This document shows positions 1 through 64,000 of a stretch of 64,000 nt of DNA, piece after piece. The notes under the pieces are model-generated. The model did no database searches. It was not told where the DNA came from and was given only the letters and a program-made list of their open reading frames with translations. Numbering within the stretch: the first letter of the stretch is position 1; the number at the start of each line of letters is the position of its first letter. This DNA comes from Thermoflexales bacterium (GTDB lineage: Bacteria > Chloroflexota > Anaerolineae > J036 > Brachytrichaceae). Where the stretch lies: the NCBI GenBank assembly GCA_025057935.1, contig JANWUW010000009.1:1-64000 (forward strand). The letters are read 5' to 3'. A program made the translations under genes and the position numbers.

Positions 1-1475
1 ATAGTCACTTCGTCGCGCCGATGTTCTAGCAGGTCGGCAATCGCCAGCAGGTAGTTGACCCGCGCTGTCAGCACTGCCAGCGGATTCAGGTCGAAGCCTA
101 CGACATTGCTCAAGATGCTCGCTAGCAATTTGTGTTCTGGCACGAAGAGCGCCTTGCCCAGCTCAATCATGCGCGCGATGATGAGGACGAGGAAAGTGCC
201 CGAGCCGCAAGCAGGGTCTAAGAAGCGCGTGTGCAGCAGCTTTTGACGCAGGCGGCTTTCGTGGTGGTGCGCGTCTTGGACAAAAAGCTCGTTGTCCAGT
301 TGTGTCAGCAATCGCTGGGCTAGCCAGTCAGGGGTGTAGTACTCGCCCAAGTTGTGGCGTATCTCGCGCGGCAGCAAGTAGTGGTAAAGCTTTTTGAACA
401 GGTCGCGCGTCTCCTCAGGCACAAGGGTCAACGTGGTGGGGTCGTATTCGTTGAGGCGCTTGATGATGTCGCGGATGGCGCCCTCAATTTTGCTGTTCCA
501 AGCGTGGAGGTACCACTCGAAGAAGTCGCCCTCCAGCAGATTGAGGATGCCGTAGGCGCGGAAGATGCCGCCCGACTCCATGTCACGCAAGCTGCGCCGC
601 AGCGTTGCCTCATCGGCAGTTGCCAGGCTAGCAAACGACGGGGTGCCCAGTTTGACGCCAAGGTGTCGGGAGAGCGCCAGCCAAGCCAGCAGTTTGACGA
701 GCAATGCGAAGTAAGTGTGCAGGACGAAGAAGAAGCGTTCTGCCTCCTCGGCGGTCTTGACCTCAAGGCCAGCCTTGCGCACCCACTTTTTGAGTGGCTC
801 CAGTTTGCGCCCGCCGAACGCCTCCGAGTAGTCAATCGCCTCGCTGAAGAAAAGCCGCCACTGCTCAAAGAGTTTGGCTACTATTCCATCTCGTTGGGTA
901 AGCGCAGGTTCAAGCGCATGGAACAGCTCGCGCAGGATGTTCTGCGTCCGCAGTTGAGTGATGGCGAAATCGCAGTTGAGGTTCTCCGGAGTCAGGGCAA
1001 TCCCAGAGGCGAGACCTGCCAGCCAAGTCAAGAATCGCTCCAGCGAATGCTGGTTGACTTCGACGGGACCTTCTTCAGTCCAGCGACCCCTGATGTAGCG
1101 GACGAAGATGATAAGGTGACCGTCGAACACAACGCCAGCTAGGCGATCCGGGTTGTGGCGATCTTTACTTGCCAGACCCTCGATGTATCTCTTAACCTGG
1201 TCAACAGCATGTTGCGTTGCCTTGTCTTTTGTCTTCTTGAGAACGCCGGGACGTTCGTATTCGATCACCAGACGGTTGAACACAGCGTCGGCGCGGCCGG
1301 CGGCGAGAGTGTATTCAGTCCGAGAGAGTGGGGTGACGCCGGCGTCTTCGCAAAACTGGTTCAGTAGAGAGTCAACCTCTCGGCGCAGGTCGGCTTCGTT
1401 TCTAACTGAAGGCAAGATTTCATCCAGCTTCTTTTGAAACTTCGCGCTCCACTGTCTGATTTCTGCATCCTCCAT
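1..1475 (-). CDS. N6-adenine DNA methyltransferase with nuclease-like N-terminus (3' end outside window)
   Basis: An uninterrupted reading frame on the minus strand starts at an ATG at 1475, preceded by GGAGGG 8 nt upstream. It runs off the left edge after about 491 codons, so the C-terminus is missing. Near residue 377 is GEYYTP, and at about 418-428 the SAM-binding motif DPACGSGTF, followed by GFDLNPLAVLTARVNYL, all typical of adenine-specific methylases of type I HsdM, type IIG and Eco57I-like families. The first 150 residues contain GRADAVFNRLVIEYERPG, which resembles a PD-(D/E)xK nuclease core (D, then E-x-E), so this may be a single-chain restriction-modification enzyme. The middle third shows no motif I recognise. 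No partner is visible because the gene is at the edge. The methylase call is firm; the nuclease part and restriction role are inference. It could also be an orphan methylase or a PglX-like protein. Confidence 0.82.
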   Translation of the reverse strand, partial: MEDAEIRQWSAKFQKKLDEILPSVRNEADLRREVDSLLNQFCEDAGVTPLSRTEYTLAAGRADAVFNRLVIEYERPGVLKKTKDKATQHAVDQVKRYIEGLASKDRHNPDRLAGVVFDGHLIIFVRYIRGRWTEEGPVEVNQHSLERFLTWLAGLASGIALTPENLNCDFAITQLRTQNILRELFHALEPALTQRDGIVAKLFEQWRLFFSEAIDYSEAFGGRKLEPLKKWVRKAGLEVKTAEEAERFFFVLHTYFALLVKLLAWLALSRHLGVKLGTPSFASLATADEATLRRSLRDMESGGIFRAYGILNLLEGDFFEWYLHAWNSKIEGAIRDIIKRLNEYDPTTLTLVPEETRDLFKKLYHYLLPREIRHNLGEYYTPDWLAQRLLTQLDNELFVQDAHHHESRLRQKLLHTRFLDPACGSGTFLVLIIARMIELGKALFVPEHKLLASILSNVVGFDLNPLAVLTARVNYLLAIADLLEHRRDEVT

Positions 1476-1697
1476 CTTGGGCACCCTCCCGAGTCTCCTA
1501 TGGGTCGGTCGCTACAGGCTGCGATTTGGAGTGAAGGCGGGCGCTAGTTGGTCGAGACTGCGTGGCAGCGCTTCAGCATCAAGGCTCACTCCTCATCCCC
1601 GACGACAAGCACCGGCTTCGATTCCTCACGCAGCGCAGGGTTAGACATGTGTTTGGGATTCTACTTTGGTCGTTGTGACTTGCGTAGAGACCTGTCG

Positions 1698-1711
1698 CAC
1701 TTGCGCAAGTG
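1698..1711. promoter_or_regulatory. Perfect 14-bp palindrome CACTTGCGCAAGTG, possible operator
   Basis: CACTTGCGCAAGTG is identical to its reverse complement. It lies 80 bp before the ABC permease start, in the only long gap of the window, so it is a candidate binding site for a dimeric regulator. No regulator gene is adjacent. The binding role is inference. Confidence 0.35.
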
Positions 1712-1778
1712 GCAATGTTCCTGCGCAGGTCAGGATTCGTCAGCGAGCTTGGCAGTAATGTAAGGGTCTCTCGCTTGT

Positions 1779-1784
1779 TACACT
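1779..1784 (+). promoter_or_regulatory. -10-like box TACACT before ABC permease
   Basis: TACACT ends 7 nt before the GTG start at 1792, which would give a transcript with almost no leader. The same TANNNT-start spacing recurs before many other first genes here. No good -35 box is visible. Confidence 0.4.
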
Positions 1785-1791
1785 CGGCGAC

Positions 1792-3531
1792 GTGCAGTTG
1801 CAAACCTTCCCGAGCCGTGAAGCGCTGCGGCGCTTGCCGTTCACTGTAGCCGACGTGGCGTTGCTTGTCGGCGTGTTGGCGCTGCTGGCGATCATCGTTT
1901 GGGTTGGGCAGGGGATGTTTGTCGCCTTTCGCCCGCCTGATGTGCTCCCCAGCATCAGCCTTGACCCAATCCACTTGCCCTACTACCTGCTGCGCTCCAC
2001 TTTGCGCATGTTCATTGCGTTGTTCTTCTCGTTCGTCTTCACTTTCGTCGTGGGCGGGCTGGCTGCGCGCAACCCATACGCTGAGCGCATCCTCATCCCT
2101 GCCCTAGACGTGCTGCAATCTGTGCCCGTGCTCGGCTTTCTCTCCGCCACGGTGACGCTCTTCATCGCACTCTTCCCAGGCAGCCTACTGGGGCTGGAGG
2201 CAGCCTCGATCTTCGCCATCTTCACAGGGCAAGTGTGGAACATGACCTTCTCGTTTTACTACTCGCTGCGCAGCTTGCCCCGCGATCTCGACGAGGCAGC
2301 GCGTCTCTATCGCCTCTCCCCATGGCAGCGATTTTGGAAGGTCGCTGTTCCATACAGCATGATCGGCTTGCTATGGAACGCGATGATGAGCTTCGGCGGC
2401 GGTTGGTTTTTCGTGAGCGCGAGCGAAGCGATCACAGTGCTGAACAACGACTACACCCTGCCGGGCATCGGCGCCTACGTCGCTGAGGCGGTGCGCCAGC
2501 AAGACTTGCGCGCGATTGGTTTCGCGGTGCTCGCAATGGCGCTGATGATCATCGTGGTGGATCAGCTCTTGTGGCGGCCGCTCGTCGCTTGGGCAGACAA
2601 GTTCAAGTTTGAGGCGACGGCAGCCGATGAAGCGCCGCGGTCTTGGCTTTACGACTTCTTGCGCACCTCGACCCTGCCGCGCCGGCTGAGCACAGCTCTG
2701 AAGAGCGTGCGCGCGCAGCTTCCGCGCCCGCCGTTGGCGTTCTTGCAGTATGCGTCGCCGCCACCGCGTCGGTTAGGCTTGCACACGCAGCGACTTCTCG
2801 ACCGCGCCTTCAATGTGGCGCTGCTTACGGTGACGATCGCTGCTGGAATTGGGCTGGGCGCGTTTGTGCTGCAAGGCGTGCCCTTGGGCGAGGTGCTGCA
2901 CGCGTTCGGGCTTGGGGCGCTAACGCTGCTGCGCGTGTTTGTGATCGTTGTCGGTGTGTCGCTCGTCTTCGTGCCGATTGGCGTTGCGATAGGGTTCAAC
3001 CCGCGTCTTGCCCGTTTTGCCCAGCCAGTGGTGCAGTTCCTTGCCTCGTTCCCATCCACCTTTCTCTTCCCATTGGCGACGCTGCTGTTTTTGGCGATCA
3101 ATCTCAGCTTGGAGATCGGCGCGATCCTCCTCATGTCGCTGGGCGCGCAGTGGTATGTGTTGTTCAACGTGATCGCTGGCGCGCGCGCTGTGCCCACTGA
3201 GCTGCGCGAGATGGCGCGCGTGTTTCGCCTGCGCAAGTGGCAGCTCTGGCGGCGGCTGATCTTGCCAGCGATCTTTCCAGCATGGGTGACGGGCGCGCTC
3301 ACAGCATACGGCGGTGCGTTCAACGCCAGCATCGTCGCCGAGGTGGTGAGCTGGGGCGATCACACGCTTGTCGCAAGCGGCATTGGCGCTTACATCGAAC
3401 GCGCGACCACCACAGGCGATTGGCATCGCATTGTGCTGGGCGTTGTGGTGATGACGCTCTACGTGGTGGTGATCAATCGCTTGCTCTGGCGCCGCCTTTA
3501 CGCGCTTGCCGAGCGCAAGTACACTTTCTAG
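1792..3531 (+). CDS. ABC transporter permease, two fused membrane domains (NitT/TauT type)
   Basis: Membrane subunit of an importer; 579 residues, about twice a normal permease. Two homologous halves each carry hydrophobic helices and an EAA-type loop that contacts the ATPase: LPRDLDEAARLYRLSPWQRFWKV-like in half one (near residue 165-185) and a matching loop with ELREMARVFRLRKWQLWRR near 475. The halves are joined by a polar linker around residues 280-330. The following ATPase gene begins 53 nt downstream, so the two form an operon. No substrate-binding protein lies in the window, and a fused permease with this ATPase class is often encoded without one, so the substrate cannot be named (anion or metal are both possible). 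Start: GTG at 1792, without a clear ribosome site and with a -10 box very close, hence possibly leaderless. Confidence 0.9.
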   Translation: MQLQTFPSREALRRLPFTVADVALLVGVLALLAIIVWVGQGMFVAFRPPDVLPSISLDPIHLPYYLLRSTLRMFIALFFSFVFTFVVGGLAARNPYAERILIPALDVLQSVPVLGFLSATVTLFIALFPGSLLGLEAASIFAIFTGQVWNMTFSFYYSLRSLPRDLDEAARLYRLSPWQRFWKVAVPYSMIGLLWNAMMSFGGGWFFVSASEAITVLNNDYTLPGIGAYVAEAVRQQDLRAIGFAVLAMALMIIVVDQLLWRPLVAWADKFKFEATAADEAPRSWLYDFLRTSTLPRRLSTALKSVRAQLPRPPLAFLQYASPPPRRLGLHTQRLLDRAFNVALLTVTIAAGIGLGAFVLQGVPLGEVLHAFGLGALTLLRVFVIVVGVSLVFVPIGVAIGFNPRLARFAQPVVQFLASFPSTFLFPLATLLFLAINLSLEIGAILLMSLGAQWYVLFNVIAGARAVPTELREMARVFRLRKWQLWRRLILPAIFPAWVTGALTAYGGAFNASIVAEVVSWGDHTLVASGIGAYIERATTTGDWHRIVLGVVVMTLYVVVINRLLWRRLYALAERKYTF

Positions 3532-3584
3532 CTGTTGGGTAGGAGCTGTTCCCGCAGTCGCTTTGCCAGCCCAGTTTCTGAACC

Positions 3585-4907
3585 ATGCCAGAACCACTGA
3601 TTCAAGCCTGCGATGTGACCAAGTCCTTCGCCTTGCCCGATGGCGGGGTCTTCACCGTGCTCGAGAAGATCAACTTGAGCATTTACCCAAAGGAAGTGGT
3701 GGCGCTGCTCGGCAAAAGCGGCAGCGGCAAAAGCACGCTGTTGCGCATCCTCGCGGGGCTGATCCCGCCCAGCAGCGGTGAGGTCATTGCAGGTGGCAAG
3801 CCCGTCCGAGGACCGAACCCTGATGTGGCGATGGTGTTTCAAAGCTATGCGCTGCTGCCTTGGCTCACTGTGCTGGAGAACGTTGAGCTCGGGCTCGAAG
3901 CCTTGGGGCTGCCTGAAGCCGAGCGTCACAAGCGTGCACTACGCGCGATTGACCGCGTTGGACTGGACGGTTTCGAGAGCGCTTACCCGCGCGAGCTTTC
4001 AGGCGGCATGAAGCAGCGCGTCGGTCTTGCCCGCGCGCTCGTCATGGAGCCGAAGGTGCTCTTCATGGATGAGCCCTTCAGCGGCTTGGACGTGCTCACG
4101 GCTGAGAACTTGCGCGGCGAGATCGCAGAGCTTTGGGAGCAGGGCAACTTTCCAGCGCAAAGCATTCTGCTCGTCACTCACAACATCGAAGAGTCTGTGT
4201 TCCTCGCCGATCGCGTGATCATCCTCGGCAACAACCCTGGTCACATTCGCGGCGAGGTCATTGTGGACCTGCCGCGCTATCGCGATCGCACCACCCCGCG
4301 CTTCAAGGCGCTAGTGGATCACATCTACACGATCATGACCAACCCGGAGCTTGCCGTGCGCGAGCCCGCTCCCGCGCGCCCAACAGCGCAGCCGTCCGCT
4401 CGCCCGCGCCTTGCTCCGTTGCCCAGCGCGACCGCCGGTGGCATCAGCGGCTTGCTGGAGCTGATCAACGAGCGCGGCGGACGCGAAGACCTGCCCACGC
4501 TCGCCGGGCAGCTCCAGCTTGAAGCAGACGACCTCACACCCATCATCGACGCTGCGGTGTTGCTTGGCTTCGCGCGTGTTTCCGGGGGTGACATCGAGCT
4601 CACGCCCATCGGCGCTGCCTTCGCCGAGGCGGACATCCAGACCAGCAAAGAAATCTTTCGCCGCCAAGTGATGGCAAACGTGCCGATGATGAACACCATC
4701 GTGCAAACGCTGCGCGTCAAGCGCAATGGCGCCATGCGTGGCGAGTTCTTCACCGATCTGCTCGATGAGCACTTCCCGCCCGAGGAGGCGCGGCGACAGT
4801 TCCAAACGCTGGTGGATTGGGGGCGCTACGCGGAGCTGTTCGACTACAACGCGCCTGAAGACATGTTGCGCCTGCCCGAGCCAGAGCCAGCGCGCGCTGA
4901 GGAATGA
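3585..4907 (+). CDS. ABC transporter ATP-binding protein with C-terminal AAA-associated domain
   Basis: ATPase partner of the preceding double permease. The first 260 residues are a complete nucleotide-binding domain: Walker A GKSGSGKST near residue 43, Q-loop VFQSYALLPW near 84, signature LSGGMKQR near 138, Walker B VLFMDEPFSGLD near 158 and the switch histidine in LLVTHN. An Ala/Pro linker (about residues 258-285) leads to a winged-helix-like AAA-associated domain (about 285-430) known from NitT/TauT-type ATPases and probably regulatory. The stop lies only 18 bp from the convergent lysS stop, with no hairpin between. Function of the extra domain is unproven; it may sense ligand or nucleotide. 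Confidence 0.9.
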   Translation: MPEPLIQACDVTKSFALPDGGVFTVLEKINLSIYPKEVVALLGKSGSGKSTLLRILAGLIPPSSGEVIAGGKPVRGPNPDVAMVFQSYALLPWLTVLENVELGLEALGLPEAERHKRALRAIDRVGLDGFESAYPRELSGGMKQRVGLARALVMEPKVLFMDEPFSGLDVLTAENLRGEIAELWEQGNFPAQSILLVTHNIEESVFLADRVIILGNNPGHIRGEVIVDLPRYRDRTTPRFKALVDHIYTIMTNPELAVREPAPARPTAQPSARPRLAPLPSATAGGISGLLELINERGGREDLPTLAGQLQLEADDLTPIIDAAVLLGFARVSGGDIELTPIGAAFAEADIQTSKEIFRRQVMANVPMMNTIVQTLRVKRNGAMRGEFFTDLLDEHFPPEEARRQFQTLVDWGRYAELFDYNAPEDMLRLPEPEPARAEE

Positions 4908-4925
4908 TCAGCCATTGCGCAGGCG

Positions 4926-6455
4926 CTACTGCTCTTGGCGCAAGTGGGGAAAGAGCAGCACTTCGCGGATGGTGTCTTTGCCTGCGAGCATCATCACCAA
5001 GCGGTCGATCCCCATCCCAAACCCGCCCGTGTTGGGCATGCCATACATCAGCGCGCGGATGTAGTCCTCGTCCACGGGATTTGCTTCGCCCTCCTCAGCG
5101 TTTTCCGTCTCGGCGAGGAAGCGCGCGCGCTGCTCGAGGGGATCGTTGAGCTCGGTGAACGCATTGCACAATTCAGCGCCGCCGATGAACCCCTCGAATC
5201 GCTCCACATGAGTGGGGTCGCCAGGCACATTTTTGGCAAACGGCGAAATGTCGCGCGGGTATTCGTAGAGAAACGTGGGCTCGATCAACGTGCGCTCCAC
5301 GTAATCGCCGATCAGCAGATCAACGATCTTGCCCCAAGGTTTGCCTTGCACTGCCTCGCGCGGCAGCAAGCCGCGCCGCACCACTTCGTCGGCGAGCGCG
5401 TGTGCGGTTGGGAAGGCGCGGTAATCTACGCCTGTACGCTCGAGGATCGCATCGCGCAGCTTGATGCGCTTGAACGGGCGAAGCCATTCAATGGTGTGAC
5501 CGCGAAAGTGTGTCTTGCCCTCGGCTTCTGGCGGCAATACTGTGCGCGCTACGTATTGGATCAAGCGCTCGGTGAGATCCATCACGTCGTACATGTCCCA
5601 ATAAGCCGCGTAGAACTCCAGCATGGTGAACTCGGGATTGTGCTTGTAGCTCACCCCCTCGTTGCGGAAGTCGCGGCCGATCTCATACACACGCTCGAGG
5701 TTGCCGACGATCAATCGCTTGAGATAAAGCTCAAATGAGATGCGCAGGTAAAGGTCTTGGTGAAGCTGGTTGTGGTGTGTGATAAACGGGCGCGCTGCTG
5801 CGCCGCCGTAGATGGGTTGCAAAATTGGCGTCTCAACTTCGAGGAAGCCCTCGTTGTCGAGGAAATCGCGAATCGCCTTGATCACGCGCGCGCGCAAGAT
5901 GAATATCTGCCGCACCTCGGGGTTCACGGCGAGGTCAGCGTAGCGCTGACGATAGCGCAGCTCTGGGTCGGAAAATGCGCTGTGGCGGCGAACGCTGCCG
6001 TCGGGAAGGCGCTCTTCTTTGGCGAAAGGCAATGGGCTCAGCGACTTGGCGAGCAGGTTCCACGCGATTACGCGGAGGCTCGGCTCGCCCGTCTTGGTGA
6101 GCATCGGATGCCCGCGCGCTTCAATGAAATCGCCGAGGTCGAGATCGGCGAAGCGCTCGAAGGATTCCAGTGAGAGTGAATCTTCGCTCACGCGCGCGAA
6201 AAACTGAATGCGACCGCTGACGTCCTCGACGTGAGCAAAGCATGCCTTGCCCATCAACCGCTTGGAGATGATGCGACCCATGACAGCGATCGGCTGAGGG
6301 TTGGCAGGCAGTTCGCCACGCGCGCGACGCACAGCTTCGGCTGCCATGATGCGCTCGCGAAGGAATTGCGCCCGTGGAGGATAGGGATCGATGCCGGCGG
6401 CGCGAAGGCGCTCTAATTTGGCTAAGCGCTCGCGCTCAACTTCGGTCAGCTCCAT
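4926..6455 (-). CDS. lysS: Lysyl-tRNA synthetase, class II
   Basis: Charges tRNA-Lys with lysine in the cytoplasm. The 509-residue protein has an OB-fold anticodon-binding domain (about residues 55-150; IAVMGRIISKRLMGK) followed by the class II catalytic core: motif 1 region LRARVIKAIRDFLDNEGFLE, motif 2 YEIGRDFRNEGVSYKHNPEF and motif 3 GGFGMGIDRLVMML close to the C-terminus. The frame is open for 69 codons further upstream, but the start at 6455 (MELTEVERER) gives the normal family length, and the upstream stretch does not look like protein. A TACTAT box ends 5 nt before this ATG. The gene follows the S1-domain gene by 52 bp on the same strand and may be co-transcribed or have its own promoter. 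Confidence 0.96.
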   Translation of the reverse strand: MELTEVERERLAKLERLRAAGIDPYPPRAQFLRERIMAAEAVRRARGELPANPQPIAVMGRIISKRLMGKACFAHVEDVSGRIQFFARVSEDSLSLESFERFADLDLGDFIEARGHPMLTKTGEPSLRVIAWNLLAKSLSPLPFAKEERLPDGSVRRHSAFSDPELRYRQRYADLAVNPEVRQIFILRARVIKAIRDFLDNEGFLEVETPILQPIYGGAAARPFITHHNQLHQDLYLRISFELYLKRLIVGNLERVYEIGRDFRNEGVSYKHNPEFTMLEFYAAYWDMYDVMDLTERLIQYVARTVLPPEAEGKTHFRGHTIEWLRPFKRIKLRDAILERTGVDYRAFPTAHALADEVVRRGLLPREAVQGKPWGKIVDLLIGDYVERTLIEPTFLYEYPRDISPFAKNVPGDPTHVERFEGFIGGAELCNAFTELNDPLEQRARFLAETENAEEGEANPVDEDYIRALMYGMPNTGGFGMGIDRLVMMLAGKDTIREVLLFPHLRQEQ

Positions 6456-6460
6456 GCGGG

Positions 6461-6466
6461 ATAGTA
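6461..6466 (-). promoter_or_regulatory. -10-like box TACTAT before lysS
   Basis: On the minus strand TACTAT ends 5 nt before the lysS ATG. It fits the TANNNT leaderless pattern seen repeatedly in this window. No -35 box is evident. Confidence 0.4.
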
Positions 6467-6507
6467 AAGTTTGCGGGCCGCCAGCGCTGCCCGTTTGGGG
6501 GGAGATG

Positions 6508-7458
6508 CTAATTCGCGCTCTGCGCCAGCGCAGCTTCAGATTCGGTCTTGCCAGTTTCCTGAATGCGCTTGAGGCGTTGTGCGCGTTGAAGCGCAACAGC
6601 AAACGGGCTAAGCTCTTCCTCCGGACCTGAGGAGAGCACCAAATCGCGCGCGTCCACGCCATCCAGAGCTAACTCGAGCACCTTGCGCCCCGGATCCACG
6701 CGCAGCACCTTGACCGTGACTTGCTCGCCCTGAGAGACGAAAGCGCGCAGGTCAGCGTAGCTTGCGCCCAGCGAGGAGGCGCGCACCACACCTTCGCGCT
6801 CAGCGCCAATGTCCACGTAAGCCACAGTGCGCTCGACGCGCTTGACCGTGCCCGTGTATTTCTCGCCCTTGCGAATGCGATCCCAAGGCAACGCCGGTGG
6901 CTCAATCATCGTCAAGCCGATGCGGCGCTTGGGCTCGTCCACTTCGATAACCCACAACTTCTCCAGCACATCCCCCACTTTGGGGCGGAAGTCCTTAGGC
7001 ATGAGGTTAAACGGCACCAACCCGTGCTTGGGGCCGTCGAAGTCCACAAACACCCCGAAGCTCTCGACTGAGACGACTTTCGCGTTGTGCACTATAGTGC
7101 CGACTTGCAGATTGTCCCAGCCGTACGCGGGTGGTTGGTGCATGGTGAGATCTACGCGCTTCTGTTTAGGGTTGACGCGCTTCACATACACCTGGACCTC
7201 ATCGCCTTCCTTCAGCACATCAGCGAGGCGAAGGATGGGCTTGCCATCGGCGGTGACTACCTGCGAGATGTGGAGGAAGCCGATGACCCCGCCGATGTCC
7301 ACAAATGCGCCGCCTAGCTCGACGCGCAGCACTTTGCCCTTGAAGCCCATGCGTGGCTTCAGATCCTCTAGGCGTAGCGCTGCGCCATCGCGCGATGCAG
7401 CTTGCTCAGTTAATTTGGTTGCCTGGTCTGGATGAAGTTCCAGCGATGCGTTGCTCAC
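6508..7458 (-). CDS. S1 RNA-binding domain protein (ribosomal protein S1-like)
   Basis: RNA-binding protein of 316 residues with three S1 domains. The first (about residues 30-110, MGFKGKVLRVELGGAFVDIG), second (about 115-190, VGTIVHNAKVVSVESFGVFVD) and third (about 200-270, EKYTGTVKRVERTVAYVDIG) each show the G-x-V...G-x-FV-D/DIG pattern. A bacterial S1 protein usually has four to six such domains, so this is a short form; short S1 proteins are common outside Proteobacteria. I chose GTG at 7458 because GAGGAG sits 8 nt before it; a further in-frame GTG at 7494 would add 12 residues but has no ribosome site. It lies between pnp (132 bp upstream) and lysS on the same strand, consistent with a translation and RNA-turnover cluster. 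The acidic and Gln-rich tail has no known role. Confidence 0.88.
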   Translation of the reverse strand: MSNASLELHPDQATKLTEQAASRDGAALRLEDLKPRMGFKGKVLRVELGGAFVDIGGVIGFLHISQVVTADGKPILRLADVLKEGDEVQVYVKRVNPKQKRVDLTMHQPPAYGWDNLQVGTIVHNAKVVSVESFGVFVDFDGPKHGLVPFNLMPKDFRPKVGDVLEKLWVIEVDEPKRRIGLTMIEPPALPWDRIRKGEKYTGTVKRVERTVAYVDIGAEREGVVRASSLGASYADLRAFVSQGEQVTVKVLRVDPGRKVLELALDGVDARDLVLSSGPEEELSPFAVALQRAQRLKRIQETGKTESEAALAQSAN

Positions 7459-7590
7459 GTCGGGGATCTCCTCAGAAGCGCAAGATTCCTGCACTCACAG
7501 CAAAGTGCCGTCGGCGAACTTAGTTGCGCCGACAGCGCTCCAAATTGTATCCCATTTGCGCGTTGCTGTCGAGGGCGTTGTGTTAAATCT

Positions 7591-9933
7591 TCAGCGTTGT
7601 TTCTTGGTGGGCAGCGGTCGCGACTGCGGCTTGCCCACCGAGGCGGGCCTAGCACTTGCCCGAGCGGCATGCGGTCCGAACGCGGGCGCGCTGCCGCTGC
7701 TGGTGCGACGTTGCAAACCGCGATCTGCCGCCTGAGCTTCCTCAAGCGTCATGCCCTCTAGTACGGCGCGACGGCTGAGGCGCAGCTTGCCGTTGTCGTT
7801 GGCGATCACCATCACAGTGATCTCTTGTCCAGGACGCACCACATCCTCGACGCGGCGCACTGGTCGCTCAGCGAGTTGCGACACGTGCACCATGCCTTCG
7901 ACGCGTGGGAAGATCTCCACGAAGGCGCCGAACTCCGTCACGCGCGTGACGCGCCCAGTGTAAATCCCGCCCAGCTCGACTGTGCCCGTGAACGACGCGA
8001 CCAATTCACGCGCGCGTTCTGCGGCTTGCGCATCAGGGGTGACGATGAACACCCGCCCGTCCTCTTGAATGTCAATCTCAGCGCCAGTTTGATCTTGGAT
8101 CGACCGCACTGTCTTGCCGCCAGGGCCGATCAGCGTGCCGATCTTCTCGGGGTCGATCGTCATGATCAGGATGCGCGGCGCGTGCGGCTTCAATGTCGGT
8201 CGCGGCTCGCTGATAACCTCCATCATGCGGTCGAGGATCGCTAGGCGACCTTCGCGCGCCTGCGCTAGCGCCTCGGCAAGGATCTCGGGCGTGAGCCCAG
8301 AGATCTTGATATCCATCTGCAAGGCTGTAATGCCCTTGCGCGTGCCAGCGACCTTGAAGTCCATGTCGCCGATGTGGTCCTCGATGCCCTGAATGTCGCT
8401 GAGGATAGCGTAGCCATGCTCGATGCCGTCAGGGTGGGTAACCAAGCCCATGGCGATGCCAGCGACTGGTGCCTTGATCGGCACGCCTGCGTCCATGAGC
8501 GCCAGTGTGCTGCCGCACACACTCGCCATAGAGGTTGAGCCGTTGGACGAGAGCACCTCGCTCACGACGCGGATGGTGTAGGGGAACTCGTCCTCGCTAG
8601 GCAGCACAGCAAGCAACGCACGCTCTGCGAGGGCGCTGTGTCCGATCTCGCGGCGACTGCTGCCGCGCAGCATCTTCACCTCGCCCGTGCTATAGGGCGG
8701 GAAGTTGTAGTGGTGCATGTAGCGTTTCTCCTCAACGGGATGCAAACCGTCGAGCGGCTGGGCGTCGCTCTTGCTCCCGAGCGTGACGACCGAGAGCACT
8801 TGTGTTTCGCCACGGGTGAATAGGCCCACGCCGTGCGCGCGCGGCGCGAGGTGATCGCCCACCTCAATCCAGATTGGGCGGATTTGCCTCGGCGTGCGTC
8901 CATCAGGTCGGATTCCCTCAGTGAGGATGCGGCGGCGCACCACTTCGCTGGTGACGTCTTTGATCACCGCGTGCACCTCGTCTGGGTTCACCGTCTCATC
9001 TTCGGATTGCACCTGTGCGAGGATCTCGCCCTCGATAGCATCGAGCATCGCTTGGCGCTCAGCCTTCTCGAGCTCCAAGGCGAAGGTTTCCTGGATGCGC
9101 GTGCCCACAGCTTGGCGCACACGTTGATTGAGCGCCTCATCGCGCCCGAATCGCGGGTAATCAGCCTTAGGTTTGCCGATCTCAGCGCGCATGCGCTCTT
9201 GGAGAGCGATGAAGTCCTGGATGCTCTCGTGTGCCAGCTTGAGCGCGCGCACCATCGTCTCCTCGTCAACCTCGTTTGCGCCGCACTCGACCATCACGAT
9301 CGCGTCGCGCGTGCCAGCGACGCGCAGATCGAGGTCGCTGTACTCCATCTCGGGGATGGTGGGGTTGATCACCAGCTCGCCGTTGATCAGCCCGATGCGC
9401 ACAGCGCCGACTGGAGTCGTGAATGGCACATCGCTGATGATGAGCGCGGCGGAGGCGGCGTTCACCGCGAGAACGTCAATGTCGTTGATCTGGTCGTGCG
9501 AGAGCGCAGTGACGATCACCTGCACATCGTTGCGCAGGTCATCTGGGAAAAGCGGGCGCAACGGGCGGTCCACCAAGCGCGCGATGAGGATCGCGGCCTC
9601 GGGCGGGCGACCTTCGCGGCGGAAGAAGCTGCCCGGGATGCGCCCAGCAGCATAAAGCCGCTCCTCATACTCGACGTTAAGCGGGAAGAAATCAATGCCT
9701 TGGCGCGGCGTCTTCGCCATGGTCGCCGTGGCGAGCACCATGGTGTCGCCCATGCGTGCGGTCACTGCGCCGCCGGCTTGCTTTGCCAAATGGCCGGTCT
9801 CAATGACGATCTTGTGGTTCCCAACGAAGGCTTCGTAGACGTGCTTTGCCGGCTTCTCCGCCGGCACGATCAGAGATTCGGCAGGGGAAAAGGTCTGAAG
9901 CTGTTCCATGTTCTCCAGCAGCTGTTTAGACAT
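7591..9933 (-). CDS. pnp: Polyribonucleotide nucleotidyltransferase (PNPase)
   Basis: 3'-to-5' phosphorolytic exoribonuclease that degrades mRNA in the cytoplasm. The 780-residue protein shows the family order: first RNase PH-like core (GDTMVLATATMAKTPR), alpha-helical linker, second RNase PH core (GETQVLSVVTLGSKSDAQ; SEDEFPYTIRVVSEVLSSNG; MGLV), then KH domain (IGTLIGPGGKTVRSIQDQTG) and S1 domain (GGIYTGRVTRVTEFGAFVEI). A basic, Ser/Pro/Arg-rich tail of about 55 residues follows the S1 domain. Possible starts are TTG 9945, ATG 9933 and ATG 9909; I chose 9933, with GGAAG 12 nt upstream, but 9909 is possible. It follows rpsO on the same strand, separated by a terminator and an 88-nt hairpin that probably regulates it. 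Confidence 0.95.
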   Translation of the reverse strand: MSKQLLENMEQLQTFSPAESLIVPAEKPAKHVYEAFVGNHKIVIETGHLAKQAGGAVTARMGDTMVLATATMAKTPRQGIDFFPLNVEYEERLYAAGRIPGSFFRREGRPPEAAILIARLVDRPLRPLFPDDLRNDVQVIVTALSHDQINDIDVLAVNAASAALIISDVPFTTPVGAVRIGLINGELVINPTIPEMEYSDLDLRVAGTRDAIVMVECGANEVDEETMVRALKLAHESIQDFIALQERMRAEIGKPKADYPRFGRDEALNQRVRQAVGTRIQETFALELEKAERQAMLDAIEGEILAQVQSEDETVNPDEVHAVIKDVTSEVVRRRILTEGIRPDGRTPRQIRPIWIEVGDHLAPRAHGVGLFTRGETQVLSVVTLGSKSDAQPLDGLHPVEEKRYMHHYNFPPYSTGEVKMLRGSSRREIGHSALAERALLAVLPSEDEFPYTIRVVSEVLSSNGSTSMASVCGSTLALMDAGVPIKAPVAGIAMGLVTHPDGIEHGYAILSDIQGIEDHIGDMDFKVAGTRKGITALQMDIKISGLTPEILAEALAQAREGRLAILDRMMEVISEPRPTLKPHAPRILIMTIDPEKIGTLIGPGGKTVRSIQDQTGAEIDIQEDGRVFIVTPDAQAAERARELVASFTGTVELGGIYTGRVTRVTEFGAFVEIFPRVEGMVHVSQLAERPVRRVEDVVRPGQEITVMVIANDNGKLRLSRRAVLEGMTLEEAQAADRGLQRRTSSGSAPAFGPHAARASARPASVGKPQSRPLPTKKQR

Positions 9934-9951
9934 GACACGACTCAACTTCCA

Positions 9952-10039
9952 CTGCGGAGAACGGCTAGAGGTTAGAGGGCTGCCGACTTAGGCTGAAGCA
10001 AGTCGGCAATCCTCTAACTTCTACGCGCGTTCTCCGCAG
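9952..10039 (-). promoter_or_regulatory. 88-nt three-tiered hairpin in the pnp leader, candidate RNase III site
   Basis: Three nested stems face each other: an outer perfect 12-bp arm (CTGCGGAGAACG at 9952-9963 with 10028-10039), a middle 13-bp arm with one mismatch (9966-9978 with 10011-10023) and an inner perfect 8-bp arm (9982-9989 with 10000-10007) around a 10-nt loop. It lies 18 nt before the pnp start. In E. coli the pnp leader forms a long stem cut by RNase III, after which PNPase destabilises its own mRNA. The structure is seen directly; the mechanism is inferred from E. coli. Confidence 0.75.
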
Positions 10040-10052
10040 CCATGATTTGACA

Positions 10053-10084
10053 AATCAGCCCTGCCAAACGCGACAGGGCTGATT
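10053..10084 (-). terminator. Rho-independent-type terminator after rpsO
   Basis: A perfect 11-bp stem (AATCAGCCCTG at 10053-10063 with 10074-10084) around a 10-nt loop starts 11 nt after the rpsO stop. The U tract on the minus strand is short (TTTGT), so termination may be partial and allow read-through into pnp. Confidence 0.75.
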
Positions 10085-10095
10085 GTTTCTCCACA

Positions 10096-10365
10096 TTACC
10101 GCCTCAAGCCAAGCTTCGCCAACAGCTCACGATACGCCTGGGGGTCTTGTGCGGCGAGGTATTTGAGGTGCGCGCGCCGCTGCCCCACCAGCTTGATCAA
10201 GCCGTAACGCGAGCTACGGTCGTGCTTGTGCACCTTGAGGTGTTCATTCAGGCGATTGATGCGCTGCGTCAACAGCGCCACCTGCACTGCCGAGGAACCT
10301 GTGTCCCCTGGGGCAGTGGCAAACTTAGCGATGATCGCTGCCTTCTCTTTCTTGCTTAGTGCCAT
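10096..10365 (-). CDS. rpsO: 30S ribosomal protein S15
   Basis: Primary-binding small-subunit protein that contacts 16S rRNA. Its 89 residues are the usual length, with family blocks near residues 20-30 (GDTGSSAVQVALLT), INRLNEHLKVHKHD and the conserved C-terminal RSSRYGLIKLVGQRRAHLKYL. It is the first gene of the rpsO-pnp arrangement found in many bacteria, and is separated from pnp here by a terminator and a large hairpin. A TTAAAA-17-TAGAAT promoter is visible upstream. The leader is about 28 nt and contains a GGTAAGGTAAG repeat; in E. coli S15 represses its own translation through a leader pseudoknot, but I cannot show one here. Confidence 0.97.
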   Translation of the reverse strand: MALSKKEKAAIIAKFATAPGDTGSSAVQVALLTQRINRLNEHLKVHKHDRSSRYGLIKLVGQRRAHLKYLAAQDPQAYRELLAKLGLRR

Positions 10366-10399
10366 CGCTTACCTTACCTAGCTCCTTCTCTAACCCACT

Positions 10400-10428
10400 A
10401 TTCTACCACTGAAGAGGGCATTTTTTAA
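10400..10428 (-). promoter_or_regulatory. Sigma-70-type promoter of rpsO
   Basis: On the minus strand TTAAAA (10423-10428) is followed after 17 bp by TAGAAT (10400-10405), 34 bp before the rpsO start. Spacing and -10 match the housekeeping consensus well. Confidence 0.65.
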
Positions 10429-10440
10429 CATTTGCGGGGA

Positions 10441-10513
10441 AGCTACCTTCGGGAGTCGAACCCGAAACCCCTCGCTTACGAAGCGAGTGCTCTGCCGATT
10501 GAGCTAAGGTAGC
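10441..10513 (-). tRNA. tRNA-Thr (anticodon CGT)
   Basis: 73 nt fold into a full cloverleaf: acceptor GCTACCT/AGGTAGC, D-arm with TAGCTCAATCGGCAGAGC, anticodon stem CTCGC/GCGAG with loop TTCGTAA, and T-arm with GGTTCGA. The anticodon CGT reads ACG (Thr). The CCA end is not encoded. It points toward rpsO, with no terminator between them. Confidence 0.97.
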
Positions 10514-10522
10514 GCGGCGAAA

Positions 10523-10528
10523 AGTATA
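10523..10528 (-). promoter_or_regulatory. -10 box TATACT of tRNA-Thr
   Basis: TATACT on the minus strand ends 9 nt before the mature tRNA 5' end. The -35 region is poor. Confidence 0.5.
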
Positions 10529-10649
10529 GCACAACACCAGCGAGAGAAGCCTGCTCACCTCGTGCCGCGTGCTCCGAACTCGGCGATGAAGTCCTCCGAG
10601 GAGCGGGCAAGACGCGTTCGAGCGGGCGTCAGCAGAGAGCGCAGGCTCT

Positions 10650-10655
10650 TATAAT
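10650..10655 (+). promoter_or_regulatory. Consensus -10 box TATAAT upstream of the binding lipoprotein
   Basis: Exact TATAAT located 43 bp before the start of the solute-binding protein gene. No recognisable -35 hexamer lies 16 to 18 bp upstream. Confidence 0.5.
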
Positions 10656-10698
10656 TCCGCCGCCAACCTCGGTAAACTTGCGTCTTGGAGGTATTTAA

Positions 10699-11883
10699 AT
10701 GAAGCTTCGTCACCATTCATCACTTGTTTGGTTCGTCGCTGCCTCGTTGCTGCTCGCTGCTTGCGCTGCGCCTGCGGCGCAGACGGGTCAGCCGCAGACC
10801 GTCGAGGTCACACGCGTGGTCGAGGTCACACGCGTCGTTGAGGTGCCAGTAACGGTCACGCCGGCTGCAGCGCCAGCTGCGGCGACGCCGGCTCCGGCAG
10901 CGCCCAGCGTGCCCTCGGGCTTCGGTGCCACCCTCAAGGCAATCAAGGATCGCGGTCGGTTGATCTGCGGCGTGAACAGTCAGGTGCCAGGCTTCGGCTT
11001 CGTGGACCCGAACGGCAACTTCAGCGGTTTTGATATTGACTTCTGCAAGGCGCTCGCAGCCGCCATCTTCGGCGACGTGAGCAAGATAGAGTATCGCCCG
11101 CTGACAGCGGAGCAGCGCTTCCCCGCGCTCCAAAGCGGCGAGATCGACGTGCTGATCCGCAACACCACTTGGACGCTCACGCGCGACACCGACAACGGCG
11201 GCAACTTCGTCGCCACCACGTTCTATGATGGTCAGGGCATCATGGTGCCAAAGAACTCCGGCGTCACCAAACTGGAGGACCTGAACGGCGCCACCATCTG
11301 CGTGCAGAAGGGGACTACCACCGAGCTGAACCTCGCTGACCAAATGGCGGCGCGCAACTTGCAGTACACGCCGGCGGTCTTCGAGGATGCGAACAGCACC
11401 TTCGCTGCCTACGCTGAGGGGCGCTGCGACGCGGTCACAACGGATAAGTCTGGTTTGGTCTCGCGCCGCTCCGTGTTGCCCAACCCTGATGACCACGTCA
11501 TCCTCGACGTGACGCTCTCCAAGGAGCCACTCGGCCCCATGGTCCGCCAAGGTGATGACCAGTGGTTCGATATCGTGCAGTGGACGGTGTTTGTTACCTT
11601 CGCGGCGGAGGAGTTCGGCATCACCTCGCAGAACGTGGACGACGTGCGCGCCAACGACACGCGCCCAGAGGTGAAACGCCTCCTCGGGAGCGATGAGAAG
11701 ACCGACCTTGGTGCTAAGCTCGGCTTGAGCAAGGACTGGGCTTACAACATTATCAAGCTCGTCGGCAATTACGCCGAGATTTACGATCGCAATTTGGGTC
11801 CGAACACCAAGACGTACATCCCGCGCGGCCCGAACGAGTCCTACCTGAAGGGCGGTCTTCTCTACGCGCCGCCGTTCCGCTGA
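10699..11883 (+). CDS. Amino-acid ABC transporter substrate-binding lipoprotein (family 3)
   Basis: Extracytoplasmic solute-binding protein, probably for amino acids. Residues 1-21 are a lipoprotein signal ending in the lipobox LLAAC; the Cys would be lipidated. A low-complexity linker with the VEVTRV repeat and Ala/Pro-rich stretch spans about residues 30-70. The binding domain begins near 80 with LKAIKDRGRLICGVNSQVPG and NFSGFDIDFCKALAAAIFGD, the family 3 signature, and FCKA...LQSGEIDVLIRNTTWTLTRD is typical of the AapJ-like branch. No permease or ATPase gene is adjacent, so it is an orphan or its partners lie elsewhere. Start: ATG with GGAGG 9 nt upstream. A terminator follows, so it is a single-gene unit. 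Confidence 0.92.
   Translation: MKLRHHSSLVWFVAASLLLAACAAPAAQTGQPQTVEVTRVVEVTRVVEVPVTVTPAAAPAAATPAPAAPSVPSGFGATLKAIKDRGRLICGVNSQVPGFGFVDPNGNFSGFDIDFCKALAAAIFGDVSKIEYRPLTAEQRFPALQSGEIDVLIRNTTWTLTRDTDNGGNFVATTFYDGQGIMVPKNSGVTKLEDLNGATICVQKGTTTELNLADQMAARNLQYTPAVFEDANSTFAAYAEGRCDAVTTDKSGLVSRRSVLPNPDDHVILDVTLSKEPLGPMVRQGDDQWFDIVQWTVFVTFAAEEFGITSQNVDDVRANDTRPEVKRLLGSDEKTDLGAKLGLSKDWAYNIIKLVGNYAEIYDRNLGPNTKTYIPRGPNESYLKGGLLYAPPFR
10801..10836 (+). repeat. Two tandem copies of an 18-bp unit encoding VEVTRV
   Basis: GTCGAGGTCACACGCGTG and GTCGAGGTCACACGCGTC stand head to tail inside the lipoprotein linker; a diverged third copy (GTTGAGGTGCC...) follows. They encode the VEVTRV repeat that tethers the binding domain to the membrane anchor. 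Unit slippage could change linker length. Confidence 0.85.
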
Positions 11884-11911
11884 AGCCGAAGCCTTGCCTC
11901 AGGCATTGCTC

Positions 11912-11941
11912 ATCCCCTGCACCGCAGTGCAGGGGATTTTT
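11912..11941 (+). terminator. Rho-independent terminator after the binding-lipoprotein gene
   Basis: Perfect 10-bp stem ATCCCCTGCA / TGCAGGGGAT with a 6-nt loop and a run of T (11937-11941). It starts 28 nt after the stop codon. Confidence 0.88.
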
Positions 11942-11991
11942 GCTTCTCGCGCGTTTGCCCTCGCCACAACCTTAAAAAGCCACGCTAGCAG

Positions 11992-12019
11992 TTGACAATC
12001 GGCACAACGCTACTAGAAT
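11992..12019 (+). promoter_or_regulatory. Sigma-70 promoter of the gntR-korAB unit
   Basis: TTGACA (11992-11997), 16-bp spacer, TAGAAT (12014-12019): the best housekeeping promoter in the window. It stands 47 bp before the GntR start and presumably drives korAB too, because no other promoter is visible before korA. Confidence 0.75.
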
Positions 12020-12026
12020 CAAGATG

Positions 12027-12047
12027 TAGATTTATCCAATTAATCTA
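12027..12047. promoter_or_regulatory. 21-bp inverted repeat at the transcription start, candidate GntR operator
   Basis: TAGATT and AATCTA are separated by 9 bp, with two additional inner base matches. The site begins 7 bp after the -10 box, so a bound repressor would block initiation. GntR/FadR regulators usually bind a short palindrome in their own promoter; that this one is the site is inference. Confidence 0.5.
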
Positions 12048-12066
12048 AATCGTTAGACGCTTTGAT

Positions 12067-12792
12067 ATGCCACGCGCTTACGAGTCGGAGCTCCTAGATT
12101 ACATCACAAGCCGCTGCCTGAAGCCGGGCGACCAGCTTCCGCCGCTAGAGAAGCTGAGCGATGAGTTGGACGTGAGCATTGGCAAGCTGCGTGAGCAGCT
12201 TGAAGTGGCGCGCGTGCTGGGGTTGGTGGAAGTGCGCCCGCGCACTGGGATTCGCGTAATGGAGTATGACTTTGCGCCTGCAGTGCGCGCTAGCCTGATG
12301 TTCGCGCTGGCATGCAACCGCCACCTCTTCGAGGCATACAGTGAGCTGCGCAACCACATCGAATTTGCGTTCTTCCACGAAGCGGTAGGGCTGCTCACGC
12401 CAGAGGATCATCGTGAGCTGCGCGAGTTAGTGGCGCGCGCGTGGCAGAAGCTCGACGAGCATCCGCCACGCATTCCGCATGCTGAGCACCGCGCCCTGCA
12501 CCTCACTATCTTCCGACGCTTGAACAATCCCTTCGTCAAAGGCTTGCTCGAGGCTTACTGGGATGCCTACGAAGCCGAAGGGCTAAGCGTGTTTTCGGAC
12601 TACGACTACCTGCACGAGGTTTGGACCTACCACGAAGGGATCGTTGAGGCGATCATCGCTGGCGAGGTGGACAAAGCCCACCAATTGCTCATCCAACATA
12701 CGAAGCTTCTTCAGCGCCGACCAACGCCGCGTGCTCAGCGGCGTGCGCAGCGAACACCTGCTGAAGCAATAGCGTCAGTGAAGGAGCGTTAG
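12067..12792 (+). CDS. GntR-family (FadR/FCD) transcriptional regulator
   Basis: DNA-binding repressor or activator of 241 residues. The N-terminal winged helix (about 5-70) shows YITSRCLKPGDQLPPLEKLSDELDVS, then LREQLEVARVLGLVEVRPRTGIRV, the GntR hallmark. The C-terminal helical FCD effector domain (about 85-215) has the ligand/metal positions expected for FadR-like members: HIEFAFFHEAV, HRALHLTIF and YHEGIVEAIIAGEVDKAHQLL. A basic tail follows. It is followed after 44 bp by korA, whose genes it probably controls in response to an organic acid. A strong promoter and a palindrome precede it. The effector is unknown. Confidence 0.92.
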   Translation: MPRAYESELLDYITSRCLKPGDQLPPLEKLSDELDVSIGKLREQLEVARVLGLVEVRPRTGIRVMEYDFAPAVRASLMFALACNRHLFEAYSELRNHIEFAFFHEAVGLLTPEDHRELRELVARAWQKLDEHPPRIPHAEHRALHLTIFRRLNNPFVKGLLEAYWDAYEAEGLSVFSDYDYLHEVWTYHEGIVEAIIAGEVDKAHQLLIQHTKLLQRRPTPRAQRRAQRTPAEAIASVKER

Positions 12793-12805
12793 CCGTGAAA
12801 TGTGT

Positions 12806-12825
12806 TTGAACCCGCGACGGTTCAA
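12806..12825 (+). promoter_or_regulatory. Intercistronic hairpin abutting the korA ribosome site
   Basis: TTGAACC (12806-12812), loop CGCGAC, GGTTCAA (12819-12825): perfect 7-bp arms. The korA ribosome site AAGGAG (12824-12829) overlaps the last two stem bases. It may tune korA translation or stabilise the mRNA, or act as a second operator. The structure is seen; the role is inference. Confidence 0.5.
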
Positions 12826-12836
12826 GGAGCATGCCC

Positions 12837-14711
12837 ATGCTGAGAGACGTGACCACTCCCCTTCCCCCTAAGGAGATCGGCGTCAACCCGCAAGCCAGTG
12901 TGCCAACCATGAGCGAGCCGATTGTCAACGACTTCTCGATCATGGTGGCAACCAAGAACGGCTCGGGGAGCCAAACTGCTAACCTTGCGCTGCTGCGTGC
13001 CCTCTTTAAGATGGGCATCCCTGTCAGCGGCAAGAACGTTTTCCCCTCTAACATTCAAGGGCGTCCGACGTGGTACTTCATCCGCGTGAGCAAGGATGGC
13101 TACATCGCGCGCCGCGACACCACCGAGATCGTGGTGTCGCTGAACCCCGAGTCGGCGCTGGAAGATCACGCTGCGGTGGCGCCTGGTGGTGTGTTCATCT
13201 ACGCCGATGACATCGGCTTGCCAATCCAGCGGAACGACATTCATTACTACGCCATTCCTGTTAAGGAGCTGGCGCGCGCCCATGAGAGCGACCCCAAGCT
13301 GCGCACTTACGTGGCAAACATGGTGTACGTCGGCGCGCTGTGCTACCTGCTGGGCATTGACGTGGACGAAGTTGAAGCTGCCCTGAAGTATCACTTCAAG
13401 GGCAAGCCAAAGCCTGTGGAGTCCAACATGCGCGTTGTGCGCGCTGCGCTCGCGTGGGCGTCGGAGCACTTGATCAAAACCGACCCCTACCGCGTTGAGC
13501 GCATGGACAAGACCAAAGGGCTGATCCTGATTGACGGCAACACGGCTGCGGCGCTCGGCGCGATCTATGGCGGCGTGACGTTCGTCGCGTGGTATCCCAT
13601 CACGCCTGCCACTAGCCTTGCCGATGCGCTCTATCAATACCTGCCCAAATTGCGGCTCGACCCTGAGACGAAGCGTCCCACCTACGCCATCGTGCAAGCT
13701 GAGGACGAGCTCGCCGCGCTCGGCATGGTGATGGGCGCTGGGTGGGCAGGCGCGCGCGCTATGACGAGCACGTCCGGCCCAGGCATTTCGCTCATGGCGG
13801 AGTTCGCTGGATTGGGGTTCTTCGCTGAGATCCCTGCAGTGATCTGGGACGTGCAGCGCGTTGGGCCGGCGACTGGATTGCCCACGCGCACTTCGCAGGG
13901 CGACATCCTCAAGGTGCACTACCTCGGTCATGGGGATGCTAAGCACCCTGTGTTGCTGCCAGGCAATGTGGCGGAGTGCTTCGAGTTCGGCTGGCGCGCG
14001 TTCGACCTCGCAGAGCGGCTGCAGACACCCATCTTTGTGCTCAGCGATCTCGACCTCGGCATGAACCAATGGATGAGCCCGCCGTTTGAGTATCCGGACC
14101 AGCCGATGGATCGCGGCAAGGTGCTCACCGAGGAGCAGGTCAACGCCTCTAAAGGCTTCGCACGTTACAAAGACGTGGACGGCGACGGCATCGGCTGGCG
14201 CACTTTGCCGGGCAATCAAAGCCCCTTCGCCGCTTACTTCACGCGCGGCTCTGGGCACAATGAGCGCGCGCTGCTCTCGGAGCGCCCTGAGGACTGGGAG
14301 AACAACATGCTGCGCCTGCAGCGCAAGTTCGAGACCGCGCGCAAGCTCATGCCGCGCCCCGTGGTGGAGCTTGACCCTGAAGCCGAAGTCGGCATCATTG
14401 GCTTTGGCTCGACTGACCCAGCCATTCAAGAGGCGCGCGATCTGCTGCGCCAGCAAGGTGTGCTCACCTCTTACCTACGGCTGCGCGCGCTGCCGATGAA
14501 CGAGGACACCACGCTGTTCCTCGCCGCGCACAAGCGCATCTACGTGGTTGAGGTCAACGCCGAGGGACAGCTTGCGCAACTGGTGCAGTTGCACGCCCCA
14601 CACGACGCAGCGAAGGTGCGCTCGATCCACAAGCTGGATGGCTTGCCGCTCTCCGCGCGTTGGATCAGCGAGGCTATCCTGTATCAAGAGACCTACAAGC
14701 GGGAGGGTTGA
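12837..14711 (+). CDS. korA: 2-oxoacid:ferredoxin oxidoreductase, alpha (gamma-alpha fused) subunit
   Basis: With KorB it oxidatively decarboxylates a 2-oxoacid (2-oxoglutarate is most likely) to acyl-CoA using ferredoxin. The 624-residue chain has an N-terminal gamma domain (about 35-200, NGSGSQTANLALLRALFKMGIPVSGKNVFPSN in part) and then the pyrimidine-binding alpha domain (about 220-590) with GNTAAALGAIYGG, YPITPATSLADAL, QAEDELAALGMVMGAGWAGA and TSTSGPGISLM, all conserved in KorA. Two ATGs compete: 12831 and 12837. The second has AAGGAG at the ideal 7 nt, the first only 1 nt away, so I chose 12837. It is followed by korB after 3 bp. Substrate specificity cannot be read from sequence alone. 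Confidence 0.93.
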   Translation: MLRDVTTPLPPKEIGVNPQASVPTMSEPIVNDFSIMVATKNGSGSQTANLALLRALFKMGIPVSGKNVFPSNIQGRPTWYFIRVSKDGYIARRDTTEIVVSLNPESALEDHAAVAPGGVFIYADDIGLPIQRNDIHYYAIPVKELARAHESDPKLRTYVANMVYVGALCYLLGIDVDEVEAALKYHFKGKPKPVESNMRVVRAALAWASEHLIKTDPYRVERMDKTKGLILIDGNTAAALGAIYGGVTFVAWYPITPATSLADALYQYLPKLRLDPETKRPTYAIVQAEDELAALGMVMGAGWAGARAMTSTSGPGISLMAEFAGLGFFAEIPAVIWDVQRVGPATGLPTRTSQGDILKVHYLGHGDAKHPVLLPGNVAECFEFGWRAFDLAERLQTPIFVLSDLDLGMNQWMSPPFEYPDQPMDRGKVLTEEQVNASKGFARYKDVDGDGIGWRTLPGNQSPFAAYFTRGSGHNERALLSERPEDWENNMLRLQRKFETARKLMPRPVVELDPEAEVGIIGFGSTDPAIQEARDLLRQQGVLTSYLRLRALPMNEDTTLFLAAHKRIYVVEVNAEGQLAQLVQLHAPHDAAKVRSIHKLDGLPLSARWISEAILYQETYKREG

Positions 14712-14714
14712 ACG

Positions 14715-15800
14715 ATGGCAACAGCGACCATCACCACCAACGGCGGCAATGGCGCAACGACCAAGCCCGCGCCCGTGCGCGCCGCTGCGCTCAACAGCAT
14801 TGGCTTGAGCAAGCTAGATTACAAGGGCTTGGAGTCCACCCTGTGCAATGGATGCGGTCACGACTCCATCTCCTCGCAGATCATCACAGCGTGTTACGAG
14901 CTTGGGCTGAAGCCGGAGAACATCGTCAAGTTCAGCGGCATCGGGTGCAGCAGCAAGTCGCCAGCTTACTTCCTCAGCCGCTCGTTTGGCTTCAACGCGC
15001 TGCACGGGCGCATGCCCTCAGTGGCGCAGGGCGCGCTGCTGGCGAACCATAAGCTGATTGGGCTTGGCGTGAGTGGTGACGGCGACACCGGCAGCATCGG
15101 CATTGGTCAGTTCCTGCACGTCATCCGCCGCAACTTGCGCATGGTATACATCATTGAGAACAACGGCGTGTATGGCTTGACCAAAGGGCAGTTCTCCGCC
15201 ACAGCCGACCTCGGGCAAGAGCTCAAGCACGCGGGCGTTAACGAGTTTCCGCCTCTTGACCTGTGCCACCTCGCTATCGTTGCTGGCGCGGGGTTCGTCG
15301 CGCGCTCGTTCGCTGGCGATCCCAAGCAGGTGGTGGAGCTGCTCAAGGCTGCCTTCAGCTTCCGTGGCACAGCCGTCATTGACATCATCAGCCCTTGCGT
15401 CACCTTCAACAATCATGAGGACTCCACGAAGAGCTACTCGTGGGGCAAGAGCCACGACGAGCGCATCAACGACTTCGGGTTCATCATGGCGCAAGAGGAA
15501 ATCCGCGTGGAATACGAGCCGGGTGAGGTGAAGGAAGTCGAGATGTTCGATGGCTCGAAGATCGTGCTGAAGAAGCTAGACGGCAGCCACGATCCAACCG
15601 ACAAGGAAGCGGCGCTGCGCTTGCTGATGGAGGCACACGACAAGCAGCTCTTCATCACCGGCTTGATCTACATCAACGGCGAGCGACCGAACCTTGCAGA
15701 GACGTTTCGGCTTGGCGACACGCCGCTTGCATACTTGCCCGAGTCGAAGTTGCGCCCTCCGCGCGAGAGCCTCGAAGGGATCATGCGAGCCATGATGTAG
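14715..15800 (+). CDS. korB: 2-oxoacid:ferredoxin oxidoreductase, beta subunit
   Basis: Thiamine-diphosphate-binding subunit, 361 residues. TLCNGCGHDSISSQII near residue 42 and the ThDP motif GDGDTGSIGIGQF...NNGVYGLTKGQFSAT near 117-155 identify KorB; the Cys residues at LCNGCGHD and GIGCSSKSP are placed where the family coordinates its iron-sulfur cluster. The first 30 residues are low-complexity (Thr/Asn/Gly/Ala). It lies 3 bp behind korA, so they are translated together. An unambiguous terminator follows, closing the gntR-korA-korB unit. The enzyme supports reverse or oxidative TCA steps under low oxygen; that use is inference. Confidence 0.94.
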   Translation: MATATITTNGGNGATTKPAPVRAAALNSIGLSKLDYKGLESTLCNGCGHDSISSQIITACYELGLKPENIVKFSGIGCSSKSPAYFLSRSFGFNALHGRMPSVAQGALLANHKLIGLGVSGDGDTGSIGIGQFLHVIRRNLRMVYIIENNGVYGLTKGQFSATADLGQELKHAGVNEFPPLDLCHLAIVAGAGFVARSFAGDPKQVVELLKAAFSFRGTAVIDIISPCVTFNNHEDSTKSYSWGKSHDERINDFGFIMAQEEIRVEYEPGEVKEVEMFDGSKIVLKKLDGSHDPTDKEAALRLLMEAHDKQLFITGLIYINGERPNLAETFRLGDTPLAYLPESKLRPPRESLEGIMRAMM

Positions 15801-15835
15801 CGCTCCGCTCGCGGATCTGCGTCAACAGCAAAGAT

Positions 15836-15874
15836 CGCGCCATGGGAGACAAGTTCCCATGGCGCGTTTTTTTT
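15836..15874 (+). terminator. Rho-independent terminator after korB
   Basis: Perfect 12-bp stem CGCGCCATGGGA / TCCCATGGCGCG around GACAAGT, followed by eight T (15867-15874). The T run touches the convergent tatD stop. Confidence 0.93.
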
Positions 15875-16656
15875 CACGAGGGGAGGCGGAACAGCGCGCA
15901 TGCGTTGTGCGTGGTCTGCGCAGCGAGTTCTTCGAGCGAGACATGGCGCACCTCTGCAATTGCGCGCGCGATGAGCGTCAAGTACGCTGGCTCGTTGCGT
16001 TGACCGCGTTTGCCCTGCGGCGGCAGGTAAGGCGCGTCGGTCTCGATGAGCAATCGGTCAGCGGGCACGTAGGCGGCAACCTCGCGCAGCCCATGCGCCT
16101 TGGGGTAGGTGACCGGCCCGCCGATACCGATGCTGTAGCCGAGATCGAGCGCGCGGCGCACGTGAGATAGCTCGCTACTGAAGGCGTGCATTACTAGCGG
16201 CAAGTCGCGCCCGTGTGAAGCGAGCAGCGCCAAGCAATCGTCGTACGCCTCGCGGCAGTGCACGATCACCGGCAAACTCAAGCGTCGCGCGAGATCGAGC
16301 TGGGCGATGAACGCCGCAGCTTGCTGCTGCGGCGTGGTCTTGTCCCAATGGTAGTCCAAGCCGATCTCGCCGATGGCGACGACGCGTGGCGCGCGCGCCA
16401 GCGCGTGCAGCGTCTCAAGCGCTGCTTCGTTGAAGCTGCCCACTTCGTTGGGGTGCACGCCCACTGCGGCGAACACACCGTCTCGCGCCTGCGCCAGCGC
16501 GACGGCGCGCCGGCTGCTCTCGAGGTCGTAAGCGGGGTTGACGAAGTGCGCTACACCTGCTTCGTGTGCGCGCGCCAGCACAGCGTCGCGGTCTGCATCG
16601 AAGGCAGACGTATCGAGATGGCAGTGCGTGTCGAACAGCACAACGGCAGCGCTCAC
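15874..16656 (-). CDS. tatD: TatD-family metal-dependent hydrolase/deoxyribonuclease
   Basis: Metal-dependent nuclease of the amidohydrolase fold; E. coli TatD acts as a 3'-5' exonuclease on DNA. The 260-residue protein has the metal ligands in FDTHCHLD near residue 8, [11 protein letters not shown] near 95, [10 protein letters not shown] near 130, VMHAFSS near 155 and [11 protein letters not shown] near 205, in TatD order. It overlaps the end of the phosphohexomutase gene by 4 bp (ATGA), so the two are translationally coupled. It is the last gene of a minus-strand unit with rmd, gmd and the mutase. A role in that sugar pathway is not implied; the linkage is probably incidental. Confidence 0.92.
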
Positions 16657-18077
16657 ACTTGCGCCAGCCTGGTGCCCTCTTCGAGGATCGCGCGCACCAG
16701 CTTCTTCTTAGTGGTCTCGCAATACACGCGCATCAGCGGCTCGGTGCCGCTCATGCGGATCAGCAGCCAGCCGCCATCAGCAAGCAAAAACTTGTAGCCA
16801 TCGGTCATGTTTTTGCCGACAACTTCCACGCCTGCGATGCGGCTTGGCTGGGCTTGAGCGAGTTTTGCCTTGATCGCCTCGCGCTTGGCGGCATCAATGG
16901 GAGTGTCAATTCGGTCGTAGTAGTGAGGTCCTACTTTTTCGAAGAGCAGTTCCACGAGCTCGCTCGGCTTCTTGCCAGTCTGCACCATGAAGTCGAGCAG
17001 GAACAAGTTAGCGAGGATGCCATCGCGCTCTGGCACATGCCCGCCAAAGGCGAATCCGCCGCTCTCCTCGCCGCCGATCATCGCTTGCGTCTCCAGCATC
17101 TTCGGCGCGACGTATTTGAAGCCCACTCCAGTCTCAAACACAGGCACGTTGTAGAGCTTGCCGAGCTTTTCCAGCATGCTGGTGGTGCTGAGCGTCTTCA
17201 CAATCGCGCCGCGCTTGCCGCGAATTTCGAGCAGGTAAAGCGCCAGCAAACCATATACCCACAGTTGATTGATGAACCGCCCGTTTTCATCGCCAAAGCC
17301 GCAGCGATCCGCGTCGCCATCAGTGATGCAGCAGGCGTCGTAGCCGAGCTGTTTGGTGGTGCGTAAGCCGACGTCTACGTTGGGCGGGATGGGTTCAGGG
17401 CGGCGCATCTCTGGGAAGATGGGGTTGCGCGTGTTGTGGATCTCGTGCAGCACGGTTTTGCCGCCGCCGATCAGGCGCGGCAACCAACCTGCGCCGTTGC
17501 CCCACATTGCGTCCACGACGATCTTTAAGCCGGCGTCCTTGATCGGCTTGACCTTCACCAATCGCTTGAGCTGCTGGATGTACTCCGCGCTTGGGTCGAA
17601 GCGCTCGATCAAGCCCTTCTTCACTGCAGCGTCGAAGTCGAGGGTCGGCACAGGTTGGTTGGGCGCGGGGATGTTTGCCTCGATCTCCTTCAAGCCCTCG
17701 GGGTCCACCGCGCCGCCGGTGCTGCCGCGCACCTTGAAACCGTTGTCTTGCGGCGGGTTGTGGCTGGCGGTGATGTTGATTGCGCCGAGCGCCCCCTTGG
17801 CGATCACGGCGAAGGCGATGGTCGGCGTTGGCGTTGCGCCGTCGGTGAGCCAGACCTTGATGCCGTTAGCTGCTAGCACCTCCGCAGCCGCAGCAGCGAA
17901 ATCCTCGCTTTGGAAACGCTTGTCATGCCCGATGACCACTGTGGGCTTCTTGCCCTTCGGCGCGCGCGCGAGGATGTATTGCGCGAAGCCGTGTGCGCAG
18001 CGACGCACGTTGGCGAAGGTGTAATCCTCTGCGATGCGCCCGCGCCAGCCGTCTGTACCGAACTTGATGTCGCTCAT
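16653..18077 (-). CDS. Phosphoglucomutase/phosphomannomutase
   Basis: Interconverts hexose 6- and 1-phosphates via a phosphoserine. The 474-residue protein follows the four-domain family order: start with [16 protein letters not shown], catalytic serine in [14 protein letters not shown] (about residue 100), metal loop [11 protein letters not shown] (about 245), sugar-binding [10 protein letters not shown] (about 330) and phosphate-binding [12 protein letters not shown] near the end. The ATG at 18077 has GGGAGAA 5 nt upstream; a longer frame to 18146 is not protein-like. It lies 43 bp behind gmd and could make mannose-1-phosphate for GDP-mannose, the Gmd substrate; glucose-1-phosphate is equally possible. 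GDP-mannose pyrophosphorylase is not in the window. Confidence 0.93.
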
Positions 18078-18120
18078 GGCGTTCTCCCGTGTGTGCAGTG
18101 AGCCTGCGCTGATTGTACGG

Positions 18121-19104
<984 letters not shown>

Positions 19105-20064
19105 TCAGGGCAGGGATTGTTTCACGCGCGCGCGCCAATCGTTGAGCACATCTGCAAGCGTCTGCTCAAAGGGGATGCGCGGCAGCCAGCCAGTTGCTTC
19201 GCGGATGCGCGTGGGGTCGCCGTAGCTGATCGGCGTATCGGCTGCGCGGAACTTGCTCGGGTCGGTACGTTGTTCGATCTTCACAGAGGTGAGCGCCAGC
19301 AGCGCGTCGAGCAGCGCTTGGATCGAGCGTGGTTGCCCGCTGCATACGTTATAAGCCACGCCTGGGTCGCCGAGGCGGATCAGCGCGAGGTAGGCGCGCA
19401 CCACGTCGCGCACGTCAGTGAAGTCGCGTTGCGCTGCCATGTTGCCCAACAGCATGACTGGCGCGCGCAAGCCTGCTTCGATCTCGGCGATCTGCCGCGC
19501 GAAGTCTGCAGCGACGAAGCGCGCATCCTGCCCGGGTCCGATGTGGTTGAACGGCCGCGCGATCACCACGTCCAGCCCATGGCTGCGGCGATACTGCAGC
19601 GCAATCAGCTCCTGCGCCGCCTTGCTCACGGCGTAAGGATTAGTGGGCTGCGGCGGCCGTGACTCGGTGAAGGGCAGGTCTGCCTCGCTCTCTGGTCGCC
19701 CGTACACCTCGTTGCTAGAGACGAGCAGCACGCGCGGCGCGAGTTGGTTCGCCACAATCGCCTCGAAAAGGTTGACGGTTGCCTTAAGGTTGTTCTCGTA
19801 AGTGCCCCAAGGGTCTTTCCACGCTGTGGGCACATGCGCTTGCGCGGCAAGGTGAACAATGATGTCTGGGCGCTCGTAGCGCAGCAGGCGATTCACGGCG
19901 TCGCTGTCGCGCAAGTCTAGCTGCCACCAAAGCACGCGCGGATGTTGGCGATCGCCCGTCGCATCGCGCGAGACACCGATGAGCGTCCAGTGTGTTTCCT
20001 CGATGAGCAGCCGCGCAAGGTGTTGCCCCACGAAGCCAGCCATGCCGGTGATCAGCACACGCAT
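19105..20064 (-). CDS. rmd: GDP-6-deoxy-D-mannose reductase (GDP-4-keto-6-deoxy-D-mannose reductase)
   Basis: Reduces the Gmd product to GDP-D-rhamnose. The 319-residue SDR enzyme has ITGMAGFVGQHLARLL at its N-terminus, SSNEVYG near 118, catalytic NPYAVSKAAQE near 142 and the branch-specific RPFNHIGPGQ near 172, which favours Rmd over a fucose synthase or a simple epimerase. It is the first gene of the unit rmd-gmd-mutase-tatD. A TAAACT box lies 12 nt before the ATG. Alternative: another 4-keto-sugar reductase, but pairing with gmd makes Rmd most likely. Confidence 0.9.
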   Translation of the reverse strand: MRVLITGMAGFVGQHLARLLIEETHWTLIGVSRDATGDRQHPRVLWWQLDLRDSDAVNRLLRYERPDIIVHLAAQAHVPTAWKDPWGTYENNLKATVNLFEAIVANQLAPRVLLVSSNEVYGRPESEADLPFTESRPPQPTNPYAVSKAAQELIALQYRRSHGLDVVIARPFNHIGPGQDARFVAADFARQIAEIEAGLRAPVMLLGNMAAQRDFTDVRDVVRAYLALIRLGDPGVAYNVCSGQPRSIQALLDALLALTSVKIEQRTDPSKFRAADTPISYGDPTRIREATGWLPRIPFEQTLADVLNDWRARVKQSLP

Positions 20065-20096
20065 GCCGTGCGCGCAAGTTTACCGCGAGGGTAATG

Positions 20097-20124
20097 AAAA
20101 ACGCGCTGCTCAAACGCAGCGCGT
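20097..20124 (-). terminator. Rho-independent terminator after tRNA-Ser
   Basis: On the minus strand ACGCGCTGC and GCAGCGCGT form a perfect 9-bp stem followed by TTTTT. It ends tRNA-Ser transcription and isolates it from rmd. Confidence 0.88.
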
Positions 20125-20137
20125 GAAGCACGACAGG

Positions 20138-20226
20138 CGGAGAGAGTGAGATTCGAACTCACGGTGGGGACTAAGCCCCACAGCGGTTTTCGAGACCGCC
20201 CCGTTCGACCACTCCGGCATCTCTCC
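20138..20226 (-). tRNA. tRNA-Ser (anticodon CGA)
   Basis: 89 nt with a long variable arm (class II). Acceptor GGAGAGA/TCTCTCC, anticodon stem GCGGT/ACCGC with loop CTCGAAA, variable stem GTGGGG/CCCCAC and T-loop GTTCGAATC. The anticodon CGA reads TCG. CCA is not encoded. Confidence 0.97.
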
Positions 20227-20312
20227 GCGTGGAGCGCCTCTATTTTAATGCGCTTTGCTCACAATTGGCACTGCTGCCCGCTCCGAGGTTGCCACGGGCA
20301 CAGGCCCGCCTT

Positions 20313-20318
20313 TAGAAT
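20313..20318 (+). promoter_or_regulatory. -10 box TAGAAT directly before the PfkB-family kinase gene
   Basis: TAGAAT ends 9 nt before the ATG at 20328, leaving essentially no leader. There is no ribosome site, which supports leaderless expression. Confidence 0.5.
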
Positions 20319-20327
20319 TGCGCGCGC

Positions 20328-21257
20328 ATGCTCCTCACGGTAACGCCCAACACTGCAATTGACCGCATCCTGCGTGTGCCGCGCCTAGTGCCCAACCGCA
20401 CGCTCCGCAGCCAGCCAGCAGTGATCAGCCCAGCCGGCAAAGGCGTGTGCGCTTCGTTGGTAGCAGCGGCGCTTGGCTATCCTACGGTCGCGCTCGGGTT
20501 CGTCGCTGGCGAAGATGGGCGGCGCTTCGTCGCGCAGCTACGCCAGCGCGGCGTGCATACGGACTTTGTTGAAGTCGAAGGCGAGATGCGCTGGAACGTC
20601 GTGATCCTCGGCGAGGAAGATCAAACGCATACCACCATCACTGCCGAGGCGCTGCGGGTGCGTCTAGAGCACATTTGCGCGCTGCACGAGAAGTTTGCAG
20701 CCCACCTCAGCGAGGCGCGCTGCGTGGTGCTCGGCGGCAGCGTGCCTGCTGGTGTGTCGCCAACGCTGTCCGCAGAGTTGGTCGTGGAGGCGAAAGAGCG
20801 TGGGTTGCCAGTGGTGCTCGACGCCAGCGGTGAGGTGTTGCGCCACGGCGCGCGCGCCGCTCCGACGTGGGTGAAGCCGAATCGTGAAGAGCTCGAGTTG
20901 CTCAGTGGGCAGCCAGTGCATACGCTCGCTGATGCGCTGCACGCTGCTCGCCGCGTACATCACATGTTCGGCAGCAACGTCCTCGCTTCGCTTGGCGCAG
21001 AAGGCGCGCTGGCGATCACCGCGACTGGCGCATGGCGCGCCTTGCCTCTGCCCGTGCCGCTGGCGAACCCCGCAGGTGCAGGCGACGCCATGGTCGCTGG
21101 GCTGGCGATGGGATTGGCAAAGGGTTGGCCGCTTGAGGAATCGCTGCGCTGGGCGATTGCTGCCGCTAGCGCCACCGTCAGCTTCATCGGCACTGCCGAG
21201 CTGACGCGCGAGGCAGTGCTCAAGCTGCTCCCGCAAGTGCAGATTCTGCCGCTTTGA
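20328..21257 (+). CDS. PfkB-family (1-phosphofructokinase-like) hexose kinase
   Basis: ATP-dependent sugar kinase of 309 residues. The N-terminal glycine motif SPAGKGVCASLVAAALG (about residue 35) and the C-terminal PfkB signature NPAGAGDAMVAGLAMG (about 245, catalytic Asp in GAGD) are intact; VKPNREELELLSG near 184 is typical of the 1-phosphofructokinase/tagatose-6-phosphate kinase branch. It precedes rhaM by 30 bp on the same strand, so it may serve the rhamnose pathway as a ketose kinase in place of a FGGY-type RhaB, which is absent here. That assignment is inference; phosphorylation of fructose-1-phosphate or tagatose-6-phosphate is the family default. Confidence 0.85.
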   Translation: MLLTVTPNTAIDRILRVPRLVPNRTLRSQPAVISPAGKGVCASLVAAALGYPTVALGFVAGEDGRRFVAQLRQRGVHTDFVEVEGEMRWNVVILGEEDQTHTTITAEALRVRLEHICALHEKFAAHLSEARCVVLGGSVPAGVSPTLSAELVVEAKERGLPVVLDASGEVLRHGARAAPTWVKPNREELELLSGQPVHTLADALHAARRVHHMFGSNVLASLGAEGALAITATGAWRALPLPVPLANPAGAGDAMVAGLAMGLAKGWPLEESLRWAIAAASATVSFIGTAELTREAVLKLLPQVQILPL

Positions 21258-21287
21258 TCCACAATACCGCTCTCGAGGAGAAATGCC

Positions 21288-21608
21288 ATGCAGCGCGTTG
21301 GATTCATGCTCAAAGTCAAGCCAGACAGAATAGAGGAGTACAAGGCACGTCACAAGGCAGTCTGGCCCGAGATGCTGCAAGCTTTGCGCGAGACGGGCTG
21401 GCACAACTACTCCATCTTCATGCACACCGACGGCACGCTATTCTTCTACGTCGAGACGCCGGACTTCAAAGCCGCACTTGAGGGCATGGCACAGCGCGAA
21501 GTAAACAGGCGCTGGCAGGAGTACATGAAAGACCTGTTCGAGAACACCGGCGGCAAGCCTGCTGATCAAAGCTTCATCATGCTCGAAGAAGTGTTCCACC
21601 TCGATTGA
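21288..21608 (+). CDS. rhaM: L-rhamnose mutarotase
   Basis: Interconverts the alpha and beta anomers of L-rhamnose so that the isomerase can use both. Its 106 residues match the family (about 104). MLKVKPDRIEEYKARHKAVWPEML, then IFMHTDGTLFFYVE and the C-terminal MLEEVFHL are the conserved blocks, with active-site His, Tyr and Trp positions present. GAGGAG precedes the ATG by 8 nt. It lies between the PfkB kinase and rhaI. Confidence 0.96.
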   Translation: MQRVGFMLKVKPDRIEEYKARHKAVWPEMLQALRETGWHNYSIFMHTDGTLFFYVETPDFKAALEGMAQREVNRRWQEYMKDLFENTGGKPADQSFIMLEEVFHLD

Positions 21609-21627
21609 TCGCTGACAAGTTCTCGCT

Positions 21628-22839
21628 ATGTCCGCAGAAGCCTATCAACACCTTGCTGAGCACCTTGCCGCCAAGGGCATCGATGTGGAACACGTCAAGG
21701 CGCGTCTGAAGGCACAGCATATCGAGCTGCCCTCTTGGGGCTTCGCCAACACCGGCACGCGCTTCAAGACTTATGCGTGGCCCGGCGCTGCGCGCACGCT
21801 ACACGAGAAGATCGCCGACGCCGGCATGGTGCACAAGCTGACCGGCGTGTGCCCCTCAATTGCCATTCACATCCCATGGGACAAAGTGGACGATTGGGAC
21901 GCCGCGCGCGAATTCGCTGCCTCACAAGGATTGCGCATCGGCGCCGTCAACACCAACACCTTCCAAGCCGACCTCTATAAGTGGGGCAGCATCACCAATG
22001 CCGATGCCGCGGTGCGCCAGGCTGCGCTGGATCACCATCTGGAGTGCATCGAGATCGCCAAGAAGGTCGGCTCGAGCATCCTCAGCTTGTGGTATGCCGA
22101 CGGCACCAATTATCCCGGTCAGGCTTCTTTCGTCGAGCGCCGACATCGCATGATTGACTTCCTCAGGCAGGTGTATGCCGCGCTGCCGGAGAACATGCGC
22201 ATGCTTATCGAATACAAGTTTTACGAGCCGGCGTTCTACCACACTGACATCGCTGATTGGGGGCAAGCCTACGCCATTTGCCTCAAGCTCGGTCCGAAGG
22301 CGCAAGTATTGGTCGATCTCGGTCATCATCCTCAAGGCGCCAACATCGAGCACATCGTTGCGACGCTGCTCGACGAAGGCAAGCTGGGTGGCTTTCACTT
22401 CAACAACCGCAAGTATGGTGACGACGACCTCATCGTCGGCACCATCAACCCGCTTGAGCTGTTCTTGATTTTCAATGAGCTGGTCGCGGCTGAGGACGCT
22501 GCGCGCGATGTGGCTTATATGATCGACCAGTGCCACTATCTCGAGCCGAAAATCGCGGCGATGGTGCAGAGCGTGGTGAACATCCAGATCGCTTACGCCA
22601 AGGCGCTGATCGTGGACCGTAGAGCGCTGCGCGAGCGCCAAGCGGAGAACGATGTGCTCGGCGCAAATCGCGTGTTGATGGACGCCTTCGAGACCGACGT
22701 GCGACCGCTGCTCGCGCGCGTGCGTGAAGAAATGGGCCTACACCCAGACCCCATCGCGGCGCTACAAGCCAGCGGTTACGAGCAGCGCATCGCTGCGGAG
22801 CGCGGCGTTGCAACTACAAGTGGCGGCTTCCCAACTTAG
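21628..22839 (+). CDS. rhaI: L-rhamnose isomerase (RhaI type)
   Basis: Converts L-rhamnose to L-rhamnulose. The 403-residue TIM-barrel protein belongs to the Pseudomonas/Gram-positive type rather than E. coli Rha[20 protein letters not shown] at residues 35-53, [25 protein letters not shown] and metal-binding [14 protein letters not shown] and [16 protein letters not shown] with [13 protein letters not shown]. It starts 19 bp after rhaM and is followed by a hairpin. Aldolase and dehydrogenase steps are not encoded nearby. Confidence 0.93.
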
Positions 22840-22875
22840 GTGCGAAAGTGCGCGCCCACGGCTGAATGTTGCGTG

Positions 22876-22912
22876 AAGCACCGCGCCTCTGCAGGGCGCG
22901 GTGCTTTACATT
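22876..22912 (+). terminator. Terminator after rhaI
   Basis: Perfect 12-bp stem AAGCACCGCGCC / GGCGCGGTGCTT with a 7-nt loop, followed by the T-containing TACATTTG. The T run is weak. The tail TACATT may also serve as the -10 box of the next gene (11 nt before its ATG). Confidence 0.75.
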
Positions 22913-22923
22913 TGCTGCTGCGC

Positions 22924-24291
22924 ATGACGACCACAACCTCTTCGCTCACGCCTAACGTCCCTGCGACGCTGCCCGGACCCTGCGGGGTGCGTGCTGCGTG
23001 GCGCAACCTTCGTGCGTTTCGCGCCGATCTCCCTGGCTTCCTCTTGCACCTCGCGCGCGAGTACGGCGACTTCGTGCAGTTCGACTTCGGACCCTTCCGC
23101 ACCTACTTCATCAATCATCCCGATCTTCTCCATCACGTGCTGGTGAGCGACGCTAGCCGCTACTCCAAGACGCGCATCACCAAAGCTGTGCTGCGCCCCT
23201 TGCTCGGTGAGGGCTTGCTCATCAGCGACGGTGACCTCTGGAAGCGGCAGCGACGCCTCCTGCAGCCTGCGTTCCATGCGGCTCGCATTGCAGCTTACGC
23301 CGAGACCATGGTGCAGTGCACGCTCGAGGCGATGCATACGTGGCAGCCCGGCGAACAACGGCGCGTGGATCACGACATGATGACGCTGACGCTCGAGATC
23401 GTCATCCGCACGCTCTTCGGCGAAGCGCTTTCGCCTGAAGAGCGTGATGCTGTTGGGCATGCTGTGGACGTGGGGCAGAGACACGTGGGGGCAATGTTCA
23501 AGACGCTGTTTCGCCTGCCCACTTGGCTACCGACGCCAGCCAATCGTGAGCTGAAGCGTGCCGTGCAAGTGATCGACCAACTCATCGCGCGCTTCGTGGC
23601 GCGCTATCGCCAAAGCAAGCACGACCGTGGTGATTTGCTTTCCATGATGCTGTCGGCTGTGGACGAGACGGGGCAAATGACCGATGTGCAAGCCCGCGAT
23701 GAGGCGTTCACCCTCATCGTCGCCGGGCATGAGACCACGGCGAACACGCTGAGCTGGGCTTGGTATCTGCTGGCAAAACATCCTCATGTTGAAGCACGCC
23801 TCCATGACGAGCTAGATCGCGTGCTGGGCAGGCGCGCTCCCACTGTGGACGATTTGCCGCGCTTGCCTTACACAGAGGCAGTGGTGAAAGAGACGCTGCG
23901 GCTATACCCTGCAGCCTACGTGACGGCGCGCGAGCCGATCGCCGATGTGGAACTCGGCGGGCATCGCATCCCGAAGGGGCGTACTATTCTGATTGCCCCC
24001 TACACCGTTCATCGCGACCCGCGCTGGTATGAGCAGCCTGAAACGTTCATGCCTGAGCGCTGGCTTGGCGACCTAGAGAAGCACCTGCCGCGTCTTGCAT
24101 ATCTGCCCTTTGGTGCCGGCCCACGGGTGTGCATTGGCAACGCGTTTGCCATGATGGAGGCGCGCCTGATCTTGGCGACGGTGGCGCAGCGGTTCCGCTT
24201 CGTCCTCGCACCTGGGCAACGCGTAGAGCCAGAGCCTATGGTCACATTGCGCCCGCGTGGTGGGCTTTGCATGCGCGTTGTTGCGCGCTAG
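22924..24291 (+). CDS. Cytochrome P450
   Basis: Heme monooxygenase of 455 residues, likely cytoplasmic (no membrane anchor). The I-helix oxygen-binding motif AGHETTANT begins at about residue 267, the K-helix ExxR lies in KETLRLYP near 324, and the heme-thiolate loop FGAGPRVCIG starts at 396 with the ligand Cys at 403. Start: ATG 22924; the frame extends upstream through a terminator, so the longer form is unlikely. No ferredoxin or reductase gene is adjacent, so the redox partner and substrate are unknown. The organisation resembles CYP102/fatty-acid or CYP110-like soluble enzymes, but subfamily cannot be set by eye. Confidence 0.94.
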   Translation: MTTTTSSLTPNVPATLPGPCGVRAAWRNLRAFRADLPGFLLHLAREYGDFVQFDFGPFRTYFINHPDLLHHVLVSDASRYSKTRITKAVLRPLLGEGLLISDGDLWKRQRRLLQPAFHAARIAAYAETMVQCTLEAMHTWQPGEQRRVDHDMMTLTLEIVIRTLFGEALSPEERDAVGHAVDVGQRHVGAMFKTLFRLPTWLPTPANRELKRAVQVIDQLIARFVARYRQSKHDRGDLLSMMLSAVDETGQMTDVQARDEAFTLIVAGHETTANTLSWAWYLLAKHPHVEARLHDELDRVLGRRAPTVDDLPRLPYTEAVVKETLRLYPAAYVTAREPIADVELGGHRIPKGRTILIAPYTVHRDPRWYEQPETFMPERWLGDLEKHLPRLAYLPFGAGPRVCIGNAFAMMEARLILATVAQRFRFVLAPGQRVEPEPMVTLRPRGGLCMRVVAR

Positions 24292-24379
24292 GTGCCTCTC
24301 AAGGCGTAAGCTCCGCAGGCTGGGCATGCTGAAAGCAAAAAGCGCAAGGTGCTGCTGTAGTAGAATACCAGAGCAACCT

Positions 24380-24453
24380 CGGGGAATGGCGCAGCCTGGT
24401 AGCGCGCTGCGTTCGGGTCGCAGAGGTCCCGGGTTCAAATCCCGGTTCCCCGA
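24380..24453 (+). tRNA. tRNA-Pro (anticodon CGG)
   Basis: 74 nt cloverleaf: acceptor CGGGGAA/TTCCCCG, anticodon stem CTGCG/CGCAG with loop TTCGGGT, T-loop GTTCAAATC. Anticodon CGG reads CCG (Pro). A terminator follows closely. CCA is not encoded. Confidence 0.97.
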
Positions 24454-24465
24454 TCGCATCAGGGA

Positions 24466-24499
24466 GGCGAAGCAGGCGAAGGCGGCTGCTTCGCCTTTT
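24466..24499 (+). terminator. Rho-independent terminator after tRNA-Pro
   Basis: Perfect 10-bp stem GGCGAAGCAG / CTGCTTCGCC followed by five T. It ends 20 nt before the next gene. Confidence 0.93.
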
Positions 24500-24519
24500 T
24501 GAATACGATCACGAAAGCC

Positions 24520-25605
24520 ATGCAGTCGGAGCGCTTTCCCGCGCGCACGCGGGTGCAAGAGATCGCTGCGTTCGAGTGGGATGCCTTCGTGCGCCGCCAT
24601 CCCCACGGGCATGTCCTGCAGACCCAGCGCTGGGGTCGGCTCAAAGGCAATCACGGCTGGGGCGTAGTGAGCGTCAGCGTGCACTTGCCGCAGCGCGAGC
24701 TGATCGGCGTGGCGCTGCTGCTCATGCGCCGTTTGCCCTTTGGCTTGGGTCGGGTCGCCTACGTGCCGCGCGGACCAGTGGTGAACTGGGACAACCCTGA
24801 TCACGTGCAGCGCGTGTTGCAGCGCGCCTTCGAGGCAGCGCGCGCCAACGGCGCCTTCGCCCTCGTAATCGAACCCGATCTGCTCGACACACAAGCTGAT
24901 CGTGCTCAACTGACGCGCCTTGGGTTCGCTCCGCTGGACTTTCACGTGCAGCCGCGCCGCACCATCTGGGTCAACCTCGATGTGGATGAGGAAGTTGATT
25001 TGCTTGCTGCGATGAAGCCCAAAACGCGCTACAACATTGGCTTGGCGCGCCGCCGCGGTGTGCGCGTGCGCGTGGGGACACCTGATGACGCGGACTTGTT
25101 CTACGCATTGCTCAAGACCACCGCGGAGCGCGACGGCTTCACTATCCACCCTGCGCGCTACTACCGCGACTTCCTTGAGCTGTTTACTTACGGCGAGCAA
25201 CCGCCCGCGCGCTTGCTCATCGCCGAATATCAAGACCAGCCACTGGCTGCGTTGGTGGTGACCGTAGTCGGTGAGCGCGCAACATACCTGTACGGCGCGA
25301 GCAGCAACCAGCACCGCGAGCTGATGCCCACTTATCTGCTGCAATGGGAAGCGATGCGCTGGGCGCGACAATGCGGCTGCAAAACCTACGACCTGTGGGG
25401 CGTTCCTGACGAAGACGAACAGACGCTCGAAGCGCAATTCGAGCAGCGCAGTGATGGGTTGTGGGGCGTGTATCGTTTCAAGCGCGGCTTCGGTGGGCAG
25501 GTTGTGCGGCATGTTGGGGCATGGGTGCGCGTGATCGCGCCGCTGCGCTGGATGCTGTATCAGCTTGCGCGTAAGGTGCATCGCACAAGCGGCTTGGCGG
25601 CTTGA
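24520..25605 (+). CDS. FemAB-family aminoacyltransferase (peptidoglycan bridge or lipid-linked)
   Basis: GNAT-fold transferase of 361 residues that usually moves an amino acid from tRNA to the stem peptide of lipid II. Two acyltransferase-like halves are visible: GVALLLMRRLPFGLGRVAYVPRGPV (about 65-95) and the second with LIAEYQDQPLAALVVTVVGERATYLYGAS (about 230-260); the conserved K-T-R-Y-N segment KPKTRYNIGLARRRGVRV near 160 is typical of the FemX/FemAB superfamily. The protein ends with a basic region. Start: ATG 24520; an upstream TTG frame would lie within the terminator. A TACGAT box is 10 nt before the ATG. The donor amino acid and the acceptor are unknown. Confidence 0.82.
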   Translation: MQSERFPARTRVQEIAAFEWDAFVRRHPHGHVLQTQRWGRLKGNHGWGVVSVSVHLPQRELIGVALLLMRRLPFGLGRVAYVPRGPVVNWDNPDHVQRVLQRAFEAARANGAFALVIEPDLLDTQADRAQLTRLGFAPLDFHVQPRRTIWVNLDVDEEVDLLAAMKPKTRYNIGLARRRGVRVRVGTPDDADLFYALLKTTAERDGFTIHPARYYRDFLELFTYGEQPPARLLIAEYQDQPLAALVVTVVGERATYLYGASSNQHRELMPTYLLQWEAMRWARQCGCKTYDLWGVPDEDEQTLEAQFEQRSDGLWGVYRFKRGFGGQVVRHVGAWVRVIAPLRWMLYQLARKVHRTSGLAA

Positions 25606-25648
25606 AGACGCGCCTCTGACATTTGCGGTTGCTTGGCTGACATGCGCC

Positions 25649-26983
25649 ATGCCACAGGGGTTTCTCGCCTTCCCGCAGGGGTTTCGTTGGGGTACTGCCA
25701 CCGCAGCGCACCAAGTCGAGGGCTACAACACCAACAACCAGTGGTGGCAGTGGGAACAGCAGCCGGGGCGCATCGTCAACGGTGACACTTCCGGCATCGC
25801 ATGCAACTGGTGGCGCAACGCTGAGGCTGACTTCGACTGGATGGTGACGCTCGCGCAGAACGCGCATCGCCTTTCAGTCGAATGGAGCCGCATCGAGCCG
25901 CGCGAGGGGCACTTCGATGAGGCTGCGCTCGAGCGTTACCGCGCGATGGTGCGCGCGCTGCGCGAGCGCGGCATCGAGCCGATGATCACGCTGCACCACT
26001 TCACCAACCCGATTTGGCTTGAAGAGCAGCGCTGCTGGCTGCGCGCGGATCGCATCGTGCCGTTGTTTCGCCGCTTCGTTGAACGCGTGGTGCGCGCGCT
26101 GGGCGACTTATGCGACCTGTGGTGCACCATCAACGAGCCGAACGTGTATGCCGTCATGTCTTACTTCGGCGGGCGCATGCCGCCAGGCTTGACCGACATG
26201 GGCAGTGCGATCACCGTGATGCAAAACCTGCTGGTGGCACACGCAGCCGCCTATGAGGCGATCCACGCGATTCAGCCGCGAGCGCGGGTGGGCTTGGCGC
26301 ACCACATGCGCTACTTCCAGGGATTGCGTCCGCATTTGTTCCTCGACGCGCTCGTCGCGCGTGTGATCGATGGCATTTTCAACGAGAGCTTGCTGCTCGC
26401 GCTGCTACGCGGACGTTGGCACTGGATGCTCTGGCGCGGCGCCCCAGTGAGCGCGCGCAAGCTGCGCGCCACGCTGGACTGGATCGGGCTGAATTACTAC
26501 ACGCGCCAGCGCATTGCCTTCGACCACACAGGCGGGCAGGCGTTGTTTGGCACGCTGGTCAACACGCCAGGAGTGATTATGAGCGATTACGACTTCGGCG
26601 AGATCTTCCCCGAAGGATTGCGTTACTTCCTACGCAAACTAGCGCGATATCGCTTGCCCATTTTCATCACCGAGAACGGTTTGCCAGATGCCGATGACGA
26701 TCTGCGCCCGATGTTCATCGTGCGCCACCTGCGCGCGCTCTGGGAGGCGCTGCAGGCCGGTTGTGACGTGCGTGGCTACTACCATTGGAGCTTAGTGGAC
26801 AACTTTGAGTGGAACGAGGGCTGGCGCATGCGCTTTGGACTGATCGCGATGGATTGGCGCACGCAACAGCGCACCCCGCGCCAAAGCGCTTTTCTCTACC
26901 GCGATGTAGCGCGCGCAAACGCGCTCACGCCAGAGATCGTGCAAGCCTACACGCCCGAGCTGTTCTCGCAGGTCTTCGCCTGA
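25649..26983 (+). CDS. Glycoside hydrolase family 1 (beta-glucosidase)
   Basis: Retaining beta-glycosidase of 444 residues, without a signal peptide, so probably intracellular. FLFPxGFxWG-type start (FPQGFRWGTATAAHQVEG), acid/base Glu163 in TINEPN and nucleophile Glu342 in ITENG are intact, and YYHWSLVDNFEWNEGW near 385-400 is the conserved sugar-binding block. Length is normal for GH1. It starts 43 bp after the FemAB stop and runs into a convergent neighbour 11 bp away with no hairpin between. The substrate (beta-glucoside, galactoside or other) cannot be fixed by eye. Upstream start at 25565 would overlap the previous gene and adds non-conserved residues. Confidence 0.95.
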   Translation: MPQGFLAFPQGFRWGTATAAHQVEGYNTNNQWWQWEQQPGRIVNGDTSGIACNWWRNAEADFDWMVTLAQNAHRLSVEWSRIEPREGHFDEAALERYRAMVRALRERGIEPMITLHHFTNPIWLEEQRCWLRADRIVPLFRRFVERVVRALGDLCDLWCTINEPNVYAVMSYFGGRMPPGLTDMGSAITVMQNLLVAHAAAYEAIHAIQPRARVGLAHHMRYFQGLRPHLFLDALVARVIDGIFNESLLLALLRGRWHWMLWRGAPVSARKLRATLDWIGLNYYTRQRIAFDHTGGQALFGTLVNTPGVIMSDYDFGEIFPEGLRYFLRKLARYRLPIFITENGLPDADDDLRPMFIVRHLRALWEALQAGCDVRGYYHWSLVDNFEWNEGWRMRFGLIAMDWRTQQRTPRQSAFLYRDVARANALTPEIVQAYTPELFSQVFA

Positions 26984-26994
26984 ATGCATGCGCG

Positions 26995-27975
26995 TCAAAA
27001 CCGCTTGTTGACGGCATCGTAGACAGGCCCATTGTTCGCGCCGCCAACACGCCGCTGCCCATGACTCGGCCCGCCGGCTGCGCCGGAGCTGTCCAGCACG
27101 ATTGTGCCGCTTCCTTCGTCGAAGTGGTACAGCCCCACGGTGTGCGCGTCTGGCGTGAACGGAGCGTTGGGAGGCGCGAAATTTGCGGTGTAGCGCACCA
27201 CACTGGAGAGGTGCACCTCATCCACCCAGCCGCTGAATGAAGGATAGATGCTAGGGGCGTAGTCGTGTTTTTCTGCACCGATCACGAGGTACGGCTCGTT
27301 GAACCACTGGTTGCTAGTGATGCCGCGCCCAACGCGATAGGAGATGTTGCCCGCTGGGCCGTTGTGACTGCGCGCGAGCACGCCGTTGACGAAGATGCGC
27401 ATTTCGCCTGTGATGCGGCGAGTGACAGCGATGTGATGCCATTGGCTTGGCGTGAGCACGCTTGTGCTGCAGATGCTGTAGCCGCTCGTCCCATTGTGCA
27501 CGCCGAAAGCGATGCGCCCACCGTACAGCGAAATGCCAAAGTCACCGTAGTCGGGCACGCCAAAGATGTCGCGGTCAAAGATGATGTTGCCGTTGATCCA
27601 AGCGTCCTCGCCTTCTTGGCAGTTCACGCTGTTGTTCTCGCCCGGCGAGAAGCGCAGCCAGAACTCGATGGTGAAGTCGGTTGCGCCGATGTTGACCGGC
27701 AGCGAGATGCCCGCTGTGTTGCTCATGGGGATCTTCACGCGATCTATGTCGCCGCTGCCTGTGCCGAAGAAGCGCAGCGCATACGTCTGTGCAGGGGGTG
27801 TCGGTGTGGGGCTTGGCGCTGCGTTGGCGTTGCTGCGCACAATTGGCAACCAGGCTTGTGGCGTCACGTTTGGCGCGTCACCAGCAGCGCGAGAAGTTGC
27901 GAGCGCGGACACGATCGCTGCTGCGCTGAGCAGCATCGCGGCTACGAAGGCGGAAAACAGCACCTTGCGCCTCAA
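26995..27975 (-). CDS. Secreted LamG/concanavalin-like domain protein
   Basis: 326 residues. N-terminal signal peptide ([16 protein letters not shown] then A-rich to ALATSRAA), followed by the box [10 protein letters not shown] and a Pro/Ser/Thr linker (about 50-65). The rest is a jelly-roll LamG domain (about 70-320) with [28 protein letters not shown] and [17 protein letters not shown], typical of carbohydrate- or protein-binding domains of Chloroflexota secretomes. I chose TTG at 27975, with GGAGG 7 nt upstream; upstream in-frame codons lack a ribosome site. It has no catalytic domain and is probably a surface adhesion or binding protein. A TATACT box lies upstream at 28052-28057 on the minus strand. 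Confidence 0.85.
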
Positions 27976-28207
27976 TTGGCTTCCTCCCCCAGCACTTCGC
28001 GCGGATTGGCGAGATCGCCGAGAAAGCAAACAGCACGCTTATTGTGAACGAAGTATAGCGCAAGACGCGCTGCACAGGAGCGGCTGACCAAACCATTGAT
28101 CACAACGTGCAGCGCCTAGCTTCTCGCCTTCGCAAGAGTGTTCTGCCGTTTGGGGGACGTCGCTACATCGTTGCGCCTGCGCAGGCTGCACCGAGCAGCG
28201 CAGGGCA

Positions 28208-29014
28208 TTACACAGGCGGCCACGGGATATTGCGCTCGTAGCGGCTCGGTCCGGGGAAAACGCGCAAGCGCAACAAACCCTCGATGCGCTTCGCGAAGGC
28301 GGTTACTTCCTCAGCTGAGAGGAGCTGGCGCAAGGCTTTGCCCAAAGTGCGGTGGGGCTCAACTTGGGTGCGCAGGCGCTCGAGATCGTGGAGCAGCTCC
28401 TCAGGAATCGGCTGACCAGCGAAATCCCAGATCACCGTGCGCAGCTTGTATTCGGCGTTGAAGCAGATGCCGTGGTCAATTGCCCACACGCGCCCGTTGA
28501 GGTCGCGGAGGCAATGACCGCTCTTGCGGTCGGCGTTGTTGGTGATGAGGTCGAACACCGCAATGCGGCGCAGTTGGTCGCACACGCTGGGGTCATCGCG
28601 GAAGGTGAAGTAATGCTGATTAGGGTCGTTTTCGATGAAGAGCTGCACGGAGCCGAAGCCGTAGTCGCCGCTGCGCAGCACTGTGGGCGGCACGAGCTGC
28701 CAACCAAGCGCTTCGCTTACCAACCAAGCTGCGTACTCGCGCAAACAAAGCGTGCCTGTTGGGAAATCCCACAAGGGCGCCTCGCCGCGCCGCGGCTTGT
28801 AAACCGCGAGCAGCTCGCGGGGTTTGGGCGACTTGGCGGTGATCTGGGTGAGGAAAGTGTAGTTCGAGCCCCAGGGCAACGTGCCGAGTGGGGTCATCTC
28901 GCCGGTGGCGAGCACATCGAGCAGCTCACTCTGCGTCATGTCGCCCCATTGCATGGCGCGTTCACTGCTTAGCTTCAGGAGGCGAGGTGCATGGACGTTG
29001 CCTCTCTCGCCCAT
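28208..29014 (-). CDS. SCO1664-family protein (PI3/4-kinase-like fold), function unknown
   Basis: 268 residues. Motifs VFDLITNNADRKSGHCL (about 150-166) and AIDHGICFN (about 176) are the conserved core of the SCO1664 family, which shares the phosphatidylinositol-kinase-like catalytic fold (D-H-x-x-R-K type and I-D-H-G metal loop). The reaction is not known. The ATG at 29014 follows the upstream DUF3090 stop with no gap (TGA-ATG), so they are a translationally coupled pair. This pairing is conserved in Actinobacteria and Chloroflexota. A later ATG about 20 residues in is possible. No partner phosphatase is present in the window. Confidence 0.85.
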   Translation of the reverse strand: MGERGNVHAPRLLKLSSERAMQWGDMTQSELLDVLATGEMTPLGTLPWGSNYTFLTQITAKSPKPRELLAVYKPRRGEAPLWDFPTGTLCLREYAAWLVSEALGWQLVPPTVLRSGDYGFGSVQLFIENDPNQHYFTFRDDPSVCDQLRRIAVFDLITNNADRKSGHCLRDLNGRVWAIDHGICFNAEYKLRTVIWDFAGQPIPEELLHDLERLRTQVEPHRTLGKALRQLLSAEEVTAFAKRIEGLLRLRVFPGPSRYERNIPWPPV

Positions 29015-29560
29015 TCAAGCAAGTACTACCATGTCCAAGTGCCCATTGCGTCGCGGGCAGAAGCCGTCCAAGCTGCCGTCAGGGTTTATCGGGCGACCAC
29101 AGAGCGGACAGCGCGGCCGCCCGCGGGCTACCACCTCAAGGCCGTGTCGGCTGAGCGCGTCGGCTTGGGCGCGCGTGAAGAAGAAGCGCACGGTTGTCGC
29201 CTCAGCAGGATCGACATCGGGGGGCAGCAGCTCTGTGACGATCAGGCCGATGAGGTCGCGCCGCTCGTCATACACTAGACCCATGCGCCCGATGCGGAAC
29301 TGTGGAGTGAACGGCTGCTCCAGCTCCATGCTCTCTTCCAGCGGACGGAATTTTGCGCCCTGAGGATACTTCTCACGCAGCTCCTCGAGAAGCGCCTGGA
29401 GCGCAATGCACAGCTCGCTGACTTGATCCTTCTCGCACACCAGCGTCAGCAGCATTGGACCGCGACGAGCCTGCAGGTAGAAGGTGCGGCGTCCCGGCTC
29501 ACCAATCGCACCGACAGTGATGCGCGAGACGGGATTGAGCTCGATCAGGCGGCTGGGCAT
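29015..29560 (-). CDS. DUF3090 family protein with C-terminal zinc ribbon
   Basis: 181 residues. The first 140 match DUF3090 (TIGR03847): ITVGAIGEPGRRTFYLQARRG, then MLLTLVCEKDQVSELC. The end carries a zinc-ribbon-like CPLCGRP...FCPRRNGH (Cys-x2-Cys-x13-Cys-x5-His near residues 152-175). Function is unknown; the partner is the SCO1664-like gene immediately downstream. A TAGAAT box ends 6 nt before the ATG, which implies a leaderless start. In Actinobacteria the same two families stand beside a histidine-phosphatase and a cysteine-ligase gene, from my knowledge of those genomes, not from this sequence. Confidence 0.85.
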   Translation of the reverse strand: MPSRLIELNPVSRITVGAIGEPGRRTFYLQARRGPMLLTLVCEKDQVSELCIALQALLEELREKYPQGAKFRPLEESMELEQPFTPQFRIGRMGLVYDERRDLIGLIVTELLPPDVDPAEATTVRFFFTRAQADALSRHGLEVVARGRPRCPLCGRPINPDGSLDGFCPRRNGHLDMVVLA

Positions 29561-29566
29561 AGCCGG

Positions 29567-29572
29567 ATTCTA
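29567..29572 (-). promoter_or_regulatory. -10 box TAGAAT before DUF3090 gene
   Basis: TAGAAT on the minus strand ends 6 nt before the ATG at 29560. It is one of the clearest leaderless-type promoters in the window. Confidence 0.5.
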
Positions 29573-29643
29573 CTCAGGTATGCTACGATGGAAAGAAATT
29601 CACACCCATCTCATGCGGCTGAGCTAAGCTTTCGCGGGAAGCG

Positions 29644-30738
29644 GTGAGCGAGCGCACGGAATCGTACATCGTTTTTGGGCTGCGCGTCTGTGGCGCAGTG
29701 GTGATGGGGCTGATCGGCTGGTCGCTTGGCGCCTCGATCATGCCATTGTTGCCGCAGCCGCTAAGCCACGAAGCCTTCGCGCACGTCGGGGCGATGCTCG
29801 CCTTCGGCGTGGCAGGTGGGCTGGCCTTTCCTTTGCTCTTCGCTCGCCCAATCACTACCTTGTATCACCGCATCGCAAATTTGAGCGCTGCGCAAATTCT
29901 CGCAGGGTTCATGGGCTTGGGGGCGGGCTTGCTGCTTGCAGCGCTGTTGGCGTTCCCACTCGCGCGTTTGCCAGAGCCTTTCGGGCCTGTCTTGCCTTTC
30001 CTTGCGGCTGTGGGCTTCGGCACGCTTGGGCTTGGGATCATGAGTCTGCGCTACCGCGAGGTGTTCGCGCTGTTGAACATCAAGCTTCCGAGCAGCCGCG
30101 GTGCCGATCTGCCCGCTTACATGCGTGAGCCGCTGCTGTTAGACACCAGTGTGATCATTGACGGGCGCATCGCCGACGTGAGCGCAACGGGCTTCTTGCG
30201 CAGCGAGTTGATCATCCCGCGCTTCGTGCTCAACGAGCTGCAATACATTGCCGACTCCCCTGACCCCATGCGCCGCGCGCGCGGACGGCGTGGGCTGGAG
30301 GTGCTGCGCCGCTTGCAGCGCGAATCGCCCATGCCCGTGCACATTGTCCAAGATGATCCTGAGGAGGCTCAGCGCGTGGACGAAAAGCTCATTGCGCTTG
30401 CGAAGCAGTGGAACTGCCCGATCGTCACCAACGACTACAACCTCAATCGCGTCGCTTCGCTTCAGGGTGTGACGGTGCTAAACCTGAACGAACTGGCGAA
30501 CGCTGTGAAGACCGCGCTGATCCCGGGCGAGGCGTTACATGTGCGCATCATCCAGCCCGGACGCGAGGCGCGTCAAGGCGTGGGCTACCTCGACGACGGC
30601 ACGATGGTCGTGGTCGAGGATGGACAGGACTTCATGGATCGCACCGTCGAGGTCACGGTGACCAAGGTGCTGCAAACTGCGGCTGGGCGCATGATCTTCG
30701 CTCGTCCCGCGGCGAGCCAGCTTGTGGCGACGAAGTGA
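29644..30738 (+). CDS. PIN/TRAM-domain membrane protein (YacL/PilT family)
   Basis: 364 residues. About four hydrophobic helices fill residues 8-140, followed by a PIN nuclease-like domain (about 155-290) that begins PLLLDTSVIIDGRIADV with conserved acidic residues and continues to WNCPIVTNDYNLN (catalytic Asp pattern). A TRAM RNA-binding domain closes the chain (about 300-355, VGYLDDGTMVVVEDG). This is the YacL architecture; its role in RNA turnover or stress is not settled. It is followed 43 bp later by cysS, echoing the yacL-ispD-ispF-cysS order known in other Gram-positive groups, with ispDF missing. Start: GTG 29644, weak ribosome site. Confidence 0.88.
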   Translation: MSERTESYIVFGLRVCGAVVMGLIGWSLGASIMPLLPQPLSHEAFAHVGAMLAFGVAGGLAFPLLFARPITTLYHRIANLSAAQILAGFMGLGAGLLLAALLAFPLARLPEPFGPVLPFLAAVGFGTLGLGIMSLRYREVFALLNIKLPSSRGADLPAYMREPLLLDTSVIIDGRIADVSATGFLRSELIIPRFVLNELQYIADSPDPMRRARGRRGLEVLRRLQRESPMPVHIVQDDPEEAQRVDEKLIALAKQWNCPIVTNDYNLNRVASLQGVTVLNLNELANAVKTALIPGEALHVRIIQPGREARQGVGYLDDGTMVVVEDGQDFMDRTVEVTVTKVLQTAAGRMIFARPAASQLVATK

Positions 30739-30781
30739 GTGCGCCCACGCGGCGGATTATCATCACGCTGCAGAAGTCATC

Positions 30782-32254
30782 ATGTCGCTGGTCATCTACA
30801 ACTACTTGAAGCGCGAGAAAGAGCCTTTCGTCCCTGTTGTTGAGGGACGTGTGCACATGTATGTGTGCGGTCCCACGGTGTATGACCACGCGCACTTGGG
30901 GCACGCCAAGACCTACGTGGCGTTCGACGTCGTGGTGCGGTGGCTGCGCTACAGCGGCTACAAGGTGCGCTACGTGCAGAACATCACCGACGTTGGGCAC
31001 TTGCTCGACGATGGCGAGGATCGCATCTTAAAGGGCGCGCGCCGCGAGCGCGTCGAGCCGATGGAGTTGGTTGAGCGCTACATGCGCTCCTACTTTGAGG
31101 ACATGGACGCGCTGGGCGTGCAGCGCCCTGATATCTCTCCTCGCGCCTCCGGACACATCCCTGAGCAAATCGAGATGATCAAGCTGCTCATCGAGAAAGG
31201 CTATGCCTACGAGGTGAACGGCTCGGTTTACTTCAGCGTGGAGAAGTTCCCCGAATACGGCAAGCTGAGTGGGCGGCGCATCGAGGAAATGGAGGCGGGC
31301 AAGCGCGTCGCCGTGCGCGAAGAGAAGCGCCACCCGATGGACTTCGCGTTGTGGATCAAGGCGCCGGAGAACCACATCCTCAAGTGGCCTTCGCCATGGG
31401 GATGGGGTTACCCAGGCTGGCACATCGAGTGCTCAGCGATGAGCACCAAGTACTTGGGGCACACCTTCGACATCCACGGCGGCGGGGTGGACAACATCTT
31501 TCCGCACAACGAATGTGAGATCGCGCAAAGCGAAGCAGCATACGGTGTGCCGTTTGCGAATTATTGGATGCTCACCGGCAGCTTGCTAGTGAATGGCGTG
31601 AAGATGAGCAAGTCGCTGGGCAACTTTGTGACAATCAAAGATGCGCTGAAGAAGCATCGCGCTGAAGCGTTGCGCTTCTTCATCCTCTCCAACAAGTACA
31701 ACAGCCCAGCCGATTACAGCGAAGCTGTGCTTGAAGCAGCGACCAAAGGTTGGGAGCGCCTGTATAACGGGGCGCAGCGCGTGCGCCGCTTGTTGGATCA
31801 CCCTGAGCAGATCATCACCAGCCGCGACAGCACGCCTGAGATGACCGCCAACCTCATCGAGGCACTTGACCAGTACCGTATGAAGTTCGTCAGTGCCATG
31901 AACGATGACTTCAACACGCCGCTCGCAATTGGATCGCTGCAAGACATGACCACCGATGTAAACCGCTGGATCGACAAGGGCATTGCCACGCGCGAGGTGC
32001 TGGAACAAGCCGCTGACATTTACCGCGCATTTGGCGGCGACGTGCTCGGGTTGTTGCGCTGGGAGGCGACGGAGGGATCTGGCGGCAACGCGCAGCGCGA
32101 AGCTGCGCTGATCGAGTTGCTGATCGAGCTGCGCGCAGAGGCGCGCAAAGCGAAAGACTACGCGCGCGCCGACGCCATTCGCCAGCGCCTCGCCAACCTC
32201 GGCATCATCCTAGAAGACACCCCGAGCGGAACCACGTGGCGGCTCGCTAGCTGA
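30782..32254 (+). CDS. cysS: Cysteinyl-tRNA synthetase
   Basis: Class I enzyme that charges tRNA-Cys; 490 residues, normal length. The ATP-binding HIGH-type motif [10 protein letters not shown] is near residue 37, zinc ligands are formed by the Cys in [10 protein letters not shown], the conserved WHIECSAMS and HNECE, and KMSKSLGN lies near 276. The C-terminal domain ends with [18 protein letters not shown], typical of CysRS. The ATG at 30782 was chosen over an earlier in-frame start because [14 protein letters not shown] is the usual N-terminus. It lies behind the PIN/TRAM gene. Confidence 0.96.
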
Positions 32255-32280
32255 TCTCAGCCCAAGGAGTAGCGAAACTC

Positions 32281-32775
32281 ATGCTGAAACCCGGCGATCT
32301 TGCCCCCGACTTTGAGCTGGAGTCTGAGTTCGGCGTTGTGCGCTCTGCTGACTTGAGAGGCACGCGCTACGTGCTGTACTTCTACCCTGCCGACGACACG
32401 CCGGGTTGCACCAAAGAAGCATGCAGCTTCCGTGATGCGTTGCAGGCGTTCAACGAGTTGGGCGTGCGCGTGTTCGGCGTTAGCCCTCAAGGGCTAGATT
32501 CAAAGCGCAAGTTCGCTGCCAAGTACGGGTTGAACTTCCCCTTGCTTGCCGACGTTGACCACAAAGTTGCGGAAGCGTTCGGCGTCTGGGGCGAGCGCAC
32601 GCTATACGGCAAGAAGTTCATGGGCGTCACCCGCTCCACGTTCGTCATCGGTCCAGACGGACGCATTGAGCATGTTTGGGAGAAGGTGAAGCCCGAAGGG
32701 CACGCTGAGGAGGTGCTTGCGGTGTTGCGCGGCGAAGCGCCTCAGCAGGCGAAGCCAAAGCACAAACGCGCATGA
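32281..32775 (+). CDS. bcp: Peroxiredoxin of the Bcp/PrxQ type
   Basis: Thiol peroxidase that reduces hydroperoxides with thioredoxin. The 164 residues carry the peroxidatic Cys in DDTPGCTKEACSFRD (residues about 40-55; the second Cys 5 residues on is the resolving Cys of PrxQ-type enzymes) and FVIGPDGRIEHVW near the end. It starts 26 bp after cysS and overlaps the next gene by 4 bp, so this is one transcription unit. The C-terminus is basic. Confidence 0.95.
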   Translation: MLKPGDLAPDFELESEFGVVRSADLRGTRYVLYFYPADDTPGCTKEACSFRDALQAFNELGVRVFGVSPQGLDSKRKFAAKYGLNFPLLADVDHKVAEAFGVWGERTLYGKKFMGVTRSTFVIGPDGRIEHVWEKVKPEGHAEEVLAVLRGEAPQQAKPKHKRA

Positions 32776-33848
32776 GCGCAGAACGCGCAGTCCCCGGCGC
32801 CTTCATGCGCGCTGAGATTTTGGAGCAACCGCGCGTGCTCGCGCAATTGATCGCGCAGCCGCCAAGCGCCATCGCCGGCGTCGCCCCCTTGGCGCGCCGC
32901 GCGCGCTTTGCCATGCTCGCCGCGCGCGGCAGCAGCGACAACGCCTCGACCTTCGGCAAGTATCTGCTCGAGAGTTTCGCTGGCATCCCCACAGCGCTGG
33001 CGGCGCCCTCGCTGTTCACGCTCTACCACCGCCCTCCGCGCCTTGATGCGGGTTTGGTCATTGGCGTCTCGCAGAGCGGCGCAGCCGCAGATGTGATTGC
33101 GGTGCTGAACGAGGCGCGCGCGCAGGGCGCGCTCACGTTGGCGATCACGAACACGGCAGGCTCGCCAATCACAGAAGCCGCCGAGCACGTTGTGTTGCTC
33201 GGAGCAGGCACGGAGCGCGCGCTCGCTGCCACCAAGACGGTCACTGCGCAGTGCGTTGCCTACGCGCTGCTCACGGCTGCCATCGCTCAAGACGCGCAGC
33301 TCCAGCGCGCGTTGGAGACAGTGCCTGAGAGCGTGCGTGCGGTACTAGCGCACACGGAGGCGCTGGAAGCCGCTGCGCGACGTTGGCGAGCTGCGCAGCG
33401 CGTCGCAGTGGTCGGGCGCGGCTACCCTTATGCTGCAGCACAAGAGATCGCGCTCAAGCTTAAGGAGACGTGCTACATCGGCGCTGAGGCATACTCGGCA
33501 GCCGACTTCCTGCACGGACCGCTGGCGATGATTGAACCGGGCTACCCCGTGCTCGTGCTGCTGAATCACGATGCTGCTGGCGCTATGACTGCCGACTTCA
33601 TCGCGCGCGTGCTCGCCTGCGGCGGCGATGTGCTTTGCTTCGCCACCGCTCAGGCATGCGCCTTGCTCGACAATGTGCCGATCGGCTCAGGGCAGCTAGA
33701 GGTGATTGCCCTCGACGTGCCTTCCGCCGTGCTCAGCGCCATCGCCTTCATCGTCGCCGGTCAATGGTTCGCGCTTGCGCTTGCCCTGCTCAAGGGGCAT
33801 AATCCCGACCGCTCTCGCAGCGTCACCAAAATCACCGTTACACGTTAA
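32772..33848 (+). CDS. SIS-domain sugar isomerase/deaminase (AgaS/NagB-II or GlmS isomerase type)
   Basis: 358 residues with two SIS domains, without the glutaminase half of GlmS. First domain: ARGSSDNASTFGKYLLES (phosphosugar-binding, about 55-75) and VIGVSQSGAAADVIA (about 95-110); second: VVGRGYPYAAAQEIALKLKET and YSAADFLHGPLAMIE (about 215-255). The end SRSVTKITVTR is the GlmS-isomerase-like tail with catalytic Lys. It overlaps bcp by 4 bp (ATGA). Likely reaction: glucosamine-6-phosphate deamination or amino-sugar isomerisation; which one is inference. Confidence 0.87.
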   Translation: MSAERAVPGAFMRAEILEQPRVLAQLIAQPPSAIAGVAPLARRARFAMLAARGSSDNASTFGKYLLESFAGIPTALAAPSLFTLYHRPPRLDAGLVIGVSQSGAAADVIAVLNEARAQGALTLAITNTAGSPITEAAEHVVLLGAGTERALAATKTVTAQCVAYALLTAAIAQDAQLQRALETVPESVRAVLAHTEALEAAARRWRAAQRVAVVGRGYPYAAAQEIALKLKETCYIGAEAYSAADFLHGPLAMIEPGYPVLVLLNHDAAGAMTADFIARVLACGGDVLCFATAQACALLDNVPIGSGQLEVIALDVPSAVLSAIAFIVAGQWFALALALLKGHNPDRSRSVTKITVTR

Positions 33849-33854
33849 CAGAGC

Positions 33855-34889
33855 ATGCGCGTCTTCATCACGGGTGGTGCAGGGTTCATTGGCTGCAACT
33901 TAGCAGCGCACTACGCCCGCCACGGGCATTACGTCACGATCTACGACAACCTCAGTCGCCCACGCACTGAGCACAACCTGCGCTGGCTACAAGATCAATT
34001 CACTGCGCCCACGCTTACCTTCGTGCGCGGCGACATCCGTGACTATGTTGCCCTCGAGGCAGCCGTGCGCGAGGCGCAGCCAGACTTAATTGTGCACCTC
34101 GCTGCGCAGGTCGCCGTGACCACCTCCGTGAAGAACCCGCGCGAGGACTTTGAGATTAACGCGCTTGGCACGTTCAATGTGTTGGAAGCCGCGCGCGCGC
34201 AGCCCACTCCGCCAGCGGTGTTCTACGCTTCCACCAACAAGGTGTATGGCGGCATGGAGGAGGTCGCTATCGTGCTCGACGGCAACCGCTATCGCTACCG
34301 CGATCTCCCTCACGGCGTGGACGAGACGCAGCCCTTGGATTTCCATTCGCCCTACGGATGCAGCAAAGGCGCTGGCGACCAATACGTGCGCGACTACGCA
34401 CGCATCTATGGCTTGCGCACTGTGGTGTTCCGCCAAAGCTGCATCTACGGCGAGCGCCAATTCGGCGTGGAGGATCAGGGTTGGGTGGCGCACTTCATCA
34501 TCGCTGCCGCGCTGAATCGCCCCATCACCATCTACGGCGATGGCAAGCAGGTGCGCGACCTGCTCCACGTGCAAGACCTGATCGCAGCCTACGAGGCAGC
34601 TTGGGCGCGGATAGACACAGTGAGCGGTGAGATCTTCAACCTTGGCGGCGGCGTGGAGAACGCGCTTGCGATTTGGAGCGAGTTTGGACCCATCCTCGAA
34701 TCCTTGGCGGGTCGCCCCATCAACGTGCACTACGCCGACTGGCGTCCTGGCGACCAGCGCGTGTTCATCAGTGACAATCGCAAAGCGGAGCGCTTGCTTG
34801 GCTGGCGACCTTGTATCAACGCGACCGAAGGCATTCGCCGCTTGTGGGCATGGGTGACAGCAAACCGCGCGCTGTTCGAGTCGCCGTAG
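33855..34889 (+). CDS. NAD-dependent epimerase, CDP-paratose 2-epimerase-like
   Basis: 344-residue extended SDR enzyme with N-terminal ITGGAGFIGCNLAAHY and the catalytic SPYGCSKGAGDQYVRDYAR (about 168-187; Tyr and Lys), followed by RQSCIYGERQFGVEDQGW, a hallmark of CDP-paratose 2-epimerase (RfbE). It begins 6 bp after the SIS gene. None of the CDP-glucose pathway genes that would supply its substrate is present, so the sugar nucleotide is uncertain; an UDP- or GDP-sugar 2- or 4-epimerase is possible. Last gene of the cysS-bcp-SIS unit. Confidence 0.8.
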   Translation: MRVFITGGAGFIGCNLAAHYARHGHYVTIYDNLSRPRTEHNLRWLQDQFTAPTLTFVRGDIRDYVALEAAVREAQPDLIVHLAAQVAVTTSVKNPREDFEINALGTFNVLEAARAQPTPPAVFYASTNKVYGGMEEVAIVLDGNRYRYRDLPHGVDETQPLDFHSPYGCSKGAGDQYVRDYARIYGLRTVVFRQSCIYGERQFGVEDQGWVAHFIIAAALNRPITIYGDGKQVRDLLHVQDLIAAYEAAWARIDTVSGEIFNLGGGVENALAIWSEFGPILESLAGRPINVHYADWRPGDQRVFISDNRKAERLLGWRPCINATEGIRRLWAWVTANRALFESP

Positions 34890-34892
34890 CGT

Positions 34893-35285
34893 TCACGCGA
34901 TGAAGCCCAACGCTAAGAGCACGAGGACAAAACCAGCCAGACCAATGAGCAGCCCGAGCGCAGCCGCTACAGTTGGCACAGTCCAGTTGAACGGTCGATC
35001 GAGGCGCGCGTCTTGGGGGTTGTCGGGCGCGTAAAGCACGCTGACCTCCTCGCCTTCAGCGAATTGGACTGTGCGCAGCATCGCTGGCAAAGTGATCTCC
35101 TCGCCGGCGTGTGTGCGGAAGCGGAACACGATTTGCTCGCCTTGGCGCTGCACGATGGCGGTGGTGCGTTGAGCGCGGCGGTAGAACGTCCATGCGCGAA
35201 GCAGCACGGCGCTGCCGAACGAAAGCAGCAAAATGCCAGCAATCGTCACCACCATAGCAAGCGGCAACAGCGTTCTTGCCTCCAT
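34893..35285 (-). CDS. DUF3592 membrane protein
   Basis: 130 residues. An N-terminal helix (about 8-30), a soluble middle (YRRAQRTTAIVQRQ, IVFRFRTHAGEEI, EGEEVSVLYAPDNPQDARLD) and one or two C-terminal helices (about 100-128) match DUF3592, a small membrane protein family of unknown function. It is convergent with the epimerase gene (3 bp gap). A TATCCT box ends 9 nt before the ATG. Confidence 0.75.
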   Translation of the reverse strand: MEARTLLPLAMVVTIAGILLLSFGSAVLLRAWTFYRRAQRTTAIVQRQGEQIVFRFRTHAGEEITLPAMLRTVQFAEGEEVSVLYAPDNPQDARLDRPFNWTVPTVAAALGLLIGLAGFVLVLLALGFIA

Positions 35286-35319
35286 GCATGCTCAAGGATA
35301 GCGCAACACGTGCTTGTGC

Positions 35320-36525
35320 TCACCGCGCGCGCATGAGAGCGCGCACTGCGCGACCTAAGGTTAATCGCCCGCGGATTGGCACTCCGCCTAGCACCACTTG
35401 CGCCAGCTTAGTGCGCAGGTCAGTGCGCCGATTAGCCAGTGCCACGAGCACATCGAGCACCCAGGGGCGCATTGCCCAGCGCCGCACTGTCCAGCAAAAC
35501 TCAAACAGCGCTTGGAAGCGCGCTCGCAGCGCTTGATCGTAGGCGTGATGGGCTGCAGGCGAGAAGTCACCACTGCTGATCATCGTGTGCGCATGCTGGG
35601 CGGCGATGCAACCTGATTCGAGCGCGTAGTCGATCCCTTCGCCCGTCAACGGGTTCACCAATCCAGCCGCTTCGCCCACGACAAGCACGCGCTCTGCCCA
35701 AGTTGGCGCGGTGAGGAAATCATCGCGCAGTGGATAACCCTTGGCTGCCTCGATTTGCCGCGCCTCGCGCAGCATGGCGCGCAGTGGCGGCGCGTGCACA
35801 AAGCGCTCAAACGCGTGATGCGCTGAGGTGTGTCGATCTTCTTTGAAGTAGCCGACGCCAATGTTGGCTGAATCAGGCGCGATGGGGAACACCCAGCCGT
35901 AGCCGGGCATTGGCGCGTGGTCGAAGCGCAGCATCCACACGTCGCTCAAGTCGCGCACGCGCTCGAAGTAGGCGCGCGAAGCCACCATCACTTTCGGTTG
36001 TGTGCGCAGCACGCCCGCCTGCAGCAGCAAGCGCGTGCTCGCGCCTGTGGCGATCACTGCCATGGCGGCGCGGTAATGCAAACGGCGTCCATTGTGTTCT
36101 GCGGTGATCACTACGCTGTCTTGCTCGCGCTCGAGCGCCACGACGTGCGCCGGCGCTACAAACTCGGCACCGCTTGCCGTGGCGCGCTGGCGCAGGTGGT
36201 CGTCCAAGATGCGGCGCGGCACAACCAGCGCAGGCGGCAGCATTGGGTCTGCGTGCGGGATCGGCGCAGCGGTAGCGTGACCGCGCGGCGCGAACACGGC
36301 GAAGCGCCGCACCTCATAGCCCACAGCGCGCAACGCCTCCAACACACCCATGTCCGCCAACATGCGCACAGCGCGCGGGGTTAGCCCGTCGCCGCAGGTT
36401 TTGTCGCGTGGGAAGGTTGACTTGTCTAGGAGCAGCACACGCAGCCCACGCGCGGCTGCATAGTGCGCTGTCGCTGACCCAGCCGGGCCGGCGCCGATCA
36501 CGATCACATCGTAGCTGGCGCTCAC
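35320..36525 (-). CDS. Geranylgeranyl reductase-family FAD oxidoreductase
   Basis: 401 residues. FAD-binding IGAGPAGSATAHYAA at residues about 8-22, the family DKTCGDGLTPRAVRML (about 45), GYGWVFPIAPDSANIGVGYFK (about 210-230) and the second FAD block VLVVGEAAGLVNPLTGEGIDYAL (about 275-297) identify the group that reduces isoprenoid chains of lipids, quinones or chlorophylls. I use GTG at 36525; frame continues to a GTG at 36573 that has no ribosome site. The start is about 50 bp from the divergent permease gene. The substrate is unknown; menaquinone or polyprenol lipids are candidates. Confidence 0.88.
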   Translation of the reverse strand: MSASYDVIVIGAGPAGSATAHYAAARGLRVLLLDKSTFPRDKTCGDGLTPRAVRMLADMGVLEALRAVGYEVRRFAVFAPRGHATAAPIPHADPMLPPALVVPRRILDDHLRQRATASGAEFVAPAHVVALEREQDSVVITAEHNGRRLHYRAAMAVIATGASTRLLLQAGVLRTQPKVMVASRAYFERVRDLSDVWMLRFDHAPMPGYGWVFPIAPDSANIGVGYFKEDRHTSAHHAFERFVHAPPLRAMLREARQIEAAKGYPLRDDFLTAPTWAERVLVVGEAAGLVNPLTGEGIDYALESGCIAAQHAHTMISSGDFSPAAHHAYDQALRARFQALFEFCWTVRRWAMRPWVLDVLVALANRRTDLRTKLAQVVLGGVPIRGRLTLGRAVRALMRAR

Positions 36526-36557
36526 GAGCAGCAAGCTTACCGCGAGCCAGCGTTCGC

Positions 36558-36563
36558 TACAAT
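36558..36563 (+). promoter_or_regulatory. -10-like box TACAAT before the UPF0718 permease gene
   Basis: TACAAT ends 12 nt before the ATG at 36576, with a poor TTACCG -35 15 bp upstream. It lies in the 50-bp divergent gap. Confidence 0.4.
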
Positions 36564-36575
36564 CACACCGCACGC

Positions 36576-37580
36576 ATGTCAGCGCGTCGCGTTCTCGCCT
36601 TGGCAGGGGCGATGCTTGTTGTGATTGGCATCGCCCTCTTGGGCGACGTGTTAGCGCTGCGCCTCCCCGCGTTGCCCGATGCGGCGCACAACTTCGTTAC
36701 CGTCTTCCTTGGAATCTTCATCGAGGCGTTGCCTTTCCTCTTGCTGGGCAGCTTGACCTCTGGGCTGATTGCTGAGTTTGTTTCCCCGGAGGATGTGGCG
36801 CGTTTCTTCCCACGACCCAGAGCTGCGAGCGCGCTTTCCGGCGCGCTGATGGGCTTAGCGTTCCCTGTGTGTGAGTGTGGTGCCGTGCCAGTAGTGCGGC
36901 GGCTATATCGCAAAGGGTTGCCGACGCCTGCAGGCATTGCTTTCTTGCTCGCCGCACCTGTGGTCAACCCGATTGTGTTGGCGAGCACTTATGCGGCTTT
37001 CGGTCTTGGACCAGTGCTGGGGGCGCGTGTTGTGCTCACCGTCATTGTTGCAGTTGGGATTGGGCTTGTGATCGGGACGCAGCCCACGCTTACACGTTTG
37101 CTCACACCGCGCACCCTTCTGCCGGTTGCTGGGGGAGCTGTGGAGATGATGGAAACGCGCCGCACGCTGACAGCACGCTTTCAGTCGGCGTTTGACGCTG
37201 CAATGGATGACTTTCTCGACATGGGTCGCTTCCTCGTAGCAGGGTCGCTGCTCGCGGCTGGGTTGCAGAGCTTCATTCCCCAATCAGCGCTCATCAGCAT
37301 CGGGCGTGACCCGCTGTCATCGGTCGTTGCGCTTCAAGCGTTGGCGTTTGTGCTCTCAGTGTGCAGCACGGTTGATTCCTTCCTTGCGCTGTCGTTTGTT
37401 AATACATTCACAACAGGGTCGATCATCGCCTTTCTAGTCTTCGGACCGATGATTGACTTGAAGAGCAGCGTGATGTATTGGACGGTGTTTCGCCCGCGCG
37501 TGGTGATCTACATGTTAGTGTTGGCGTTTCTCTTCGCGCTGCTGGCGGGGGTGTTCATCAACCTCAACTTGCCTTGGTGA
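36576..37580 (+). CDS. UPF0718/DUF318 permease (YraQ-like)
   Basis: 334-residue membrane protein with about eight helices. The conserved segment [17 protein letters not shown] (about residue 90-108) with Cys pair, and later [17 protein letters not shown] near 265-280, characterises the DUF318/ArsP-like permease family, some members of which move organo-arsenicals or metals. The substrate here is unknown. The start at 36576 follows a -10 box closely. Its stop overlaps the tgt start (GTGA), giving translational coupling, although a functional link with tgt is not known. Confidence 0.85.
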
Positions 37581-38695
37581 GTCACTTTGAGCTGCACGCG
37601 ACCGATGGGCGAGCACGTGCGGGCATGCTTCGCACGTTGCACGGCGATGTGCTCACGCCTGTATTCATGCCAGTCGGCACACAAGCCACTGTGAAAGCCG
37701 TGCCGCAACGCGATCTCGTCGAGCTTGGCGCGCAGATCATCCTTGCTAACACGTATCACCTCTACCTGAGACCCGGCGATGAGTTGATCGCACGTTTGGG
37801 AGGGCTCCACGCCTTCATGCGCTGGGAGCGCCCAATCCTCACCGATAGCGGCGGCTTTCAGGTGTTCTCGCTAAGCGAGCTGCGCAAGATCGACGACGAC
37901 GGCGTGACGTTCAAGAGTCACCTTGACGGCTCGATGCATCGCCTCACGCCAGAGAAGTCGATTCGCATTCAAGAAAACCTTGGCGCCGACATCATCATGT
38001 GTTTTGACGAATGCCCGCCGCCGACCGACCGCGAATACAACGTGATCGCGCTTGCGCGCACGCACGCTTGGGCAGTGCGCTGTCGTGAGGCGCATCGCCG
38101 CAGCGACCAAATGCTGTTCGGCATCGCTCAGGGCGGCATCTTCCGCGACCTGCGAGAGCAGTCGGCGCGTTTCCTCACGGCGCTGGATTTCCCGGGCTAC
38201 GCCATCGGCGGGCTTGCCGTCGGTGAAAGCAAGGAGGATATGTTGCGCGTGCTGGAGTGGATGGACGAGCTGCTGCCGCGCGACAAGCCGCGCTACCTAA
38301 TGGGCGTAGGTGAGCCGATTGACTTGCTCAATGCCATCGCGCGCGGCGTGGACATGGCGGACTGTGTGCTGCCGACGCGCCTAGCGCGCCACGGCGCTGC
38401 ATTCACGCGTGAGGGGCGCTTGAACCTGCGCAACTGCGCCTACGCCGAAGATGAACGCCCGATCGACCCAGAATGCGCCTGCTATACCTGCCGTACTTTC
38501 TCGCGCGCTTACCTACGCCATCTGCTCCACGCTGAAGAGTGGTTGGGGATGTATCTGATGAGCGTGCACAACCTTGCCTTCATGCTCGACCTCATGCGCG
38601 CAGCGCGTAACGCGATCCTGGAAGGGCGCTTTGCAGCATTTGCAGGGGAATGGACAATGCGCTATCAGCGGCGGGCGGAACAAGGCGTGGCGTGA
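37577..38695 (+). CDS. tgt: Queuine tRNA-ribosyltransferase (Tgt)
   Basis: Exchanges guanine 34 of GUN-anticodon tRNAs for preQ1 or queuine. The 372-residue chain has [18 protein letters not shown] near 30, the catalytic Asp in [18 protein letters not shown] near 90, [14 protein letters not shown] and [12 protein letters not shown], and the zinc site [17 protein letters not shown] near 300. Start: GTG 37577, overlapping the permease stop by 4 bp; it is the only start that gives a natural N-terminus. No other queuosine gene (queA, queG, queC) is in the window. Confidence 0.94.
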
Positions 38696-38914
38696 AGCGT
38701 TGTGCTCTGTTTGCTCAGGGTATAACTGCTTCTGTTCGCACCACCTCATTATTCTCAGGCGTGACGAGTGCAGGATGCAACGTCATTCCTATGCGAGCGC
38801 GGCATTCGCAGTGCTGTTGCAGCGCTGCTCGCCGTTGCCCGAAGTCCCCAAGCAACACTAAACGAGCTGCCTTCTGCTCAAGTTCCTCTGTTACACTATG
38901 CGACGAGAGGGAGC

Positions 38915-41900
38915 ATGGAACTTGCAACTGCGAAAGCGAGCAGCTTGAGCGCAGAGCTATCCCGTCCAGCTTCACGCCTTAGCGCTTGGTGTGACCGCTT
39001 GATCGAGGCTGGTTGGTTAGCGGCGATCATCGTTGTGCCGCTGTTCTTTAACATCTACTCCAGCCGCGTGTTCGAGCCCGATAAGTTGACCACGCTGCGC
39101 TCCATCGCGCTTGTCATGGCTGCGGCTTGGCTGGTCAAGTGGCTTGACGAGCGGCGCAATCCAATGCGCGAGGCGGTGATCAACTGGCGCACGCCGCTGG
39201 TGTTGCCAACGCTTGTCCTCGTCCTCGTGTATTTGCTCAGCACGGCGCTCTCTGTCGCGCCGCGCACGAGCCTGCTTGGCTCGTATCAGCGCTTGCAGGG
39301 CACCTACACCACGCTTGCCTACATCGTGGTGTTCTTCATGATCCTGCAAGGGCTGCGCACGCGCGCGCAACTTGAGCGATTGCTCACAGTGATGGTGCTG
39401 AACTCGCTGCCCATCTCGGTGTATGGCGTGTATCAGCGGCTGCAAATTGATCCACTCCCCTGGGGCGGCGACACCACTGAGCGCGTCGCTGGCAACATGG
39501 GCAACTCGATCTTTATCGCTGCTTACTTGGTGATGGTGTTCTTCATCAATCTCTACCGCATCACCGAGAGCGCCTTCACCATCTTCAGCGACAAGCAGCC
39601 GCGATGGAGCGATGTGGTGCGCCTCGGGATTTACATCGTCATCGCGTTGTTCAACGCTGTGGTGATCCTGATCCTTGCTGGCAGCCGCGGTCCACAGCTC
39701 GGCTGGCTGGGCGGCATGCTCTTTTTCATCATGCTGCTTGTGCAGTTGCTGCGCCGCCAACGCATGCGCCTAGCCCTCACGGCTGCATCTATCGTGCTTG
39801 CGCTGGGTGGGCTTGGTTTCCTTGTCTTCCTCAACGTCACCCGCCCTGATCCTTCGTTTGCTTGGCTGCGCAGCTTCCCGTTGTTCGACCGGCTCAGCAC
39901 TGTGCTGACCACCAGCGAAGGCACAAACGCGGTGCGCGTGTTGATTTGGGAAGGTGCGGCGCAACTGGTCGCCCCGCACGAGCCCCTACAAATGCCGGAT
40001 GGGACGCCTGATCGCTTCAACGCGATCCGCCCGCTGATCGGCTACGGGCCGGAATCCATGTACGTCGCTTACAACCGCTTCTACCCACCGAAGCTTGCCT
40101 GGTTCGAGGCGCGCAATGCCTCTCCTGACCGTAGCCACAACGAGACGTGGGACTCGCTCGTGATCACTGGGCTGTTTGGGTTCGTCGCCTACATGTTCCT
40201 GTTCATCAGCGTGCTTTACCAAGGCGCGAAGTGGGTGGGCTTGATTGCTTCACGTCTGGAGGCGTGGCTGTTCGTGATCCTCTGGATTGCTGGCGGCGGC
40301 TTAGTGGGCGGTTACATGTTGATCAGCGGGAATGTGCCGCTCTTCGGAGTGGGGTTGGCGGGCGGCATTGTGCTGCTTGGGTTAATGCCGTTTCTCTTCG
40401 TGAGCGCGCTGATCAACGCACGGCGCGGCGATGACGTCGCCGTGGCGAGCGCTTTGCCCTTGCGCGATCAGTTGCTGGTAATCGCAATCATTGCCACCAT
40501 CGTTGCGCACTTCGTTGAGATCCACACTGGCATCGCCATCGCTGCGACGCGCACTTACTTCTGGGCGTTGCTCGGGGTGATGGTGGTGGTCGGTCTAGGG
40601 CTCGTGCGCGAGAACGCGCCGCCCACTCCTGAGCCGGCGCCTGCCGTGCCCACGACAAAAGCCGCCGAGGCTGGCAACGCCAAGCGCCAGCGGCGCCCCG
40701 CGCAACAAGCAGCAGCGCGGACGCCGCGACCTCAGCCAGTGTTACTGAGCGGCGTGAGCTGGCTGGGCACTGTCACAGCGTATGGTCTCATGATCGGCGT
40801 GATACTTGCTGTGCTGGCGTTTGACTTCGTGAACAACGCCACACGCGTCGGCTCTGCGGCTGAGGTGTTCATCCGCGCCATCACCTTCCTGCCTCAGACC
40901 AACCGCACCAGCTACGGCATCTTGCTGATGATGGTGGGCACGTTGGTCCTTGGCGTGGCGCTGGTGCTTGCTGAGCTGCGGCGCAGCAACGTGTTGCGCG
41001 ATCAGGCGCAAACCACCGCTGCCGCAGTGCTGATGAGCAGCATTGCACTCTTCCTTTGGGTGCTGATGGGCACTTTCATCGGAGGGCGGCTCGCCGAATT
41101 CACTGCGAACACCCAAAATACCATCGGCACCATCCTCTCCATCGCTGACCAACTCGGCCTGTTCCCTGCCTATCTCTACCTTCTCATCCTTGGCGTGATG
41201 GTTGCAGCAGCGTTTGTGCTGCGCGATGAGGCAGGACAAGCACCTGCAGGGGCAGCCAGTGCGCCAGCATGGAGCATGCTGGCGCTCAGCGCGATTGTCG
41301 TCCCAGTGTGGGCGAGCTTCAGCAATTTGCAGCCCATCGCCGCCGACATCGTATACAAGCAAGCCAGCCCATGGGATCAACAAGGCGCGAACGTGCTTGC
41401 CCCTGGCACCAACATTCAAGGCTGGGATGTCGCCATTGAGCACTATCGCCGTGCCATTGATCTTGCGCGCAACGAAGATTTCTACTACCTGTGGTTTGGG
41501 CGTGCCCTGCTCGAGAAGGCGAAATCCACAAGCAACACCAGCGCCGACCGACGCTTCCCGGATGACCTACCGTACACTGCTATCATTGACGCGAACTCGA
41601 TTTACTGGCAGCGCCCAACGCCGGATGCGCTGCCCTCTGCGTCACTCAGCCGCGAGGATCTGCTTACTGCAGCGCGCGTGATCCTCGAAGAGGCACGAGT
41701 GATCAACCCGCTCAACACTGACCACAGCGCTAACCTTGCGCGCATGTGGCGCCAAGCTGCGGAGATCACCAGCGACCTTGCTCTGCGCGAGCAGCGTTTC
41801 CGCAACTCCGACCGCGAGTATGCCGTTGCCACCAGCCTCAGCCCCAACAACGCTGCCATCTGGAACGAGTGGGCAACGCTCCACCTCTACGCCTTCCGTG

Positions 41901-42346
41901 ATTTTGACGCCGCCAAGCAGAAGCTCGAGCGTTCGTTGGCGCTTGACCCGCGCTTCGACCAAACCTACTTGCTGCTCGCCAGTTGGCATCTTGAGAAGGC
42001 GAACACGCTGCTTGATAAGCCCGAAGCCCGTGCTGCAGAGATCAGGCAAGCACGCGCCTATCTCGACCAAGCTGCGCGGATAGCGCCGAACGCAGTGAAC
42101 GTGTATCAGGAAATGGCGCGCTTGAGCATCGAGTTGGGCGACCTGCGCGCTGCGATCAGCGCTACTGAGCGCGTGGTCGAACTCAGTCCCAACGATTGGA
42201 ATGCGCTCAAAAACCTGGCTGTGCTTTACCGCGACGTGGGCGATCCTGAGCGGGCACGCCAGTATGCCGAGCGCGCTTTGCCTCTCATGCCGCCCGACCA
42301 GCAGCCGGCTATGCAAGCGTTCATGCAGCAGCTCGGCTCGCAGTGA
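38915..42346 (+). CDS. O-antigen ligase/Wzy-type membrane protein with TPR domain
   Basis: 1143 residues; polymerase or ligase of surface polysaccharide. Many hydrophobic helices occupy residues about 25-500, with the ligase/polymerase hallmark region ASPDRSHNETWDSLV and FNIGYGPESMYV-like periplasmic loop near 370-410. A proline-rich polar linker follows (about 560-600), then more helices up to about 850, and tetratricopeptide repeats fill the C-terminus (about 880-1140; repeats such as YLLASWHLEKANTL and NPLNTDHSANLARMW). ATG 38915 with AGGGAG upstream; a TACACT -10 box precedes. It stands before tagO/wecA and a UDP-sugar dehydrogenase, so it acts in the same glycan pathway. The exact reaction, ligase or polymerase, is undetermined. 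Confidence 0.85.
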   Translation: MELATAKASSLSAELSRPASRLSAWCDRLIEAGWLAAIIVVPLFFNIYSSRVFEPDKLTTLRSIALVMAAAWLVKWLDERRNPMREAVINWRTPLVLPTLVLVLVYLLSTALSVAPRTSLLGSYQRLQGTYTTLAYIVVFFMILQGLRTRAQLERLLTVMVLNSLPISVYGVYQRLQIDPLPWGGDTTERVAGNMGNSIFIAAYLVMVFFINLYRITESAFTIFSDKQPRWSDVVRLGIYIVIALFNAVVILILAGSRGPQLGWLGGMLFFIMLLVQLLRRQRMRLALTAASIVLALGGLGFLVFLNVTRPDPSFAWLRSFPLFDRLSTVLTTSEGTNAVRVLIWEGAAQLVAPHEPLQMPDGTPDRFNAIRPLIGYGPESMYVAYNRFYPPKLAWFEARNASPDRSHNETWDSLVITGLFGFVAYMFLFISVLYQGAKWVGLIASRLEAWLFVILWIAGGGLVGGYMLISGNVPLFGVGLAGGIVLLGLMPFLFVSALINARRGDDVAVASALPLRDQLLVIAIIATIVAHFVEIHTGIAIAATRTYFWALLGVMVVVGLGLVRENAPPTPEPAPAVPTTKAAEAGNAKRQRRPAQQAAARTPRPQPVLLSGVSWLGTVTAYGLMIGVILAVLAFDFVNNATRVGSAAEVFIRAITFLPQTNRTSYGILLMMVGTLVLGVALVLAELRRSNVLRDQAQTTAAAVLMSSIALFLWVLMGTFIGGRLAEFTANTQNTIGTILSIADQLGLFPAYLYLLILGVMVAAAFVLRDEAGQAPAGAASAPAWSMLALSAIVVPVWASFSNLQPIAADIVYKQASPWDQQGANVLAPGTNIQGWDVAIEHYRRAIDLARNEDFYYLWFGRALLEKAKSTSNTSADRRFPDDLPYTAIIDANSIYWQRPTPDALPSASLSREDLLTAARVILEEARVINPLNTDHSANLARMWRQAAEITSDLALREQRFRNSDREYAVATSLSPNNAAIWNEWATLHLYAFRDFDAAKQKLERSLALDPRFDQTYLLLASWHLEKANTLLDKPEARAAEIRQARAYLDQAARIAPNAVNVYQEMARLSIELGDLRAAISATERVVELSPNDWNALKNLAVLYRDVGDPERARQYAERALPLMPPDQQPAMQAFMQQLGSQ

Positions 42347-42355
42347 GGCGCGGGC

Positions 42356-43375
42356 ATGGTCGATCTCGTGCTGCTCTTCTTCGGTGCGCTGGTGATGAGC
42401 GTGGCGCTAACGCCGCTTAGCAAACGGCTCGCGCCGCGCCTCGGCTTGGTGGCTCACCCGCGCGCGCGCGACGTGCACACTGTGCCCGTGCCCAAACTTG
42501 GCGGCGCCGCGATCGTTGCCGGCGTGCTCCTGTTCGCGTTGGTGGCAGGCGATCGCTTTGGTTTTCGCCAGCTGGCTGCTATCTTGCTCGGCGCTGTGTT
42601 CATGTCCTTCCTAGGCCTGCTCGATGATCGCTTCCAGCTCAGCGCCTACCTGCGCCTGCCGCTGCAGATGCTCGCTGCGTTGTTCGTGTGGTTCTTTGAC
42701 GTGCGCGTGAGCTTGCTTCCTTCAGCAGTGCTTGATGCAGCGCTCACCGTGACGTGGATCGTGGGCATCTCCAACGCGATGAACTTTTTAGACAACATGG
42801 ACGGCCTCCTCGCTGGCGTGAGCGCCGTAATTGCGGCTTTCTTCGTGACGCTGGCGGTGCTGAATGGACAGTACCTTGTCGCGCTGCTCAGCGCAGCCGT
42901 GGTGGGCGCGTGCATCGGTTTTCTCATTTGGAACCTAAACCCCGCGAATGTGTTCATGGGCGACTCGGGCAGCATGTTTCTCGGCTTCTTGCTTGCGTGC
43001 ATTGCGATCAAGTTGCGCTTCCTCAATCAAAGCCCGTCAGTCTCGTGGCTTGTGCCGCTGATCGTGATGGGGCTGCCCGTGTTCGATATGACGCTCGTGG
43101 TGATCTCACGCCTGCGCCGCGGCAAGAACCCGCTCACCACGCCAGGCAAGGACCATGTCTCGCATCGCATTCACAACCAGGGCTACACCAAGCGCGAGAC
43201 GGTGATGATGCTCTACCTCGTGTGTGCAGCGCTCGGCATTATCGCCATCATCGCTTCGGTCGCCAATGTCGCGGCAAACCTGATCATCGCGACTGCGTTG
43301 CTTGCCTTCGCGGCATACATGTTCTGGCGCATGGAGTTTGGACCATGGCGACTCAAGACGATAGATTGGGAGTAG
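42356..43375 (+). CDS. Undecaprenyl-phosphate sugar-1-phosphate transferase (WecA/TagO type)
   Basis: Integral membrane enzyme of 339 residues that transfers a sugar-1-phosphate from a UDP-sugar to undecaprenyl phosphate, starting glycan synthesis. Catalytic Asp motifs occur in SFLGLLDDRF (about 85), ISNAMNFLDNMDGLLAG (about 138-155) and NPANVFMGDSGSMFLGF (about 195-210); DHVSHRIHNQGYTKRET (about 262) is the final cytoplasmic loop. Around ten helices are visible. It follows the polymerase gene by 9 bp and overlaps the next gene by 31 bp. WecA (GlcNAc) is more likely than MraY, because the gene is not in a murein cluster. Confidence 0.92.
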   Translation: MVDLVLLFFGALVMSVALTPLSKRLAPRLGLVAHPRARDVHTVPVPKLGGAAIVAGVLLFALVAGDRFGFRQLAAILLGAVFMSFLGLLDDRFQLSAYLRLPLQMLAALFVWFFDVRVSLLPSAVLDAALTVTWIVGISNAMNFLDNMDGLLAGVSAVIAAFFVTLAVLNGQYLVALLSAAVVGACIGFLIWNLNPANVFMGDSGSMFLGFLLACIAIKLRFLNQSPSVSWLVPLIVMGLPVFDMTLVVISRLRRGKNPLTTPGKDHVSHRIHNQGYTKRETVMMLYLVCAALGIIAIIASVANVAANLIIATALLAFAAYMFWRMEFGPWRLKTIDWE

Positions 43376-44718
43376 CACAGCGTTCGGAGCGCGTTCCTCC
43401 GTATCGCGACGATCGACATGTCGCCATCATTGGACTAGGGTATGTGGGGTTGCCGCTTGCGGTTGCGTTCGCACAGGCGGGCAAAACGGTAACTGGCGTT
43501 GACGTGGACGCGCGCCGCGTCGCGCAACTCAATTCTGGCGGCAGTTACATCCCCGATGTTCCCCTCGAGGACGTACGTGAGGTCGTGCAACAAGGGCGCT
43601 TCAAAGCCACAACAGATTACGATACATTGCGCGCATGCGACGTGGTCTTCATTTGTGTCCCCACGCCGTATGACGCAATGCGTGCACCAGACCTGCGCTA
43701 CGTCGTCGCTGCCGCTGAAGGCATTCAGCCGCGCCTGCAACGCGGACAGTTGGTCGTTCTGCAGAGCACCACCTATCCCGGCACCACTGAGGAAGTTGTG
43801 TTGCCGATTCTTGAACGCAGCGGGCTGAAAGCAGGCGCTGACTTCGATCTTGCTTTCTCCCCAGAGCGCATTGACCCAGGGCGGCGCGACTGGACAGTGA
43901 AGAACACGCCCAAAGTCGTGGGCGGGCTAACACCCCAAGCTACAGCGCGCGCGGCAGCGCTGCTCGGCGCGTTGGGCGCGCCCGTGCACATGGTTTCCTC
44001 GCCACGCGCTGCTGAGATGACCAAGCTGCTCGAGAACATCTTTCGCTCTGTGAACATTGCCCTTGTCAACGAGTTGGCGCTGCTCAGCGAGCGCATGGGG
44101 ATCGACATTTGGGAGGTGATCCGCGCCGCATCCACCAAGCCGTTTGGCTTCATGCCGTTCACTCCCGGTCCCGGCGTTGGCGGCCACTGCATTGGCGTTG
44201 ATCCCTACTACCTCTCTTGGAAAGCGCGCGAATTTGACTTCTACACCAAGTTCATCGAGCTCGCAGCCGAGGTCAACCAGAGCATGCCCTTTCACGTTGT
44301 GGAGCTGACGGAGCGCGCGCTGGCGCAAGTGCATGTGCCTATGCGCGACGCGCGCATTTTGGTGCTCGGCGTGGCCTTCAAGCGCGATATCGACGACGCG
44401 CGCAACTCGCCTGCCGAGCGCGTGATAGAGCTTTTGCTCAAGCGAGGCGCAACGGTGCGCTACCACGACCCTTACGTGCCCTGTTTCCGTGTCGGCGGCG
44501 ATGCCTTCGTGCGCCAGCCCATCGAGCTGTACTCACAGCCGCTCACCGAGTCTTTAGTGCGCGAGTCAGACTGCGTGGTGATCGTCACTGGGCACCGCGT
44601 CGTGGATTACGCCTTTGTAGTTCGCAACGCGCGCGCTGTCGTGGACTGCATGAACGCAACCGAGGGCGTCGCAGGCGACAAGCGCCACGTGATTCGGCTC
44701 GGCGCAACGCCGTTGTAG
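43345..44718 (+). CDS. UDP-N-acetylglucosamine/UDP-glucose 6-dehydrogenase family (WbpA/WecC type)
   Basis: Oxidises C6 of a UDP-sugar to a uronate using NAD. The 457-residue protein has the Rossmann motif IIGLGYVGLPLAVAF (about 25-40), the catalytic Cys in GVGGHCIGVDPYYLSW (about 272-288) and the conserved VLGVAFKRDIDDARNSP (about 335-350). Together with the 'SPERIDPG' segment near 175 this points to WbpA/WecC-like enzymes acting on UDP-GlcNAc or UDP-ManNAc. ATG 43345 starts within the previous gene (31-bp overlap); no better start exists. It closes the polysaccharide operon; tRNA-Val lies 2 bp after the stop on the other strand. Confidence 0.9.
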   Translation: MATQDDRLGVAQRSERVPPYRDDRHVAIIGLGYVGLPLAVAFAQAGKTVTGVDVDARRVAQLNSGGSYIPDVPLEDVREVVQQGRFKATTDYDTLRACDVVFICVPTPYDAMRAPDLRYVVAAAEGIQPRLQRGQLVVLQSTTYPGTTEEVVLPILERSGLKAGADFDLAFSPERIDPGRRDWTVKNTPKVVGGLTPQATARAAALLGALGAPVHMVSSPRAAEMTKLLENIFRSVNIALVNELALLSERMGIDIWEVIRAASTKPFGFMPFTPGPGVGGHCIGVDPYYLSWKAREFDFYTKFIELAAEVNQSMPFHVVELTERALAQVHVPMRDARILVLGVAFKRDIDDARNSPAERVIELLLKRGATVRYHDPYVPCFRVGGDAFVRQPIELYSQPLTESLVRESDCVVIVTGHRVVDYAFVVRNARAVVDCMNATEGVAGDKRHVIRLGATPL

Positions 44719-44720
44719 CA

Positions 44721-44793
44721 TGGGCAGTGAGGGACTCGAACCCCCGACCTTCCGTGTGTAAGACGGACGCTCTCACCGCTGAGCTAACTGCCC
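44721..44793 (-). tRNA. tRNA-Val (anticodon TAC)
   Basis: 73 nt cloverleaf: acceptor GGGCAGT/ACTGCCC, anticodon stem TCCGT/ACGGA with loop CTTACAC, T-loop GTTCGAGTC. Anticodon TAC reads GTA (and wobble). It ends 2 bp from the convergent dehydrogenase stop. CCA is not encoded. Confidence 0.97.
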
Positions 44794-44811
44794 GCGCGAA
44801 TGCATTCTACT

Positions 44812-45675
44812 TCACCCCGCGTCGAACCCAAGACGTGTTGCGAGCGCGCGCAGCATTGTTTCAGGCACTTGAACGCTGCCAAGCAGCGAAACACCTTGCG
44901 GCTCGCTCCCGTGAAAGTCGCTGCCGCCTGTCACCAGCAGCCCGTGCTGTTGAGCGAATGCGGTGAAGCGCTGAACTTGTTCGGGCGTGTGAAGTGGGTA
45001 GTACGCTTCGACGCCATCCAAGCCAGCGATGAGCAACTCGTTCAGTAGCACCTCGATGTTGCCCTGATACAGCCCCGGGTGCGCGAGCACAGCAATGCCG
45101 TTTGCTGCATGGATCAGATGCACTGCGTCGGCGGGGGTGAGACCCTCATGGGGCACAAACGCTGGCTTGCCCTCGGCGAGGTAGCGGTCGAACGCGGTTT
45201 GCACGTCGGGCACAAGCCCAAGTTGCACCATCGCTCGAGCCACATGTGGGCGACCAATCATCCCGTCGCCTGCCTGGGCTTGCACTGCCTCGAAGGGCAC
45301 GTGCACGCCTAGGGCTGCCAGTTTTTCCAAAATGCACCGAGCGCGATGTTCACGCACATCGCGCAACGCTGCAATGCGATGACGCACAGCTTCATCGCTT
45401 GGGCGCACGTTGTAGCCGAGCACATGCACCTCGCCCTGAGACGACAGTGTGCTTATCTCTATCCCTGGCACAACGCACACACCCCAGTGCTGACCTGCTT
45501 CAAATGCCTCGGCATGACCTGCCAGGGTGTCGTGGTCTGTAATTGCCAGCAGGGTTACGCCGCGCGCTCGCGCATGACGAACAACCTCCGAGGGCGAGAA
45601 GACGCCATCGGAGGCTGTGGTGTGGCAATGCAGCTCTGTGAGCACGTCGCCGATTGTATGCGGCGCGTGCTTCAA
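44812..45675 (-). CDS. PHP-domain phosphoesterase
   Basis: Metal-dependent phosphatase of 287 residues. Metal ligands are visible in LTELHCHTTASDG (about 12-24), LLAITDHDTLAG (about 40-50), VVPGIEIS near 70 and the late HPG/DFHG region (LAHPGLYQ about 195, GGSDFHGS near 248). This matches the YciV/RNase AM-like PHP family, acting on 3',5'-nucleoside bisphosphates or short RNA 5' ends. The TTG at 45675 overlaps the SpoVS stop (TTGA), so the two are coupled; a GTG at 45645 is an alternative. Which of these substrates it uses cannot be told by eye. Confidence 0.85.
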   Translation of the reverse strand: MKHAPHTIGDVLTELHCHTTASDGVFSPSEVVRHARARGVTLLAITDHDTLAGHAEAFEAGQHWGVCVVPGIEISTLSSQGEVHVLGYNVRPSDEAVRHRIAALRDVREHRARCILEKLAALGVHVPFEAVQAQAGDGMIGRPHVARAMVQLGLVPDVQTAFDRYLAEGKPAFVPHEGLTPADAVHLIHAANGIAVLAHPGLYQGNIEVLLNELLIAGLDGVEAYYPLHTPEQVQRFTAFAQQHGLLVTGGSDFHGSEPQGVSLLGSVQVPETMLRALATRLGFDAG

Positions 45676-45998
45676 CGCGGCTCTACCGTTAGGCGCACAG
45701 CGGTGCGCTCAGCGCCATCAATCATGATCTCCGAAAACGATGGGACCACCACAACGTTGATCCCATCGAGCAGCAAATAGTTGCGCGCGATGGCGATCGC
45801 CTTCAGCGCCTGGTTGACGGCACCCGCGCCAATGGCTTGCACATCAACGCGACCGCGCTCGCGCACAATGCCCGCAATAGCTCCTGCCACGGCTGTCGAG
45901 CGCGAGTGTGCAGACACTTTGACGATGTCCACTTTCTGCGGCGTCGTCTGCGCGCTCGGCGCATGAGCATGATCGTGCGTGGTGTTAGCCATCTCCAT
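45672..45998 (-). CDS. spoVS: SpoVS-family protein
   Basis: 108 residues. From about residue 22 on, VDIVKVSAHSRSTAVAGAI, RERGRVDVQAIGAGAVNQALKAIAIARNYL and the tail DGAERTAVRLTVEPR match SpoVS, an Alba-like nucleic-acid-binding fold. In Bacillus it is needed for spore coat assembly, but this fold occurs in many non-sporulating bacteria. The first 20 residues are an extra His/Ala-rich extension (TTHDHAHAPSAQTTP) that could bind metal. It is divergent from an alpha/beta hydrolase with only 27 bp between the starts and couples to a PHP gene downstream. Confidence 0.93.
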   Translation of the reverse strand: MEMANTTHDHAHAPSAQTTPQKVDIVKVSAHSRSTAVAGAIAGIVRERGRVDVQAIGAGAVNQALKAIAIARNYLLLDGINVVVVPSFSEIMIDGAERTAVRLTVEPR

Positions 45999-46004
45999 GC
46001 TGCA

Positions 46005-46017
46005 ATTCTGCTACCAT
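46005..46017. promoter_or_regulatory. Back-to-back -10 boxes of spoVS and the hydrolase gene
   Basis: CAGAAT on the minus strand (46005-46010) ends 6 nt before the spoVS ATG, and TACCAT on the plus strand (46012-46017) ends 8 nt before the hydrolase ATG. The two sets of promoter elements are therefore interleaved and may compete. Confidence 0.45.
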
Positions 46018-46025
46018 CAATTGAG

Positions 46026-46889
46026 ATGAGCGTGAGACAGGACTTAAGCGATGGTGTGTGCGAAGCTGCAGTGAGCACCTCGCGGGGGCTGGTTGCCTAC
46101 CGCTGCGCAGGTGAGGAAACAGGCGAGCTGCCTGTGGTCTTTATCCACGGCTGGGGTGGGTCGTCGCGTTACTTTCAGCCCGTCATGCAGCGGCTTGCAG
46201 TGAAGCGACGCTGCCTTGCTCCAGATCTGCCCGGCTTCGGCAACTCGCCCATGCCCGAAGCCGTACACGCCGAGACGTTTTTCACTCACCGCGGCTTAGC
46301 GTGTGTAGTCGCGGAGTGGCTGGAAGTGCTTAACGTGGAGCGCTGTCACGTGATCGGACATAGCTTCGGCGCTGGCGTTGCTATTGCCCTCGCCGCCATG
46401 CAACCGCAGCGCGTGCATCGTGTGGTGCTCTGCAATTTCAGCACCTTCCGCAACGAGATCGAGCGACGCCTTATCGTGCTCATGCACGAGATAAGCAGCT
46501 TGTTGCTCAAACTGCGCCCCCTTCGTCTTGCGCGAAGCGACGCTTTTGCCTATTTCCTCGGCAGGCGCTTCTTCTATCACTTGCCGGATCGCGCCGTGCT
46601 GCGCGAGGGGCTGGATGACTTTTGGCGCATGAATCCCCGTGCAGCGCATTGCGCCATGCGCTATGCCCTCAATTGGGAGACGCCTGCTGATCTACGCAGT
46701 CTGCGTCAGCCGCTGCTGCTAATCCATAGCCATCACGACCAGATCATGCCGCCGCGCAACGCAACCTTCACTGCGAGCCTCGCACCACGCGGACAGCTCT
46801 TCTGGCTCGATGAGTGCGGCCATCTTCCCATGGTCGAGAAGCCTGAGGCTTTCCTGGATGTGGTGATGCGCTTCCTCGACAGTGCTTGA
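46026..46889 (+). CDS. Alpha/beta-fold hydrolase
   Basis: 287 residues. VVFIHGWGGSSRYF (oxyanion region, about 39), nucleophile elbow IGHSFGAGVA (Ser about 113), a late Asp in SHHDQIMPP (about 240) and His in DECGHLPMVEKPEAF (about 266) form the canonical triad order. A cap region of about 70 residues (about 140-210) lies between strands 6 and 7. Start ATG 46026, with hardly any leader. Substrate is unknown; esterase, haloalkane/epoxide hydrolase and peroxidase members share this sequence pattern. Confidence 0.88.
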   Translation: MSVRQDLSDGVCEAAVSTSRGLVAYRCAGEETGELPVVFIHGWGGSSRYFQPVMQRLAVKRRCLAPDLPGFGNSPMPEAVHAETFFTHRGLACVVAEWLEVLNVERCHVIGHSFGAGVAIALAAMQPQRVHRVVLCNFSTFRNEIERRLIVLMHEISSLLLKLRPLRLARSDAFAYFLGRRFFYHLPDRAVLREGLDDFWRMNPRAAHCAMRYALNWETPADLRSLRQPLLLIHSHHDQIMPPRNATFTASLAPRGQLFWLDECGHLPMVEKPEAFLDVVMRFLDSA

Positions 46890-46898
46890 AGCGGCGGC

Positions 46899-47489
46899 TC
46901 ACTTCTGATGCGCTGCTTCGTAAGCCTGAATGCGCTCCATCAGGCTCAGCACGTAGCCAATCTCATCCACGCCGTTCAGCAGGCACGCTTTGCTGAAGCC
47001 GTCGATCGGAAAGGTAACCGTGTGACCGTCGGGTAAGGTAAGCGTCTGCGTCTCGAGGTCTATCGTTACTGCGGCGTCAGGGTCTTGAGCACAGCGTTCG
47101 AAGAGCTGCTGGTGGGTATCCTTGTCCACGACCACTGGCAGCAAGCCATTCTTGAGCGCGTTGTTGCGGAAGATGTCAGCAAATGAGGTGCTGATCACAG
47201 CACGAAAGCCAAAGCCGATCAGCGCCCAAGGCGCGTGCTCGCGCGAGGAACCGCAGCCGAAGTTATCACCCACCAGCAGCACTTGCCGTCCTTTCATCTC
47301 AGGGCGGTTGAGCACAAAATCGGGCTTCGGGTTGCCCTCAAGGTCGTAGCGCCAATCTGCGAAGAGAGCATCGCCCAACCCCGCCTTGTCGGTGACTTTG
47401 AGAAAGCGTGCTGGCACAATTTGGTCAGTGTCAATGTTGTCCACCGGCAACGGCACGATCTTGCTGGTGAGGGTAGTGAAGCGGCGCAT
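46899..47489 (-). CDS. leuD: 3-isopropylmalate dehydratase small subunit
   Basis: Swivel domain of the leucine-pathway isomerase, 196 residues. The conserved [15 protein letters not shown] (about 18-32), [21 protein letters not shown] (about 78-98) and [20 protein letters not shown] (about 105-124) establish the LeuD family. The large subunit LeuC is not in the window, which is unusual because leuC and leuD generally adjoin. A TATCAT box ends 9 nt before the ATG. Homoaconitase/3-IPM-like alternatives are possible. Confidence 0.93.
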
Positions 47490-47498
47490 AGTGGTTTG

Positions 47499-47504
47499 AT
47501 GATA
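47499..47504 (-). promoter_or_regulatory. -10-like box TATCAT before leuD
   Basis: TATCAT on the minus strand ends 9 nt before the leuD ATG; the gap between leuD and the upstream Nudix stop is 61 bp. Confidence 0.4.
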
Positions 47505-47550
47505 GGACGTGTGCGCTTTCGACGCCAGCGCAGCTATGCGATAGGTGGGC

Positions 47551-48078
47551 TCACACCCAGCTCACTTGCCACCCCACTGGTTTCCCCTCACAGTAGGGCA
47601 TGACCGCGTGGAACTGGCGTGGGTCGTCGCTGAACACCAGCGGCACGAAGTGCACATCGCCGGGCCACATCGGCAGCGCTGCTCGAGCGCGCGCGCTTGG
47701 GTCGGGTGAGCAAGCGTCTAGGAGGCGCTGGAGCGGCACCCATTCCAGTCGCCCCTCCGCTGTGCACTCGAAGGGCTCGCCGCTGAAAGCAGTGATGAGA
47801 AATACGAAGCCGAACCAATCCTCTCCGTGCTTGCCGAAGCCTGGCCAACTGATCGTGCCGCGCAGGCGCATTGCTTGCACCTCAATGCCAGCTTCCTCGC
47901 GGATCTCGCGCCGCATGCATGTTGCCACGTCTTCGCTCGGCTCGAGCTTGCCGCCCAAGCCGTTGTATTTGCCGAAGGCGTGGTCATCGTCGCGGCCGAC
48001 GCGGTGGATCATCAACACGTGCTTCCCATCGGGTGAGAGCACATAGCCAAGCGTGCCAAGAATGGGCGTGTAGGGCAT
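47551..48078 (-). CDS. Nudix hydrolase (MutT-like, 8-oxo-dGTPase type)
   Basis: 175 residues. The Nudix box reads [18 protein letters not shown] then REEAGI (about 42-66), with all catalytic Glu present. [14 protein letters not shown] and [12 protein letters not shown] fit the 8-oxo-dGTP diphosphatase branch. Its ATG is only 6 nt after the U tract of the strong nuo terminator, and no -10 box is visible between, so transcription must depend on read-through or on a promoter inside the terminator. The C-terminus ends with [11 protein letters not shown]. Confidence 0.9.
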
Positions 48079-48084
48079 GGTGAT

Positions 48085-48114
48085 TCAAAAAGCCCCCGCG
48101 TTGAGCGGGGGCTT
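48085..48114 (-). terminator. Rho-independent terminator of the nuo operon
   Basis: Perfect 10-bp stem AAGCCCCCGC / GCGGGGGCTT with a 5-nt loop, followed by TTTTTG on the minus strand. It begins 8 nt after the nuoI stop and ends 6 nt before the Nudix ATG. Confidence 0.93.
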
Positions 48115-48122
48115 GAACGACG

Positions 48123-48797
48123 CTACGCAGTGCCTGTCGGTGGCTGTGCAGGTGCAGCCGGCTTCGTTGCTTCGGCTTTTGCTTTCGCTTCGGCAGCAGC
48201 CTTCTTCTTTGCCTCCTCAGCAGCGCGATCGGCAAGCTCGCGCTGCCAGTCCAAGGGATGAATCGAGGCGTGGTACGTGTCAGGCTTGAGCAACTTTGCC
48301 TTGTCATACACGAGGCGCATGTGCGGCTGCTCTTCGGGGTAATAGCTCAGCTCGTAGTCGTGATCCATCTTGATGGCGTCGAACGGGCAAAACTCCGCGC
48401 AGTAGCCGCAGTTCATGCAGATCGTGGTGTCAATGTAGAACTCCTTCGGTTGCGGCACGGGACGCTTGGTCACTGGGTCTTCCGTGCGCACGATCCAGAT
48501 GCACTGCGGCGGGCACACTTTGGCGCAAATGCCGCACGAGGTGCACTTTTCCTCCTGTTTCTCCGTGTCGAAAACGAGGAACGGCACGTAGCGGAAGTTC
48601 TCTGGCAGCGGCAAGCGTTCCTTCGGGTATTCCACCGTCACCAAGCCCTTGTTCTTCGGGCTTTGGCGGCGCAGCGGACGCGGTTGCGCTGCAGCGCTTT
48701 TATTGAGCAGATACTTCAGGTCTTCGGCGTAAGTGTTGATGAAGTGCCGAAGCGTCACGCCCAAGCCCTTTAGGATTCCTGTTCCTAGCAGAGCCAT
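48123..48797 (-). CDS. nuoI: NADH-quinone oxidoreductase subunit I
   Basis: Carries two 4Fe-4S clusters (N6a and N6b) of the complex I peripheral arm. The 224 residues show both ferredoxin motifs CTSCGICAKVCPPQC (about 87-101) and CMNCGYCAEFCPFDA (about 127-141), and MDHDYELSYYP after them. The C-terminal 35 residues are Ala/Lys/Pro-rich and probably disordered. ATG 48797 (MALLGTG) lies behind GGAGGGAG; an upstream ATG would add six acidic residues. It is the last gene of iscX-nuoB-nuoCD-nuoI. The stop lies just before a strong terminator. Confidence 0.95.
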   Translation of the reverse strand: MALLGTGILKGLGVTLRHFINTYAEDLKYLLNKSAAAQPRPLRRQSPKNKGLVTVEYPKERLPLPENFRYVPFLVFDTEKQEEKCTSCGICAKVCPPQCIWIVRTEDPVTKRPVPQPKEFYIDTTICMNCGYCAEFCPFDAIKMDHDYELSYYPEEQPHMRLVYDKAKLLKPDTYHASIHPLDWQRELADRAAEEAKKKAAAEAKAKAEATKPAAPAQPPTGTA

Positions 48798-48818
48798 CTC
48801 CTCTTCTCCCTCCAAGAC

Positions 48819-50780
48819 TCAACGATCGACTTCGCCGAGTACGATATCGAGCGAACCGAGGATCACCACAGCGTCGGCGACTTTGTGCCCGACCACCATT
48901 TCCTTCAGCGATGTGAGGTTAATGAACGAGCTGGAGCGAATATGGTAGCGATAGGGGTTCTGACCGCCGTCGCTGACCAGATAGAAGCCCAGCTCGCCCT
49001 TTGGCGTCTCGACGCGCGCGTAAGCTTGCCCGGCAGGCACGCGGTGGTTGTAGGCTTTCTTGCCAGCTTGAATGTCACCCCACTTGGTCTGCTCCATCTG
49101 CTGGAGGCATTGCTGCACGATCTTGAGCGACTCGCGCATCTCCAGCACGCGGATGCGATAGCGGTCATACACGTCCGCGCCGTAAAGCACGGGAATCTCG
49201 AAGTCGAAGCGATCGTATATCCCGTAGGGGTCGGCGCGGCGGATGTCGTAGGGCACGCCGGCAGCGCGCAGGCAAGGACCAGTCAGGCTGTAGTTGATGC
49301 TGCGATCGGCAGGCAGGTAGCCGACGCCAATGGTGCGCGCCTTGACGATTTCGTTGTCGGTGAGCAACTCCTCAAGCTCGTCGATCTTTCGCGGGATGCG
49401 CTCAAATGCCAGCTCCTTTACCTGCGCCAGTTGTGCTTCAGTCAGGTCGCGGCTGACGCCGCCAAAGCGGAAGTAGTTGCACATCAGGCGGCTGCCCGTG
49501 ACCGACTCGAAGAAGTCGAGGATCAAATCGCGCTCGGTGATGAAGTACAGCGCGGGCGTGTAGAACGCGCCCAAGTCGTTGAGCAGGAAGCCGATCGCCC
49601 AAAAGTGCGATTGGATGCGCGTCAACTCCGCCATGAGCACGCGCAGATACTCGGCGCGCTCGGTGGGCTTAATGCCCATCATCTTCTCGACGGTGAGCAC
49701 GTAGCCCCATTCATTCGCCATGCCCACGATGTAGTCAAGGCGATCAGTGTAGGGGATGTTGTGCAGCCACGTGTTGCGCTCGCCGATCTTCTCGTGGTTG
49801 CGATGCAGATAGCCGAGCACTAGCTTGAGGTCAGTGACTGTCTCGCCATCGAGCTTGACCACCATGCGCAGCACACCGTGGGTGGATGGGTGCTGCGGGC
49901 CCATGTTGACGATGATCTGGTCTGTGCGCAGCTCCTCGTCTTCTGCGAGGGCTTGACCGTTGCCCAGCACAGTAGTCTCGCTCTCGCTGTGTCCGTTCTT
50001 CGTCGCCACCTTGAGTCCGGGCACGCCCTCCGCCATAGAGTCATACAAGCCGGCGTCTGGGTTGGCGTGGAAGTTGAGCGGATCGAACCCTGGTGGGTAA
50101 TTCACGTTGTCCGCCCAAGGCACGCGCTCCTCAGCGAGTTGGTGGTGACCACCGGGCCAGCGCGAGTCAAACGGCTTAGTGTCGCCCTCATAGTAGGCTT
50201 CGCGCCAGTCCTTGCGCAGCGGCCAGCCATAGAACCCTTCCCACAGCAGAATGCGGCGCAGGTCGGGGTGACCGCTGAACGGAATGCCATACATGTCGTA
50301 GACCTCGCGCTCCTGAAAGTCGGCGCCGGCGTAGATTGACGTGATGGAGGGCACTGGCTCGCTGAGGTCATTACCCTGCGGGCGCGGCACACGCACCTTA
50401 AGCGTGAGGGGTTCGCCTCCCGTGCTGCGCTGGAAGTGATACACCACCTCAAAGTAACCGTCCTTGATATAGTCCACAGCAGTGAGGTTGGTTACGCTGT
50501 CATACTTTAGCTCATCGCGCAGGTATGCAGCGACTTCGGGCAAGCGCGATTTGTCCTGCAGCAACACGCCAACGTAAGGCGCGGGCGCGATCACGTTCTC
50601 GCCGAAGTGCTGTTGGAGTTGCTGCATCTCCGGCGTGAGCGTGGCGAGTGGCACTGCCTTTGCGGCACCGTGCCCGGCCGCCTTGGGTGCAGCAGCGGGC
50701 TTGGCTGCAGGGGCGGGCTTAGCTGCGCTGGGAGGCGCGCTCGGGGCCTGTGCTTCAGAGCGGGGCGTTTCCTCTGCCAT
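48819..50780 (-). CDS. nuoCD: NADH-quinone oxidoreductase subunit C/D, fused
   Basis: 653 residues. The N-terminal 60 residues are an Ala/Pro/Lys-rich tail. NuoC (about 75-240) shows EREVYDMYGIPFSGHPDLRRILLWEGF and WPLRKDW; NuoD (about 285-653) has NMGPQHPSTHGVLRMVVKLDGE, YLHRNHEKIGE, RVLMAELTRIQSHFWAIGF and the closing DIVLGEVDR. Fused NuoCD is known from E. coli and several other groups. The gene starts 6 bp after nuoB and ends 21 bp before nuoI. It links the Fe-S subunits to the quinone site. Confidence 0.96.
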   Translation of the reverse strand: MAEETPRSEAQAPSAPPSAAKPAPAAKPAAAPKAAGHGAAKAVPLATLTPEMQQLQQHFGENVIAPAPYVGVLLQDKSRLPEVAAYLRDELKYDSVTNLTAVDYIKDGYFEVVYHFQRSTGGEPLTLKVRVPRPQGNDLSEPVPSITSIYAGADFQEREVYDMYGIPFSGHPDLRRILLWEGFYGWPLRKDWREAYYEGDTKPFDSRWPGGHHQLAEERVPWADNVNYPPGFDPLNFHANPDAGLYDSMAEGVPGLKVATKNGHSESETTVLGNGQALAEDEELRTDQIIVNMGPQHPSTHGVLRMVVKLDGETVTDLKLVLGYLHRNHEKIGERNTWLHNIPYTDRLDYIVGMANEWGYVLTVEKMMGIKPTERAEYLRVLMAELTRIQSHFWAIGFLLNDLGAFYTPALYFITERDLILDFFESVTGSRLMCNYFRFGGVSRDLTEAQLAQVKELAFERIPRKIDELEELLTDNEIVKARTIGVGYLPADRSINYSLTGPCLRAAGVPYDIRRADPYGIYDRFDFEIPVLYGADVYDRYRIRVLEMRESLKIVQQCLQQMEQTKWGDIQAGKKAYNHRVPAGQAYARVETPKGELGFYLVSDGGQNPYRYHIRSSSFINLTSLKEMVVGHKVADAVVILGSLDIVLGEVDR

Positions 50781-50786
50781 GTTTGC

Positions 50787-51449
50787 TTATCCTTCCTGAG
50801 CGGCAATTGGTTGTTGAGCTGCGGCAGCCTTTTGGCGAATCTCCTCAGCGCGCCGCATGTCAACAAGGTCTGGTCCAAGCATGGGCACGGGGATCACATC
50901 ATCCGCGCCGGGGCGATACCAAGGCACGGTGCGCAGCGATTGTTGCTCGATCTTCTGCTGGAGCTTGATGAAGCTGTGCAGCAGCGCCTCGGGGCGCGGC
51001 GGGCAGCCCGTGATATACACGTCGACGGGAATGAACTTATCAATGCCGGAGACCACGTTGTAGCCCTCCTTGAAGGGTCCGCCAGCCGTGGCGCAGGCGC
51101 CCATGGCGATCACGTAGCGCGGCTCGGGCATTTGGTTGTAGAGCCGCACAATCTGCGGCACCATTTTCTTTGTGACCGTGCCGGCGACGATCATCAAGTC
51201 TGCTTGGCGCGGGCTTGCGCGCATCAGCTCCCAGCCAAAGCGCGCGAGGTCGTGTCGGCTGGCTGCTGTGGCAATCATCTCGATCGCGCAGCACGCTAAG
51301 CCGAAGAGCATCGGCCACATACTGCGTTTGCGCCCCCAGTTGTAGAGCTTATCCAGCGTGGTGATGAAAACGTTGTTGCGCAGCTCCTCGGGCACGCGCG
51401 GGTCATTCGGGAAATCGGTCGGCAAGGGTCGGTTTACCATCTCAGCCAT
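50787..51449 (-). CDS. nuoB: NADH-quinone oxidoreductase subunit B
   Basis: Holds cluster N2, next to quinone. The 220 residues have the cluster ligands in LACCAIEM (about 53), [10 protein letters not shown] (about 118) and [12 protein letters not shown] (about 147), with [25 protein letters not shown] between. The C-terminus is Ala/Gln-rich. It follows iscX by 16 bp and precedes nuoCD by 6 bp. NuoA, E, F, G and H, which other complex I operons carry, are absent from the window, so the rest of the complex is encoded elsewhere. Confidence 0.96.
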
Positions 51450-51465
51450 CGCGCTCTCCGCTCAC

Positions 51466-51681
51466 TCAAGAATGCAGTTTCAGCTCAACCCACTCAGCTT
51501 GTATTTGTTCTAGGAACTCCACTGTGGCTGCATTGGGATCATCGCAAAACCCCTCCAGCGCCACCACCCAATGGTGCAACTGATCGCGCGCCACGCGCGT
51601 TGGGTCCTCCACTTCGGGGTGTTGGGCATTGAGCAACAGCGCGATCGGGTACGCGTCATCCCAATACAGCGGATCAGCCAT
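51466..51681 (-). CDS. iscX: IscX-like Fe-S assembly adaptor protein
   Basis: 71 residues, close to the 66 of IscX. PLYWDDAYPIALLLNAQHPEVED (about 4-26), then QLHHWVVALEGFCDD and EFLEQIQAEWVELK match IscX/YfhJ, an acidic partner of the cysteine desulfurase that tunes Fe-S cluster assembly. It stands alone here, without iscS or iscU, as the first gene before nuoB. A consensus TATAAT box ends 11 nt before the ATG. The grouping suggests supply of clusters to complex I; this is inference. Confidence 0.85.
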   Translation of the reverse strand: MADPLYWDDAYPIALLLNAQHPEVEDPTRVARDQLHHWVVALEGFCDDPNAATVEFLEQIQAEWVELKLHS

Positions 51682-51692
51682 TTGGACGCGCG

Positions 51693-51698
51693 CGATTA
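51693..51698 (-). promoter_or_regulatory. -10 box TATAAT before iscX-nuoBCDI
   Basis: Exact TATAAT on the minus strand, 11 nt before the iscX ATG. It is the only clear promoter for the operon, but no -35 box matches at 16-18 bp. Confidence 0.5.
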
Positions 51699-51783
51699 TA
51701 CCCACCGCCTCCCTCAAGATGAGCCGTCTGGGAATGGCGCGCCTACGCTGCTTGCAATCAGAGAAGCCCGGGCGCGCAGCCGC

Positions 51784-51789
51784 TACACT
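51784..51789 (+). promoter_or_regulatory. -10-like box TACACT before the lytic transglycosylase
   Basis: TACACT ends 6 nt before the ATG at 51796. No ribosome site is present, so leaderless initiation is likely. Confidence 0.45.
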
Positions 51790-51795
51790 TAGCCC

Positions 51796-54210
51796 ATGCG
51801 CGCGCACACGCGGTGGCTCAGCGTGGTCGTGGTGATGATGCTCACGGCTTGCGCTGCTTCTTCTCCAACGGTGACGCCGACCGCCTCGCCTACGCCCACA
51901 GCTGCGCCAACCGCGACGCCTACCCTCGCGCCCACTCCGACACCCTCTCCAGCGGTGCTGCGTCAGCGCGCCCAATCGGCTGCGTTCATCGGCGATTACG
52001 ACACAGCCATCGCGCTGATGCAGCAGGCGCTCGCTCTCACGCCCGAGGAGGAGGCGCGCGCTGCTTCGCAGCTGGCGCTTGCCCAGTGGCACTTGCGCGA
52101 TGGAAACGCGCGCGCCGCGCATGAGGCGCTCGCGGAGGCAGAGCAGTGGCCTGATTCTTTACGTGCAGATGCGCTCGTGCTGCGCGGGCGTGCGCTTGCG
52201 GCGCTCGGCGATTCCGCTGCGGCGACGCGCGCCTACTCTGCCGCGCTTGCGCTTGAGCCAGCGATCGCGCCATGGCTTAACCTTTGGATCGGTGAGGCGC
52301 TGCTCAACGCTAACCAGCCCCGAGATGCCGTTGCCTTCCTGCAGCGCAGCGCCGACGCAGCGCCCACGCTTGCCGAGGAGTTCGCACGGCGCGAGAAGCT
52401 CGCCTTCGCTTTGCAGCTCAGCGGCGATTTCACTGGCGCGGCTGCTGAGTACGAGCACATTCTCGCGCGCGCCCAGATTCCGAGTTACCGCGCGCGCGTC
52501 CAGTGGGAGCTTGCGCAGGTGCTGCGGCTCGCAGGTCAAACCGATGCTGCCTTTGCGCACATGCGCGATCTCATCGACCGCTACCCGCGCACTGCGCAGG
52601 CACTCGCTGCCCTCCAGACGCTGCTCGAGGCTGGGCAACCCGTGGACGAGCTGCAGCGCGGCATCGTGGCGTATCACAACGGCTTGCACGTTGCCGCGCG
52701 CGACGCTTTCCGCCGTGCCATTGCGCTTTACCCCGAGCGCGCAAACGCAGTGCGTTACTGGGCAGCCTTGAATTACTTGCGCCTCGGCAGCCCTGCTGAC
52801 GCGCTGCGCAACCTCGACCAAACCGTGCTGAGCAACCCGCTGCGTCAGCGTGACCGTGTGGTTGCGCTTGCCGAGCGCGTCAAAGCCCTCGCGAACATCC
52901 CAAACCCGCAAGCCGCGCGCGAGACAGCCCGCCAACTCGCTGACGAGCTAACCGCAGATGCAGCAGTGCTCCAAGCCGCGCTTGAGGCTGCGCAGGCGCT
53001 AGCGCGCCAACTTGGACTGCTGGACGAGGCGGTGCAACTCTACGCGCGCATCGGCGAAGTAGGCAGCGGAGATGAAGCGGCGGAGGCGCTGATGCGCGCT
53101 GCCGCGTGGAGTTACCGCCTGCAGCGTTTCGACGACGTCGTGACGTTTGCCGAGCGCCTCATTGCGCAGCACGCGGAACGCCCCCAATCGCTGCTCGCCC
53201 AGCTATGGCTGGGCAAGGTGCACCTCGCTGCCGGGCGGACGACCACTGCTACGCTCACGCTGCAGGCGTTGATCGCTCGCGCGCCTGCCACCTACGAAGC
53301 TGCTCGCGCTGCTGAGCTGCTCAGCGATCCCACGCGCGCGCCGCTTTCCTATTCTCTTGTGCCCACTCTGCCTGTCTTCGACGAAGCCGCAGAGCAGGCA
53401 GAAGCAGAAGCATGGTTGCGCGAGTGGTTGCGCTTGCCTGATAATGCGGACGTGCGCACGCTGCGCGACGATCTCGCCGCGGACGCGCGCTTAGTACGCG
53501 GCAGTGCGCTGTGGCGGTTGGGGCTGTGGCATGAGGCGCGCCTTGAGTTCGAGGGCGTGCGTCAGGCGTTCGCGCGCGATGCGCTCGCGCAGTATCAACT
53601 TGCGCTGTACTTCCGCGAGCTGGGCGCATATCGCGCTTCGATCCTTGCTGCGGACGCACTAGTGCGACTTTCACCAGCGCAGCACCCGCTAGCGGTGCCG
53701 CGCTTCATCGCTCGCCTGATTTACCCCACCTACTACGCCGATCTCGTGGTGCGGGAGGCGAACGCGCGAGCGCTCGATCCGCTGCTGGTCTTCGCCCTCA
53801 TCCGTCAAGAGAGTTTATTTGAGCCGTTCGCGCTTTCATCAGCGGCTGCGAGCGGGCTGATGCAGGTGATCCCCTCAACTGGGCGCGAAATCCACAGCGA
53901 GCTGAGCTGGCCGCCAGACTACACCACTGCGGATCTGCAAAAGCCCTTCGTCAGCATTCGCTTTGGCACGCACTACCTCGCAAAGCAGCGCGACTTCTTC
54001 GGCGGCGACCTCTACGCGGCGCTCGCAGCGTACAACGGCGGACCAGGCAACAGTCTGCGTTGGCGCGCAGCGAGCGCAGGCGACCCAGACTTGTTCTTCT
54101 TGAACATCACCTTCGATGAAACACGGCTGTATATCCGCACGGTCAGCGCAAATTACGCGATGTATCACGCGCTTTACGGGGAAGGTGCGCCGCGCATCGC
54201 GCAGCGTTAA
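51796..54210 (+). CDS. Lytic transglycosylase lipoprotein with TPR-rich body (Slt-like)
   Basis: 804 residues. N-terminal lipobox LTAC (about residues 16-19) and a Thr/Pro linker (about 25-55). Residues about 60-620 are a helical TPR-like superhelix with repeats such as ALEAAQALARQLGLLDEAVQ and AQYQLALYFRELGAYRASIL, a doughnut-type Slt architecture. The catalytic SLT domain covers about 650-800, with Glu672 in RQES, SAAASGLMQVIPSTG and YNGGPGN. It cleaves peptidoglycan with formation of anhydro ends. Start: ATG 51796, box TACACT immediately upstream. Its stop overlaps the convergent gene by 4 bp. Confidence 0.93.
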   Translation: MRAHTRWLSVVVVMMLTACAASSPTVTPTASPTPTAAPTATPTLAPTPTPSPAVLRQRAQSAAFIGDYDTAIALMQQALALTPEEEARAASQLALAQWHLRDGNARAAHEALAEAEQWPDSLRADALVLRGRALAALGDSAAATRAYSAALALEPAIAPWLNLWIGEALLNANQPRDAVAFLQRSADAAPTLAEEFARREKLAFALQLSGDFTGAAAEYEHILARAQIPSYRARVQWELAQVLRLAGQTDAAFAHMRDLIDRYPRTAQALAALQTLLEAGQPVDELQRGIVAYHNGLHVAARDAFRRAIALYPERANAVRYWAALNYLRLGSPADALRNLDQTVLSNPLRQRDRVVALAERVKALANIPNPQAARETARQLADELTADAAVLQAALEAAQALARQLGLLDEAVQLYARIGEVGSGDEAAEALMRAAAWSYRLQRFDDVVTFAERLIAQHAERPQSLLAQLWLGKVHLAAGRTTTATLTLQALIARAPATYEAARAAELLSDPTRAPLSYSLVPTLPVFDEAAEQAEAEAWLREWLRLPDNADVRTLRDDLAADARLVRGSALWRLGLWHEARLEFEGVRQAFARDALAQYQLALYFRELGAYRASILAADALVRLSPAQHPLAVPRFIARLIYPTYYADLVVREANARALDPLLVFALIRQESLFEPFALSSAAASGLMQVIPSTGREIHSELSWPPDYTTADLQKPFVSIRFGTHYLAKQRDFFGGDLYAALAAYNGGPGNSLRWRAASAGDPDLFFLNITFDETRLYIRTVSANYAMYHALYGEGAPRIAQR

Positions 54211-54722
54211 CGCGCTTGCATCTGCCGCTGCGCTAACGCGCCGCCGATCACGCCCAGCGCCCAACCGAACAGCAGCGCAAAGAGCAAGTATCCGAACAGG
54301 TAAGCGATGTCCTGACCGCGGAAGTAATCCACGCCGATGGTGATGTTCCATTGCTGGGCTTGCGCGATCTCTTGAGGCGTCATTTGCGCCATGCGCAGCG
54401 CCACAGTTTCCTCGTTGGTGTTTGCCCAGCGCAAGAAGTTGTGCACCATGAACGGCAAGGCGTAGCCGAGCGTTGCGTATACGCCCCCAATTGCGCCAGC
54501 GCTGCGCGCCGATCCAGAGTGAAGCGGCAGCGCTGCGCGCCCAGCCGCAATCCCGCCTGAGAGCGCCACTGCAGCAGCGATTAAGCAATGCATGGCGAGG
54601 AACGATTCTGCCATGAGCAGCATCAATAAGCCGATGCCGAGACTAATGACGCTAACGAATAAACCGCGCAAGCGCGCAGCACGTCGCGCTGCTCGTTCGC
54701 TGGGCGAAGGTTGATGTCTCAT
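54207..54722 (-). CDS. Membrane protein in the MoxR-VWA cluster, function unknown
   Basis: 171 residues. Starts with a basic stretch (RHQPSPSERAARRAARLRG) then four hydrophobic segments: FVSVISLGIGLLMLL (about 18-35), LIAAAVALSGGIAA (about 45-60), VYATLGYALPFMV near 80 and YLFGYLLFALLFGWALGVIGGA near 135-160. A polar loop of about 40 residues with TNEETVALRMAQMT lies between. I do not recognise the family. It starts inside the stop of the preceding membrane gene (ATGA) and ends 4 bp into the transglycosylase gene on the other strand. Confidence 0.75.
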   Translation of the reverse strand: MRHQPSPSERAARRAARLRGLFVSVISLGIGLLMLLMAESFLAMHCLIAAAVALSGGIAAGRAALPLHSGSARSAGAIGGVYATLGYALPFMVHNFLRWANTNEETVALRMAQMTPQEIAQAQQWNITIGVDYFRGQDIAYLFGYLLFALLFGWALGVIGGALAQRQMQAR

Positions 54723-55255
54723 CGTTTGCGAAGTGGAGCCTTCTGATTTGCAGGCAAAGCAATCAGCCCGCCGATTGCGCCTGTGAGCAGCCCCAGCAGC
54801 GGCAAGCCGACGCCACAGCATGCGATGGTCAACCCAAGCGAGAGCTGCACCAGCGCGCGCATATCAACGCCGGCTGCCTGAAGCTGAGCGCGCTGCAACT
54901 CGGAGAGCTGCTGCTGCGCCAGTTCGACCAACGCCTGTTGCTCGGCAGGATCGAGCGCGAGCATGATGGCAGCGGCGATGAACGCCAGCGCCATGAACAA
55001 CCCTGCCACGAGTCCGCCCAAGCCGCCGGCGCTAAGCGCGGCGTTGCGCTGGCGAACGGCGCTTTGTCGCGTAGCGTAATAGCCCACCACCGAAGGGCCG
55101 AGCGCCATGATCACTAATCCCAAGAGCTGCATCTCGGCTGAAGTTGCAGCCTGCTGGGCGAAAGTAGCCAGCCCCAAAACGCTGCCGCCGATCAGGCCGA
55201 CGCGCAGCGCCGGGCGGAGGTTGAGCGGTCGCGTTGAGGTCGAGGGCTGGTTCAT
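54719..55255 (-). CDS. Membrane protein in the MoxR-VWA cluster, function unknown
   Basis: 178 residues with four to five helices: VGLIGGSVLGLATFA (about 18-33), MQLLGLVIMALGPSVVGYYA (about 41-60), LGGLVAGLFMALAFIAAAIMLAL (about 80-100) and LSLGLTIACCGVGLPLLGLLTGAIGGLIAL (about 137-168). A soluble Gln-rich helix (EQQALVELAQQQLSELQRAQ) sits between. It is 6 bp after the VWA stop and overlaps the next membrane gene by 4 bp, so both belong to the same unit. It is weakly similar in layout to that gene, which could mean an old duplication. No known family seen. Confidence 0.75.
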   Translation of the reverse strand: MNQPSTSTRPLNLRPALRVGLIGGSVLGLATFAQQAATSAEMQLLGLVIMALGPSVVGYYATRQSAVRQRNAALSAGGLGGLVAGLFMALAFIAAAIMLALDPAEQQALVELAQQQLSELQRAQLQAAGVDMRALVQLSLGLTIACCGVGLPLLGLLTGAIGGLIALPANQKAPLRKR

Positions 55256-55261
55256 GAGGCG

Positions 55262-56647
55262 TCAGCGGTATTGAAACAAGTGGTCAATCGCGTCTGCAAG
55301 CTGCTTGAGCGTCGCCACTTGATGTACGGCGTCGCAGAACGGCACGTAGGCGAGCATGTCGCTGTCGCCAGTGCCCCACTGATGGGGCGGCTCTGGATTG
55401 AACCACAGCACGCGACGCGCGCGCATCCTGAGCATCTGCATGAGGTCGAGGCGCGGATCGTTGAAGTTGTTGCGCCCATCGCCGACGAAGATCAGGGTGG
55501 TGCGGTGATCGACTGCGTCGATGAATTGTCTGCAGAACGTCTCGAGGCTGTTGCCGAGGTCGGTGTTGTAGTGCCCGGGCGGGAGCGCGCGCAGGACGCG
55601 CTCCACGGCTTCTTGAGGGCGATGCTCGGCAAAGATCATGCTCACTTCATGCATGTCGCTGATGAAGGCGAACGAGCGCGCTTTGCTGACCTGGTCCTGC
55701 ATCTCATACATCATGCGCAGCATGAACTCAGCCACTGGGCGCATAGATGTGCTCACGTCCACAATCATTGCGACCTTCGGTTTGAGGTGGCGGCGCTTCA
55801 GCTTAAGCTCAAGTGGCACGCCCATGTAACGCAGGTTGTGTCGAATGGTGCCTTTGGCGTCGAAGTGCCCGCGTTTGCCACGGCGAAGGCGTAGCGCAGC
55901 GCGTGAGCGCAAACGCGCTACCAGTCGGCGCACGTGGTTGCGCAGCTCCTCCGCTTCTGCCTCGCTGAGCGAAGACAGCGGGCGATTCATCAGCTCGTCT
56001 ATCCGCTGGCGGCGAGGGTGTTGCTGAGTCTGGTTGAGCAAGGATTGCCCGACTTGGCGCGCGAGCTGCTCGCGTAAGGATTCCGCATTGCTCATCACCG
56101 TCTCGCGCACCTGCTCGCGTCCCTCGCGCGACATGCCCTCTTGTTGAAGCTGCTTCATCAGCGCCTCGATCGCCTCTTGCACCTGTTCGGGCGTTAGACC
56201 CATTTGGCGCAGCAGGCGCTCCAACAGCCAACGTTGTGCATGCGGGTTGCCGCGCATGCCGCGATCGAGACCGGCGCGTTGCAGCGCGCGCTCGATCTGG
56301 TCGCGCGTGGGCGCCTCGCCCAACGCCAACATGCGCATTAGGTCGCGGAGCTGCTGGCGCAGTTGTTCGATGGCGCGCTGGAGCTGTGCCTGCTGCTCGC
56401 GCGTCAACCCTTGCGGCGGCTGCAGCGGCGGTCCCTCATGCCCGAAGTAAAGCGGGAAGTAGCGCTCGAAGATCGGCACGTCGGCAGGCTCTTTGACCAA
56501 TGTGGCTTTGAGCGCGGTCTTGAAACGCTCGCGATCGAGCACGCCGACAGCGCACACGGCGCGCAGTGCGTCGGCGCTCTCCGCCAGCGAGATGCGCACG
56601 CCAGCGCTGCGCAACGCAGTGACAAATTCGATGATCCGCTCGTCCAT
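55262..56647 (-). CDS. VWA-domain protein, CoxE-like
   Basis: 461 residues. Residues about 15-230 form a helical, Arg/Gln/Glu-rich region; the VWA domain (about 255-455) has the MIDAS motif DVSTSMR (DxSxS) near 290 and the later VGDGRNNFNDPR near 395. CoxE and other VWA partners of MoxR ATPases have this layout. It lies 27 bp behind the MoxR gene on the same strand. Together they would remodel or activate a target complex; the target is unknown, and coxSML-type genes are not in the window. Confidence 0.9.
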   Translation of the reverse strand: MDERIIEFVTALRSAGVRISLAESADALRAVCAVGVLDRERFKTALKATLVKEPADVPIFERYFPLYFGHEGPPLQPPQGLTREQQAQLQRAIEQLRQQLRDLMRMLALGEAPTRDQIERALQRAGLDRGMRGNPHAQRWLLERLLRQMGLTPEQVQEAIEALMKQLQQEGMSREGREQVRETVMSNAESLREQLARQVGQSLLNQTQQHPRRQRIDELMNRPLSSLSEAEAEELRNHVRRLVARLRSRAALRLRRGKRGHFDAKGTIRHNLRYMGVPLELKLKRRHLKPKVAMIVDVSTSMRPVAEFMLRMMYEMQDQVSKARSFAFISDMHEVSMIFAEHRPQEAVERVLRALPPGHYNTDLGNSLETFCRQFIDAVDHRTTLIFVGDGRNNFNDPRLDLMQMLRMRARRVLWFNPEPPHQWGTGDSDMLAYVPFCDAVHQVATLKQLADAIDHLFQYR

Positions 56648-56674
56648 ACGCTCACCCTCCTGTTGTCCCTGCGC

Positions 56675-57604
56675 CTAGCGGATGCCCACCTCTGGACCGC
56701 GGCGACCGCCCATCAGCGCGCGGCGCGCGCGCAGGATGTCGCTTTCGTGCTTGAGGATGACGGTGAGGGTGTCGTTGAGCGTCTTCTCGTCGAGATGTTT
56801 CGCGTTGATCGCCACCAGCGCCTTCGCCCAGTCCACGGTCTCGGCGACGCTAGGTGCTTTCTTTAAGTCTATCTCGCGCAGCTTTTGCACGATCTCCACG
56901 CACTGTCGTGCAACTTCTGGCGCCAGCTCCGGCACGCGCATGCGCACGATGCGCAGCTCGCTCTCGAAAGACGGGTAATCCACGAAGAGGTACAGCGCGC
57001 GGCGTTTTAGCGCTTCGCTCAGCTCGCGCGTGTTGTTGCTGGTGAGCACCACCATGGGCTGATGCACGGCTTTGATTGTGCCCAGCTCGGGCACGCTCAC
57101 CTGGAAGTCGCTGAGGATCTCCAGCAGGAACGCTTCAAACTCCGCATCGGCGCGGTCGATCTCGTCGATGAGCAGCACCACGGGATGGTCGCTCATGATG
57201 GCGCGCAGCAGCGGGCGCGGCAACAAGAAGCGGCGCGAGAAAAACACGTTTTCCTCTTTCGCCAGCGCGTCAGCGGCTTCGCTCAGTGTGCGTGCCTCGC
57301 CCATGATCTGGTTGAGCTTGTCGCGCAGCAACTGCGTGTAGAGCATCTGCTTGGAGTACTCCCACTCGTAAAGCGCCTTCGATTCATCCAACCCCTCATA
57401 GCACTGCAAGCGAATCAGCTCTCGGCCTGTGGCAGCTGCCCACGCCTTCGCCAACTCAGTCTTGCCCACGCCTGCAGGTCCTTCAGCGAGGATCGGCTTG
57501 CCTAGACGCTCTGCGAGAAACACCACCGTGGCGATTTCGTCTGAGGCGATATACTTCTGCCGCAGCAACCCTTCCACAACGTCCGCAACGGAATTGAACA
57601 CCAT
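56675..57604 (-). CDS. MoxR-family AAA+ ATPase (CoxD-like)
   Basis: 309 residues. Walker A GPAGVGKTE (about 38-46), Walker B LLIDEIDRAD (about 145-154), sensor-1 VLTSNNTRELSEALKRR (about 190-207) with the arginine finger region, and a C-terminal helical lid. This is the MoxR class, which works with VWA proteins such as the next gene as a chaperone for metalloenzyme or complex maturation. ATG 57604 chosen; an upstream GTG at 57619 has no ribosome site. A TATCCT box ends 6 nt before the ATG. First gene of the MoxR-VWA-membrane protein unit. Confidence 0.93.
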   Translation of the reverse strand: MVFNSVADVVEGLLRQKYIASDEIATVVFLAERLGKPILAEGPAGVGKTELAKAWAAATGRELIRLQCYEGLDESKALYEWEYSKQMLYTQLLRDKLNQIMGEARTLSEAADALAKEENVFFSRRFLLPRPLLRAIMSDHPVVLLIDEIDRADAEFEAFLLEILSDFQVSVPELGTIKAVHQPMVVLTSNNTRELSEALKRRALYLFVDYPSFESELRIVRMRVPELAPEVARQCVEIVQKLREIDLKKAPSVAETVDWAKALVAINAKHLDEKTLNDTLTVILKHESDILRARRALMGGRRGPEVGIR

Positions 57605-57610
57605 GGGAAA

Positions 57611-57616
57611 AGGATA
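57611..57616 (-). promoter_or_regulatory. -10-like box TATCCT before MoxR gene
   Basis: TATCCT on the minus strand ends 6 nt before the ATG at 57604; part of the leaderless pattern. Confidence 0.35.
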
Positions 57617-57811
57617 CACCCAGAAGCTGAAAGCATGAGCCCATTCCTCGAATTCGAAGCACGCCGCGCCCTGAGTGCCTTGATAGAAGCGAAGCAGCTT
57701 AGTGCCTGGACCTAGTCATGTGCATGCAGGCACTGGGCGTTCGTTTGCGGGAATGCGGCGCTCGCTCATCGCCGACAGCGCGCCTTATGGCTATGATCAA
57801 GCACTGGGCAA

Positions 57812-58552
57812 ATGAGCGCGCGAAACGGTCGCACTGCGTTGTTGGGGATCGCGGCCTTAAGCTTGATCGTCGCGTGCAGTCCTCTCGAGCTGCAGTTGCC
57901 CGTGTATGAGCCAGTAGTGGATAGAAGGATGTGCGCAGGTCAGCTTGCGTTCGCGCTCACACAAGCCCGCCTCTACGCCGACGCGCTCGGGCAGTGGTGG
58001 CTGATCGGTGAGGTGCGCAATACCGTTGCCCCAGTCGCTGACTACGCGAGTGCGGTCATCGTCGCACAGGCGGATGCGCAAGCCCATCAACATGTGGAGC
58101 GCGCGTTGCTCTCTACCAGCTTGCCGCTCCGCCGCATCGTGCCATTCCGCGTCATGTTGAGGAAGACGCGAATCACTAATCGCGATCTCGTTAGGGTCGC
58201 TGTGTGCGCTGATGCGCCATATCTCAACGACGCTGAAGTGCACGAGGTGCGCTACTACGCCTTCAACGTTGACATCCGCGCGGTGAACCCTGTGCGCAGC
58301 GGGGCGCGCATTGAAGGCGAAATTCGCAACAGTGGCGAGCAAAACGCGAACGAGGTCTTCGTAACCGTTGGGCTTTACGATGACCACATGCAGCTCGTCG
58401 GCGTTGCGGAGGCGCTGGTCACCGATCTACCGCCTATTGCGCCTGGCGAGAGGGTTACCTTCACTGCGACCACCAATCGCTTGCTCGGCAGGGCGACTCG
58501 CTTCGCAGCTCATGCTGAGGGCATCATGCTTCAGGAGTCCTCGTCGCCTTAA
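57812..58552 (+). CDS. FxLYD-domain lipoprotein
   Basis: 246 residues. The signal ends in LIVAC (lipobox, about 22). Two beta-sandwich FxLYD-like repeats follow: the first around 62-130 (WWLIGEVRNTVAPVADYAS) and the second around 150-225 (IRAVNPVRSGARIEGEIRNSGEQN... and VTVGLYDDHMQLVGVAEAL). Such domains are found in surface proteins and may bind or stabilise partners. It precedes cdd by 22 bp. Function is unknown. A TATGAT box lies about 14 nt before the ATG. Confidence 0.82.
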   Translation: MSARNGRTALLGIAALSLIVACSPLELQLPVYEPVVDRRMCAGQLAFALTQARLYADALGQWWLIGEVRNTVAPVADYASAVIVAQADAQAHQHVERALLSTSLPLRRIVPFRVMLRKTRITNRDLVRVAVCADAPYLNDAEVHEVRYYAFNVDIRAVNPVRSGARIEGEIRNSGEQNANEVFVTVGLYDDHMQLVGVAEALVTDLPPIAPGERVTFTATTNRLLGRATRFAAHAEGIMLQESSSP

Positions 58553-58574
58553 AGGCAAGTTCAAGCTGCAAGCC

Positions 58575-59045
58575 ATGGCATCGACCTCCGAACGCACACT
58601 TGCCCTCCCCGAGGATGTGATTCGCGTGCTTATCGAGGTCGCCGATCGCGCGCGTGTGTTCTCGCATGCGCCCTACTCGCGCTATCGCGTTGGCGCAGCG
58701 CTACTAGCGGCATCGGGCAAGGTGTATAGCGGCGTCAATGTTGAAAACGCTTCGTATGGGCTAGCCATCTGCAGTGAGCGCACAGCATACGTGAAGGCGG
58801 TCAGCGAGGGCGAGCGCGCGTTTGTCGCCATCGCCGTTGTGACCGACAACGGTGGCGCGCCGTGTGGCGCATGTCGCCAGTTCATGGCGGAGTTCGGGCT
58901 GGACACATGGGTGATCATCGCTGACGCGGCGCATCGCTACGAGATCACCACTGTTGGTGCCCTGCTGCCTGAGGCGTTCACGCCGACACAGCTTAAACAA
59001 GCGCGAAAGCGCACCACCGCTGCTCGTGCGCGGCGCGGAGAATAA
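58575..59045 (+). CDS. cdd: Cytidine deaminase
   Basis: Zinc enzyme converting cytidine to uridine, 156 residues (tetrameric class, about 130 core residues). SHAPYSRYRVGAALL near 30, the zinc/acid loop in ASYGLAICSERTA (Cys and catalytic Glu, about 60-72) and PCGACRQFMAEF (about 97-108) identify it. The C-terminus is an extra basic tail of about 20 residues (QLKQARKRTTAARARRG). It lies between the lipoprotein and the DUF218 gene, spaced 22 and 9 bp, so the three are probably co-transcribed. Confidence 0.94.
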   Translation: MASTSERTLALPEDVIRVLIEVADRARVFSHAPYSRYRVGAALLAASGKVYSGVNVENASYGLAICSERTAYVKAVSEGERAFVAIAVVTDNGGAPCGACRQFMAEFGLDTWVIIADAAHRYEITTVGALLPEAFTPTQLKQARKRTTAARARRGE

Positions 59046-59054
59046 GCGAGCATC

Positions 59055-59711
59055 ATGCGTCGCATGCTTGGCGCTTTGCTCGTTGTGGCAAGCCTAGCTC
59101 TCGCGCCACGTCTGTTGACGGCGTTGTGGGCACAAGGGCGCGTGTTCAGCGCGCGCGACCATGTGCCGCCTCGGTCGGTGGCGATCGTGTTCGGCGCAGG
59201 TGCGCGCAACGGATACCCCAGCGCTGTGCTCTATGACCGCGTGAGCGCTGCCGCTGAGCTTTACCACGATGGGCGCGTCGGCGCGCTCCTGCTGAGTGGC
59301 GACGGTCGCTTCCCCACGAACGATGAGCCAGAGGCAATGCGTCGCCTGGCGTTGCGGCTGGGCGTGCCCGCTTCGGCGCTGCAGGTTGACCCACTTGGCT
59401 TGAACACACGCGAAACGTGTCGGCGCGCGCGTGAGCACTTCGGCGTGAACGACGCGGTGCTCGTCACGCAGGCGTTTCACCTCGATCGCGCCTTGTTTAC
59501 ATGCGCCGCGCTTGGGATTGATGCTGTGGGCTATGTCGCCGATCGGCGCGTCTATCGCGCTATGCCGTGGTATCAACTGCGCGAGGTCGCAGCCACGTGG
59601 AACCTGTGGTGGCATTTGCTTCGCGGGTGGACTCGAGCTGCGTTTGCAGCTCACGAGGAAAGCTCACGCCATGCTGCAGCGAACGCCTCACGCTCGAGCG
59701 CCAATAAGTAA
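59055..59711 (+). CDS. DUF218/SanA-YdcF family membrane protein
   Basis: 218 residues. N-terminal signal anchor (about 3-22), then the family core VAIVFGAGARNGYPSAVLYDRV (about 42-63), LLLSGDGRFPTNDEPEAM (about 78-95), LNTRETCRRAREHFGV and VTQAFHLDRALFTC (about 135-148). SanA/YdcF-type proteins act at the envelope, probably in murein or lipid handling. It overlaps the convergent hydratase-like gene by 61 bp at the 3' end, with different frames coding both ends. Confidence 0.88.
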   Translation: MRRMLGALLVVASLALAPRLLTALWAQGRVFSARDHVPPRSVAIVFGAGARNGYPSAVLYDRVSAAAELYHDGRVGALLLSGDGRFPTNDEPEAMRRLALRLGVPASALQVDPLGLNTRETCRRAREHFGVNDAVLVTQAFHLDRALFTCAALGIDAVGYVADRRVYRAMPWYQLREVAATWNLWWHLLRGWTRAAFAAHEESSRHAAANASRSSANK

Positions 59712-60561
59712 TCTTCGCTCACCCATTGCGGCAATGCAAGGTCGCCGCCACAAAGCACGTGCGCTAGGCGCTGAGCGCGGTGCCATGCTGCATCATCTAA
59801 GTGCGCCCCCCAGCGTTGCACGTGCAGCCACAGAGTGAGTACCGCTCGAGCGCGCTGTCCTGCCGCGTAAAGTGGCGATGCAGGGTTCTCGGTGAACGCG
59901 CCACTCTCCGCGATCAGCAGCCCGAGGCGCGCCGCAAGCGTGAGCGCGAAGGCGACCTTGTTTGGCGGGAGGAGCAAATCGCTCGCCGAGAGCCAGCCCC
60001 ACCGCTGAGCTTCTGGTGCCTCGAGGCACTCGCCCTTGATGAGCGTGACGAAAAGCGGTTGCAGGTAGGCGAGCGGATCCGCTTCGTCGCTGAGCATGTG
60101 CGGCGTGAGCGCGCGACGCACCAGCGCTGCGCATGCCCCGCCGAAGGGCAGCAACCCTTGCGGCAGATGCGAGAGCCCCCACTGTGAAGCGCGCGGAACC
60201 ACCCGCGCTGTGCACGCCAGCGCCAGCTCTGCGTCCAGCCCACACACGCGAGGCACTGCCTGTCCTGTTGGTTGCAACACAAAGACCACCGGCTTGCCCA
60301 CGGCGCGCAGGTCGCGCAAGGTGCGTTGCCAGCGCATGCTCTCGTGCAGCACGTGTTCGCTGCGTTCGGCCATCCAGCGTTGGCGCCAAGGCTGGTCGGC
60401 GTCGAGGGTGAGCACAGCGCTTTCGGTGACGATCAGCAGCGCCTGCACACTTGGCGCGCTCAGCGCGCTAAGTCCCACCTCGAGCACCACGCACAGCTCA
60501 GTGAGCGAAGCGGGCGGCTGCCGCAGATAAAGCGCGCATGTACCGTCGCTGCGATGTTCGA

Positions 60562-60565
<4 letters not shown>
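59651..60565 (-). CDS. Degenerate enoyl-CoA hydratase-like protein
   Basis: 304 residues with a crotonase-like layout but altered key positions. The segment [35 protein letters not shown] (within 125-160) aligns without gaps to the hydratase half of 3-hydroxyacyl-CoA dehydrogenase/hydratase fusions (typical pattern FGLAEVGVGLIP...GGG). The catalytic Glu position is His here, and the usual GYALGGG oxyanion loop is also replaced. The later [28 protein letters not shown] matches the fusion's C-terminal block. The N-terminal dehydrogenase half is absent. It overlaps the thiolase gene by 4 bp (ATGA). It is probably catalytically inactive or altered. Confidence 0.72.
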
Positions 60566-61743
<1,178 letters not shown>

Positions 61744-61784
61744 GTTGCTGCGCGATTATCGCCGAATGCGCCGCGGGGATGCGT

Positions 61785-63653
61785 TCACTCGCCCTCTGTG
61801 GCGATCAGCCGCTCGCTGCCAGCAGGCGCGAAGCGCCGCGTGGCAACGCGCACGCCGTCGCTTGCCTGCACTTCGAGCCAAGGCGCGCCGTTGCGGAATA
61901 GCTCTGGCGCAGCGTTGGGATCAAGCGTGATGCGCGGCGCATCGGTGAGGGTGAGGAAGCGCCAAGTCTGCCCGCCATCAGCGGAGACGCGCACGAGGTA
62001 GCGCAGCGCTTGTGGATTGGGATGGTCTGCACCCCATGCAAACACCTGCTCGCCGCTTGCGGCTTCGAGGCGCTGCACGCTGGAGAGCAAGCGCGGCGGG
62101 TGTTTGCCGCCGACGCGCTCAGCGAGCACGCGCTCACCCTGGCGCAGGCGCGCTGCGCGCACGCCTTCCGCGAAGGGCACAGTAGTGTTGAACGCTAGCA
62201 GCGTGCGTCCTTCAGGGCTGGGTCGGCTCAGCTTGCGCAGCGGGATGAGATGTGTGGCAAGCACGCTGCCCTGCTCATCCAACAAGTCCAGCTCAACCAC
62301 GCCGGCTGGGTTGTCGAACGCCATCTGTTGCGCTGTTGGGTTCGTTGCTGCTTCAAGCACGAACAGCGGATCGAGCTGCGCATTGTCCTCCGCCAGCTGC
62401 CCGCTCACGAGGAAGCGCGGCGCAGCCTCAGTGGCTTCCAGCATATCGGCGGCGTTGTTGTAAATCAGCGCGTAGTTGCGGATGGCGTTGTAGACGAAAT
62501 CGGAAGTCCAAACAGGCGAGCAATAGCTCATGTAGTCGAAGACGTTGGCGTAGTAAGGGTACACGGTCGGGATGTTGCTGAACACATCCAGCCCGAAGTT
62601 GGGGAAAGCTGCGTTGCCGATGCGTGCCCTGCTGCTAGCGTCAAGGTAGGGGTAGTCTGGGTATGGGTTAGATGCTCCGCAACCAGGCGTGTGCTTGACC
62701 TCGTGGTTGTGAGCAACTTCGTGGGCGTGCGTTTCGCTTGCCTCCTCATGCTGTGGTCCGAACCCTGTGAACCCAACAGCAGCACGGTAGCCACCTAGCC
62801 ACGCCATTCCGGCGATGCAGCCGCTGAGGCAGTAGACGTTGAGCAAGCCGTAGTAGTAGCGCACTGGCGAGCCATCAGCCTGCCACGCAGCAGTGACAGC
62901 ATCGAGCATGTCGATCCAATCTCCAAATGTCGGATTGGGCACTCCGCTGCTGCACGGGCCACTGTACGCGACGGGCGAGCGCACCTGCAGCGTTACTGTC
63001 GGCACGGGATACACCTTGCGGGTGAAGTTGTTCACTAGGTAGTCGTAGGGTGATGCAGGCACGTTTGTCCCGCTGCCGCCAGAAGTACATGTGTAGTGAA
63101 TCGGCACAACGGTGACATGCAGCGGCGGCACTGGTGAGAAGGTGAACGTCTGCGCTTGGCTCTGCGCCCAATAGTCCGCGCCGTTGCTCGCGCGCACTCG
63201 GAAGGTGACGCTGCCATTCAGCCAAGACGTCGGAGGGCGGAAGTTGAACGTGTCAGTGATCCATTCGCGGTTCGCCATGGCCTTGAGCGTGCGTGGGTTG
63301 TTGAGCGCGGGGATCGGCGAGCCGGGCAATTCGATATTGCCCACGAAAGCATGCAGCCAGGCTGAGACGTTGGTGTGGGCGACAGTGCTGGTCAGCGTCA
63401 CGCGCACGATGGTCGGGCGATTGCTCACCAGCGGCACGCCGTTGTTGGGACGCTGAATGCCCTGCGAGACCTCATACCCAACGACGACGTTAAGCACGGG
63501 CGGCGACTTCCGAACGAGGGGGAAGTAGGCGCGTGGTTGCAACTGCTGTCCCCCCGTCGGTTCAACCTGCCCAAGCACAGTGTGAGCTGCGAGAGCAATG
63601 GAGGCAAACAAGCCAAGCACGGAAACGATTAACGTTTGCGGCTTCTGTCGCAT
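61785..63653 (-). CDS. Secreted metzincin-type metalloprotease-like protein
   Basis: 622 residues. Signal peptide (about 1-29) then the box RAYFPLVRKS (41-50), the same type of motif as in the LamG protein. The middle contains the zinc site HEVAHNHEVKH at 311-321 (HExxHxxxxxH, metzincin pattern) and the Met-turn candidate DYMSYC (Met375). Residues about 400-622 form beta-rich repeats (EAASGEQVFAWGADHPNPQ, VSADGGQTWRFLTL). Both catalytic elements are intact. I cannot place it in a named peptidase family by eye. Start ATG 63653 with GGTGGAG 5 nt upstream. Confidence 0.8.
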   Translation of the reverse strand: MRQKPQTLIVSVLGLFASIALAAHTVLGQVEPTGGQQLQPRAYFPLVRKSPPVLNVVVGYEVSQGIQRPNNGVPLVSNRPTIVRVTLTSTVAHTNVSAWLHAFVGNIELPGSPIPALNNPRTLKAMANREWITDTFNFRPPTSWLNGSVTFRVRASNGADYWAQSQAQTFTFSPVPPLHVTVVPIHYTCTSGGSGTNVPASPYDYLVNNFTRKVYPVPTVTLQVRSPVAYSGPCSSGVPNPTFGDWIDMLDAVTAAWQADGSPVRYYYGLLNVYCLSGCIAGMAWLGGYRAAVGFTGFGPQHEEASETHAHEVAHNHEVKHTPGCGASNPYPDYPYLDASSRARIGNAAFPNFGLDVFSNIPTVYPYYANVFDYMSYCSPVWTSDFVYNAIRNYALIYNNAADMLEATEAAPRFLVSGQLAEDNAQLDPLFVLEAATNPTAQQMAFDNPAGVVELDLLDEQGSVLATHLIPLRKLSRPSPEGRTLLAFNTTVPFAEGVRAARLRQGERVLAERVGGKHPPRLLSSVQRLEAASGEQVFAWGADHPNPQALRYLVRVSADGGQTWRFLTLTDAPRITLDPNAAPELFRNGAPWLEVQASDGVRVATRRFAPAGSERLIATEGE

Positions 63654-63863
63654 TTCAGCTCCACCTCACTGAAGCATGTTAAAGACACGCCCAAAGCACC
63701 TGCTTCCCCCCAGAGCGCAGCACTCTCGCTGCTTTCCCAGCAAGACCGTCGACCCGCATCGCGAGAGCACTGCTAGCTGCTTGGCGATGCAACGCTAACG
63801 CACTGCCAACGTCCCTCAGAGGTCGCCTTCTATCATCACCAACAGCGTTCCTGGAGGCATGAC

Positions 63864-64000
63864 ATGAACCTCAACAAGTATACGGAGAAAGCGCAAGAGG
63901 CGTTGCTGGCATCGCAATCCTTGGCGCAGGAATATGGCCAGCAACTGATCGAACCAGAGCACGTGCTGCTCGCGCTGGTGCAGCAGGAGGGAGGCATTGT
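63864..64000 (+). CDS. clpB: ClpB chaperone, N-terminus only (continues beyond window)
   Basis: 45 complete codons plus an incomplete one of the Clp N domain: NKYTEKAQEALLASQSLAQE and HVLLALVQQEGG are the conserved repeat of ClpB/ClpC. The N-terminus (MNLNKYTEKAQEAL) favours the disaggregase ClpB. GGAGG stands 8 nt before the ATG, and a TATCAT box 27 nt upstream. I see no CIRCE element in the 210 bp before it. The protein is cut by the right edge, so the class cannot be finally settled. Confidence 0.78.
   Translation, partial: MNLNKYTEKAQEALLASQSLAQEYGQQLIEPEHVLLALVQQEGGI

Follow-up and report, generated by a model that had tools for sequence, protein, structure and literature searches.

Autocontrol of PNPase through a leader hairpin has been worked out in few bacteria, and the E. 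coli enzyme reportedly acts by degrading the double-stranded structure of its leader, as the title of a 2001 study by Jarrige has it. Repression of pnp by RNase III is known from E. coli, S. coelicolor, S. pyogenes, B. burgdorferi and C. jejuni (PMC8708148); in both E. coli (PMC8708148) and S. coelicolor (PMC10126417) RNase III cuts a hairpin in the rpsO-pnp intergenic region, and the pnp mRNA is destabilised. Two further kinds of described leader are pertinent here, namely the Actino-pnp RNA (RF01688) and the S15 leaders (RF00114 and others). The element described below was delineated in a Chloroflexota sequence of 64,000 nucleotides, the whole of which is referred to as the window. It resembles the E. 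coli leader in the order of rpsO, terminator, long hairpin and pnp, and in having a long double strand upstream of the Shine-Dalgarno sequence (SD), while, like Actino-pnp, it is a phylum-specific conserved hairpin with internal loops located just before pnp. However, the E. coli leader lacks the common core and its 3' arm is not complementary to the pnp SD (-0.6 to -2.4 kcal/mol), and Actino-pnp has a different core (GGUCCUCGGUAGUG ... CUUCGAUCGAAGACC). The S15 leaders belong to the same operon but precede rpsO, whereas the element of Chloroflexota stands before pnp and is retained even where rpsO lies elsewhere.

The rpsO-pnp locus and its leader hairpin

The minus strand of the window carries, in this order, a tRNA-Thr gene (10513-10441), rpsO for ribosomal protein S15 (10096-10365; PF00312, E 4e-32), a terminator-like hairpin (10050-10086), a large hairpin (9952-10039) and pnp (7591-9909). 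The product of the last of these was identified as PNPase by Pfam, with PF01138, PF03725, PF03726, KH and S1 domains all detected, and an RNase III gene is present in the same genome (TIGR02191, 258.5 bits). The listed TTG start of pnp at 9945 is probably not the true one; with homologues as a guide, the probable start is the AUG at 9909, which follows GGAGAAC. This start was preferred because both the AUG and the SD region (CUGCUGGAGAAC, 9910-9921) are conserved in the sister species L004, in which, by our own reading of the sequence, an AUG further upstream of pnp is out of frame. Downstream of pnp, on the same strand, lie an ORF for a protein with three S1 domains (7494-6508) and a lysyl-tRNA-synthetase-like ORF, named from sequence only (6662-4926); as the listed reading frames of these two overlap (within 4926-7494), at least one of their starts was probably called too early.

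A large hairpin of 88 nt between rpsO and pnp had been noted in a first-pass annotation, and folding confirmed it at exactly 10039-9952 on the minus strand, with an energy of -62.5 kcal/mol compared with -28.3 +/- 3.2 kcal/mol in shuffled sequences (z -10.7; none of 200 shuffles was as good). From the base upwards, its lower half consists of 13 bp (12 Watson-Crick and one G-U), a 1-nt bulge, 2 bp, a further 1-nt bulge and 4 bp, both bulges being on the 5' side; above this follow a 1x1 A.C mismatch, 8 bp, a second 1x1 A.C mismatch, 11 bp and a loop of 8 nt. The three stems of 12, 13 and 8 bp given in that annotation are a fair rendering of the tiers but inexact, the fold being made up of 13, 2, 4, 8 and 11 bp. 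The basal 5' arm (10028-10040) contains GGAGAAC, a copy of the pnp SD, and the 3' arm GUUCUCCGCAG (9952-9962) is complementary to that SD. The two halves of a conserved core, as defined by alignment and pair counts (alignment A1, see below), are UAGA-A-GUUAGAGG (10011-10023, with the mismatched A at 10019) and CCUCUAAC-C-UCUA (9966-9978, with the mismatched C at 9970). Neither the conserved core, nor its mismatch, nor the match of the 3' arm to the pnp SD had been remarked in that annotation. The hairpin is single-copy in the 2.27-Mb genome, and R1, the covariance model of the element, scored it at 61.9 bits and found no second locus within the window.

The separate terminator that had been proposed behind rpsO is a real hairpin of 11+4 bp (10086-10050), but it has a weak, U-poor tail (UUUGUC) and fails a simple terminator scan. 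In 26 of 162 distinct rpsO loci (including L024, L026, L037, L042, L045, L048-L050, L052, L056 and L057) the hairpin directly after rpsO has a conserved sequence of its own, AACGAGUAGAUG ... CAUCUACUCGUUUG. Exact matches to it occur in 8 of 60 genomes, in each case as the sole genomic copy and always in the rpsO-pnp gap, so that a generic terminator can be discounted. A different hairpin takes this position in the window's family.

Conservation and distribution of the element

Of 60 related genomes, 55 yielded an S15 locus, and pnp follows rpsO on the same strand, with a spacing of about 130-630 nt, in 54 of the 55 loci read, the one exception (L040) being cut off by the end of its contig. In nearly all of the intergenic regions a long hairpin folds ahead of pnp with the shared core GG-N-AUUGGAG ... 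CUCCAGU-N-CC, which takes the form CAGG-A-AUUGGGGAG ... CUCCCCAGU-C-CCUG in most families and UAGA-W-GUUAGAG ... CUCUAAC-C-UCUA in the family of the window. A variant of the core was observed in L025, while in three members of the class (L028, L038 and L043) no such hairpin was found in the intergenic region. Strict automatic detection recovered the core in 39 of 54 class loci, and looser inspection adds most of the others; the strict rule, which served for counting only, has a chance rate of about 2% in shuffles and also fired in 19 of 179 cases when these regions were read on the reverse strand, the latter rate being high probably owing to partial matching by near-palindromes.

Compensatory changes among Chloroflexota relatives, named in the first-pass annotation as the check on its stems, are strongly in evidence, and the stems survive. 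In alignment A1 (26 sequences from class relatives) the 27 pairs of the structure are formed in 86.8% of cells, compared with 34-51% for slid partners; doubly changed cells number 165, where shuffles give 59.6, and covariation scores 0.62 as opposed to 0.25. Additionally, core pairs change together between families (G-C to A-U and A-U to G-C), 24 of the 26 sequences have no pair at the mismatch column, and the core letters A15, G16, T20, T21, A64, C69 and T70 are near-invariant. A set of 48 core sequences was kept out of the pair statistics since its selection already demanded pairing. The pnp hairpin is a genuine RNA element that has been conserved in much of Chloroflexota.

The apical loop region is expanded to about 100-240 nt in L009, L013, L020 and L030, mostly because short units of the TTCTGGATTCTGG or GAGATTGGAGATTGG type are repeated in tandem, with the core below retained. 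Upstream of pnp in L082 stands a near-perfect palindrome of roughly 40 bp that repeats the 5' strand of the hairpin (GCGCTATTCAATTCCTGACGGCGG...); situated beside the pnp leader at a contig end, this may be an assembly artefact.

R1 was run over 301 genomes of the phylum and detected the element next to pnp in further classes of Chloroflexota; the model also scores generic palindromes in some genomes, and only pnp-adjacent matches were counted. With filters off, ten Chloroflexota loci outside the training set were matched on the correct strand, the strongest being L073, L079, L117, L084, L085 and L088; by the strict rule, the core was not found in 44 of 55 sampled loci of the other classes. 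Two of these matches come from genomes (G284 and G338) in which pnp and its hairpin (L073 and L084, respectively) are apart from rpsO, which is either on another contig or 1.7 Mb away, and since the hairpin stays at pnp in both, the element belongs with pnp. Three genomes of other classes (G118, G224 and G297; for example L068, L072 and L077) gave about a dozen R1 matches each, many of which are dispersed heptamer-like palindromes, GGGGTTGGGGGTTAGG ... CCTAACCCCCAACCCC, on both strands and not adjacent to pnp.

Linkage to pnp was also apparent from a scan of about 85,000 genomes with the core pattern AGGAATTGGRG, 18-48 nt, CYCCAGTNCCT, which covers one form of the core only, such that diverged relatives elsewhere could escape it. 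The scan yielded 99 stretches, 80 of which were read and to which the following figures refer. Fifty matches fell in Chloroflexota or unnamed bacteria, 48 of them lying 10-464 nt before pnp on the same strand; the remaining two are L211, located next to rpsO at one end of its stretch, and L169, an exception. None of the 30 matches in other phyla was near pnp or rpsO; 14 of these come from Pelagibacteraceae and are nearly identical to one another, the others being cyanobacterial repeats and isolated hits. The Pelagibacteraceae pattern, a near-identical stretch away from pnp in 14 genomes (L158, L161, L173 and 11 others), is probably coding and unrelated.

Complementarity of the 3' arm to the pnp Shine-Dalgarno sequence

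The 3' arm of the hairpin is complementary to the SD of its own pnp gene beyond generic complementarity. Many leaders carry the same letters three times, i.e. in the 5' arm, as the complement in the 3' arm, and in the SD (for example GACCUCCG ... CGGAGGU; GCCUCC ... GGAGGC; UAUCCUUCG ... CGGAGGAUA). When duplex energies were computed for 72 non-redundant loci, 3' arms paired with their own pnp SD averaged -10.98 kcal/mol, compared with -8.52 (sd 0.28) kcal/mol after swapping of the SDs, and none of 20,000 permutations reached the own-SD mean. Perfect stems of at least 7 bp are formed by 19% of own pairs as against 2% of swapped pairs. The signal is limited to about positions -22 to -1 on the mRNA and to the part of the arm just below the core. 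As controls, the first 20 nt of the pnp ORF displayed no own-arm effect, and neither did the rpsO SD of the same locus (-8.88 vs -8.75, p 0.32); furthermore, the 3' arm binds its own rpsO SD less well than its own pnp SD (p 0.0016).

In the window, GUUCUCCGCAG and CUGCUGGAGAAC form a duplex of 11 bp in which a single U is bulged (-18.2 kcal/mol), and the two are mutually best, the own SD ranking top of 72 SDs and the own arm top of 72 arms. Though strong in the window itself, the signal is not significant in the window's family (n=9, p 0.25), nor is it within family f27 (n=9, p 0.20), and the sister species L005 is without it. The helix between arm and SD is the minimum-energy fold of a short, 5'-truncated window leader, and it is missing from the lowest-energy fold when a longer stretch of the ORF is included. 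The SD of the full leader is unpaired with a probability of 0.49, which falls to 0.38 on removal of the 5' arm and stands at 0.52 when both arms are removed; the change is modest, and swapped arms also lower the accessibility of the SD (0.43, vs 0.38 for own arms, p 0.01). Judged from these sequences, one arm of the hairpin looks as though it were built to cover pnp's own ribosome-binding site once the other arm is gone.

Possible modes of action and origin

The known action of RNase III and PNPase on pnp leaders, together with the RNase III gene and the complementarity between the 3' arm and the SD, leads us to propose a switch. The long hairpin with its mismatched conserved core would most likely be an RNase III processing site; after cleavage, the 5' strand would remain base-paired with the 3' arm and so leave the pnp SD free, until abundant PNPase degraded the SD-like 5' strand from its new 3' end, upon which the freed 3' arm would fold onto the SD and turn translation off. 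We lean, by a narrow measure, towards this account as a whole, i.e. a Chloroflexota-specific cis-regulatory pnp leader that is cut by RNase III, eroded by PNPase and masks the SD with its 3' arm. The lack of a significant SD signal in the window's family and in f27, and of any in L005, speaks against it, as do the modest and partly unspecific change in accessibility, the loss of the arm:SD helix with more of the ORF, and the absence of the hairpin from L028, L038, L043 and most sampled loci of other classes. More tentatively, and with somewhat less than even credence, the leader may constitute an RNA-only sensor which arose independently of the E. coli and actinobacterial leaders and in which PNPase activity is read out as repression without a repressor protein; if true, the 5' arm copies the SD and holds the anti-SD 3' arm until PNPase destroys it.

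A simpler possibility, to which we accord perhaps one chance in four, is that of a conserved RNase III site which only destabilises the pnp mRNA, as in E. coli and S. coelicolor, with the SD match having no role. Such control is known in several phyla (PMC8708148; PMC10126417), the conserved core sits in the stem away from the SD-complementary part, and SD pairing does not occur in every family; the own-SD complementarity over the 72 loci is, however, strong and specific, and its negative controls are clean. The near-invariant letters of the core suggest sequence recognition and might mark the site of a repressor protein (PNPase via KH/S1, S15 or another protein) that acts without nuclease processing, and RNase III-independent PNPase repression has been reported for E. 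coli (Carzaniga 2015, as cited in PMC10362022). We consider a repressor site unlikely, as the core is embedded in a near-perfect helix of great length, which is more in keeping with a double-strand nuclease than with a compact protein site; S15 in particular is an unlikely repressor because the hairpin is kept with pnp when rpsO is elsewhere and has no match among the S15-leader families.

The strength of the stem and its location downstream of rpsO would also be compatible with a transcription terminator or a 3'-end protector of the rpsO mRNA, but this is very improbable given that no U tract follows position 9952, that the terminator scan has no site there, that rpsO already has its own separate hairpin behind it, and that the element is retained where rpsO is absent (L073 and L084). 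Finally, the many heptamer-repeat palindromes of some Chloroflexota genomes, which score with R1 on both strands, raise the question of a dispersed palindromic repeat lying before pnp by chance; such a repeat was rejected as scarcely credible, the hairpin being confined to one locus in the window's genome, with synteny kept and covariation over many families.

Compared with the described leaders, the element proposed here to mask the pnp SD would, by analogy, work in a similar manner, yet it fails the homology tests for both known pnp leaders. With filters off, R1 had no match in the E. coli K-12 locus (L154) up to E 10; the Actino-pnp hairpins from three actinobacteria were not matched either, and nothing was found in Bacillus, Sinorhizobium or Amphritea. 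Conversely, RF01688, which matched three actinobacterial loci as a positive control, gave no match above its gathering cut-off at the window hairpin and only chance scores in the window's genome. The window hairpin is not upstream of rpsO and matches no S15 leader model, only tRNA and chance matches were returned when the window and 20 related loci were scanned against Rfam, no family of Rfam 15 fits the pnp hairpin, and no such Chloroflexota element was described in the literature searched. Separate origins from the E. coli and Actino-pnp hairpins appear likelier, since there is no Rfam match and R1 matched neither of these hairpins while it did match Chloroflexota classes on which it had not been trained. 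The E. coli autoregulation layout recognised in the first-pass annotation therefore holds for the order of genes and hairpin but not for homology to the E. coli hairpin; as to its suggestion that the control is old or has arisen twice, the element is old within Chloroflexota, being present in several classes, and separate origins are favoured over ancestry shared with E. coli.

A defined covariance model is thereby gained for an RNA family absent from Rfam 15, and the coupling between the 3' arm and the SD represents a simple output step that is open to testing. With two other leader hairpins already described at this position, the finding of one more that is phylum-specific and seemingly related to neither suggests that bacteria have repeatedly evolved a nuclease-sensitive duplex in front of pnp.
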